A stretch of 37,009 bases of DNA from the NCBI GenBank assembly GCA_029061495.1, contig JAIDRX010000032.1, forward strand, positions 1 through 37,009. The letters are read 5' to 3'. The stretch comes from Clostridia bacterium (GTDB lineage: Bacteria > Bacillota > Clostridia > Christensenellales > Borkfalkiaceae). Numbering within the stretch: position 1 is the stretch's first letter; every line of letters starts with the position of its first letter. The notes under the pieces were generated by a model. It was not told where the DNA came from. It saw only the letters and a program-made list of their open reading frames with translations, and searched no databases. This document shows positions 1 through 37,009 of this stretch, in pieces. The translations under genes and the position numbers were made by a program.

Positions 1-2
1 CC

Positions 3-44
3 TTTTCAATGGACGCATATTTAAAAAGCATACCTAAGGAATAG
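3..44 (+). CDS. Possible C-terminal tail of a truncated + strand gene
   Basis: An open frame enters from the left edge and ends at a TAG, giving a C-terminal peptide FSMDAYLKSIPKE. A strong hairpin with a T-run follows 12 nt later, as expected after the last gene of a + strand transcript. The fragment is too short to identify, and other frames here also lack early stops, so the call rests mainly on the terminator. Confidence 0.3.
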   Translation, partial: FSMDAYLKSIPKE

Positions 45-55
45 TTAAAAAGATA

Positions 56-91
56 AAGCCGCGCGGCATACGCCGCGCGGCTTATTTTTTT
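56..91. terminator. Bidirectional intrinsic terminator
   Basis: A perfect 12-bp stem (AAGCCGCGCGGC) with loop ATAC is followed by a T-run on the + strand and a weaker T-rich stretch on the - strand. It can end both a gene entering from the left and the 99-605 gene. Confidence 0.85.
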
Positions 92-98
92 ATAAAGT

Positions 99-605
99 TT
101 ATTCCTCGCGTTTTTTAGTTTTTATAACGCCTGTCTTTTCAAGTACGAACAGCGTTACAACCGCTACGGTCAGCACCGCCGCGCTTATACCTAATCCCAA
201 CGCAATATCGGTATAAAAGCTATCGTCTTTAAGTTTGGTTATCTTTATATCTTTTATAGTGATTTTAAGCGTAGGAGAATTTGTATTTGCATAACCGTAA
301 TACGAAACTTTATGAGAGTCGGTCTTTTCCGATTTAAATTCGTCCGACAATTCTAACTTCCATCTGTAACTTGTTTCGTTGGAGTAATCACCGTATAAAG
401 TATATTCAACCTTATACTTACCTACCTCTTCTATTTTCAACTCAAAACTGCTATCAAACCACTGCGTTCCGTAACTGTAGCTTTCAAGCTTGTAAGTAAA
501 GCTATCCTCTACGTACTCCGCATTATTTGTTGAACAACCGGCAAACGCAGGGCAGATGCATAACACGCATATAAGCGAGGCTAAAAACAGCTTAAGCTTT
601 TTCAT
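99..605 (-). CDS. Predicted lipoprotein with C-terminal membrane anchor
   Basis: This protein of 168 residues is of unknown function. The N-terminus is a lipoprotein signal: positive residues, a hydrophobic stretch, then the lipobox AFAGC with the acylated Cys at about residue 24. The middle is rich in Tyr, Ser and Lys and looks like a beta-rich extracellular domain. Residues about 133-156 form one membrane helix followed by KTKKREE, so the C-terminus should be cytoplasmic. The start overlaps the end of the upstream membrane protein by 14 nt, with an AGGAGG site inside that gene, so the two are translationally coupled and may act together. I do not recognise a family. Confidence 0.75.
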   Translation of the reverse strand: MKKLKLFLASLICVLCICPAFAGCSTNNAEYVEDSFTYKLESYSYGTQWFDSSFELKIEEVGKYKVEYTLYGDYSNETSYRWKLELSDEFKSEKTDSHKVSYYGYANTNSPTLKITIKDIKITKLKDDSFYTDIALGLGISAAVLTVAVVTLFVLEKTGVIKTKKREE

Positions 606-1077
606 TTGCCTTTACCTCCTTTTTGCCGAAAAGAAACACGCTGTCCAAAATAAAGTAAACGCATATCAACACCGCTGGTATGGCAACCAAAAGCATTTCG
701 TCCATAAGCTCCGCCGCAACCGCATATAAATTTGCGTCAAGCATATCCAACACTGTTTTTCTCAGAACGAACAACAGCGTAATACACGTAACCGCAACGG
801 CAAGCCATATTGCCGCGGAAAGAATTTTTAAAATCCTTCCCTTAGAGAAAAACCCAAGTGCGCTCCCGAGCAGCGCGGGAACAAGCAGACAGCCTACACC
901 AACCGACGACCATTTAACAAACTCAACTATCTTGTTCATATCCGTTTCGGAAGTGAAAATCATAGCGTCCTTTACGATAAATCCGCTTATGAGCAGTGTA
1001 AAAGCCTCGTAAACCTCAATAAGCAGTGCAATACCTAGAATTACCGCAAAGACGTTTTTAACGAACGGTTTATTCAT
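592..1077 (-). CDS. Four-helix integral membrane protein, unknown function
   Basis: This 161-residue protein has about four predicted membrane segments (roughly residues 8-33, 54-76, 83-105 and 127-150). A consensus AAGGAGG site sits just before the ATG, and a TTGAAA-N17-TATAAT promoter lies just upstream. It is the first gene of a two-gene unit with the downstream lipoprotein (14-nt overlap). The charged C-terminus (KKEVKANEKA) is likely cytoplasmic. No family is recognised. Confidence 0.75.
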   Translation of the reverse strand: MNKPFVKNVFAVILGIALLIEVYEAFTLLISGFIVKDAMIFTSETDMNKIVEFVKWSSVGVGCLLVPALLGSALGFFSKGRILKILSAAIWLAVAVTCITLLFVLRKTVLDMLDANLYAVAAELMDEMLLVAIPAVLICVYFILDSVFLFGKKEVKANEKA

Positions 1078-1098
1078 ATTTCCTCCTTGAATAAATTT

Positions 1099-1127
1099 AT
1101 TATACTACAAACTTTTTACGTTTTCAA
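1099..1127 (-). promoter_or_regulatory. Sigma-70 promoter of the membrane protein/lipoprotein pair
   Basis: On the - strand the sequence reads TTGAAA, 17 nt, TATAAT, about 20 nt upstream of the ATG at 1077. Confidence 0.75.
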
Positions 1128-1134
1128 TATTATT

Positions 1135-1162
1135 AACGCGCGGCTTTTAAAAGCCGCGCGTT
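1135..1162. terminator. GC-rich perfect palindrome, likely hydrogenase operon terminator
   Basis: A 28-nt perfect inverted repeat (arm AACGCGCGGCTTTT) has T-runs on the + side. With the next hairpin it separates hydA from the downstream pair. The - strand T-run is weak, so polarity is uncertain. Confidence 0.65.
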
Positions 1163-1190
1163 TTTTATAAATACGTTAACCTCTTTACTC

Positions 1191-1224
1191 ACGGAAAATT
1201 TGCGTTAAGCAAATTTTCGTGAAC
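1191..1224 (-). terminator. Hairpin directly after hydA
   Basis: A long stem (CACG-AAAATTTGC pairing with GCAAATTTT-CGTG, one bulge) begins 4 nt after the hydA stop. It has no clean U-run, so it may protect the 3' end or act together with the 1135-1162 hairpin. Confidence 0.5.
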
Positions 1225-1228
1225 TACT

Positions 1229-2944
1229 TTAATACTTTTCGCGTTTGCCGTAAGTGGTATGTAAAAGCTTGTGGGCCTTGTGGCTGTTGGGCTTTTCAAA
1301 ATACTCTTTATACAGCGTTTCGACTGCGGGGTTAGAGTGCGAGGTGCGCATTTTACTTTCCTTATCGTAGTCGTAAAGCGCCTGCGCGCGTACCGCCTTT
1401 AAGTCGATAGAGTTTCTTACTTCGTCGTGAACGTAGGGCTGTCCGCCGCCGTTTATACAGCCGCCGGGGCAAGCCATAATCTCAACGAAGGTATAGTCCT
1501 TCTTACCGCTCTTTATATCCTCTATTACCTTTCTCGCATTGCCGAGGCCGCTTGCAACCGCAACCTTAACGGTAGCGCCGCCTACGTTATACTCCGCCTC
1601 TTTTACGCCCTGCGTTCCGCGCACTTCTTTAAACTCCAAAGGTGCGCCGCTTCCGCCAAGCTTATATGCCGCGGTACGTAATGCCGCTTCCATAACGCCG
1701 CCGGTTGCGCCGAAAATCGCACCCGCGCCGCTCGCCTCGCCGAAGGGCAAGTCGAATGCGGAGTCCTCGACGTTGGCAAAATCGATACCCGCTTCCTTAA
1801 TCATTTTAGCAAGCTCGCGCGTGGTCAAAGCCGCGTCCGTGAAATGTCCGAGCTCGTCGCGCGAAATTTCAAACTTTTTAGCCGTGCAGGGGATAACCGA
1901 TACGACGTATAGATTTTTCGGGTCTATGCCGTGCTTTTCGCAATAGTACGTTTTAAGCACTGCCGAGAACATTTCCTGCGGCGATTTGCAGGAGGATATG
2001 TTGGGTAAAAGCTCGGGATAGTAATGCTCGGCAAACTTTATCCAGCCGGGGCAGCAGCTTGTAAACATGGGCAGCTTGCCGCCGTTTTTAATTCTGTCCA
2101 AAAGCTCGTTCGCCTCCTCCATAATAGTGAGGTCGGCGGTTATATCCATATTGAAGCACTTAACGTCGCCGAGCTGTTTTATGGCGGTAACCATCTTGCC
2201 CTCTACGTTCGTCCCTACGGGAAGCCCGAACGCCTCTCCGAGCGTCGCCCTAACCGACGGAGCGGTAAAGAACACAACCTGCTTTTCGGGATCTACTATC
2301 GCGCCCCAGACGTCGGCAACCGCGCTCTTTTCATACAGCGCTCCTACGGGGCAGGCAACCACGCACTGACCGCAGTTTACGCAAGGCGTATACGCAAGCG
2401 AAACGTCGTACGGCGAGCCGATAACCTTTGCATATCCCCTGTTTTTGGGACCTATCGCGCCGATAGTCTGCTGCTCGCACGCGGCAACACAGCGCGTACA
2501 CATAACGCACTTAGAATTATCTCTTACGACCGAAGCCGACAAATCGTCGATAGGCTTAACGTCGTGGTCTGTGCCGAATTTATCCTCTTCCGCGTTGTAC
2601 TCTAAGGCGAGCTTTTGCAATTCGCAGTTCATAGAGCGAACGCAGCTTAAACACTTCTTTTTATGGGTTGAAAGGATAAGCTCAATTGTTGTCTTTCTCG
2701 ACTTTCTTACCCTCGGCGTATTGGTGCGCACTTCCATTCCTTCCGCAACGGGATAAACGCACGCCGCCACAAGTCCCCTTGCGCCCGTCGCTTCAACGAG
2801 GCACACGCGGCACGAGCCGACGCACTGCACGTCCTTTAAATAGCACAGGGTGGGGATTCTTACGTTGGCGACCTTTGCCGCCTGCAATATAGTCGAACCT
2901 TCCGGCACGCTTACCGGAATACCGTTTATTTTAAGATTAACCAT
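1229..2944 (-). CDS. hydA: NAD-linked [FeFe] hydrogenase catalytic subunit HydA (HndD-like)
   Basis: Catalytic subunit of a cytoplasmic trimeric hydrogenase that makes H2 from NADH plus reduced ferredoxin, or the reverse. In order: a plant-type [2Fe-2S] domain (CVGSCRVC), a His-Cys3 [4Fe-4S] site (HKKKCLSC), two [4Fe-4S] ferredoxin motifs (CVMCTRCVAAC, CVNCGQCVVAC), then the H-cluster domain with TSCCPGW, IPCTAKKFE and MACPGGCINGGGQP. The family usually has MPC in the second motif; here Met is Ile. The ORF can begin at a GTG nine bases earlier, but I chose the ATG at 2944 because GAGGTG lies 6 nt before it. Length about 571 residues matches three-subunit enzymes. It is the last gene of hydC-hydB-hydA. 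Confidence 0.95.
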   Translation of the reverse strand: MVNLKINGIPVSVPEGSTILQAAKVANVRIPTLCYLKDVQCVGSCRVCLVEATGARGLVAACVYPVAEGMEVRTNTPRVRKSRKTTIELILSTHKKKCLSCVRSMNCELQKLALEYNAEEDKFGTDHDVKPIDDLSASVVRDNSKCVMCTRCVAACEQQTIGAIGPKNRGYAKVIGSPYDVSLAYTPCVNCGQCVVACPVGALYEKSAVADVWGAIVDPEKQVVFFTAPSVRATLGEAFGLPVGTNVEGKMVTAIKQLGDVKCFNMDITADLTIMEEANELLDRIKNGGKLPMFTSCCPGWIKFAEHYYPELLPNISSCKSPQEMFSAVLKTYYCEKHGIDPKNLYVVSVIPCTAKKFEISRDELGHFTDAALTTRELAKMIKEAGIDFANVEDSAFDLPFGEASGAGAIFGATGGVMEAALRTAAYKLGGSGAPLEFKEVRGTQGVKEAEYNVGGATVKVAVASGLGNARKVIEDIKSGKKDYTFVEIMACPGGCINGGGQPYVHDEVRNSIDLKAVRAQALYDYDKESKMRTSHSNPAVETLYKEYFEKPNSHKAHKLLHTTYGKREKY

Positions 2945-2954
2945 GCTCCTCACC

Positions 2955-4847
2955 TCACTTCTTCACTATCGCGCTGAAACGGCAGTGCGCTATACACTGT
3001 CCGCATTTAATGCACTTGCTGGGGTCTATCTCATGCGCACTCTTTACAACGCCCGAAATTGCGTTTGCGGGGCAGTTGCGCGCGCACAGCGTACAGCCGC
3101 GGCATCTGTCGGGTTCTATGTAGTAATTCAAAAGCGATTTGCACACGCCCGCGGGGCACTTCTTTTCATAGATGTGCGCCTTGTATTCGTCGCCGAAGTG
3201 CTCCATTGCCGATAGCACGGGGTTGGGCGCGGACTGACCGAGCGCGCATAAAGAAGACGACTTCATATGCTCTGCAATTTCTTTAATCTTTTCCAAGTCC
3301 TCGGGTTCGCCCTTGCCGTCGGTTATTTTTGTAAGCGTCTCCAAAAGGCGCTTAGTACCTATTCTGCAAGGGGTGCATTTGCCGCAGCTTTCGTCCGCGG
3401 TGAACTCTAAGTAGAACTTAGCTATATCCACCATACAGGTGTCCTCGTCCATGACGATAAGACCGCCCGAGCCCATCATCGAGCCGATAGCGACGAGGTT
3501 GTCGAAGTCCATTGCTATATCGATATATTTTGCGGGAATACAGCCGCCCGAGGGACCGCCCGTCTGCGCGGCTTTAAACTTTTTGTCGTTGGGTATTCCG
3601 CCGCCGATATCGTAAATTATGGTTTTCAGCGTAGTGCCCATAGGAACTTCCACAAGACCTACATTTTTGATTTTTCCGCCTACCGCAAATACCTTGGTGC
3701 CCTTGCTCTTTTCGGTACCGATAGACGAGAACCATTCCGAGCCTTTTAAAATTATAGGCGCAACGCTTGCCCACGTCTCAACGTTGTTTATAAGCGTAGG
3801 CTTTCTGAATATACCGCTTTGTGCGGGGAAGGGGGGCTTGGGGCAGGGTTCGCCGCGCTTGCCCTCAACGCTTGCGATAAGCGCCGTTTCCTCGCCGCAG
3901 ACGAACGCACCCGCGCCGAGACGGACGTGAATGTCGAAGTTAAATCCGCTGCCTAAAATATTGTTTCCTAAAAGCCCGAGCTTTCTTGCCTGTGAAATTG
4001 CTATGTTTAACCTTTCAACGGCTATGGGGTACTCCGCGCGGACGTAAATGTAACCCTCCTGCGCGCCTACCGCAAAGCCCGCTATCGTCATAGCCTCGAG
4101 TACGGTGTGGGGGTCGCCCTCCAGAACCGAGCGGTCCATAAACGCGCCGGGGTCGCCCTCGTCCGCGTTACAGCAAACGTATTTTTTGTCGCCTGCCGCG
4201 TCCTTGGTAAACTGCCATTTAAGACCGGTGGGGAAGCCTGCGCCGCCCCTGCCGCGAAGCCCCGCGGCTTTTATTTCCGCGATAACCTCGTCGGGGGTCA
4301 TAGAGGTCAAAACCTTTGCAAGCGCCTTGTAGTCGCCTGCCGCGATAGCTTCCTCGATGCTTTCCGCCGCGATTACGCCGCAGTTTCTTAAAGCTATACG
4401 CATCTGGTGTTTGTAGAAAGGAATTTCCGCAAACGGAATAACGCTGCCGTCTCTATGAACGGTATCCGCATATAAAAGCTCCTTTACTATTCTGCCGCCT
4501 TTAACAAGGTGCCTTTCGGCAACCGTCTTGGCGTGCTCGGGGGTCATCTGCGAGTAGAACGCACCCTCGGGGTAAACTATCATTATGGGACCGAGTGCGC
4601 AAAGTCCGAAGCAGCCCGTCTTTACTATTAAAACGTCGTCTATTTTCAGCTCTTTAAAGCTCTTTTCAAGCTGTTCGATAACCTGCAGAGAGTGCGAGGA
4701 AGTACAGCCCGTACCGCCGCACACCAAAACCTGCTTTCTGTAGCCCGTGTTCTCGGCAAGCTTTTCAGCCTGTTCGCGCACGATGCGCCTTACGTTTATT
4801 AAATCCGCTTTCTGGGCGGCAATGTTTTCAAGTTCCTGTACTGTCAT
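2955..4847 (-). CDS. hydB: Hydrogenase flavin subunit HydB (NuoF/HndC-like)
   Basis: This 630-residue subunit binds NAD(H) and FMN and passes electrons among NADH, ferredoxin and HydA. The N-terminus is a thioredoxin-like [2Fe-2S] domain (CGGTGCTSS, then CFGLCALGP). The NuoF core follows with GRGGAGFPTGLKW and GEETALIASVEGKRG for FMN/NAD binding, then the N3-type cluster motif ESCGKCTPCRIG. The C-terminus adds two [4Fe-4S] ferredoxin motifs (CRGCTLCARNCP, CIKCGQCIAHC), an addition typical of electron-bifurcating hydrogenases. It lies 13 nt after hydC and 10 nt before the hydA ATG, so all three are one transcript. Confidence 0.95.
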   Translation of the reverse strand: MTVQELENIAAQKADLINVRRIVREQAEKLAENTGYRKQVLVCGGTGCTSSHSLQVIEQLEKSFKELKIDDVLIVKTGCFGLCALGPIMIVYPEGAFYSQMTPEHAKTVAERHLVKGGRIVKELLYADTVHRDGSVIPFAEIPFYKHQMRIALRNCGVIAAESIEEAIAAGDYKALAKVLTSMTPDEVIAEIKAAGLRGRGGAGFPTGLKWQFTKDAAGDKKYVCCNADEGDPGAFMDRSVLEGDPHTVLEAMTIAGFAVGAQEGYIYVRAEYPIAVERLNIAISQARKLGLLGNNILGSGFNFDIHVRLGAGAFVCGEETALIASVEGKRGEPCPKPPFPAQSGIFRKPTLINNVETWASVAPIILKGSEWFSSIGTEKSKGTKVFAVGGKIKNVGLVEVPMGTTLKTIIYDIGGGIPNDKKFKAAQTGGPSGGCIPAKYIDIAMDFDNLVAIGSMMGSGGLIVMDEDTCMVDIAKFYLEFTADESCGKCTPCRIGTKRLLETLTKITDGKGEPEDLEKIKEIAEHMKSSSLCALGQSAPNPVLSAMEHFGDEYKAHIYEKKCPAGVCKSLLNYYIEPDRCRGCTLCARNCPANAISGVVKSAHEIDPSKCIKCGQCIAHCRFSAIVKK

Positions 4848-4860
4848 TTATTCCGCCTCC

Positions 4861-5349
4861 TTAATCCTTCATGTACTTGTCCAAAATTGTAGGGACGTCC
4901 GCCGCCGTCAATTTTCCGTAGACCTCTCCGTCCACTATCATTACGGGCGCAAGTCCGCACGCGCCAACGCAGCGGCAGCTTTCTATCGAGAACTTTTTAT
5001 CGGGCGTACACTCGCCGCAGGATATTCTCAGCTCCCTCTCGATAGCCTCTAAAATTTTGTCCGAACCCTTTACGTAGCAAGCCGTGCCGAGGCATACGCT
5101 TATCTGGTGCTTGCCCTTAGGGGTGAGCGAAAACTGCGAGTAGAATGTTGCAACGCCGTATACTTCGGCAAGGGGTATTTCAAGCTCCTCGGCTATAACC
5201 GTCTGAACTTCCGCGGGAAGATAGCCGTAAATGTTCTGCGCCTCGTGCAATACGGGCATAAGTGCGCCGGGCTCGTTGCGGTGAGCGTTTATGCAGCTTA
5301 AAAGCTGCGCCATCTGCTCTTCCGTTCCCTCAAAAAGATTTTGTGCCAT
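4861..5349 (-). CDS. hydC: Hydrogenase [2Fe-2S] subunit HydC (NuoE/HndA-like)
   Basis: This is the smallest hydrogenase subunit, a thioredoxin-like [2Fe-2S] protein with the four-Cys pattern CLGTAC and CRCVGACG. It relays electrons to the flavin subunit. The ORF track starts 13 codons earlier, but the ATG at 5349 has AGGAGA 6 nt upstream and gives MAQNLFEGTEEQ, a normal start for this family, with length about 162. It is the first gene of the operon. The promoter and an inverted-repeat operator lie in the 60 nt upstream. Confidence 0.93.
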   Translation of the reverse strand: MAQNLFEGTEEQMAQLLSCINAHRNEPGALMPVLHEAQNIYGYLPAEVQTVIAEELEIPLAEVYGVATFYSQFSLTPKGKHQISVCLGTACYVKGSDKILEAIERELRISCGECTPDKKFSIESCRCVGACGLAPVMIVDGEVYGKLTAADVPTILDKYMKD

Positions 5350-5379
5350 TAGTCTCTCCTGTTGATTTTTTGCCGTTTT

Positions 5380-5407
5380 ATTAATCAATAAATTAATACT
5401 GATTAAT
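5380..5407. promoter_or_regulatory. Inverted-repeat operator at the hydrogenase promoter
   Basis: ATTAATCA and TGATTAAT form a perfect 8-bp inverted repeat with a 12-nt gap. It overlaps the -10 box and the predicted transcription start, a position that suits a repressor. It is not a clear match to the usual Rex site (TTGTTAA-N4-TTAACAA), so the binding protein is unknown. Confidence 0.5.
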
Positions 5408-5433
5408 TATAACACTTATGAATGAAATATCAA
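5406..5433 (-). promoter_or_regulatory. Promoter of hydCBA
   Basis: The - strand reads TTGATA, 16 nt, TATAAT. The -10 overlaps the upstream arm of the inverted repeat. Confidence 0.75.
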
Positions 5434-5483
5434 AATGTTTTCGACCTATATTTACAATTTTCGCGCCGTAAAATTATGGAATA

Positions 5484-5509
5484 GAAAAGCGCGCCCTTTC
5501 GGGCGCGCC
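5484..5509 (-). terminator. Terminator of the SNF transporter gene
   Basis: The stem GGGCGCGCCC/GGGCGCGC around GAAA is followed on the - strand by TTTTC, just past the transporter stop codon. Confidence 0.75.
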
Positions 5510-5513
5510 CTCT

Positions 5514-7025
5514 TTATTGTAAAGACTTTTTGCGCCGTATAAAACGCAACCCCTTCCCCCTGTCTATAAGCTTTATTACAAAGCCCGAGGAAAAGATTAT
5601 AACCGATACAACCCAGCCGAAAATAATCTGCGCCCAGACGGGGTAACTTCCGTAAGACAAATGCTCGACGAAAATAAAGTTGTACAGCCCCCACGCCGTC
5701 AGCGAACAAAGCACTACGGGGCAGATAACTTTAAGCGAAATCAAAAACGCTTTTTTCGGCATTCTTATTCTCTTGGTATAGCGGTTAATTTCGCCGACGA
5801 GGTCTTCCCTCTTTGCGCTTAACCCTAAAAGCAAGCTTTCCGCAACGCCAAGCAAAAGTATGTTAAAGTAGTTTGCAAAGTGGTCGGCAATATCCACTAC
5901 CGCCGCCGCGAGCGGAGTTGCAAACGTAAGGCACACCGCCGCCCCGATAAGACAGATAAAAAGGGCAAGCTTTTTCTTTTTTATTTTGAACTTTTCGGCA
6001 AGGGGATTTGCCGCCGCCTCTATCATTGACACGGCAGACTGCGCCGCCATCATTGCAAGCGAAAAATAGAACAGCACGCCCACTGCCCCGTTCAGCGCGG
6101 GGTGGGAAAGCGAGAACACGCGCGTTATCGCCACGGGGTACACGACGAAAGCGGTAACTATCCCCGACTGTGAAATATCGTTTTGCAGACCGCAGCCGTA
6201 CAGCGTTGTAAACAGCACTACCGACGAGAGAACGGAAACGAAAAAGTCCGCCCCCGCAATAATTAAACTGTCGCGGAATACGTTAGTTCCCTCGGGCAGG
6301 TACGCGCCGTAAGCGGGCATTATCCCGACTAATATAGACAGCGAAAAGAATACCTGCCCAAGCGCGGTAAGCCACAGCTCGCCGTTTGCCAATGCCTTGA
6401 AATCGGGTACGAAAAGCGCGTATAAAGCCTTGCCGCTGTTGGAGTAAGTAAGCCCGCGGATAGCAAAAAACAACAGTAAAACTATGGGTATTATAACCGT
6501 AAATTTTGCCGTTGCCGCAAGCGATTTTGCGCCCCCGCGCAGACAGAAGTACATTACAACCCACGCGGCGATAATGCACCCGCACACGATAGGAGAAAAG
6601 GAATTTCCGTTCAGCACTTCGGTGAAAAAGTACCCCGCCGCGTCGGTGCGCGGATTCTCTGAAGTAGCTTTGCACAGCGGAACAATTTTTATAAGCATAG
6701 CTATTATCCAGCCCAAAAGTCCAGCGTAAATTATAGCGACAATTAAAGAGTTGAAGCACGAAGCCCAGCCGACGGGTTCGGCTTTTTTATTAAGCCGCGC
6801 CATACATTTGGGCGCGCCGCCGCCGACCTTCCTTCCCAGTGCAATTTCCGCGTTTAGTATTGGTACTCCCATAACGAGGAGGGCTATTAAGTATATAAAA
6901 AGGAATGTTCCCCCGCCGTACTTTGCACACAGCCCCGGAAAGCGCAACGCGTTGCCCAGCCCCACCGCCGCGCCTATACTTGCGAGTATAAACCCGCCCC
7001 TTGTTTTAAACTTTTCCTGCGACAT
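5514..7025 (-). CDS. Neurotransmitter:sodium symporter (SNF) family transporter
   Basis: This 503-residue inner-membrane Na+-coupled transporter, probably for an amino acid or similar small molecule, has the family N-terminus RGGFILASIGAAVGLGNALRF, which forms the Na+ site in helix 1, followed by about eleven more hydrophobic helices. The exact substrate cannot be read from the sequence. The ATG at 7025 has no clear Shine-Dalgarno site, and an AT-rich TATATT-like box lies only 6 nt upstream, so the mRNA may be leaderless. The upstream region is shared with the divergent promoter of array A. Confidence 0.9.
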   Translation of the reverse strand: MSQEKFKTRGGFILASIGAAVGLGNALRFPGLCAKYGGGTFLFIYLIALLVMGVPILNAEIALGRKVGGGAPKCMARLNKKAEPVGWASCFNSLIVAIIYAGLLGWIIAMLIKIVPLCKATSENPRTDAAGYFFTEVLNGNSFSPIVCGCIIAAWVVMYFCLRGGAKSLAATAKFTVIIPIVLLLFFAIRGLTYSNSGKALYALFVPDFKALANGELWLTALGQVFFSLSILVGIMPAYGAYLPEGTNVFRDSLIIAGADFFVSVLSSVVLFTTLYGCGLQNDISQSGIVTAFVVYPVAITRVFSLSHPALNGAVGVLFYFSLAMMAAQSAVSMIEAAANPLAEKFKIKKKKLALFICLIGAAVCLTFATPLAAAVVDIADHFANYFNILLLGVAESLLLGLSAKREDLVGEINRYTKRIRMPKKAFLISLKVICPVVLCSLTAWGLYNFIFVEHLSYGSYPVWAQIIFGWVVSVIIFSSGFVIKLIDRGKGLRFIRRKKSLQ

Positions 7026-7084
7026 ATATCTAATATATTAAACCGCTGTTGCAAATATTAAAAAGCCGCGCGCGGTTTGCAACG

Positions 7085-7113
7085 TTGAAAAATACAAAAC
7101 AATATGCTATAAT
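7085..7113 (+). promoter_or_regulatory. Promoter leading array A
   Basis: TTGAAA, 17 nt, TATAAT, directly before the conserved cassette leader AAAGGGTAAAAGACTT. Confidence 0.7.
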
Positions 7114-7137
7114 TATTTAAAGGGTAAAAGACTTTAA

Positions 7138-7254
7138 TTTGCTTGGCTGCGTACCGGCGGCGACACTGATGCTTCCGGCGCTAATTATCTGTCGGGTATA
7201 GGTAGTGCTTACGGTACGGACAATTTGCTCCTCTTTGCGGTGCGGCCTGCGCTT
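7138..7254 (+). other. Cassette A1
   Basis: 39 codons in the frame F-A-W-L-R-T ... A-V-R-P-A-L. Variable core starts GGDTDASGANYLSGIGSAYG. There is no in-frame start codon with a ribosome site. Similar to the end of C-type-lectin-fold (DUF6273-like) domains. Confidence 0.7.
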
Positions 7255-7276
7255 CAATTTTACCACGCCAAACAGA

Positions 7277-7305
7277 TTTACAAACCTCATACTTTGCGGT
7301 ATAAT
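7277..7305 (+). promoter_or_regulatory. Internal cassette promoter (A1-A2 spacer)
   Basis: TTTACA, 17 nt, TATAAT, then 9 nt to AAAGGGTAAAAG. Equivalent sequences with 17-18 nt spacing occur before A3 and A4 and, as TTTGCA-N18-TATAAT, between most array C cassettes. Array B keeps a weaker TAAAAT. Confidence 0.6.
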
Positions 7306-7329
7306 CAGGCAAAGGGTAAAAGACTTTAT

Positions 7330-7446
7330 TTTGCTTGGCTGCGTTCCGCCGATTATTCTTATGCGTACAATGCTGTTTATATTTCGGGCAGCGGGTCCGG
7401 TGATTGGACTATCGCTGCTCGGCGGTTAACGGTGCGGCCTGCGCTT
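7330..7446 (+). other. Cassette A2
   Basis: 39 codons, FAWLRS to TVRPAL. Core ADYSYAYNAVYISGSGSGDW. The first flanking Gly is Ala here. Confidence 0.7.
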
Positions 7447-7523
7447 TACTTTTACCTCGCCAAAACAGGTTTACAAACCTCATATTTTTGCGGTATAATC
7501 AGGCAAAGGGTAAAAGACTTAAA

Positions 7524-7640
7524 TTTGCTTGGCTGCGTTCCGGCTTCACTACTCTTACTGCTTACGGTTCGGGTTATCTTGCGAACAAGAGCGGTGCTTC
7601 TGCTTTAACTTCGCGACTCATAGCGGTGCGGCCTGCGCTT
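7524..7640 (+). other. Cassette A3
   Basis: 39 codons, FAWLRS to AVRPAL. Core GFTTLTAYGSGYLANKSGAS. It lies in a different frame from A2, so readthrough is not possible. Confidence 0.7.
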
Positions 7641-7719
7641 CATACTTTTACCTTCGCCAAACAGGTTTACAAACCTCATAACTTTGCGGTATAATTGCCC
7701 AAAGGGTAAAAGACTTCAT

Positions 7720-7836
7720 TTTGCTTGGCTGCGTTCCGGCAATAATCGTTATGCGTACTTTGCTTCTTACCTTTGCGGTACGGGAGACTACGACACTCCT
7801 TACCCGGCGCGTCAGTTAGCGGTGCGGCCTGCGCTT
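7720..7836 (+). other. Cassette A4 (last of array A)
   Basis: 39 codons, FAWLRS to AVRPAL. Core GNNRYAYFASYLCGTGDYDT. Its frame continues into the tail as LAVVSRIRLVIHNRTD before a stop at 7911. C6 has the same in-frame extension. Confidence 0.7.
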
Positions 7837-8035
7837 CACTCACTCCGCAAGTATTATATTTTGGCGGTGGTTTCCCGTATTCGGTTAGTGATTCACAACC
7901 GAACAGATTGATGTGAGTTGAAGGGTCTTTTGTCCGGTTCTTGCAAACTATGCAAGACGAATAAAAGCCCAACCACGGTGTAACGCAAGCAATTAGGCTT
8001 GGTTTACTTCCGTTTCCGAAAGGGGTTGGGCAATA
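7837..8035 (+). ncRNA. Array-terminal structured element, copy A
   Basis: About 200 nt shared with the ends of arrays B and C. Hairpin P1 pairs TTCGGTT (7880) with AACCGAA (7897). P2 pairs TCTTGC (7939) with GCAAGA (7952). P3 is a long-range stem, GCCCAACC (7967) with GGTTGGGC (8024). It encloses P4: GTAA/TTAC, a CG/GT internal loop, CAAGC/GCTTG and loop AATTAG. Stem sequences differ among copies while pairing is kept. The function is unknown; it may be an RNA domain, a terminator or a mobility end. Confidence 0.6.
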
Positions 8036-8047
8036 CTTTAAAAATTA

Positions 8048-8077
8048 CGCCGCCGCGCTTTATTAAGCGCGGCGGCG
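8048..8077. terminator. Terminator hairpin between array A and the small membrane gene
   Basis: A perfect 13-bp stem CGCCGCCGCGCTT with a 4-nt loop. On the - strand TAATTTTT follows, so it mainly serves the 8088-8369 gene. Confidence 0.75.
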
Positions 8078-8087
8078 TTCCATATAA

Positions 8088-8369
8088 TCAGTTTAATTTT
8101 TTAAGTTTGTTCAAGCTAAGCTTTGCGGTAATAAATGCGGCGACGACGCCCGCAAGCAAAAGTATCATAGCGCTTTCAAACACGACGAAGCCTATCAGCG
8201 TACCCGCCCTGTTGTCCTTTAAAAAGCCGGTGGCGGAAATTATTATTGCAAACAAAATAAGTGCGGCGGCGACTACTAAAATTGCGATAAAAAGTATTTT
8301 TACAACCTTAACGCAAGTATTCGCGCGCTTTGTAAGTTTTTCGGCCAAAGCCGTTTTATCCTGCTCCAT
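8088..8369 (-). CDS. Small two-helix membrane protein
   Basis: This 93-residue protein has two membrane segments (about residues 23-49 and 58-84), a charged N-terminus (MEQDKTALAEKLTKRA) and a Lys-rich end. AAAGGAG precedes the ATG by 5 nt. It starts 10 nt after the rex stop, so it is the last gene of the ROK kinase-rex transcript. No family is recognised. Confidence 0.7.
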   Translation of the reverse strand: MEQDKTALAEKLTKRANTCVKVVKILFIAILVVAAALILFAIIISATGFLKDNRAGTLIGFVVFESAMILLLAGVVAAFITAKLSLNKLKKLN

Positions 8370-8379
8370 TTTTACTCCT

Positions 8380-8991
8380 TTAAATCATGCTTGAAAGCAC
8401 TGCAAGGTTCGCCGCAACGTCTATATTGCGCACGACAACTCCATTGCCCGTCCTTATAAGCACGGGGGCAAAATTTAAAATTGCCTTGATTCCGCAACTA
8501 ATAAGCCTGTCCGCAACTTCCTGCGCATACTGCGCGGGGACGCATATCACCGCAAGCTCGGCGCCGAGTTTTTTCACCTCGCTTTCCGCTTGTGCAATGT
8601 CGTAAACAGGTTTATCCGCAACTAAATCGCCTATCTTTTTTTCGTCGCTGTCGAACGCGGCGACAATTTCAATTCCGTAGTTTTTAAATCCGCCGTAGCT
8701 TAAAACAGCCCTGCCCAAAGCTCCCGCGCCGACGAGCACCGCCTTTCTGCTTCCGTTACAGCACAAAAATTCTTCCAATGCGGAAATAAGCTCTTTGACG
8801 AGATACCCCACGCGCGGCCTTCCGACTGCGGCTGTATAAGCCAAATCTTTACGCACGAGAACCTCGCCCATGCCCAAAGCCTCGGCAATGTTACCCGACG
8901 ATATGTACTGCCTGTCATCGGGCAAAGCCTTCAAGTAGTTTAAATATACCGGCAGTCTTTGCAGAGATATAACGGGTATATCCTTATCCAT
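8380..8991 (-). CDS. rex: Redox-sensing transcriptional repressor Rex
   Basis: Rex senses the NADH/NAD+ ratio and represses fermentation and hydrogen genes when NADH is low. The N-terminus is a winged helix (ISSGNIAEALGMGEVLVRKD). It is followed by a Rossmann domain with the NAD motif VLVGAGALGRAV and an acidic residue ending strand 2 (AAFDSD). The ORF track includes 14 extra N-terminal codons; I start at the ATG at 8991, preceded by GGGAGA, giving about 203 residues, the usual Rex length. It lies 4 nt after the ROK kinase stop. The hydrogenase operon nearby is a natural Rex target, but no clear Rex box is visible there. Confidence 0.92.
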   Translation of the reverse strand: MDKDIPVISLQRLPVYLNYLKALPDDRQYISSGNIAEALGMGEVLVRKDLAYTAAVGRPRVGYLVKELISALEEFLCCNGSRKAVLVGAGALGRAVLSYGGFKNYGIEIVAAFDSDEKKIGDLVADKPVYDIAQAESEVKKLGAELAVICVPAQYAQEVADRLISCGIKAILNFAPVLIRTGNGVVVRNIDVAANLAVLSSMI

Positions 8992-8995
8992 ATAA

Positions 8996-9934
8996 TCATT
9001 CTCCCATAACGAGCGCCGCCGCGCCGAACGCACCCGCGTCCGAGCCGAGCGACGCCGTCGCTATTTTGACGGGCGCGTACTGCGTTCCGCCGAAAAGTTC
9101 TTTATCAAGTAAGCTTTGCAGGGGTACGGTAAGCCTCTCACCCTGCCTCGAAACTCCGCCGCCGAGCATTATAATTTCGGGACGGAAAATATTTGCTAAA
9201 TTAGTAAGTCCGCAGGCAAGGCGCTTTATATACCAGTCCACCACCTCGCGCGCGGAAACGTCTGTATCCGCGTAAGCGAAAGCCGTTTTGCCGTCCGCCG
9301 TATCGGAGGTGCAGCTTTGCCACATCTTAGAGCCCGCGTCCTCCTCCATCGCCCACTTTGTGCGTTTAATCAATGCGGTTGCGGACGAATACGCCTCGAA
9401 ACACCCGCGCCTGCCGCAGGTACACTTGTCTCCCCCGCGCTCGATTACCATATGCCCTATTTCCGCGCCTGCGGAACGGTTTCCCTCGAACAGCTTTCCG
9501 TCGATAACTACGCCGCCTCCGACGCCTGTACCGAGGGTTACGAGAACGCTGTTTTTATAATTTTTACCCGCGCCGAACTTCGCCTCTCCAAGCGCCGCCG
9601 CGTTCGCGTCGTTTGTGATTGAAACTTTAAGCCCGACCTTTTCCTCTATAATCTTTGCGAGGGGGAATTTATCAAGCTTTAAATTGCCCGCAAAAATTAC
9701 CGTGCCGTTTTCGGAATCTATCATTCCCGCACAGCCGACGCCTACGCCCTTAAAGCTTTTTAAAGGTTGTCCGCTTTCGGAAATAAGTCTGTTGCAGAGC
9801 GTTGCGGCGTTTTCGGCAATTTCCTTACCCGTGCCGCTTTTAACGCTTTCTTTGCACAAAAGCTTGCCCTCACCGTCTATTACTACGCCCTTGATGTTAG
9901 TTCCGCCTACGTCAATACCTATATAAAACGGCAT
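8996..9934 (-). CDS. glcK: ROK-family sugar kinase (glucokinase)
   Basis: This 312-residue cytoplasmic enzyme phosphorylates glucose or a related sugar with ATP. It has the phosphate motif GIDVGGTNIKG, the catalytic Asp in ITNDANAAALGE, GTGVGGG, and the ROK zinc motif CTCGRRGCFEAYSS. GGAGGG precedes the ATG. It heads a transcript with rex and a small membrane gene, linking sugar entry to redox control. Sugar specificity is inferred from the family. Confidence 0.88.
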   Translation of the reverse strand: MPFYIGIDVGGTNIKGVVIDGEGKLLCKESVKSGTGKEIAENAATLCNRLISESGQPLKSFKGVGVGCAGMIDSENGTVIFAGNLKLDKFPLAKIIEEKVGLKVSITNDANAAALGEAKFGAGKNYKNSVLVTLGTGVGGGVVIDGKLFEGNRSAGAEIGHMVIERGGDKCTCGRRGCFEAYSSATALIKRTKWAMEEDAGSKMWQSCTSDTADGKTAFAYADTDVSAREVVDWYIKRLACGLTNLANIFRPEIIMLGGGVSRQGERLTVPLQSLLDKELFGGTQYAPVKIATASLGSDAGAFGAAALVMGE

Positions 9935-9960
9935 ACCGCCCTCCGATCTTGTATATAAAC

Positions 9961-9989
9961 AGTATACACCGTGGCCGCCGAACTGTCAA
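9961..9989 (-). promoter_or_regulatory. Promoter of the ROK kinase-rex operon
   Basis: The - strand reads TTGACA, 17 nt, TATACT, about 27 nt before the ATG. Confidence 0.8.
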
Positions 9990-9991
9990 GA

Positions 9992-10025
9992 TTAAAAAAT
10001 AAAGCACGCTTTTACGCGTGCCTTT
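9992..10025 (-). terminator. Terminator after dut
   Basis: The stem GCACGC/GCGTGC with a short loop is followed on the - strand by TTTATTTTTT. It ends the nrdD-nrdG-dut unit. Confidence 0.8.
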
Positions 10026-10092
10026 ATATTGATTTGCTCTTAGTAAGTGTCTTGTGTAGTTAAGATACACCGATTAAACGGAATGTTTACGC

Positions 10093-10530
10093 TTACTTAG
10101 TACCCGTAGAGCCGAATCCGCCCGCTCCGCGCACGGTTGACGAAAGCTCATCTTTTTCCTCAAACTCCGCGGTAAGATAGGGCGCGATAACAAGCTGAGC
10201 AACCCTCTCTCCTGCGGCTACCGTCTGAACTACTTCCGAGTGGTTATGCAACGCTACCTTTACCTCTCCGCGGTAATCGCAGTCAACCACGCCGACCTTG
10301 TTCGCGGGGGCAAGTCCCTTTTTGGTTGCAAGTCCGCTCCTTGCGTAAATTAACCCCGCGTAGCCGAGGGGAAGCTCTATAGCAATTCCCGTAGGCACCA
10401 ATACCGTCTGATGCGGCTTTACTTCCAAGTCCGCTTCCAGGCATGCGTAAAGGTCTGCGCCTGCGGCAAACTCGCTGCCGTACGAAGGAATTATTGCTTT
10501 GTCGTTAAGTTTTTTAATGCATACTTTCAT
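10093..10530 (-). CDS. dut: dUTP diphosphatase
   Basis: This trimeric dUTPase hydrolyses dUTP to dUMP, keeping uracil out of DNA and supplying dTMP synthesis. The five family motifs are present, including YARSGLATKKG, GVVDCDYRGEV with the catalytic Asp, GERVAQLVI and the C-terminal Gly-rich RGAGGFGSTG. Length 145 is standard. An AGAGG site precedes the ATG. It lies 15 nt after nrdG, so nucleotide reduction and dUTP removal share a transcript. Confidence 0.95.
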   Translation of the reverse strand: MKVCIKKLNDKAIIPSYGSEFAAGADLYACLEADLEVKPHQTVLVPTGIAIELPLGYAGLIYARSGLATKKGLAPANKVGVVDCDYRGEVKVALHNHSEVVQTVAAGERVAQLVIAPYLTAEFEEKDELSSTVRGAGGFGSTGTK

Positions 10531-10545
10531 TTGTGTTTCCTCTTA

Positions 10546-11079
10546 TTAAACTAATGTCGTTTCATCCCACAAAACTACTTCGTCGCTTTCAAGCGAGGGC
10601 TTAACCAATATAATTCTCTGGTTGGACGAGCCGCGGAATAAAAGATTTAAGTCCTTTAATTCCTCAACAAACTTTCCGTCCACAAGAACGTCAAGGCAGT
10701 TTAAAATGCGCATAACGATGTCCATATCGCACTTTTTGCCCGTTAAAAGGTCGGCTTCGTAGTCGTAGCCCGTAAAGCACCAAAAGGACTTGTCGGGGTA
10801 CTTTTTCCTCAACCTCTCCAAAAAGGGAGCTAAAACCTCTGCGTTCTCCGGCTCGAAGGGGTCGCCGCCGAGAAGGGTAAAGCCCTTTATGTAGTCGGGC
10901 TTCATTTCCTCGATTATCTCGTTTTCGGTCTGCTTTGTGAAAGGCTCGCCGTAGCAGAAATCCCACGTTTCGGGGTTGAAGCAGTTTTTACAATGGTTGC
11001 GGCAACCGCTGACGTATAGCGAAACCCTGACTCCGGGACCGTTTGAAATGTCGCGCCGCTTTATTTTAGCATAATTCAT
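10546..11079 (-). CDS. nrdG: Anaerobic ribonucleotide reductase activating protein
   Basis: NrdG is a radical-SAM enzyme that installs the glycyl radical on NrdD. The SAM/[4Fe-4S] motif is SGCRNHCKNC, followed by a Gly-rich motif (TLLGGDPFEPEN). The ORF track begins at a TTG six codons upstream. I use the ATG at 11079 because the family starts MNYAKIK-like; neither start has a good ribosome site. It follows nrdD after about 158 nt that contain a strong hairpin. Confidence 0.9.
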   Translation of the reverse strand: MNYAKIKRRDISNGPGVRVSLYVSGCRNHCKNCFNPETWDFCYGEPFTKQTENEIIEEMKPDYIKGFTLLGGDPFEPENAEVLAPFLERLRKKYPDKSFWCFTGYDYEADLLTGKKCDMDIVMRILNCLDVLVDGKFVEELKDLNLLFRGSSNQRIILVKPSLESDEVVLWDETTLV

Positions 11080-11174
11080 AAACGTACCGTTTAACAAGCA
11101 ATGCTTGATATGTATCTTTATTCCGTTTGCGTTTAACTAACTTACTGCTAATCAAACATAAACTTATAATTAAT

Positions 11175-11208
11175 TGCGCGGTCCGAAACCACGATTTCGG
11201 ACCGCGCA
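11175..11208 (-). promoter_or_regulatory. Strong hairpin between nrdD and nrdG
   Basis: A perfect 14-bp stem (TGCGCGGTCCGAAA) with a 6-nt loop and no U-run. It could act as an RNA stability element or a weak attenuator between nrdD and nrdG. Confidence 0.6.
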
Positions 11209-11237
11209 GTCGCAAAACGTAAACTAATTTCGTGAAC

Positions 11238-13364
11238 TTATAAGTGCAATACGCGTGCTTTAATCTCTTTAGTCTTGCCGACGTTCCAGAAGTTTTCGCC
11301 GAGGTAACCGCAGGTACGGCGCGTAACGTTCATTTTGCGCTGGTCCTTGTTGTGGCACACGGGGCACTCCCATTCGTTGTCGTCGTTTATAATAATTTCA
11401 CCGTCGAATCCGCAAACGTGGCAGTAGTCGCTCTTGGTGTTGAATTCCGCGTACTGGATATTGTCGTAAATAAATTTAACTACGTCCTCGAGCGCAACCA
11501 GGTTATGGCGCATGTTGGGAATTTCAACGTACGATATAGCTCCGCCCGAAGATATTTTCTGGAACTGGCTTTCGAACTGGAATTTTGCGAAAGCGTCGAT
11601 ATTTTCGCGCACGTCAACGTGGTAGCTGTTGGTGTAATAGCCCTTGTCGGTAACGTCGGGGATAGTACCGTACTTCGCCTGATCGATGCGCGCAAAGCGG
11701 TAGCAAAGCGACTCTGCGGGCGTTCCGTAAAGTCCGAAGCCGAGACCCGTTTCCTTCTTCCACTTTTCGCAATGCTCGCGAAGGGAAGCCATAACTTTAA
11801 TCGCAAATTTAAGTCCCTCGGGGTCGGTGTGCGATACGCCCTTTACAAGCTTGGTAACCTCGTAAAGTCCGATGTATCCGAGCGATATAGTCGAGTAACC
11901 GTCCAAAAGGTATTTGTCTATCTTTTCACCGGGCTGCAAACGCGCGATTGCGCCGTACTGCCAGTGCACGGGGGAAACGTCGCTCGTTACGCCCATAAGC
12001 GCGTCGTGGCGGCACATCAAAGCCTCGTAGCAAAGCTGCAACCTCTCCTCTAAAATCTCCCAGAACTTCTTTTCGTCGCCCTTGGCAAGTATTCCGCACT
12101 GGGGAAGGTTAATGGACACAACGCCCTGGTTGAACCTGCCCTCGAATTTGTACTCTCCGTTTTCGTCCTTCCAGGGTGAAAGGAACGAGCGGCAGCCCAT
12201 GGGCGAGAATACGTTGCCCTCGTAATTTTCGCGCATCTTCTTTGCGGAAATGTAGTCGGGGTATAATCTCTTTGACGAGCATTTAACCGCAAGCTTTGTG
12301 AGATAGTCGTACTTGCCGCCTTTGAGGCAGTTGTTTTCGTCCAAAACGTATATAAGCTTGGGGAACGCGGGGGTAACGTAAACTCCCTTTTCGTTCTTTA
12401 TTCCCTGATAGCGCTGTTTTAAAATTTCCTCTATGATGAGCGCGTTTTCCTCGATATACTCGTCGTTCTCGTCGAGGTACATGAAAAGCGTTACGAAGGG
12501 CGACTGACCGTTTGTCGTCATAAGGGTGTTAATCTGATACTGTATCGTCTGAACGCCCGCTTTAAGCGACTCCTGCAAACGCATATTGACGATTTCCGCC
12601 TTAGCGTTTTCGTCAAGTCTGTCGCCGAATTTTTCGTCGCACTGCTGCTTGTACTTTTCCTTGGTTCTTCTTAAATATTTGCCGAGATGTGCGATATTGA
12701 CCGACTGTCCGCCGTACTGAGACGAAGCGACGGAAGCTATAATCTGCGTGGTAATGGTGCACGCCGTCTGGAAGGACTTGGGGCTTTCGATCATTTTTCC
12801 GTTTATAACGGTACCCTTGTCCAGCATATCCTTAATATTAATAAGACAGCAGTTGAATATGGGCTGTAAGAAATAGTCCGCGTCGTGGAAGTGTATAGCG
12901 CCCTCGTCGTGAGCTTTTGAAATGTGCTCGGGCAAAAGCATACGGCGCGTCAAATCCTTTGAAACTTCGCCCGCGATTAAATCGCGCTGGGTTGCCGCCG
13001 TGCGTGCGTTTTTGTTGGAGTTTTCCTCCATAACGTCCTTATTGGAGTTTTTGATAAGCGAAAGTATGCTCTCGTCCGTGGTGTTTGCCTTACGGATGAG
13101 CGCGCGCTCGTAACGGTAAAGGATATACGACTTCATAAGCTGATACTTCTGAAGCTCCATCAGCTTTTCCTCTACCATGTCCTGAATATCCTCTACGAGG
13201 AGCCTAGGTCTGTGGCGGGAAGCGATGTCGTCTGCTATAGCGTTAATTTGGGCGTCGTTTATCCTGTCCTCAAAGTCAACAGCTTCGTTAGCCTTGCTTA
13301 ACGCTACGACTATCTTTTTCCTGTCGAATTCCGAAACGGTATTGTCGCGCTTGATAACTTTCAT
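11238..13364 (-). CDS. nrdD: Anaerobic ribonucleoside-triphosphate reductase
   Basis: This 708-residue class III reductase makes dNTPs without oxygen. The N-terminus is an ATP-cone (MKVIKRDNTVSEFDRKKI) for allosteric control. The large barrel domain follows. The C-terminus has a four-Cys zinc site (CHVCG, CPVCHN) and the glycyl-radical loop RRTCGYLGENFW. GGAGGAAAGG precedes the ATG. Two promoters with NrdR boxes lie upstream. It heads nrdD-nrdG-dut. Confidence 0.96.
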   Translation of the reverse strand: MKVIKRDNTVSEFDRKKIVVALSKANEAVDFEDRINDAQINAIADDIASRHRPRLLVEDIQDMVEEKLMELQKYQLMKSYILYRYERALIRKANTTDESILSLIKNSNKDVMEENSNKNARTAATQRDLIAGEVSKDLTRRMLLPEHISKAHDEGAIHFHDADYFLQPIFNCCLINIKDMLDKGTVINGKMIESPKSFQTACTITTQIIASVASSQYGGQSVNIAHLGKYLRRTKEKYKQQCDEKFGDRLDENAKAEIVNMRLQESLKAGVQTIQYQINTLMTTNGQSPFVTLFMYLDENDEYIEENALIIEEILKQRYQGIKNEKGVYVTPAFPKLIYVLDENNCLKGGKYDYLTKLAVKCSSKRLYPDYISAKKMRENYEGNVFSPMGCRSFLSPWKDENGEYKFEGRFNQGVVSINLPQCGILAKGDEKKFWEILEERLQLCYEALMCRHDALMGVTSDVSPVHWQYGAIARLQPGEKIDKYLLDGYSTISLGYIGLYEVTKLVKGVSHTDPEGLKFAIKVMASLREHCEKWKKETGLGFGLYGTPAESLCYRFARIDQAKYGTIPDVTDKGYYTNSYHVDVRENIDAFAKFQFESQFQKISSGGAISYVEIPNMRHNLVALEDVVKFIYDNIQYAEFNTKSDYCHVCGFDGEIIINDDNEWECPVCHNKDQRKMNVTRRTCGYLGENFWNVGKTKEIKARVLHL

Positions 13365-13406
13365 AATCCTTTCCTCCGATTTCCGTAAAAACCCGTATCG
13401 TTTATA

Positions 13407-13435
13407 AGATTACCACATATTTAGTGGCTTGTCAA
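13407..13435 (-). promoter_or_regulatory. Proximal nrdD promoter
   Basis: The - strand reads TTGACA, 17 nt, TAATCT. The spacer contains the first NrdR box. Confidence 0.75.
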
Positions 13436-13460
13436 TAGCCATACCACTATATATTGTGGT
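13412..13460. promoter_or_regulatory. NrdR box pair, proximal
   Basis: ACCACATATTTAGTGG and ACCACTATATATTGTGGT are two near-palindromes whose centres are 32 bp apart. Both resemble the NrdR consensus (ACACWATATATWGTGT-like), and the spacing of about three helical turns is typical. The first overlaps the promoter spacer and the second lies upstream of -35. Confidence 0.85.
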
Positions 13461-13496
13461 TTTTGCCTTAAAACTCAGCGGGCGGCAGTGAAATCA

Positions 13497-13525
13497 AGTA
13501 TATTATAAAGTAGCGGCAAAGTCAA
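13497..13525 (-). promoter_or_regulatory. Distal nrdD promoter
   Basis: The - strand reads TTGACT, 17 nt, TATACT. Confidence 0.65.
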
Positions 13526-13532
13526 GTACTGC

Positions 13533-13583
13533 ACCACAATATTTTGTATGTTAATTTCAAACATACATACTACATATTGTGGT
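13533..13583. promoter_or_regulatory. NrdR box pair, distal
   Basis: ACCACAATATTTTGTATG and CATACTACATATTGTGGT, centres 33 bp apart, sit just upstream of the distal promoter. The arrangement copies the proximal pair. Confidence 0.8.
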
Positions 13584-13634
13584 TGAAAAAAATTAACATT
13601 TTTGAAAAATTTAGGTGTAAAATGCTGAAAATAA

Positions 13635-13662
13635 ATAAAAAACGCCCGTAAGATACGGACGC
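13635..13662 (-). terminator. Terminator at the end of array B
   Basis: The stem CGTCCGTA/TACGGGCG (one G-T pair) is followed on the - strand by a T6 run. It lies just after the array-terminal element. Confidence 0.75.
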
Positions 13663-13664
13663 CC

Positions 13665-13869
13665 CTAAAAAGGTATGACCCGAACGCACTAAGCAAACGG
13701 ACCTGAACCGCACTTAATTGTACGCGTCAGGACGTGGACGGGTCTGATTTGCCTCCCCGAAAGCGGAAAGGACAGGACAAAAACCCCTTCAACTCATATC
13801 ATACTGTTCAGTTGTGAATCACAAACCGAATACTGGAAAATCCCTCGCCAAATATTTTGCGGGTGAGCG
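13665..13869 (-). ncRNA. Array-terminal structured element, copy B
   Basis: The most diverged copy. It keeps the P1 hairpin with one G-T pair. P2 pairs CCTTTCC with GGGGAGG. P3 pairs GACCCG with CGGGTC (13739-13744 and 13677-13682 on the + strand). P4 has CCTGA/TCAGG, the same CG/GT internal loop, CGTAC/GTGCG and loop AATTAA. Almost every stem base differs from copy A, yet pairing is kept. The protein frame that continues in A4 and C6 is shifted and ends early here. Confidence 0.6.
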
Positions 13870-13986
13870 AAGCGCAGGCCGCACCGCTAAACGTTGCGAG
13901 GGGTAAGCAACATAGAAGCTCCCCATCCCGCAAAGGTAATGCGCATCGTACGCAACACCATCAGCGCCGGTACGCAGCCAAACAAA
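13870..13986 (-). other. Cassette B4 (last of array B)
   Basis: 39 codons, FVWLRT to AVRPAL. Core GADGVAYDAHYLCGMGSFYV. Confidence 0.68.
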
Positions 13987-14067
13987 TTAAAAGCTTTTGC
14001 CCTTTATCTGATTTTACCGCAAAATTATTTTGTTTGCAAATTTTTGGAAGGACGAGGGTGGATTTCT

Positions 14068-14092
14068 CAAAACAGTGTAGTACACTGTTTTG
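14068..14092. repeat. Perfect 25-nt palindrome inside array B
   Basis: Twelve-base arms (CAAAACAGTGTA) flank a single central base. It sits in a segment of roughly 120 bp, not cassette-like, that separates B4 and B3. It could be an operator, a recombination site or the scar of an insertion. Confidence 0.8.
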
Positions 14093-14177
14093 CCGCCCGA
14101 GGTGAGCGCTGCGCATTATACGCGCAGTCGCGGTGCCCGAGAACGGCGTTGTCCTTACGCTGTTCGAGAAAGACTTA

Positions 14178-14291
14178 AAGCGCAGGCCGCACCGCTAACA
14201 AACGAGAAGTGTAAGCAGTATAAAAATCTCCCATACCACTCATGTAAGAAGCGGCAAGCGCACTGGACGTGCCGGAACGCAGCCGAGTAAA
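14178..14291 (-). other. Cassette B3
   Basis: 38 codons, one codon shorter by an in-frame deletion. Trp of WLRS is Arg (TGG to CGG). Core GTSSALAASYMSGMGDFYT, ending TSRLLAVRPAL as in B2 and C3. Confidence 0.65.
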
Positions 14292-14365
14292 TTTAAGTTT
14301 TTGCCCTTTATTTAATTTTACTGCAAAACTATGTTATTTGCAAATTTTTGGCAAGGGCTAAACTG

Positions 14366-14482
14366 AAGCGCAGGCCGCACCGCCAACAAGCGTGAGGTGT
14401 AAGCACTGTAATTACTGCCTGACCCCGATAGGTAACCAGCATAATACGCAGGACTATGATTGCCGGAACGCAGCCAAGTAAT
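14366..14482 (-). other. Cassette B2
   Basis: 39 codons, ITWLRS to AVRPAL. Core GNHSPAYYAGYLSGSGSNYS. Confidence 0.68.
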
Positions 14483-14557
14483 TTAAAGCTTTTGCCCTTT
14501 ATTTAATTTTACCGAAAAATTATTTTGTTTGCAAATCTTTTGGCAAGGGCTAACTTA

Positions 14558-14674
14558 AAGCGCAGGCCGCACCGCTAAATTAATTGCAGAGTAGGTACCG
14601 TCACCACTGCCTGAACCAGACAAGCACCACGCACTGTTCGCATTTCTACTCTCGCCGGAACGCAGCCAAATAAA
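14558..14674 (-). other. Cassette B1 (first of array B)
   Basis: 39 codons, FIWLRS to AVRPAL. Core GESRNANSAWCLSGSGSGDG. The usual Tyr-Leu is Cys-Leu. Confidence 0.68.
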
Positions 14675-14697
14675 TTAAAGTTTTTGCCCTTTGACTT

Positions 14698-14726
14698 ATT
14701 ATATATTAAATAAAGTCAAAAGGCAA
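14698..14726 (-). promoter_or_regulatory. Promoter leading array B
   Basis: The - strand reads TTGCCT, 17 nt, TATAAT, starting within a few bases of the HNH gene stop codon. Confidence 0.55.
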
Positions 14727-14729
14727 TTT

Positions 14730-15164
14730 TTACAAAAACTTTTTAAGATACGACAAATCGAGCTTCCACTCCGAAACCTTATTGCGGCGGCGGTGGGCTT
14801 CGTTAGCCTCTCCCAACGCTTTACGGTATTCGGCATAGTTGCAACCGTTCACCTTCATAAAATGTTCGCTTGCGCGCTCCTCTCCGCCCGTAAGCGAGGT
14901 TCTGCCGATATGAATAACCTCGTGGCAGTTTTTGCACACGGCGACAACGTCTTTAAGCTTCTGGATATTGTTTTCTTCGTCGTACTCCCACTGTTCGTGC
15001 GCCTCTAAACGGACAGAAGGTGCGCCGCAAATCATACACTTTCCGTCCGCGCGGGAATACGCTTCCTTCCTTACGACGTCCCACTGCGCCTTTGACAATA
15101 AGCTCCTTAAATTGCTGTACCAGCACGAGTCGGGCACAAGCTCGAAGTTAAGTTTAAGTTCCAT
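14730..15164 (-). CDS. HNH-type nuclease domain protein
   Basis: About 144 residues with an HNH/zinc layout: CMICG, then AHEQWEYD, then CKNCHEVIHIGR. This matches small HNH endonuclease-like proteins, with His-Glu and the CxxCH as likely metal and catalytic residues. A DNA target cannot be inferred. The ORF track adds eight codons. I use the ATG at 15164 because a TTGAAA-N17-TATAAT promoter ends 6 nt before it, predicting a leaderless mRNA. It lies directly upstream of array B on the same strand, so transcription may run into the array; a functional link is speculative. Confidence 0.8.
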   Translation of the reverse strand: MELKLNFELVPDSCWYSNLRSLLSKAQWDVVRKEAYSRADGKCMICGAPSVRLEAHEQWEYDEENNIQKLKDVVAVCKNCHEVIHIGRTSLTGGEERASEHFMKVNGCNYAEYRKALGEANEAHRRRNKVSEWKLDLSYLKKFL

Positions 15165-15170
15165 ACCACG

Positions 15171-15199
15171 ATTATACCGCGTACGCAAAATAATTTCAA
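15171..15199 (-). promoter_or_regulatory. Leaderless promoter of the HNH gene
   Basis: TTGAAA, 17 nt, TATAAT, then CGTGGT and the ATG. The predicted +1 falls on the start codon. Confidence 0.75.
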
Positions 15200-15210
15200 G
15201 CGGAAAAGAC

Positions 15211-15240
15211 TTGACGGACGGCCACGGCAGAGGTTAAAAT
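15211..15240 (+). promoter_or_regulatory. Leaderless promoter of the 15247 gene
   Basis: TTGACG, 18 nt, TAAAAT, with the ATG starting 7 nt after the -10. No ribosome site is present. Confidence 0.65.
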
Positions 15241-15246
15241 ATATAT

Positions 15247-15861
15247 ATGGCAACTATTGAAGGAAATTTAAAAAAGTGGAAGCGCGGCGAGCTTATCGGT
15301 AATATCGCGCTGTACGTCTGCGCGGCTGCCCTCGTTTACTTTATAGTCGGGTTTGCAGTCGGGCGCTCGCAACACATTCACGCGTTAGAGCTTGCGACCG
15401 AAATTTCCGCACCCGTAATTTTAGCGGCGGCGGCGTTCACGGCGGCGTTTTGCAGTCTTGTTTACGGCGGCGCGATTGACAGGGCGGTTAAAAAGTATGT
15501 TCTTCAAACCTGCGTTGAAAACGCGGCGCTTATGCACCCCGAAAGAGATTCCCTCTCCTTCTACCTCTCAATGGACGACTCGCAAATTAATTTGCAGGTA
15601 AACGGATATAAGGAAAAGATAATTTTCGACCTTTCCCCTCTCGGCAAGCTTTCGCTTACGCGCAAAGTTTCGGCTTTAATCGAGGTTGAAAACAGACTGT
15701 GCGCAACCTTCTGCCGACTGTACGAGCGCGGCGCAAGCTACAAGGATATAACCTATGCAGAGCGTTCGGGTACGCGCAGAAAATCGGGCAAAACGGTTTA
15801 CGTCATAAAGGACGGCGAACCCGATGTTAAAGCTTTTAAACAGTATCTTAAAAACAAATAA
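15247..15861 (+). CDS. Two-helix membrane protein with cytoplasmic domain
   Basis: This 204-residue protein has two membrane segments (about residues 19-40 and 55-76) followed by a soluble domain of roughly 125 residues. The end is basic (KSGKTVYVIKDGEPDVKAFKQYLKNK). It is transcribed divergently from the HNH gene and ends at a clear terminator, so it is a single-gene unit. No family is recognised and nothing marks a catalytic site. Confidence 0.75.
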   Translation: MATIEGNLKKWKRGELIGNIALYVCAAALVYFIVGFAVGRSQHIHALELATEISAPVILAAAAFTAAFCSLVYGGAIDRAVKKYVLQTCVENAALMHPERDSLSFYLSMDDSQINLQVNGYKEKIIFDLSPLGKLSLTRKVSALIEVENRLCATFCRLYERGASYKDITYAERSGTRRKSGKTVYVIKDGEPDVKAFKQYLKNK

Positions 15862-15865
15862 ATAT

Positions 15866-15901
15866 TAACCGCCTCTCGGCTTTTCCGAGGGGCGGTTAGT
15901 T
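15866..15901 (+). terminator. Terminator of the 15247 gene
   Basis: The stem AACCGCC-CTCGG/CCGAG-GGCGGTT is followed by AGTTT. It starts 5 nt past the stop codon. Confidence 0.75.
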
Positions 15902-15904
15902 TAA

Positions 15905-15938
15905 AAGCGGCGCGCCTTAAATTTAAGGTGCGCCGCTT
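15905..15938 (-). terminator. Terminator of the cyclophilin-like gene
   Basis: The stem AAGCGGCGC-CCTTAAA with its complement lies 5 nt past the - strand stop, followed by TTTTAAAC. Confidence 0.7.
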
Positions 15939-15942
15939 ATTA

Positions 15943-16884
15943 TTAATATTTGGTTATCTTAACCGATTTGATTACGAGGGGTACTCTCGTTGCCGTAAAG
16001 CTTACGGGAATGTCCTGTCCCTTTTCATTTGCAAATCTGTCTTTCTTGTCAACCGTGGTCGATACCGTCGACGAGAAGGACGTTCCGTCCGTAATGTCCT
16101 CGATATAGTCGGAAATTGCCGTAACTAAGCTATCAAGCTTGTTCTTGTTTTTTTCGTTTCTGAGTCTTGCAAAGGTGCAGTAATTCGACTCGGTATAGGA
16201 CGAGGTCGAACCCGTCTGTATAGCAAACACGCTCGTTGCGCAGTTATACTTATAGTCGTGTTCGAGAAGCTGACCGAAGCTGTTTTTAACTGCAACCTTC
16301 TGGTTTGTGTCGCCCTTGTCGTAGTAGAACATTTTCAACACGCCGTAGCTTGCGGTTACGGGGTTCTTTTCGATATTGTGGTCGTTTTTAGAGAACTCGC
16401 CGATAAGCGTGGGCAAAGCGTCCTCTGCGGAAACTATTTCGTTGCGGTTTGCGTCGTAAGAAAGGTTTTCGTAAACGGAAGCAGACAGCGCGCCCGAGTT
16501 GAACAGGTTGTAATAAGCCTCTTCTTTGTAGTTCTTTTCAAGATATTCGGATACCGTGCCGTTTGAATAAGCCGAGGCATACGTGATGGTCTCATCGGCG
16601 TTGTATGAATACGCGCCCGTAAACCAGTCGTTTGATTTATAGTCGTGTATTATCATGTTGTTGTAGAAGCCCGAGTCTGCAAGCTCGATAAAGTGCTGCA
16701 CGGTCTGCGGATACATATTTCTGTAAAGGGTGTACTCTATTTTGTAAGACGCGCCGTTGAACTCGACAGTTATTTCAGCGCGGGGGTGTTTGGTTTTTAT
16801 CGTGCACGCGGATAAAGCCGCGGTAAGCGCGACCACCACCGCGAGCGCGAGCGATATTAAAAAGCACTTAATTTTTTTTGACAT
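15943..16884 (-). CDS. Cyclophilin-like lipoprotein, active site probably degenerate
   Basis: About 313 residues. A lipoprotein signal ends in the lipobox ALSAC. A cyclophilin-type peptidyl-prolyl isomerase fold starts near YPQTVQHFIELADSGFYNNM, which matches the family's P-xTVxNFxxLxxxGxYdg. The usual FHR with its catalytic Arg is replaced by IIHDYK, so isomerase activity is doubtful. It would sit on the outer face of the membrane, perhaps as a folding or binding factor. The ORF track starts 22 codons earlier; the ATG at 16884, with AGGGA upstream, begins a proper signal peptide. Confidence 0.75.
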   Translation of the reverse strand: MSKKIKCFLISLALAVVVALTAALSACTIKTKHPRAEITVEFNGASYKIEYTLYRNMYPQTVQHFIELADSGFYNNMIIHDYKSNDWFTGAYSYNADETITYASAYSNGTVSEYLEKNYKEEAYYNLFNSGALSASVYENLSYDANRNEIVSAEDALPTLIGEFSKNDHNIEKNPVTASYGVLKMFYYDKGDTNQKVAVKNSFGQLLEHDYKYNCATSVFAIQTGSTSSYTESNYCTFARLRNEKNKNKLDSLVTAISDYIEDITDGTSFSSTVSTTVDKKDRFANEKGQDIPVSFTATRVPLVIKSVKITKY

Positions 16885-16984
16885 TGCTTGTCCCTGCCGT
16901 TTATGATTATATCTCTTATCTATTTTACTTTTTATTGTTTGTACAGTCAAGCAATTTATATCGTTTAAGCTTAAAATTTACATA

Positions 16985-17095
16985 ACGGAATTGCTTGCGG
17001 TACGTCAAGCGTTTTTATATCTTTACAGCTTATTTTTGATTATCGAAAAACGCTTGCGGTACGTCAAGCAATTTCATAACGTTACAGCTTTATTT
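16985..17095. repeat. Two copies of a short dispersed repeat
   Basis: The motif GCTTGCGGTACGTCAAGC followed by a T-rich stretch and TTACAGCTTATTTTT-like sequence occurs twice in tandem here. Related copies lie at about 18484-18560. The core is a small inverted repeat (GCTTG...CAAGC) around GTAC. The 268-nt gap between the cyclophilin gene and rplL holds nothing else except the rplL terminator. Confidence 0.65.
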
Positions 17096-17105
17096 TTAAT
17101 AATAG

Positions 17106-17140
17106 AAAAAGCCGTATCCCGAATTGGGGATACGGCTTTT
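17106..17140 (-). terminator. Terminator of rplJL
   Basis: A perfect 15-bp stem AAAAGCCGTATCCCC-type with a 5-nt loop is followed by T-rich sequence on both strands. It starts 14 nt past the rplL stop. Confidence 0.85.
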
Positions 17141-17153
17141 ATATTTTTTTAAA

Positions 17154-17534
17154 TTACTCTAAAGCTGCGGTTGCGCCTGCTGCTTTAAGGTCAGCGAGGA
17201 TCTTTTCAGCCTCTTCCTTAGCAACGTTCTCTTTAAGAACGCCACCCTTTTCAACAGCGGTTTTAGCCTCAACAAGTCCGAGACCGGTGAATGCGCGAAC
17301 GACTTTGATAACGTCGATCTTCTTAGCGCCTGCGTCTTTAAGTACGATGTTGAACTCGCTCTTCTCTTCAGCTGCTGCTGCGGGAGCTGCTGCGCCTGCT
17401 GCGGGAGCTGCCGCTACTGCTACGGGAGCTGCTGCGGATACGCCGAACTCCTCTTCAAGTGCCTTTACAAGCTCGTTAAGTTCGAGCACGGTCATAGATT
17501 TAACTTCTTCGATAAATTTCTTTACGTCTGCCAT
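17154..17534 (-). CDS. rplL: Ribosomal protein L7/L12
   Basis: L7/L12 forms the flexible ribosome stalk that recruits translation factors. The 126 residues show an N-terminal dimer domain ([17 protein letters not shown]), an Ala/Pro-rich hinge of about 25 residues, and the factor-binding C-terminal domain ([20 protein letters not shown]). AAGGAGAA precedes the ATG. It follows rplJ after 215 nt of non-coding leader. Confidence 0.97.
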
Positions 17535-17680
17535 TTTTTTATTCTCCTTAAATTGTTTTTATATTTTTGTTTTTATTGTGCGTGTTTTCGGGCGCGCCCG
17601 CCCGCTTCAGATTTTATTTAATATTTGTTAAACTGCGTAGATACAAGCAAGACAAGGCGTGCGCGGCTTTGTTGCAGGGC

Positions 17681-17698
17681 GCGTACACGGAAGTACGC
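17681..17698 (-). promoter_or_regulatory. Hairpin in the rplJ-rplL spacer
   Basis: GCGTAC/GTACGC with a 6-nt loop lies in the 215-nt spacer. It may set the ratio of L7/L12 to L10. No promoter of good quality is obvious here. Confidence 0.4.
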
Positions 17699-17749
17699 AA
17701 CCAAAACAAAACGTAAGCACAACGAAGTATTGCGAAGTATATGCGCGGG

Positions 17750-18286
17750 TTACGCCTTTTTCTGCGCTACTGCGTTCAATACGCGTACGACACCTGCAAC
17801 GAGGTTATTAAGCACTCCGACGAAGTTGGACATAGGCGCCTGCATAGAGCCGAGCATCTTTGCAACCAACTCTTCCTTTGAAGGCATTGTTGCAAGCGCT
17901 TTTGCTCCGTTTTTGTCAACGTAAGCGTTGTCAACGTAAGCACTCTTTAAAACGATTTTGTCCTCATAGGTCTTTGCCGCTTCAACCATAAGCTTTGCCG
18001 CGCCCGTTTCGTCCGCGCCGAAGGTTATAGCCGTAGGGCCGTTGAGGTCGTTATCGAAGTCCTTGCAGCCTAAATCGTTGAAGGCCTTTCTTACTAAGGT
18101 GTTTTTGTATACCTTGTACTCGCAGTTTGCCTGCTTGCATTTGCTTCTGAGTTCGGAAACTTCGGCAACGGTAAGACTTTTGTAGTCAACCAAAACTACC
18201 GACTTAGCCGCTTTGATTTTTTCGGTTATCTCCTGAACGACTACCTTTTTAGCTTCAAAATTAGCCGACTTTCTCTCTTCTGACAA
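17750..18286 (-). CDS. rplJ: Ribosomal protein L10
   Basis: L10 anchors L7/L12 dimers to 23S rRNA. The 178 residues have the conserved N-terminal domain (VLVDYKSLTVAEVSELR, then YKVYKNTLVRKAF) and a C-terminal helix for L12 binding. Translation starts at a TTG, with GGAGG 7 nt upstream. It has its own promoter and an autoregulatory leader, needed here because array C separates it from rplA. Confidence 0.96.
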   Translation of the reverse strand: MSEERKSANFEAKKVVVQEITEKIKAAKSVVLVDYKSLTVAEVSELRSKCKQANCEYKVYKNTLVRKAFNDLGCKDFDNDLNGPTAITFGADETGAAKLMVEAAKTYEDKIVLKSAYVDNAYVDKNGAKALATMPSKEELVAKMLGSMQAPMSNFVGVLNNLVAGVVRVLNAVAQKKA

Positions 18287-18450
18287 TGTATACCTCCTTT
18301 CCGCATATCCGCGGTAATTAAAAATTCCCTGCGACCCAAAGGGCGACAGGGAAAAACCAACGTAATAAAATAAAAACGTTTATCCTGCACCTGAGCGGGA
18401 AATTAAGTCTTGCGACGCCCGCCGTCTTGGGTTGCAAATATGTTTTACGG
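18287..18450 (-). promoter_or_regulatory. L10 leader with attenuator hairpin
   Basis: The 5' leader of rplJ contains GACGGCGGGCGTCGCAAGAC-type sequence and, near its end, the stem CCCTG...CAGGG (18327-18351) followed by AATTTTT. This fits the known Firmicutes L10 leader, where L10-L12 binding causes termination. The assignment is by position and shape, not by a covariance search. Confidence 0.7.
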
Positions 18451-18455
18451 ATAAG

Positions 18456-18484
18456 ATTATAAGTTAAGTAAAGTACTTTGTCAA
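18456..18484 (-). promoter_or_regulatory. Consensus promoter of rplJL
   Basis: The - strand reads TTGACA, 17 nt, TATAAT, a perfect match. Confidence 0.9.
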
Positions 18485-18560
18485 GCGTTTTTAACACGTT
18501 GCGGCTTATTTTTAGTAATCAAAAAACGCTTGCGGTACGTCAACCATTTTTATGCAGTTA
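18484..18560. repeat. Further copies of the CGGTACGTCAA dispersed repeat
   Basis: AACGCTTGCGGTACGTCAA with flanking T-rich sequence matches the copies at 16985-17095. One copy abuts the -35 of the rplJ promoter. Confidence 0.55.
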
Positions 18561-18581
18561 ATAATAAATTTTTATGAGCTG

Positions 18582-18608
18582 CGCCCCGCGCCGAAAAGCG
18601 CGGGGCGT
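18582..18608. terminator. Hairpin after array C
   Basis: The stem CGCCCCGCGC/GCGCGGGGCG with a short loop. The T-run expected for a - strand terminator lies before it, next to the array-terminal element, so the two may act together. Confidence 0.55.
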
Positions 18609-18616
18609 TTAAAAAA

Positions 18617-18814
18617 AATTGCCCAACCCCCTGCCACAGGAAATGAACCGTAAACCAAGTTTAATTGCTTGCGTTACGCCATGGTCGGACACCGTTCGCC
18701 TCCCTTAAAAAGCGGAAGGACAGGATAAAAGACCCTTCAACTCAAATCAACAGTTCGGTTGTGAATCACAAACCGAATACGGGAAACCACCGCCAATTTT
18801 TTTGCGGGTGAGCG
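18617..18814 (-). ncRNA. Array-terminal structured element, copy C
   Basis: P1 pairs TTCGGTT with AACCGAA. P2 pairs CCTTCC with GGGAGG. P3 pairs GTCCGACC with GGTTGGGC (18683-18690 and 18621-18628), where two G-U pairs replace Watson-Crick pairs of copy A. P4 keeps CGTAA/TTACG, the CG/GT internal loop and CAAG/CTTG. A T8 run follows P3 immediately, so P3 could terminate transcription. C6 reads in frame into this tail as LAVVSRIRFVIHNRTVDLS. Confidence 0.6.
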
Positions 18815-18931
18815 AAGCGCAGGCCGCACCGCTAAAAGAATACCGGGGAGTGCACCAAACTCAGTACCGATACCGCACAGGTAGTCCACACACTTCGCAT
18901 TGTTGTACCAGCCGGAACGCAGCCAAGCAAA
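18815..18931 (-). other. Cassette C6 (last of array C)
   Basis: 39 codons, FAWLRS to AVRPAL. Core GWYNNAKCVDYLCGIGTEFG. Its frame continues into the terminal element. Confidence 0.68.
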
Positions 18932-19005
18932 TAAAGCCTTTTACCCTTTAATTAATTATACCGCAAAATATAAGGTTATGCAAACCTGTTTGGCGGGGTA
19001 GGTAC

Positions 19006-19122
19006 AAGCGCAGGCCGCACCGCTAAGAGAAACGAGTTTACGGTATCATAATCAGCACCTGATCCGGATATATAATACCCATTTTGAGCATCGCCCATCT
19101 TGCCGGTACGCAGCCAAGTAAA
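19006..19122 (-). other. Cassette C5
   Basis: 39 codons, FTWLRT to AVRPAL. Core GKMGDAQNGYYISGSGADYD. Confidence 0.68.
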
Positions 19123-19196
19123 TTAAGTCCTTTACCCTTTAATTAATTATACTGCAAAATATAAGGTTATGCAAACCTGTTTGGCGGGTTAAGTAC

Positions 19197-19313
19197 AAGC
19201 GCAGGCCGCACCGCTAAGAGTCGCGAGTTGTAAGTGCTCCATGAGCCACCCGTCCCTGACAAGTAATCAAGATCATGTGCAAGGCTATTAAGACCGGAAC
19301 GCAGCCAAGCAAT
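19197..19313 (-). other. Cassette C4
   Basis: 39 codons, IAWLRS to AVRPAL. Core GLNSLAHDLDYLSGTGGSWS. Confidence 0.68.
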
Positions 19314-19389
19314 ATTAAGTCCTTCACCCTTTAATTAATTATACCGCAAAATATAAGGTTTTGCAAAACTCTTTGGCGGGGCAAAAGTA

Positions 19390-19512
19390 AAGCGCAGGCC
19401 GCACCGCTAAAAGTCGCGATGTATATGCATTCCACGCGTCTCCGTTACTCGAAATATAATGTGCACCGTATGCAACTTTGCCATTACTAAAGCCGGAACG
19501 CAGCCAAGCAAA
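19390..19512 (-). other. Cassette C3
   Basis: 41 codons, two codons longer by an in-frame insertion. FAWLRS to AVRPAL. Core GFSNGKVAYGAHYISSNGDA. Confidence 0.68.
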
Positions 19513-19585
19513 TTAAGCCTTTTACCCTTTAATTAACTATACCGCAAAATATGAGGTTTGTAAACCTGTTTGGCGGGGTAAGTAC

Positions 19586-19702
19586 AAGCGCAGGCCGCAC
19601 CGCTAACTGACGCGATGTATAAGCATCACTATTACTGCCTGACACCGATAGGTAACTAGCGCTACACGCATCACCACGACTGCCGGTACGCAGCCAAGCA
19701 AT
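19586..19702 (-). other. Cassette C2
   Basis: 39 codons, IAWLRT to AVRPAL. Core GSRGDACSASYLSVSGSNSD. Confidence 0.68.
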
Positions 19703-19780
19703 ATTAAGTCCTTTACCCTTTAAATTAATTATACCGCAAAATATGAGGTTTTGCAAACCTGTTTGGCAGTGGTAAAAGTA

Positions 19781-19897
19781 AAGCGCAGACCGCACCGCAT
19801 AAGGACGGTCTACATAGGTATGGTTACCACCGCCCGTCCCTGTCAAATAACCGGAGCCATTAGCCACGCTATCATAGCCGGAACGCAGCCAAGCTAA
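19781..19897 (-). other. Cassette C1 (first of array C)
   Basis: 39 codons, LAWLRS to AVRSAL (Pro to Ser). Core GYDSVANGSGYLTGTGGGNH. Confidence 0.68.
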
Positions 19898-19921
19898 TTT
19901 AAGTCTTTTACCCTTTACAAA

Positions 19922-19950
19922 AGCATAGCATAATTTTGCGTAAATGACAA
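19922..19950 (-). promoter_or_regulatory. Promoter leading array C
   Basis: The - strand reads TTGTCA, 17 nt, TATGCT, placed just after the rplA terminator. Confidence 0.6.
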
Positions 19951-19957
19951 TAACTTA

Positions 19958-19993
19958 AAAACCGCCCCTGCGCTTAAAGCGCGGGGGCGGTTA
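19958..19993 (-). terminator. Terminator of rplA
   Basis: The stem AACCGCCCC-GCGC with its complement and a TTTTTAAG tail on the - strand, 11 nt past the rplA stop. It cuts rplKA off from array C and rplJL. Confidence 0.85.
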
Positions 19994-20004
19994 AATTTTT
20001 TTTG

Positions 20005-20694
20005 TTAACCCTTATTATAAGTAATTTTAACGCCGGGGCCCATCGTAGCGGTGAGCGTTACACTCTTGATGTATTGACCCTTAGCGGTTGCGGGCTTAGC
20101 CTTAACTATAGCGTCCATAAGCGCGTTGAAGTTTTCGGCAATCTTTTCGGTTCCGAAAGATTTTTTGCCGATGGGGCAGTGAATGATAGCCGTTTTATCC
20201 AAACGGTACTCAACCTTACCTGCCTTAACTTCCTGAACTGCCTTAGCAACGTCCATGGTAACGGTACCCGACTTGGGGTTGGGCATTAAGCCCTTAGGTC
20301 CGAGAACACGACCGATACGTCCTACGACGCCCATCATGTCGGGGGTGGTAATCATAACGTCGAAGTCGAACCAGTTATCCTTCTGGATTCTCTGAATCAT
20401 TTCTTCTGCGCCGACGTAATCTGCGCCTGCCGCCGTAGCCGCGTCAGCCTTGTCGCCCTTTGCAACGACGAGGACCTTCTTCTGCTTACCTGTTCCGTTA
20501 GGAAGGACAAGCACGCCGCGGACCTGCTGGTCAGCCTGTCTGGGGTCTACGCCCAAGCGAACGTGAAGTTCGATAGTTTCGTCAAATTTAGCTTTTGCCG
20601 TATCGAGTACGATTTTTACGCCCTCATTGAGTTCGTAAGACTTTGAACGGTCGTAGGATTTAATGCTTTCTGCGTATTTCTTAGCAAGTTTCAT
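20005..20694 (-). CDS. rplA: Ribosomal protein L1
   Basis: L1 forms the mobile stalk at the ribosomal E site and in many bacteria represses its own operon. The 229 residues include the signature [21 protein letters not shown] and the RNA-binding domain I ([20 protein letters not shown]). GGAGGAG lies in the rplK end and the start is 3 nt past the rplK stop. Unusually, the gene ends at a strong terminator followed by array C rather than leading to rplJ. Confidence 0.97.
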
Positions 20695-20697
20695 TTT

Positions 20698-21123
20698 TTA
20701 CTCCTCCACCGTTACGCCCATCGAGCGGGCGGTACCCTTAACCATGCTCTTAGCTGCCTCTAAGTCGGTGCAGTTTAAATCGGGCATTTTGGTCTTGGCA
20801 ATTTCTTCAACCTGAGCCTTGGTAAGCTTGCCCACTTTATCCCTGTTGGGGCGTGCGCTTGCAGTCTCCAAACCTAACGCCTTTTTAATAAGTACGGGCG
20901 TGGGGGGAGTTTTCAGCTCGAACGTGAAGCTTCTGTCCTGATAGATGGTTACAACGCAGGGAATGATAAGTCCTGCCTGGTGAGCCGTCTTTGCGTTGAA
21001 TTCCTTGGTAAAGCCGGGTATGTTGATACCGTGGGGGCCGAGCGTAGAACCTACGGGGGGCGCGGGGGTTGCTTTACCGGCGGGAAGTTGCAGTTTTACA
21101 ACCGCAGTAATCTTTTTTGCCAT
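20698..21123 (-). CDS. rplK: Ribosomal protein L11
   Basis: L11 binds the GTPase centre of 23S rRNA. The 141 residues show the conserved Pro-rich N-terminal domain ([25 protein letters not shown]) and the C-terminal rRNA-binding domain ending in [22 protein letters not shown] lies upstream of the ATG. It is followed directly by rplA. Confidence 0.97.
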
Positions 21124-21192
21124 AAAAAATTTACCTCCGTGGTGGTTATAGCGAATATACCATTAGAAAGATTTAATATATTCTCCCACCTG

Positions 21193-21210
21193 ACCGTCCT
21201 CGCGGACGGT
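21193..21210 (-). promoter_or_regulatory. Hairpin in the rplKA leader
   Basis: ACCGTCC/GGACGGT with loop GCGA, followed on the - strand by CAGGTGGGAG. The 111-nt nusG-rplK gap is where L1 autoregulation often acts; a link is inferred from position only. Confidence 0.45.
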
Positions 21211-21234
21211 ATATAACGCGGCATTAAAGCCGAA

Positions 21235-21768
21235 TTACTGTTGAACTTTTCTTATCTGAATATACTCCACTTCTACGTCGGTATTTCTGCCGAACATCTG
21301 AATGTTGAGCTTTGCCTTCTGGGCAAGGTCGTTCAGCTCGGTAACCGTACCTTCAAATCCTTCCAAGGGACCGGACTCAACGCAGACTGTATCGCCGACG
21401 GCGAAGTCCGCCTCGATAGGAGCTTCTTCAAGGCGCATTTTTCTGATCTCCGCTTCCTTCAAAGGAATGGGTCTGCCCTGAGGACCTACAAAGCCCGTAA
21501 CTCCCCTCGTGTTGGTTATCCAGTACCAAAGCTGGTTGGAGTAAATCATTTTTATAAACACGTAGCAAGGCAACAGCTTGCGCTCTACTATCTTGCGCTT
21601 GCCGTTCTTCTCTTCGATAGTCTGTTCCATAGGAATTTTGACGTCGAAAATCATGCCTTGTAAATTGTTATTTTCAATAAGCCTTTCAAGGTTGTCCTTC
21701 ACCATAGACTCGTAACCGGCGTAAGTGTGAAGGATATACCAGCAGGGCGTAGTAGTAACGTCTACCAT
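21235..21768 (-). CDS. nusG: Transcription termination/antitermination factor NusG
   Basis: NusG binds RNA polymerase and couples it to the ribosome or Rho. The 177 residues hold the NGN domain (WYILHTYAGYESMVKDNLER, then PCYVFIKM and NTRGVTGFVG) and the C-terminal KOW domain (VGDTVCVESGPLEGFEGTV). GGAG within the secE end serves as ribosome site. Confidence 0.97.
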   Translation of the reverse strand: MVDVTTTPCWYILHTYAGYESMVKDNLERLIENNNLQGMIFDVKIPMEQTIEEKNGKRKIVERKLLPCYVFIKMIYSNQLWYWITNTRGVTGFVGPQGRPIPLKEAEIRKMRLEEAPIEADFAVGDTVCVESGPLEGFEGTVTELNDLAQKAKLNIQMFGRNTDVEVEYIQIRKVQQ

Positions 21769-21771
21769 AAA

Positions 21772-22017
21772 TTAATTTTCTCCAATACCCTTTATGCTGG
21801 TGATAACTTTTAAAAGCTCGTTAAGTCCGTAGTTAATTGCCGTAACTATTACGGTAAAGGTTACAACGACTACCAGAACTACGCAGGTAGCCTTTACAAC
21901 CTTGGGGAACGACGGCCAGGTAACCCTTTTCAGCTCGGAAAAGGTTTCCTTAAGCTTTCTGCCCATTCTCACGAAGATATTGGGCTTTTTAACCTTGTTA
22001 TCGTTTTTCTGTGCCAT
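21772..22017 (-). CDS. secE: Preprotein translocase subunit SecE
   Basis: SecE clamps SecY in the membrane. The 81 residues have the family pattern: a Lys-rich amphipathic stretch (KLKETFSELKRVTWPSFPKVVKAT) followed by one membrane helix. It starts on the stop codon of rpmG (TAATG) and is followed 3 nt later by nusG. Confidence 0.96.
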   Translation of the reverse strand: MAQKNDNKVKKPNIFVRMGRKLKETFSELKRVTWPSFPKVVKATCVVLVVVVTFTVIVTAINYGLNELLKVITSIKGIGEN

Positions 22018-22178
22018 TACTTCGTTTCCTTATGCTCGGTATGCTTTTTGCAGAAAGGGCAGTACTTACTGATAGTAAGCCTGTCGGGATCGTTACGCTT
22101 GTTTTTATAGCTGTCGTAATTTCTGTGCTTGCATTCGGTGCACTCGAAAGTAATTTTAGCCCTTGTTGACGCTTTCAT
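22017..22178 (-). CDS. rpmG: Ribosomal protein L33
   Basis: This gene is too short for the ORF track. It encodes 53 residues, [20 protein letters not shown] at the N-terminus, then [20 protein letters not shown] and [12 protein letters not shown]. It is a zinc-binding (four-Cys) form with CxxC and CPFC. It sits before secE, the normal place in Bacillota. A GGAG site lies 10 nt upstream. Confidence 0.95.
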
Positions 22179-22231
22179 TTTGGAAAACTCCGTACAAAAA
22201 AATTACACCCCCCAAATCGGGATGTATAAGA

Positions 22232-22260
22232 ATATTACCATATAAAATAGTGTGTGTCAA
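22232..22260 (-). promoter_or_regulatory. Promoter of rpmG-secE-nusG-rplKA
   Basis: The - strand reads TTGACA, 17 nt, TAATAT. Confidence 0.8.
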
Positions 22261-22308
22261 CTTATTTTGCCTTTATGGCTAAATTTTTTTGACTTATCCA
22301 CAAAAGAA

Positions 22309-22342
22309 TTTACCCCCTCCGCTTTATTACCGAGGGGGTAAA
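22309..22342 (-). terminator. Terminator of the feo operon
   Basis: The stem TTTACCCCCTC/GAGGGGGTAAA, about 29 nt past the last feo gene. Confidence 0.75.
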
Positions 22343-22370
22343 AACGTATTAAAATCAGGAGAGATTTTTA

Positions 22371-22529
22371 TTATTTTTTAGTATCGCACTTGTCGCAGTG
22401 CGGACAGGTTTTGCAGCCGCAGTCGCAACAACCGCCCTTCTTTTTTATCTTTCTGTAAATAAGCACCGCGGCAACCGCAAGCACCGCAACCGATACTATT
22501 ACTATTACGGCAATATCTACACCGTTCAT
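22371..22529 (-). CDS. FeoB-associated Cys-rich membrane protein
   Basis: 52 residues: one membrane helix (about residues 5-25), a Lys-rich turn, then a Cys-rich tail CCDCGCKTCPHCDKC with seven Cys. Such proteins are common directly after feoB and probably help metal handling at the transporter (family knowledge). The ATG overlaps the feoB stop as ATGA. The much longer ORF listed at 22371-22817 is an upstream extension within feoB and is not the gene. Confidence 0.88.
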   Translation of the reverse strand: MNGVDIAVIVIVSVAVLAVAAVLIYRKIKKKGGCCDCGCKTCPHCDKCDTKK

Positions 22530-24829
22530 TCCTTTTTCCGCCTTTTGAAAATTTTCATAATATCGAACTTGCCGGTATTTCTGAGGACTATAAACGTTAC
22601 CACTACCGCGATAACCGCAACCCAGATTGCAAGGGGCCAGATAAACGAGCCGATAGTGTAAATCATTGCGCCCACTACGTAGCTCGTAGCAACCCAGAAC
22701 AAAAGCGTCCATTTGAACTTGCCTTTGGGGAGCTCCGCCCTTGCCGTTGCGCATGCCGCAAAGCAGGGTATCGTCGTCATATTGAACGCGATAAACGCTA
22801 TCAGCGCCGCGATACATTCGCGCTGTGAAACTCCGCTGTCCGCCGTAATTATATTTATGAGACCTGCAAGCTCTTCTATTCCTTCCTCCGTTCCTTCGCC
22901 CGCGTACGCGCCTATGCAGAGTGCGAGGGTCGTGAACGTTGCGATAACGTTTTCCTTAGCGATAAGTCCCGTAATAGCCGCAACCGCGAATACCCAGCCG
23001 AACTGACCCAATTGCGAGCCGAAGCCAAGCGGCGTAAATACGGGCTGTAAGAACATACCGATAGATGCGAGGATAGAGTTTTGCATTTCCTCGTCGGGGA
23101 GGTAATGCCACTTCCAGCTTAAATGCGAGAACAGCCAGATTATAATAGTCGAAGCAAAAATTATGGTAAACGCTTTTTTGACGAAGTGTTTTGTCTTATC
23201 CCACAGATGGAGCATCAGGTTTTTGAAGCCCGGCAAGTGGTATGCGGGAAGCTCCATTATGAACGGAGGAGTTTCGCCTTTAAGCGTCGTGTTGCGCATT
23301 AAGAGTACGCACGCAATAGCCGTACAAATTCCGAGTAAGTACATGCAGAAGGTTATTACGTCGGCATTGCCCACGCCGAACGCCATAACGATACCGCCCG
23401 CAACCGCCGTGAGTATGGGCAACTTTGCCCCGCACGAGAAGAAGGGTATTACCCTGACGGTTGCCGTCCTCTCCTTTTCGTCGGCGAGAGTTCGCGTATT
23501 TATCGTCGCGGGAAGCGAGCAGCCGAAGCCCATTATCATAGGCATGAAAGCTCTGCCCGAAAGTCCGAAGCGGCGGAAAATTCTGTCAAGCACGAAGGCA
23601 ATTCTCGCCATGTAGCCCGTGTCCTCCAAAAGCGAGAAGAACAGGAAAAGCGTAAGTATCTGGGGAAGGAAGCCGAGCACTGCGAATATGCCGCCCAAAA
23701 CTCCGTCGCCCACAAGTCCCGTAGCCCATTCCGCGGCGCCGCCCCTTTCCATAAGGGTGATTATACCGTCGGAGATATGGTCTAAGAAAAGGTTTAAAAA
23801 GTTAGTCAGTATTACGCCGGGTGAATACACCGTTCCGTCGTAGAATACGGCTAATATTTCAACGCCGAAGTTGTTGGGGTCGCCGTCCTCGTTGCAAAGG
23901 CCGAGCTCTTGTAAAGAGGGCATCCAGCCCTGCTTTTCGGTAAAGCCGTTCAGGAAGAACAGGTTTTCCGAGAAGGTCAAGTGGAACACGAAAAATAGTA
24001 TTACTATGAATATGGGAATAGCCCATACCCTGTGGGTTAAAACTCTGTCTATCTTGTCGGATTTGGTAAGCTGCTCTTTCGCCGCCTTTACCTTTGCCGT
24101 CGAGAGATTTCCCGATATGTACTTATACCTTTCGTCGGCGATGACCGCCTCCAAATCTTCGTTCGATGCCGCGCTTTCAAGCGCCTGTTTTGCGCCTTTG
24201 CGTTCAAGCTCTATTTCGTCGTTTTCCAAAAGCTTTACCGCATGGAACAGGGGGGAAGCTACTTCCTCCGCCTCGTAGTAAGCGCAGGCCGTTTCAAGCT
24301 GTTTATCAATCACGCCCTTTAAAACGGTAGTGCCTTTTCTTTCGGCAGGCATTGCGCAAGCCCTGTCCATAAGCTGTTTAATGCCCTTGGCTTTCAAGGC
24401 GGAAATTTCAACTACGGGAACGCCGAGCTCTTTTTCCAAAGCCTTTGCGTCGATTTTGTCGCCCGACTTTTCAACCTCGTCCATCATGTTCAAAGCGACT
24501 ATGACGGGAACGTCCATCTCTAAAAGCTGGGTGGTCAAATACAGGTTGCGCTCTAAGTTGGTTGCGTCAACTATGTTTATAATGCCGTCGGGCTTTTCGT
24601 CCAAAATAAAGTTACGAGAAATAACTTCCTCGGGGGTGTAGGGCGAAAGCGAATATATACCTGGCAAGTCGACTATGTTTACGTTTTTATCGCCGCCCTT
24701 ATAGGTGCCCTCGCGCTTGTCAACGGTAACACCCGGCCAGTTGCCGACGTGCGCGGTCGAACCCGTAAGCGCGTTGAAAAGCGTAGTCTTACCGCAGTTG
24801 GGGTTGCCCGCTAATGCAAAAGTTTTCAT
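22526..24829 (-). CDS. feoB: Ferrous iron transporter FeoB
   Basis: FeoB imports Fe2+ across the cytoplasmic membrane using a GTPase domain. The 767 residues begin with G1 GNPNCGKTTLFNALTG. G2 and G3 follow (WPGVTVDKREG, DLPGIYSLS), then G4 NMMD, then a helical GDI region, then the membrane part with Gate motifs (GCGAKLPILTA-like stretch reads SCGAKLPILTAVAGG). ATGA overlaps with feoA upstream and the Cys-rich gene downstream indicate tight coupling. Confidence 0.96.
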   Translation of the reverse strand: MKTFALAGNPNCGKTTLFNALTGSTAHVGNWPGVTVDKREGTYKGGDKNVNIVDLPGIYSLSPYTPEEVISRNFILDEKPDGIINIVDATNLERNLYLTTQLLEMDVPVIVALNMMDEVEKSGDKIDAKALEKELGVPVVEISALKAKGIKQLMDRACAMPAERKGTTVLKGVIDKQLETACAYYEAEEVASPLFHAVKLLENDEIELERKGAKQALESAASNEDLEAVIADERYKYISGNLSTAKVKAAKEQLTKSDKIDRVLTHRVWAIPIFIVILFFVFHLTFSENLFFLNGFTEKQGWMPSLQELGLCNEDGDPNNFGVEILAVFYDGTVYSPGVILTNFLNLFLDHISDGIITLMERGGAAEWATGLVGDGVLGGIFAVLGFLPQILTLFLFFSLLEDTGYMARIAFVLDRIFRRFGLSGRAFMPMIMGFGCSLPATINTRTLADEKERTATVRVIPFFSCGAKLPILTAVAGGIVMAFGVGNADVITFCMYLLGICTAIACVLLMRNTTLKGETPPFIMELPAYHLPGFKNLMLHLWDKTKHFVKKAFTIIFASTIIIWLFSHLSWKWHYLPDEEMQNSILASIGMFLQPVFTPLGFGSQLGQFGWVFAVAAITGLIAKENVIATFTTLALCIGAYAGEGTEEGIEELAGLINIITADSGVSQRECIAALIAFIAFNMTTIPCFAACATARAELPKGKFKWTLLFWVATSYVVGAMIYTIGSFIWPLAIWVAVIAVVVTFIVLRNTGKFDIMKIFKRRKKE

Positions 24830-25056
24830 ATCTTTTCTACCTCCACACAGGCAGCCTCCGCTTTACGCAGCGTCAGCTCGTACCCGCGTATCGTAATCTC
24901 TATGGGATCGCCGAGCGGCGCTTTTTTTCTCATAGTCAGTTCCGCGCCGGGGGTAACGCCCATGTCGAACAGCCTGCGCCTTATGCGCCCCTCGCCCGTA
25001 ACCGCTATAATTTTACCGCTCTCTCCAACGGTAAAATCTGAGAGCAATTTACTCAT
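24826..25056 (-). CDS. feoA: FeoA protein, copy adjacent to FeoB
   Basis: A small SH3-like cytoplasmic partner of FeoB, 76 residues from the ATG at 25056 (AAGGAG 6 nt upstream). The ORF track adds 14 codons. Typical FeoA features are GRIRRRLFDMGVTPGAELTMRKKAPLGDP. It overlaps feoB by 4 nt. Confidence 0.92.
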   Translation of the reverse strand: MSKLLSDFTVGESGKIIAVTGEGRIRRRLFDMGVTPGAELTMRKKAPLGDPIEITIRGYELTLRKAEAACVEVEKI

Positions 25057-25103
25057 ATAAACTCCTTTTTCATTTTCTGTATAATATATTCGCGGCATTT
25101 ATA

Positions 25104-25123
25104 AAATAAACCGCGGTTTATTT
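25104..25123. promoter_or_regulatory. 20-nt perfect palindrome between the two feoA genes
   Basis: AAATAAACCG and its complement meet at CGCG. A - strand T-run follows, so it may be a partial terminator or a processing hairpin that tunes feoA-feoB output. Confidence 0.5.
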
Positions 25124-25163
25124 TTTTGATGAAAAAATTCGGGGCGTTAAGCCCTGTGAATTT

Positions 25164-25376
25164 TTACGCAACTAAAATTTTGCCCGCCAGCGTTCTGTCA
25201 AGGCAAAGCCTGCCCTCTTTTACGATAACTATTACATTGCCGCCGGTAGAGGATATCAGGGTTATCTTTTCTCCTTCGGCGATTCCGAGCGACTGCAAAT
25301 GTTTTTTAACCTTGTCGTCCGCGCCGACTTTTCTCACTTCAAGCTCGCACCCTCTGGGCGCAATTGCTATGGGCAT
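25164..25376 (-). CDS. feoA: FeoA protein, first copy
   Basis: 70 residues with the FeoA/SH3 fold (CELEVRKVGADDKVKKHLQS, LGIAEGEKITLISS). GGGAGGAG precedes the ATG. Having two FeoA proteins before FeoB is common in Clostridia. It is the first gene of the feo transcript. Confidence 0.9.
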   Translation of the reverse strand: MPIAIAPRGCELEVRKVGADDKVKKHLQSLGIAEGEKITLISSTGGNVIVIVKEGRLCLDRTLAGKILVA

Positions 25377-25423
25377 AAACTCCTCCCAAAAATTAACCGT
25401 GATTAATTTTTATTACATTACAT

Positions 25424-25452
25424 ATTATAATCTGGCAAAATCCGTTTGTCAA
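25424..25452 (-). promoter_or_regulatory. Promoter of the feo operon
   Basis: The - strand reads TTGACA, 17 nt, TATAAT, a consensus match. Confidence 0.85.
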
Positions 25453-25460
25453 CAAAAAAA

Positions 25461-25477
25461 TTAACCTAAGTTTAGTT
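25461..25477. promoter_or_regulatory. Possible metal-regulator box at the feo promoter
   Basis: TTAACCTAAGTTTAGTT is an imperfect inverted repeat close to the DtxR-family box (TTAGGTTAGSCTAACCTAA half-sites) and lies just upstream of -35. A DtxR/MntR-like regulator is encoded next door. Confidence 0.5.
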
Positions 25478-25493
25478 TTTTTGTAAAATTTTT

Positions 25494-25859
25494 TCAGCGG
25501 TGTTTTTCGACGTATTCACGCATCATATCGAAGGTAGCTTCGGAAATGACGTGCTCCATCTCGCAGGCATCGGCGTCGGCGTCAAGTCCGTTCACGCCGT
25601 GAAGAATTAAAAAGTCGCGTATGATGCAGTGGCGCTCGTAAATGCGCGTTGCGTACTCCTCTCCCTTTTTGGTGAGGTAAATGTGCATACCGTCGCACTC
25701 TACAAAGCCCGAGCTTTGTAGTATTTTAACCGCCTTCTGCACTGCGGGCTGAGATACTCCCTCTTTGCGGGCAACGTCAACCCTGTGCACGAACTCCGAC
25801 TCCTTCGATAAAAGAAGGATACTTTCAAGATAATCTTCGGTAGACTGATTCCTTTTCAT
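25494..25859 (-). CDS. DtxR/MntR-family metal-dependent regulator
   Basis: 121 residues: N-terminal winged helix (MKRNQSTEDYLESILLLSKE, VSQPAVQKAVKILQSSGFV) and a metal-binding dimer domain (CDACEMEHVISEAT-like DADACEMEHVISEA). It would bind DNA when loaded with Fe2+ or Mn2+. Its place directly upstream of feo on the same strand suggests it controls that operon. No SH3-like third domain is present, as in MntR. Which metal it senses cannot be told. Confidence 0.88.
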   Translation of the reverse strand: MKRNQSTEDYLESILLLSKESEFVHRVDVARKEGVSQPAVQKAVKILQSSGFVECDGMHIYLTKKGEEYATRIYERHCIIRDFLILHGVNGLDADADACEMEHVISEATFDMMREYVEKHR

Positions 25860-25930
25860 AATTATTCCTCACGCATAAAAAAGCGTTCCCACCATTTTCT
25901 TTGCGGCATGGGGTGCACGGCTTTTTATTA

Positions 25931-26137
25931 TTAATCTTCTAACCCCAAAAGATAATCAGCCGAAACTTCCAAAACCTTGCAAAGCGCACGAATGTCGTTC
26001 ACATTCGGCTCGGACAATCCTTGCTCCCAGCTCGCTAAACCTGTAATTGATTTATGTACTAATTCAGCTAATTGCTTTTGCGTCAAACCTTTTTCTTTTC
26101 TCAGTTCCTTTATTCGTGTTTTTATTTCGTACTTCAT
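25931..26137 (-). CDS. Small XRE-family repressor
   Basis: 68 residues, almost entirely one HTH_3 domain (IKELRKEKGLTQKQLAELVH, then GLASWEQGLSEPNVNDIRAL) as in Cro/CI-type regulators. A pair of palindromic operators lies upstream, so it probably represses itself and the divergent Cys-rich gene. No SD is evident and a TAAAAT-like box lies close to the ATG. Confidence 0.88.
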   Translation of the reverse strand: MKYEIKTRIKELRKEKGLTQKQLAELVHKSITGLASWEQGLSEPNVNDIRALCKVLEVSADYLLGLED

Positions 26138-26159
26138 GTTTTTAATTTTACTACGAAAT

Positions 26160-26192
26160 ACTAAATTTTAGTTGACACTACTAAAATTTAGT
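26160..26192. promoter_or_regulatory. Twin operators ACTAAA-N-TTTAGT
   Basis: Two 13-bp palindromes (26160-26172 and 26180-26192), centres 20 bp apart (about two helical turns), differ only in the central base. The first touches the -35 of the + promoter and the second lies in its spacer. Confidence 0.8.
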
Positions 26193-26200
26193 ATTAAAAT
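26172..26200 (+). promoter_or_regulatory. Promoter of the Cys-rich gene
   Basis: TTGACA, 17 nt, TAAAAT, with an operator palindrome filling most of the spacer. Confidence 0.75.
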
Positions 26201-26226
26201 AAAGAAAAAACTTTTTGTCATAAATT

Positions 26227-26496
26227 ATGGAAATAGAAAATAACTGCAAAAACTGTAAATTTTATGTTAAGCATTATGAAATTTATAACAATGTGCGTTT
26301 GCGGTATATACAGGACGGGCACTGCAAAAACGGACAAGTCCGCAAAAACATATCACGTGCTTTAATTGCAAAAAATTCCGTCTGCAAGCATTGGGAGAAG
26401 GAACAACCCGACTTGCCGACTGAAAACGCACAAAAATTGCTTCGCAATATAAAGCGGCAAATTAACGAACTACTTTTAATATTTAAAAACGACTAA
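26227..26496 (+). CDS. Small Cys-rich protein under XRE control
   Basis: 89 residues with four Cys in the layout NCKNCKFYV ... GHCKNG ... SVCKHWE, which suggests a zinc site, then a basic helical tail. I do not know its function; similar short CKNCKFY proteins occur on phage-like and accessory DNA. There is no good ribosome site. A terminator follows directly, so it is a one-gene unit divergent from the repressor. Confidence 0.7.
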   Translation: MEIENNCKNCKFYVKHYEIYNNVRLRYIQDGHCKNGQVRKNISRALIAKNSVCKHWEKEQPDLPTENAQKLLRNIKRQINELLLIFKND

Positions 26497-26523
26497 TCGG
26501 CGCGGGCTTTAGCCCGCACCGAT
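26494..26523. terminator. Bidirectional terminator between the Cys-rich gene and prfA
   Basis: The stem AATCGG-GCGGGC/GCCCGC-CCGATT with T-rich tails on both strands. It serves two convergent genes. Confidence 0.85.
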
Positions 26524-26540
26524 TAATTTTTATTTCATTT

Positions 26541-27623
26541 CTATTCCTCACCGCCGGCAAGCATATTTTCACGCTCGGCAACGGCAAGCGCTTCCGTCAT
26601 TTCCTCTATATCGCCCATCATAAAAGTATCAAGCGAGTACAGCGAAAGTCCTATTCTGTGGTCGGTAACCCTGCCCTGAGGGAAGTTATAGGTGCGTATT
26701 CTCTCACTTCTGTCGCCGCGGCCGACTAAGCTTTTTCTATGCTCGTCGTAAGCCGAACGGTTTTGCGAATTGTAATAGTCGTACAGGCGCGAGCGCAAAA
26801 CCTTAAACGCCTTATCCTTGTTTTTAAGCTGGCTTCTTTCGTCCTGACAGGTTACCACTATGCCAGTGGGGAAGTGGGTAATTCGTATTGCCGTTTCGGT
26901 CTTGTTGACCTTCTGTCCGCCTGCGCCCGACGAGCGGTAAACGTCAACGCGGATATCCTCGTCCTTGATTTCAACTTCAACGTCCTCGGCTTCGGGCAGA
27001 ACGGCAACCGTCGCAGTCGAGGTATGAACGCGCCCCTGCGACTCCGTTTCGGGAACGCGCTGAACACGGTGAACGCCGCTTTCGAATTTAAGCTGTTTGT
27101 ACGCGTCCTTGCCCGCGATATTTACGACTACTTCTTTAATGCCGCCAAGCTCGGTTTCGTTAGCATCAACTACTTCCACTTTAAGGCGGTGGCGCTCGCA
27201 GTAGTTTAAGTACATTCTGTACAGCTCGTAGGCGAACAGCGCCGCCTCCTCTCCGCCCGCGCCGCCGCGGATTTCCATTATACAGTTTCTGTCGTCGTTT
27301 TTGTCCTTGGGCAGAAGTAAAATTTTAAGCTCGTCTTTAATCTGAGAAAGCTTCTTTCCGCACTCTAAAACTTCGAAAGATAAAAGCTCGCGCATCTCCG
27401 CGTCGCTCTCTGTTGCCGCCGCCTCCTCCGCGTCGCGCATCTGCTTTTCTATGGATAAATACTCCTCGTACTTTTGCGCAGTTTCCGTAAGTTCGGACTG
27501 GTCCTTTGCGGTTTTTGTCCACAAAGCCGTATCAGAAATCACCGCGGGGTCGCTCAGCTTTTCCGACAGCTCGCAGTAACGCTTGTATATATCCTGAAGT
27601 TTGCCAATGAACTTTTCTGCCAT
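26541..27623 (-). CDS. prfA: Peptide chain release factor 1
   Basis: RF1 reads UAA and UAG and triggers peptide release. About 360 residues from the ATG at 27623 (GGAG upstream), the normal RF1 length; the ORF track adds 15 codons. The catalytic GGQ lies in SSGAGGQKVNKTETAI. The anticodon-like loop region follows REIR/PET in RVPETESQGRVHTS. It follows prmC, which methylates its GGQ glutamine. Confidence 0.96.
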   Translation of the reverse strand: MAEKFIGKLQDIYKRYCELSEKLSDPAVISDTALWTKTAKDQSELTETAQKYEEYLSIEKQMRDAEEAAATESDAEMRELLSFEVLECGKKLSQIKDELKILLLPKDKNDDRNCIMEIRGGAGGEEAALFAYELYRMYLNYCERHRLKVEVVDANETELGGIKEVVVNIAGKDAYKQLKFESGVHRVQRVPETESQGRVHTSTATVAVLPEAEDVEVEIKDEDIRVDVYRSSGAGGQKVNKTETAIRITHFPTGIVVTCQDERSQLKNKDKAFKVLRSRLYDYYNSQNRSAYDEHRKSLVGRGDRSERIRTYNFPQGRVTDHRIGLSLYSLDTFMMGDIEEMTEALAVAERENMLAGGEE

Positions 27624-27673
27624 ATCTCCATACCGTATATTTATAGGCGCGGCGTAAAGCCGCGCCATGTAAA

Positions 27674-29503
27674 TTAAAATGCAATTTTAATGAACCGCTC
27701 AACGCCGCTTAAATCTTTAATTACCATTGCATAGTCGCGCTTGCCGAAAAGCTTTAAAATTTCCTCAGCCTGACCTTCGCCGCACTCTAACAAAAGCATA
27801 CCGTCCTTTGCAATGTAGCTTCTTACTTCCTTTGCGAGACGCCTGTAAAAATCAAGTCCGTCATCGCCGCCGTCCAATGCAATTCTCGGCTCGCACTCGC
27901 GCACTTCCTTCTGGAGCTTGGGAATATCTCCGCTCTTGACGTACGGAGGGTTGCAGACAATAAGATTAAATCTGCCGCGCACGTTGGAGAACATATCGCT
28001 CTGAACGAAGCTTACGCTTACGCCGTTCAATGCCGCGTTTTCCTTTGCAAGCATTATCGCCGCGTCCGACAAATCCGCCGCGGTAACGGTAACCTCTTTC
28101 GCGGTGCAGTTTTTAGCGACGGATACCGCTATACAGCCCGAACCCGTACACATATCGAGGACTTTGTCGCCATCCTCCAGGCTCTTTACAGCAAGCTCGG
28201 CGAGCTGCTCTGTTTCGGGTCTGGGGATAAGCGCGCGCTCGTCTACCTTAATGGTACAGCCGTAAAACTCGGTATCGCCTATGATGTACCAAAGCGGTCT
28301 GCCCGCAAGGCGCTTTTCCTCTACCTCTTTAATAAGCTTGCTTTCGGAGGGGCGGACCATTCTTTCCTTTTTCAGCTCGCTGCGCTTTACGCCCAAGACG
28401 AGAGAATATATCCACTCCGCGTCGCTTTCGTCTATGTCGTTTTCTTTAAATTTCTTTTTAGTCGCTTCGAGCATTTTCGAGAGTATTCCGCCCGTAACGA
28501 ACTCGCTTTCGGGCACCGTTTCATCCGCGTCCATTTCAAGCACCTTTTTAAATGCGGCGATAGCCACTTCAATCATTTCAATATCCGGCTCGCGCGTGGT
28601 CAAAGTCTTTTGCAAAAGCTTGCCCGGCGCCTTGAAAATATCGACGAACTTATTATCGAACTTAGCGAAAAATTTCAAAAGCTCGTACGAGATGCCCGCT
28701 ATAAGCGGAAGCAAAACTATCTCTATACCTATGTTTAATAAAAACCTTAATATTTTATTGTCGATAAAATAAACGTAGGTTGAAAAAGCCCAGGTAGCGA
28801 GCGATATTATTACTATATTAATAAAGAGAACTATGAACAAAAAGGACGTTCCGCACCTGTCGTGTATGCGCGAGCATTTTGCAACGTTTTCGGGCGTAAG
28901 CTCTACGCCGAGCTCGTACGCGTTGATGGTCTTATGCTCGGCGCCGTGGTACTTATACAGTCTGCGTATATCCTTTAATATAAGTATCAGCGCAAGATAC
29001 GCAATAAATATGACAAGCTTGAACACGCCCAAAAGGACGTAATACGCCCAGTGCTTGTTGTCAATTACGGGAATTAAATCCACAAGAACTCGGGGCAGGA
29101 AAATAAAAATCCCCACCGCTAAAATTACGCCGATAATTGCGGAGACTGCCGAAACGACGTCCATAAGGTTGACCTTGAACTTTTCGGCAAGCCATTTTTG
29201 AAGTCTGCCCGCTTCCTCGTCGTCCTCTCCGTATACGGCGGCTGAACGCATAAGCGTTTTGGTTCCGCGAACGAGCGACATAACAAGGTTGATTATTCCG
29301 CGCACGAAAGGAATTTTGCATGCACGCGCAAGGTGCTTGCCTTTCTTTACACGCTTTGCTTCAACCTGAATTTCGCCGTCGGGGTCGCGCACGGCGGTTG
29401 CCATAGATGTTTTGCCCATCATCATGACGCCCTCTAAAACCGCCTGACCGCCTATATAAGTACAGCTTCTTTTATTCTTTTTTTTCTTTTCTTTTTCCGC
29501 CAT
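27674..29503 (-). CDS. prmC: Fusion of DUF1385 membrane protein and release-factor methyltransferase PrmC
   Basis: 609 residues in two parts. Residues about 15-310 are a DUF1385 (YqhQ-like) protein with IGGQAVLEGVMM, HGAEHKTINAYE and several membrane helices. Residues about 345-609 are PrmC, with its N-terminal helical domain (PLWYIIGDTEFYG), SAM motif (VLDMCTGSGCIAVSVAKN) and catalytic NPPY. PrmC methylates the GGQ of RF1 and RF2. In most Bacillota these are two adjacent genes between rpmE and prfA; here no stop or frameshift separates them, so PrmC would be tethered to the membrane. AAGGA precedes the ATG. Confidence 0.93.
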   Translation of the reverse strand: MAEKEKKKKNKRSCTYIGGQAVLEGVMMMGKTSMATAVRDPDGEIQVEAKRVKKGKHLARACKIPFVRGIINLVMSLVRGTKTLMRSAAVYGEDDEEAGRLQKWLAEKFKVNLMDVVSAVSAIIGVILAVGIFIFLPRVLVDLIPVIDNKHWAYYVLLGVFKLVIFIAYLALILILKDIRRLYKYHGAEHKTINAYELGVELTPENVAKCSRIHDRCGTSFLFIVLFINIVIISLATWAFSTYVYFIDNKILRFLLNIGIEIVLLPLIAGISYELLKFFAKFDNKFVDIFKAPGKLLQKTLTTREPDIEMIEVAIAAFKKVLEMDADETVPESEFVTGGILSKMLEATKKKFKENDIDESDAEWIYSLVLGVKRSELKKERMVRPSESKLIKEVEEKRLAGRPLWYIIGDTEFYGCTIKVDERALIPRPETEQLAELAVKSLEDGDKVLDMCTGSGCIAVSVAKNCTAKEVTVTAADLSDAAIMLAKENAALNGVSVSFVQSDMFSNVRGRFNLIVCNPPYVKSGDIPKLQKEVRECEPRIALDGGDDGLDFYRRLAKEVRSYIAKDGMLLLECGEGQAEEILKLFGKRDYAMVIKDLSGVERFIKIAF

Positions 29504-29531
29504 AATTCCTTAAATCCGATTTTAAATAAAT

Positions 29532-29556
29532 ATGGCTCCAACGTCTTTGGAGCCAC
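29532..29556 (-). terminator. Hairpin after rpmE
   Basis: TGGCTCCA/TGGAGCCA with a 7-nt loop, followed by TATTTATTT on the - strand. It may only partly stop transcription into the DUF1385-prmC gene. Confidence 0.7.
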
Positions 29557-29560
29557 ATTT

Positions 29561-29764
29561 TCAGATATTGTATCTTTTCTTAAACTTGTCTACGCGGCCG
29601 CCTGTATCAACAAGCTTCTGTTTGCCGGTAAAGAAGGGGTGGCACTTGTTGCAGATGTCCACTTTCAACGTTTCCACGTTTTTGGTAGTACCGGTTTTAA
29701 ACGTCGCTCCGCAAGCGCATACAACCGTAACCTCATGATATTCGGGATGTATTTCGGGCTTCAT
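29561..29764 (-). CDS. rpmE: Ribosomal protein L31
   Basis: 67 residues from the ATG at 29764, with GAGGTG 6 nt upstream; the ORF track starts at a GTG three codons earlier that forms part of this ribosome site. It is the zinc-binding form ([17 protein letters not shown]). It lies upstream of the DUF1385-prmC-prfA genes, a standard Bacillota order. Confidence 0.95.
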
Positions 29765-29802
29765 TCTTTTCACCTCGCTAAAATTTCTTCTGATGCTTAG
29801 TT

Positions 29803-29832
29803 ATTATATACTACAAAAAGGCGTTTAGTCAA
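29803..29832 (-). promoter_or_regulatory. Promoter of rpmE-prmC-prfA
   Basis: The - strand reads TTGACT, 18 nt, TATAAT. Confidence 0.75.
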
Positions 29833-29908
29833 TTGATTTTACCCGAATTAAAGAAATTTTGCTCCTTTGTACCCAAAATTTCGTTTTAATGATTTTATTG
29901 ATTTTTAG

Positions 29909-29937
29909 TTGCCAAACCGCCCTTTAAAGCGTATAAT
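29909..29937 (+). promoter_or_regulatory. Near-leaderless promoter of the MDR dehydrogenase
   Basis: TTGCCA, 17 nt, TATAAT, with the ATG 10 nt after the -10 and no ribosome site. Confidence 0.7.
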
Positions 29938-29947
29938 ATCTGTAAAT

Positions 29948-30970
29948 ATGGAAAACTGGGTTTTAAAAAGCGTACGCAATCTTACAAACCAAGCGGGCGC
30001 CGCAACGGCGATTTCCCCCACTCAGGTCAAGGTAAAAGTTACGCATCTTCTCATCTCCAACTTTGACGCGCTTATATACAACGGCGACGTTGAGGCGGAT
30101 TATCCCAAAACGATAGGCAGATTCGCCGTCGGCGTCGTAACCGAAGTCGGCAGCAGCTGTTACGGCGTTGAAAAGGGAACGAGAGTCTACCTCGAGTCCG
30201 CAAGATGCTGCGGCAAGTGCCTGTACTGCAAAAGCGGTAAAAGCGACTTGTGCGAGAATATTCAGCTTGCGGGCAAAGACTTCGACGGATTCCTACGCGA
30301 CTTTGTCGTGTGCGAATATAACGAAGTCGCACCTTTGCCCGAGCAGGTTGACAATCTGCACGCGCTGTGTATAGAAACCGTGGGAATAGCGGAAAATATT
30401 TACGATAAACTTAATCTGTCCGCGGGTCAGAGAGTTGCCGTAGTCGGTTCGGACTTTACAGGCAATATCATCGCGCAGGTTCTGCAATATCATAAGGTCA
30501 TTCCCATAGTTATAGACAATAACCCCGGCAATTTGGAAAAGGCTAAAAAGTGCGGCGTTTACTACGCTTTCCCCGCGGACGACGATCTTGACGAAAATAT
30601 CATGGACGCAACCAGCGGAGAATTGTGCGACGCGGCGATTTATTCCGCAAGCTCGCGCCTGCCCTTATCTCTCCCTCCCCGCATTGTCGGAAAGAGAAAG
30701 TCTCTCGTCCTCTGCGGATTCACTTCGATGCAGTGCTCGGTTGACGCGCGCGATATACTTGAAAAAGATTTGACGGTTTTCGGCGTATCGTCCGCCTACA
30801 ACTACACCGACGCGGTTTTGAACATGCTCGTTCACGGCGCGGTAAACTTAGACTTTTTCGATAAAGAGATTATTACCGAATACGACCCCGTGGCAATTTT
30901 AAAAGAGCGGTGCGAAAATATCGCCGTTGCCAACAGGGGCAAGATGACCGTATTGAAGATGATTTTCTGA
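29948..30970 (+). CDS. Medium-chain dehydrogenase/reductase, catalytic zinc site altered
   Basis: 340 residues from the ATG at 29948; the ORF track start lies upstream of the promoter -10 and is not usable. The structural zinc lobe is intact (CCGKCLYCKSGKSDLC), and a Rossmann domain is present (VAVVGSDFTGNIIAQVL). The usual catalytic GHE motif is replaced near GRFAVGVVTEVG, so the His/Glu ligands are missing. The nucleotide motif lacks the normal GxGxxG. It may be a non-zinc reductase or a non-catalytic member. Substrate unknown. Confidence 0.82.
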   Translation: MENWVLKSVRNLTNQAGAATAISPTQVKVKVTHLLISNFDALIYNGDVEADYPKTIGRFAVGVVTEVGSSCYGVEKGTRVYLESARCCGKCLYCKSGKSDLCENIQLAGKDFDGFLRDFVVCEYNEVAPLPEQVDNLHALCIETVGIAENIYDKLNLSAGQRVAVVGSDFTGNIIAQVLQYHKVIPIVIDNNPGNLEKAKKCGVYYAFPADDDLDENIMDATSGELCDAAIYSASSRLPLSLPPRIVGKRKSLVLCGFTSMQCSVDARDILEKDLTVFGVSSAYNYTDAVLNMLVHGAVNLDFFDKEIITEYDPVAILKERCENIAVANRGKMTVLKMIF

Positions 30971-30988
30971 CGCGCGCTTAAATTTCTT

Positions 30989-32410
30989 ATGCGCAAGTTA
31001 CCGAAGTTATTATTTTCGCTCAACTTTTTATATTTGTTATTGATTGCGGCGCAAATCGCCGCAATTATTTTTTTATGTCTGTTTATACCGTCGTATCTGC
31101 CCGTGGCGGCGGCAGCCGCAGGTATATGGCTTCTGAATATCGCGGCGGTATCCTCCGCAATAAGCCGCGGGACCTCGCCCGAAATAAACTGCGCACTCGC
31201 GCTATTTATTGTCGCTCTCCCCGTCGCAGGTGCGGTAATTTACTTTATCGCCGCGCGCAGCCGCAAAGGGCGCGGCGCGCTCAATATTACTAACGCAAAT
31301 CCTCAGGGCGGTCTTGAAAAGGCGGCGTACGCCGCATGCGGAATTTGCGGCGCGGAATACGACAAAGCTGTATACCTTAAAGACGGCGAAGAGTTTTTCC
31401 GCCTTTTATTCAAGGAAATAGAGAGTGCGCAAAGATACGTCTACTTAGAGTACTTTATAGTGAGCCGCGGCAAGATATTTACGCGGCTTATCTCCTCGCT
31501 GAGAAAGGCGCAGAAAAACGGCGCGGAAATTAAAATCATTACCGACGGAATAGGCTCTGCATTCAAGATGGGCAGGCGCGAAAAAAAGACGCTTAAAAGT
31601 CTGGGCGCGCAGATAAAATTTTTCCACAGGCTCACCCCCTTCCCCCGCTCTAAGCTCAACTTCCGCGACCACAGAAAAATCGCGGCGATAGACGGAAGAG
31701 TCGCGTTCACGGGCGGCATTAACCTTGCCGACGAATACGCGAATATAAAGAGCCCCTACGGACACTGGAAGGATACCGCCGTGGCAATTTACGGAGAGGC
31801 GGCCAAAATTTTCGAGGGGATGTTCCTCGCCCAGTGGAAGGGCAAGCACGAAATGAGTATTGAAAGCGGCGCAGGGCAAAACCGCTGTCTGCCCTTTTTC
31901 GACGGGCCGCCCAAGCGCGCTGGATTTTGCGAAAACGCTTACGCAACCGCGATAGCCTCGGCAAGAGAGCGCGTTCACATTTTCACCCCGTACTTCTGCG
32001 CGGGGGAAAAGCTTTCCTCCGCGCTTGCATTTGCCGCCGAGCGCGGAGTTGACGTGAAGATAATAATTCCGCACGTTCCCGATAAAAAGTACGCCTTCGC
32101 ACTATCGAAAGCTTCGGCAAAACCGCTTGCCGACAGGGGCGTAAAGTTCTACGAATACACCCCCGGCTTTATGCACGCAAAGAGTATGGTGTGCGACGAC
32201 AGGACGTTTATCGGAAGCTACAATTTGGACCACCGCTCTATGCGCTTAAACTTCGAGTGCGGAGTTACCCTCTGCGGTGAATTTACCGAAGAAGCCGAAC
32301 GCGACTTTAAAGAATGTATCCGCCTGTCCTCACCCTTGCACGAGGGGAAAATTTCCGCATGGCAAAAATTCGTAAGATTTATATTAAAACTTTTCGCTCC
32401 GCTTATGTAA
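30989..32410 (+). CDS. cls: Cardiolipin synthase
   Basis: 473 residues. Two N-terminal membrane helices are followed by two phospholipase-D domains with HRKIAAIDGRVAFTGGIN and HAKSMVCDDRTFIGSYNLD, each giving HxKx4D. The enzyme joins two phosphatidylglycerols into cardiolipin at the membrane. It begins 18 nt after the dehydrogenase stop without a clear ribosome site, so it probably relies on the upstream transcript. Confidence 0.92.
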   Translation: MRKLPKLLFSLNFLYLLLIAAQIAAIIFLCLFIPSYLPVAAAAAGIWLLNIAAVSSAISRGTSPEINCALALFIVALPVAGAVIYFIAARSRKGRGALNITNANPQGGLEKAAYAACGICGAEYDKAVYLKDGEEFFRLLFKEIESAQRYVYLEYFIVSRGKIFTRLISSLRKAQKNGAEIKIITDGIGSAFKMGRREKKTLKSLGAQIKFFHRLTPFPRSKLNFRDHRKIAAIDGRVAFTGGINLADEYANIKSPYGHWKDTAVAIYGEAAKIFEGMFLAQWKGKHEMSIESGAGQNRCLPFFDGPPKRAGFCENAYATAIASARERVHIFTPYFCAGEKLSSALAFAAERGVDVKIIIPHVPDKKYAFALSKASAKPLADRGVKFYEYTPGFMHAKSMVCDDRTFIGSYNLDHRSMRLNFECGVTLCGEFTEEAERDFKECIRLSSPLHEGKISAWQKFVRFILKLFAPLM

Positions 32411-32426
32411 TTTTTTGCGGCGGCAA

Positions 32427-32455
32427 TTGACAATTTTTGCGGCGCAATGTATCAT
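32427..32455 (+). promoter_or_regulatory. Leaderless promoter of the HAD gene
   Basis: TTGACA, 17 nt, TATCAT, then ATAACT and the ATG at 32462. The predicted +1 is at the start codon. Confidence 0.7.
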
Positions 32456-32461
32456 ATAACT

Positions 32462-33247
32462 ATGATTAAATTCATAGCCTCGGATCTGGACGGCACTCTG
32501 CTTCCGCCGAGTAAAATTATGCCCGAAGAAACTTTTCCGTTAATAGAAAAGCTTTACTCTCGCGGAATAATTTTCGCCCCCGCAAGCGGCAGACAGCTAC
32601 CCAACCTTAAAAAGCTGTTCGAGCCCATTCTCGATAAAATTGCGATAATTGCGGAGAACGGCGGCATAGGCTGGTACAAGGGCGAAGTGGTCTACTCCAA
32701 CCCCACCCCTAAGGAAAGCGTAAAACGCGCGCTCGAGGTTATCCGCAAAGAGAAGGATTTATACCCCCTTTTATCGTGCGCGGACTGCGCCTACTACGAC
32801 AGCGACTTTGCACCGTTTATCGAGATTTCGCAAAAGTCGTACTCGAATATCAAAAGGGCAAGCTTGGACGAAGTTGCCGACAGCGAGACGGTCATAAAAA
32901 TTTCAGTATGGGACGGAAAGCCGCCCTGCGCCGAACACGGCGGTATTATCCTGCCCCCCAAACTGCAAGGGCTGAGGGTTATGGTTTCGGGCTACGACTG
33001 GCTTGACGTTTCGGTCTTAAACGCAAACAAGGGCAACGCACTTAAAGCCCTGCTTAAAATATGTAAGATTGAAAAGGGCGAGAGCATGGCTTTCGGCGAC
33101 CATATGAACGATTTGGAAATGCTGCTTGAAAGCGGTCATCCATTCGTTACCGCAAACGCGTTTTCAGGGCTTAAAGAGCATATAAAAAATACCGTTCCCT
33201 CCAATGCGGAAAACGGCGTAATACAAAAAATCAAGGAGATACTATGA
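32462..33247 (+). CDS. HAD-superfamily phosphatase (Cof/YidA type)
   Basis: About 261 residues from ATG 32462; the ORF track start (five codons earlier) lies within the promoter. HAD motif I is DLDGTLL, motif II ASGRQ, motif III-IV region ends GDHMNDLEML, with the C2 cap typical of Cof-type sugar-phosphate phosphatases. Substrate unknown. It overlaps the next gene by 4 nt. Confidence 0.9.
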   Translation: MIKFIASDLDGTLLPPSKIMPEETFPLIEKLYSRGIIFAPASGRQLPNLKKLFEPILDKIAIIAENGGIGWYKGEVVYSNPTPKESVKRALEVIRKEKDLYPLLSCADCAYYDSDFAPFIEISQKSYSNIKRASLDEVADSETVIKISVWDGKPPCAEHGGIILPPKLQGLRVMVSGYDWLDVSVLNANKGNALKALLKICKIEKGESMAFGDHMNDLEMLLESGHPFVTANAFSGLKEHIKNTVPSNAENGVIQKIKEIL

Positions 33248-33768
33248 AGTTTTTAATAGCGTCGGATATACACGGCTCGGCAAAGTACTGCCGCCAGCTT
33301 TTACAGGCTTTTGAGCGCGAGCAGGCGGACAAGCTTCTGTTACTCGGCGATATACTTTACCACGGACCGCGCAACCCTCTGCCCGAGGAGTATTCCCCGA
33401 AGGCCGTTGCCGAAATGCTGGGAAATATAAAGACGAAAATTATCTGCGTGCGCGGCAACTGCGACAGCGAAGTGGACCAGATGGTTTTGCCTTTCCCCGT
33501 CCTCTCCGACTATGCGCTTGTATGCGCGGACGGACTTAATTTGTACCTTTCGCACGGACACAGGGATATCCCTCCTCTGCAAAAGGGCGACGTGTATCTG
33601 ACCGGGCATACGCACGTGCCTTTAAACGTTGTCGAGAAAGAGGGGTACTATCACTTCAACCCAGGCTCGGTTTCTTTGCCTAAGGAAAACAGCAAGCGCG
33701 GATATATCCTTTACGAAAACAGGAAGTTCGATTTTAAAACCTTAGACGGTAAAACTTTTAACGTATAA
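33244..33768 (+). CDS. yfcE: YfcE-type metallophosphoesterase
   Basis: 174 residues with the metallophosphatase motifs DIHG, GDILYHG, GNCDSE, GH and GHTH. YfcE-family enzymes hydrolyse phosphodiesters in vitro; the cellular substrate is unknown. The ATG overlaps the HAD stop (ATGA) and a terminator follows. Confidence 0.92.
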   Translation: MKFLIASDIHGSAKYCRQLLQAFEREQADKLLLLGDILYHGPRNPLPEEYSPKAVAEMLGNIKTKIICVRGNCDSEVDQMVLPFPVLSDYALVCADGLNLYLSHGHRDIPPLQKGDVYLTGHTHVPLNVVEKEGYYHFNPGSVSLPKENSKRGYILYENRKFDFKTLDGKTFNV

Positions 33769-33776
33769 AAAGTAAA

Positions 33777-33807
33777 AACGCGGCGGAAAAATTCCGCCGC
33801 GTTTTTT
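33777..33807 (+). terminator. Terminator of the HAD-yfcE unit
   Basis: A perfect stem AACGCGGCGGAA with a 3-nt loop and a T7 run. Confidence 0.92.
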
Positions 33808-33824
33808 TGCTTGTCGTAATATCC

Positions 33825-34049
33825 TTATACAGGGATAATGCGCAAAATGTGCTTGCTGACAATCATAAGAATGAGGTCAATAAGCCAGATAATCCAAGCG
33901 CCGAAGAAGATTCTGAGGATACCTGCAATGATCTTGCCGTCCTGGAATCTCGTGATGATGCCGCAAATCCATGCCGTGATGGGAATGATTGCGAGGATAA
34001 TGCTAACTATGTAGCTGAGACCGAAATAATCGCCTTTTCTGCTTGCCAT
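33825..34049 (-). CDS. Small two-helix membrane protein
   Basis: 74 residues with two membrane helices (about residues 11-32 and 43-66). The second half, GKIIAGILRIFFGAWIIWLID, resembles the middle of the neighbouring 82-residue protein, so the two may be diverged paralogues. AAGGAG precedes the ATG. Function unknown. Confidence 0.75.
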   Translation of the reverse strand: MASRKGDYFGLSYIVSIILAIIPITAWICGIITRFQDGKIIAGILRIFFGAWIIWLIDLILMIVSKHILRIIPV

Positions 34050-34080
34050 TCTTGTATCTCCTTTTTTAATTTGTACTATT

Positions 34081-34108
34081 ATTATAACATATTCTTTGAA
34101 TAAGTCAA
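34081..34108 (-). promoter_or_regulatory. Promoter of the 74-residue membrane protein
   Basis: The - strand reads TTGACT, 16 nt, TATAAT. Confidence 0.75.
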
Positions 34109-34138
34109 CAAATTAAGATATAATTTTTGCCGACGCAT

Positions 34139-34387
34139 TTACGCGAACATTTCCTCGCCGAGCATAAGCGCGTGTCCCTTCCACACAACCCAGATAAGAT
34201 CAAGTATCCACATAAAGAACGCGCCGGGGAAAACCGTCAGAACGCCGAGAATAATCCACAGCCCGTCTTCCTTTGCTAAGCCCTGAATTATGCGGCACAC
34301 ACCGTAAAAGACGTCTAAAAAGGGCAGACATAGTACGACTTTTATAATAAGCGGCAAAGCGTTTACTTTTTCGATAATCTCTTTCAT
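34139..34387 (-). CDS. Small two-helix membrane protein, likely paralogue of its neighbour
   Basis: 82 residues, two membrane helices, with GVCRIIQGLAKEDGLWIILG and a Phe-Met-Trp-Ile-Leu-Asp-Leu-Ile stretch like the IWLIDLI of its neighbour. A TTGACA-N18-TAATAT promoter (34400-34429) leaves a leader of under 10 nt with no ribosome site. Function unknown. Confidence 0.7.
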   Translation of the reverse strand: MKEIIEKVNALPLIIKVVLCLPFLDVFYGVCRIIQGLAKEDGLWIILGVLTVFPGAFFMWILDLIWVVWKGHALMLGEEMFA

Positions 34388-34399
34388 AATATTCTATTT

Positions 34400-34429
34400 A
34401 TATTATGGGCTTTATTCTTAATATGTCAA
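34400..34429 (-). promoter_or_regulatory. Promoter of the 82-residue membrane protein
   Basis: TTGACA, 18 nt, TAATAT on the - strand. Confidence 0.7.
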
Positions 34430-34478
34430 ATTAATACAAAAAGTTTAGTAAACTCAACCGTTAGTTTAGTTTGCGCAC

Positions 34479-34507
34479 TTTACACTTTCGTGCGCGGGTG
34501 ATATAAT
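34479..34507 (+). promoter_or_regulatory. Promoter of the large lipoprotein gene
   Basis: TTTACA, 17 nt, TATAAT, followed by AAGGAG before the ATG. Confidence 0.85.
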
Positions 34508-34535
34508 TAGGGTATAAAAATTCAAGGAGAAAAAA

Positions 34536-36932
34536 ATGAAAAAGATTGCTTTGATTTTGTCTCTCGTTTTTGCGCTTGCGATTTCCTTATTTTTAGGCGC
34601 GTGCGGCAGCTCGGATAACTCGGGCAACGGGGGCGGCACCGGCACCGAAAACAGCGGCAGCACCGGCAACGGGGGCGGCGCGCAAACCCCTGCGCCCTCA
34701 ACTTTTACCGGGATTACTTTTACCGATAAAACCGTAACTTACGACGGAAGCGAGTACGCTTTGACCGTAGGCGGCACTCTCCCCGAAGGAACTCAGGTTT
34801 CCTATACCAACAACAAGGGAACGAACGCGGGTGTTTACAACGCCACCGCAACCCTTACAAAAGAGGGATACACCACCCTTAACCTTTCGGCAAAGCTTAC
34901 AATAAACAAAGCCGAGTTCACCTCTTCTACCGTTACCCTTTCGGATTTAACAGTCGAATACGATTCACTTCCGCACAGTCTGCAAGTGGTAGGGAATCTC
35001 CCTGCGGACGCGCAAGTTACTTATAAATATAACGGAGTTGAGGCTGAGTCGGTAACGCAGGTAGGAACTTATTCGGTTGAGTGCATAATAGAAAGCACAA
35101 ACTATCTTACAATTACGCGTACGGCTAAGCTGAAAATAACCACTACCGAAGAGCAGTTATACAGCGCTTACAGTAATGGTAAACTATATTTCCAGAATAA
35201 TCTTGACGGCAATAAATTATATGTCGTGGACGGTTCTACCGTTAAAAAGGTAAACAATGACGTTCCCGAATATATGATTTCGGACGGAACGAGCTTGTAT
35301 TATTACAGCACAAGTTTGTTTACAAAAGTAATTAAATCTTACTCAACCGTAAGCACGACGCTGTACGGTACTTCGGGCGAATACCTCGTAACGGACGGAA
35401 CTTACATATATTACGCAATAAATAATTTGCTTATAAATACTTCGAAAAACGGAATTTACAGATACAAGCTTGACGGCTCTCAGGAAGCGGTAAGGCTTAC
35501 AACCGATAAAGCGGAATATCTTGTTTACTACGGCGGTAATATCTATTATTCCAACAAGAGTGAGGGCGGAAAGCTGTATAAAATTTCCGCTTCCGCAACC
35601 GAAGGCACAGGCAATTTGGTCTTCGATAAAAAGGTTTCCTACATAATCAACGACGGAGGCACGCTGTACTTTGACGGGTCAAACGGACTTGCAAAAGCTA
35701 TTTACAAATATAACGTAACCTCCGCAACTGCCGTTAAACTTACTACCGATGCGGGCAAGTATCTTACAAAAGTCGGAAACTATATTTATTACGTCAACAA
35801 CGATTTATTGACGAGCAATATTTTCGGCGACGGCATTTACAGAGTAAGCACTCAGACAAATTCCGATTCGAGTATGCCCGGTGAAAAAGTGATTTCTGCG
35901 GAAGACAACGGTTACTCTTCTCTCTCTTCCGACGGAACCTACCTGTATTTCTACAAGCTGAACGATAAGCATTTTTATAAGTTTAACGTAAGCACTAAGC
36001 AGGAAACCGATTTAATGGTTAACTTCGTTCCCGTTGACGATACCGCTCTTACAGGTTACTCTTGCCTTGCGGAATACAACGGCGAAATTTACTATACTAA
36101 TCCTCTTGACGACGGTTGTCTGTATAAATACAGCCCCTCCACTAAAAACAAATTCAAGGTTCTTGCGGACAGTGTTTCAAACGTGTATTTCTATAACGGC
36201 TATATGTATTACAGCACTTATATCGCCACTAACTACGCACTGTTCAGAATGGATATGAGTACGGGCGAAAGCACTAAAATTAATTCAAGCAGATGCGAAA
36301 ATCTTATTTTCGACGGCGATACTATCTACTACGTGAAGATAGGCGTTCCCGGTACCCACACCAATTACATTATGAAAATGGATCTTGACGGTCAAAACGT
36401 TACGGAATTGTACACGGGCAAAAACCTTAATATAACCGGTTTTGAAAAGGTTGGCGATAATATTTACTTTGTAATTAATCCCGCAGTCGGCTATAAATAT
36501 ATTTATAAATATAATGTATCCGACGGAAGCAATGAGAACCTTGACATTAAGGCGCAGGATATCGCGGTATATAACAATAAAATTTACTATTATGCTCATA
36601 CCGACAAAGCTCTTAAGGCCTGCAACCTTGACGGTTCGAATATAACCCAAATAAAAGCTGACGTAGAAATAAACGATATGTACGCATATAACGGTGTGAT
36701 TTACTTCTCCTCAAACTCTAATAAAAATACGGGCTTCTATGCTTACGATATTGCAAGCGGACAGATTAAAACTATCTCAACCAAACAGGCAAACGGAATA
36801 GTTGCCTACGGCGGAAAAGTTTACTTCCTGCAGTCTGACGTATCTTACACCACAGATTATCCTTCTCAGAACGCTGCTCTTGACGGCAGACTTTACTGCT
36901 ATGACGGAACGAGCGTAACAAAGGTTGCTTAA
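34536..36932 (+). CDS. Large surface lipoprotein with Ig-like and DUF5050-type repeats
   Basis: 798 residues. The signal ends in the lipobox FLGAC, then a Gly/Ser/Asn linker of about 30 residues. Two Ig-like (MBG-type) repeats follow, each beginning near FTDKTVTYDGSEYALTV and LSDLTVEYDSLPHSLQV. Residues about 210-798 are repeats of the form YYxxxxxGxLYK..., with many paired Tyr, like DUF5050 beta-propellers. It should be anchored outside the membrane and probably binds a polymer or another protein. The WLRS...VRPAL module of the arrays is not present in it. Confidence 0.85.
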   Translation: MKKIALILSLVFALAISLFLGACGSSDNSGNGGGTGTENSGSTGNGGGAQTPAPSTFTGITFTDKTVTYDGSEYALTVGGTLPEGTQVSYTNNKGTNAGVYNATATLTKEGYTTLNLSAKLTINKAEFTSSTVTLSDLTVEYDSLPHSLQVVGNLPADAQVTYKYNGVEAESVTQVGTYSVECIIESTNYLTITRTAKLKITTTEEQLYSAYSNGKLYFQNNLDGNKLYVVDGSTVKKVNNDVPEYMISDGTSLYYYSTSLFTKVIKSYSTVSTTLYGTSGEYLVTDGTYIYYAINNLLINTSKNGIYRYKLDGSQEAVRLTTDKAEYLVYYGGNIYYSNKSEGGKLYKISASATEGTGNLVFDKKVSYIINDGGTLYFDGSNGLAKAIYKYNVTSATAVKLTTDAGKYLTKVGNYIYYVNNDLLTSNIFGDGIYRVSTQTNSDSSMPGEKVISAEDNGYSSLSSDGTYLYFYKLNDKHFYKFNVSTKQETDLMVNFVPVDDTALTGYSCLAEYNGEIYYTNPLDDGCLYKYSPSTKNKFKVLADSVSNVYFYNGYMYYSTYIATNYALFRMDMSTGESTKINSSRCENLIFDGDTIYYVKIGVPGTHTNYIMKMDLDGQNVTELYTGKNLNITGFEKVGDNIYFVINPAVGYKYIYKYNVSDGSNENLDIKAQDIAVYNNKIYYYAHTDKALKACNLDGSNITQIKADVEINDMYAYNGVIYFSSNSNKNTGFYAYDIASGQIKTISTKQANGIVAYGGKVYFLQSDVSYTTDYPSQNAALDGRLYCYDGTSVTKVA

Positions 36933-36956
36933 AATTTAATTACATAAAATCCGCCC

Positions 36957-37009
36957 CGGGGGGGGGGGGGGGGGGCGCGGGGGGGGGTGGTTTTTTTTTT
37001 TTTGGGGTT
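36957..37009. other. Homopolymer-rich contig end, probable artefact
   Basis: Runs of G and T with little else follow normal sequence abruptly. This looks like low-quality read ends kept by the assembler, not biology. Confidence 0.8.

What the first reader, a model, noticed from the sequence alone, without database searches (positions are those of the whole stretch)
7277..7305. Nearly every cassette carries its own sigma-70 promoter
Spacers hold TTTACA-N17/18-TATAAT in array A and TTTGCA-N18-TATAAT in array C, always pointing along the array and always just before AAAGGGTAAAAG. Each array also has a lead promoter with N17 spacing. In array B the inner -10 has weakened to TAAAAT. A store of silent DNA does not need promoters, so each unit may be transcribed as a short RNA, or the promoter may help recombination.
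Basis: partly seen in the sequence, partly recalled or inferred. Interest (0 to 1): 0.7.

Follow-up and report, generated by a model that had tools for sequence, protein, structure and literature searches.

The report
Promoter-led template cassettes of a retroelement
The repeats are about sixty non-coding, already diversified copies of a diversity-generating retroelement's template, scattered in arrays around one Clostridia genome, and most carry a promoter that would start an RNA on a short box able to pair with a structured RNA element at the array's end, so this bacterium seems to keep a transcribable library of spare sequences for its surface proteins.

Summary
The promoters are real sequence features. 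TTTACA-N17-TATAAT is at 7277-7305, and a -10 sits at one fixed slot, 8 nt before GGG, in most of 62 units genome-wide; in 17 otherwise unlike lead flanks, -10 and -35 are the conserved columns. The "cassettes" belong to a diversity-generating retroelement (DGR). On another contig lie its reverse transcriptase, Avd, three A-rich templates (TRs) and a surface-protein gene with a variable region (VR). Seven cassettes, three in the window, derive over 40 nt or more from these TRs by changes almost only at A; 14478(-) is a TR1/TR3 chimera with 0 of 58 non-A and 10 of 27 A positions changed. Arrays end in a covarying RNA element. The AAAGGGTAAAAG box, where transcription should start, pairs with that element, with compensatory changes between arrays and species. 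One array cassette is identical (85/85 nt) to the VR of the gene beside the reverse transcriptase. All 64 variable segments keep one reading frame without stops. Best model: a two-tier DGR. TRs write variants into silent arrays; promoters turn cassettes into DGR-type RNAs; cassettes exchange with expressed genes. Transcription and direction of copying are untested.

The parts
7085..7113 (+). Array A lead promoter TTGAAA-N17-TATAAT
7277..7305 (+). Array A promoter of cassette 2, TTTACA-N17-TATAAT (the site of the finding)
7470..7499 (+). Array A promoter of cassette 3, TTTACA-N18-TATAAT
7666..7695 (+). Array A promoter of cassette 4, TTTACA-N18-TATAAT
7119..7836 (+). Array A: four cassettes (boxes at 7119, 7311, 7505, 7701), each box + variable segment + GC-rich end GCGGTGCGGCCTGCGCTT
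   Evidence: cassette 7724 has a 40-nt A-only match to TR1
7837..8031 (+). Array A end element (Sp-like structured RNA); core GGGTCTTTTGTCC pairs with the boxes
8047..8078 (.). GC-rich 14-bp hairpin after the array A end element; the scan calls it a terminator-like site on the - strand, and it may also stop array RNA
14698..14726 (-). Array B lead promoter TTGCCT-N17-TATAAT
13870..14692 (-). Array B: four cassettes (GGGCAAAAGC-type boxes), inner -10 = TAAAAT; cassette 14478 is a TR1/TR3 chimera changed at A only
13676..13869 (-). Array B end element, core GGGGTTTTTGTCC
19922..19950 (-). Array C lead promoter TTGTCA-N17-TATGCT (weak -10)
18815..19916 (-). Array C: six cassettes; inner promoters end at 19728, 19536, 19338, 19146, 18955
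18621..18814 (-). Array C end element, core GGGTCTTTTATCC

Best explanation
The arrays are dispersed satellites of one DGR. Shown by sequence: (1) the genome has one DGR-type reverse transcriptase with Avd, three A-rich TRs and a target gene on contig C175; (2) variable segments of several array cassettes are A-mutated, sometimes chimeric copies of those TRs, so mutagenic retrohoming has written into the arrays; (3) each cassette begins with a box complementary to the core of a structured RNA element that ends its array, and most have a promoter whose predicted start falls on that box; (4) one cassette is identical to the VR of an expressed-type gene. Inferred: the promoters make nested RNAs, each with a different cassette at its 5' end and all ending in the shared Sp-like element; the 5' box docks on that element as in the ordinary template units of relatives; reverse transcription by the RT-Avd complex, or recombination, then carries ready-made variants between cassettes and the surface-protein genes. 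The promoter gives each cassette of an array its own RNA with a 5' box.
For: DGR: reverse transcriptase and Avd, A-rich TRs, end element and coding VR. A-specific descent of cassettes from TRs. Promoters at a fixed slot in otherwise unrelated lead flanks. Box/core pairing 11.75 of 13 contiguous pairs with the own core, 9.1 with differing cores, 5.1 shuffled, with compensatory changes across arrays and species. End element: 38 pairs, 24 with two-sided compensation. Fold pairs box with core. Promoter-box-TR-element-T-run units in relative G020 whose VR derives from TR2. Exact identity cassette C94 / VR C175. Frame kept in 64/64, no stops in 1807 codons, synonymous scaffold codons.
Against: No transcript data. 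A-only descent was seen only from the RT-side TRs to cassettes, never from a cassette to another cassette or to a coding VR, so cassette RNA as a mutagenic template is not shown. The one exact copy keeps all 17 As, which fits recombination better, and its direction is unknown. The second coding VR matches no cassette in the assembly. TR2 and TR3 lack promoters. The genome is a fragmented assembly.
Confidence: 0.6

Rival explanations
1. Silent donor store for ordinary homologous recombination. The arrays arose from duplicated DGR template units; promoters, boxes and end elements are inherited and have no present role, and cassettes reach the expressed gene by RecA-type gene conversion as in pilS, vls or tprK.
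For: Exact cassette/VR identity with 17 of 17 As unchanged; 58-nt exact sharing of two cassettes of one array; frame and scaffold kept by selection.
Against: Unused RNA parts should decay, yet box/core pairing and the element's helices are kept with compensatory changes in 16 dispersed arrays and the lead promoters keep -35 and -10 in diverged flanks.
Confidence: 0.25
2. The arrays are only recipients. cDNA from TR1-3 lands in non-coding relatives of the template; the cassettes are by-products or a record, and transcription at most opens the DNA for the incoming cDNA.
For: All seven A-only descents run from an RT-side TR to an array cassette.
Against: No stops in 1807 codons, one frame in 64 of 64 and synonymous variation at scaffold codons show selection on the encoded protein; a target needs no box/core helix.
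Confidence: 0.12
3. Each promoter makes a short regulatory RNA of one cassette, ended at the GC-rich hairpin GGTGCGGCCTGCGCT.
For: A 6-pair hairpin with a broken T-run follows several inner cassettes.
Against: The hairpin is weak and is part of the repeat that is also coding. The RNA features match DGR template units of relatives.
Confidence: 0.05

Closest known systems
Diversity-generating retroelements (BPP-1 type: RT, Avd, TR, VR, Sp)
   Same: Reverse transcriptase, Avd, A-rich TR, A-specific changes, GC-rich repeat end, structured element after the TR. In BPP-1 the spacer after TR folds, recruits bRT-Avd and primes cDNA (PMC12875486).
   Different: Standard DGRs have one TR and one to a few VRs inside genes (PMC3521204; PMC8144416). 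Here about 60 non-coding, already mutated template-like units lie in at least 16 dispersed arrays with a promoter on most units and one end element per array.
Silent-cassette gene conversion systems (pilS/pilE, vls, tprK)
   Same: Many silent partial copies in one reading frame and exact sharing with an expressed surface-protein gene (tprK: 53 donor cassettes, PMC10063172).
   Different: Cassettes here are written by a mutagenic reverse transcriptase and carry promoters and RNA-pairing elements.
Multi-template DGR of relative G020 (six tandem TR units)
   Same: Template units led by TATAAT and a box, followed by the same kind of element with the same box/core helix.
   Different: Each unit has its own end element and lies beside the reverse transcriptase; TRs are A-rich; no dispersed arrays were found there.

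Membership tests
Diversity-generating retroelement | DGR-type reverse transcriptase | tested here: met
   PF00078 E 1.3e-17, phrog_1423 E 1e-97, YMDD and IGNQTSQ present; the motif as a DGR mark is from my own knowledge
Diversity-generating retroelement | Avd accessory protein | tested here: met
   PF22296 bAvd E 8e-12, phrog_3206 Avd of DGR; NCBIfam Avd model below its cut-off
Diversity-generating retroelement | TR-derived repeats changed at adenines only | tested here: met
   14478(-): 10/27 A, 0/58 non-A; seven A-only pairs; relatives 18/0, 20/0
Diversity-generating retroelement | VR inside a target gene that derives from the RT-side TR | tested here: inconclusive
   Two coding VRs in frame, but they differ from the TRs also at 12 and 18 non-A positions; one equals an array cassette
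Diversity-generating retroelement | Structured Sp element after TR that binds RT-Avd and primes cDNA | tested here: inconclusive
   Structure and covariation shown; binding and priming not testable here
Diversity-generating retroelement | C-type lectin fold of the variable protein | not tested
   No Pfam domain found at the VR; no model was made
Silent-cassette gene conversion system | Silent copies in the frame of an expressed gene | tested here: met
   64/64 lengths 1 mod 3, 0 stops in 1807 codons
Silent-cassette gene conversion system | Silent copies without promoters | tested here: not met
   Promoter at fixed slot in most units
Silent-cassette gene conversion system | Transfer from silent to expressed copy | tested here: inconclusive
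   One exact 85-nt identity, direction unknown

The most novel reading that the evidence does not exclude
A two-tier DGR: the reverse transcriptase first writes random variants into silent, dispersed arrays, and each array unit is then a separately promoted template RNA that docks on a shared RNA element, so that any stored variant can be copied into the expressed protein: an RNA-accessible library of ready-made variants kept away from expression.
Probability: 0.35. Interest if true: 0.92.

Novelty: new variant of a known kind. Interest (0 to 1): 0.8.

Why it matters
DGRs are described as one template and one or a few coding targets, with each new variant exposed at once. Here variants appear to be stored out of expression, in frame and under selection, with RNA parts that would let each be called up. 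That would join hypermutation with a cassette archive, two strategies usually seen apart, and would explain how a DGR can explore widely without losing working variants. It also gives a covarying helix between the 5' leader and the 3' element of the DGR RNA in this clade, which is directly testable and can help find template RNAs elsewhere.

Tried and rejected
Chance hexamers in AT-rich DNA: rejected by shuffles and by the fixed slot in diverged lead flanks. Integron-like arrays: considered on first reading, dropped once the TRs and reverse transcriptase were found; not tested by search. Cassette RNAs as mutagenic templates for other cassettes: searched, none found. Pairing of the inner cassettes' 3' end (CGCCAAA) with TTTGGCG at the start of the end element: present in many arrays but weak overall (6.2 against 4.9 contiguous pairs in shuffles); kept as a lead only. 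End element in Rfam: no match in the arrays. The BPP-1 RNA papers of Handa and of Naorem are not held. A structure model of the target's variable domain was not made.

Full report
Observation. The scan finds the same kind of site in front of all four units of array A, each with 11 of 12 matches, and in front of all six of array C, the lead one weak. Array B has a good lead site and TAAAAT inside. All point along the arrays.

The arrays are not confined to the window. The window's genome (1.47 Mb, 182 contigs, 96% complete) holds 63 matches of GCTTGGCTGCGTNCCGG with up to two mismatches and none of the reversed control. I extracted 64 units: 59 array cassettes, 3 templates beside a reverse transcriptase, and 2 repeats inside coding genes. 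Seventeen lead flanks have pairwise identity 0.29 upstream and 0.38 in the spacer, but 0.80 in the -10 slot and 0.59 in the -35 slot; the consensus is TTGCA-N18-TATAAT, often with TG before the -10. The -10 ends 8 nt before GGG in 15 of 17. Scores exceed dinucleotide shuffles by about 9 (lead) and 22 (inner) standard deviations of the set mean; the inner flanks are related to each other, so only the lead figure is close to independent. The promoters are a conserved feature, not chance.

What the arrays are. The single reverse transcriptase gene lies on contig C175. It hits PF00078 and phrog_1423 and carries YMDD and IGNQTSQ, the latter a DGR signature by my own knowledge. The next gene is a bAvd. 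Downstream lie three tandem repeats full of AAT codons (AATAATAATAATGCGTATAATGCTAATTAC...), then a structured element, then a 1690-aa protein gene with terminal hydrophobic segments and a variable repeat. This is a DGR: RT, Avd, TRs, VR.

The array cassettes descend from such TRs. With mosaics of the three TRs, the closest cassettes differ at 46% of TR adenines and at 9-16% of other bases. In the window, cassette 14478(-) is TR1 for 70 nt and TR3 for 15 nt, with 10 of 27 adenines and none of 58 other positions changed. A search for A-only descent among all units gave seven pairs, all from an RT-side TR to an array cassette, three of them in the window. Other cassettes differ also at non-A positions and may come from older or lost templates.

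RNA anatomy. Seventeen end elements of about 200 nt were found, sixteen at arrays and one after the three TRs. Their consensus structure has 38 pairs, 24 with two-sided compensatory changes. The box AAAGGGTAAAAG, which lies where transcription from the promoter should begin, is complementary to the element's core, GGGTCTTTTGTCC in array A: contiguous pairing averages 11.75 of 13 with the own core, 9.1 with differing cores and 5.1 with shuffled cores. Arrays with GGGTAAAAGAC boxes have GTCTTTT cores; arrays with GGGCAAAAGC boxes have GCTTTTG or GTTTTTG cores, one mixed array excepted. The fold of the last unit of array A pairs box and core both in the best structure and in the centroid.

Comparison with relatives. 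Orthologous reverse transcriptases (61-72% identical) occur in 13 other members of the genus. G020 has six tandem template units, each with an A-rich TR and its own end element, most led by a TATAAT-type promoter and ended by a T-run; its VR is TR2 with 13 A changes and one other over 70 nt. Five others have one TR and a VR changed only or nearly only at A. Box and core pair in relatives with quite different letters: GTAAGC/GCTTAC, TGCAAGTC/GACTTGCG, GTGAAAGTTC/GAACTTTCGTC, GGTAACC/GGTTACC, GATAACC/GGTTATT, and in two genomes of other families (the register was set by hand). In several single-TR relatives, and before TR2 and TR3 here, a hairpin stands where the promoter stands elsewhere. My reading is that both serve to put an RNA 5' end on the box.

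Use of the cassettes. The variable segment of a lead cassette on C94 equals the VR of the C175 gene, 85 of 85 nt, although both differ from the nearest TR mosaic at 25 positions. All 17 adenines are unchanged; at the 45% change rate seen between TRs and cassettes, a mutagenic copy would come out unchanged with a chance of about 4e-5, so this exchange was probably not mutagenic, in whichever direction it ran. All 64 variable segments have lengths 82, 85, 88, 91 or 97, all 1 mod 3, while the spacers between cassettes have all remainders. There are no stops in 1807 codons (81 expected in shuffles), and conserved scaffold residues use many synonymous codons, such as six for the Leu at position 13. 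Slippage on AAT repeats could favour three-base steps but does not explain the synonymous pattern. The cassettes have therefore been selected as protein sequence, which needs exchange with expressed genes.

Mechanism. Shown: DGR origin, A-specific writing into arrays, promoter and RNA elements, one exact cassette/VR identity, coding selection. Inferred: transcription, docking of the 5' box on the shared element, and copying from cassette to gene by cDNA or by recombination. A promoter on each cassette makes sense if the unit that is used must be the 5' one, whose box is at the RNA end. The expected RNAs are nested with a common 3' end, not separate 100-200 nt pieces.

Limits. There are no RNA data. 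The assembly is fragmented, and the identity of C94 and C175 rests on it, with n = 1. The literature search covers open papers only; it gave no dispersed promoter-led template arrays. The key BPP-1 RNA papers were not held, so whether a leader/Sp helix is already described there is open.

Noticed in passing
window 14177-14040 (-), between the third and fourth cassette of array B: An extra stretch of about 0.1 kb with CACTGTTTTGAGAAATC interrupts the array; the same stretch lies near arrays on C155 and C166. It may be a small inserted repeat.
   Followed up: partly
L002 6195-6172 and 5965-5945 (-), just before TR2 and TR3: Small hairpins (GTGCTTCTCGGCAC, GTGCTCCTTCGGCAC) stand where array cassettes have promoters; possible RNA processing sites.
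   Followed up: partly
window 16945-17098 and 18480-18574: A diverged repeat GTCAAGCGTTTTT... occurs three times around the ribosomal protein genes; part of it gives a sub-threshold hit to the Rfam trpB motif.
   Followed up: no
window 18449-18311 (-): Ribosomal protein L10 leader (RF00557, just above its cut-off) lies downstream of array C.
   Followed up: no
L002 5070-1 (-) and L042 3391-2 (-): The VR lies near residue 440 of proteins of more than 1100 aa, not at the C-terminus as is usual for DGR targets by my own knowledge.
   Followed up: no
L231 3080-3300 (genome G450, another family of the order): A single template unit with the same TATAAT-box-TR-element plan and a core GGGGCTTTTGTCC identical to that of some arrays of the window's genome.
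   Followed up: partly
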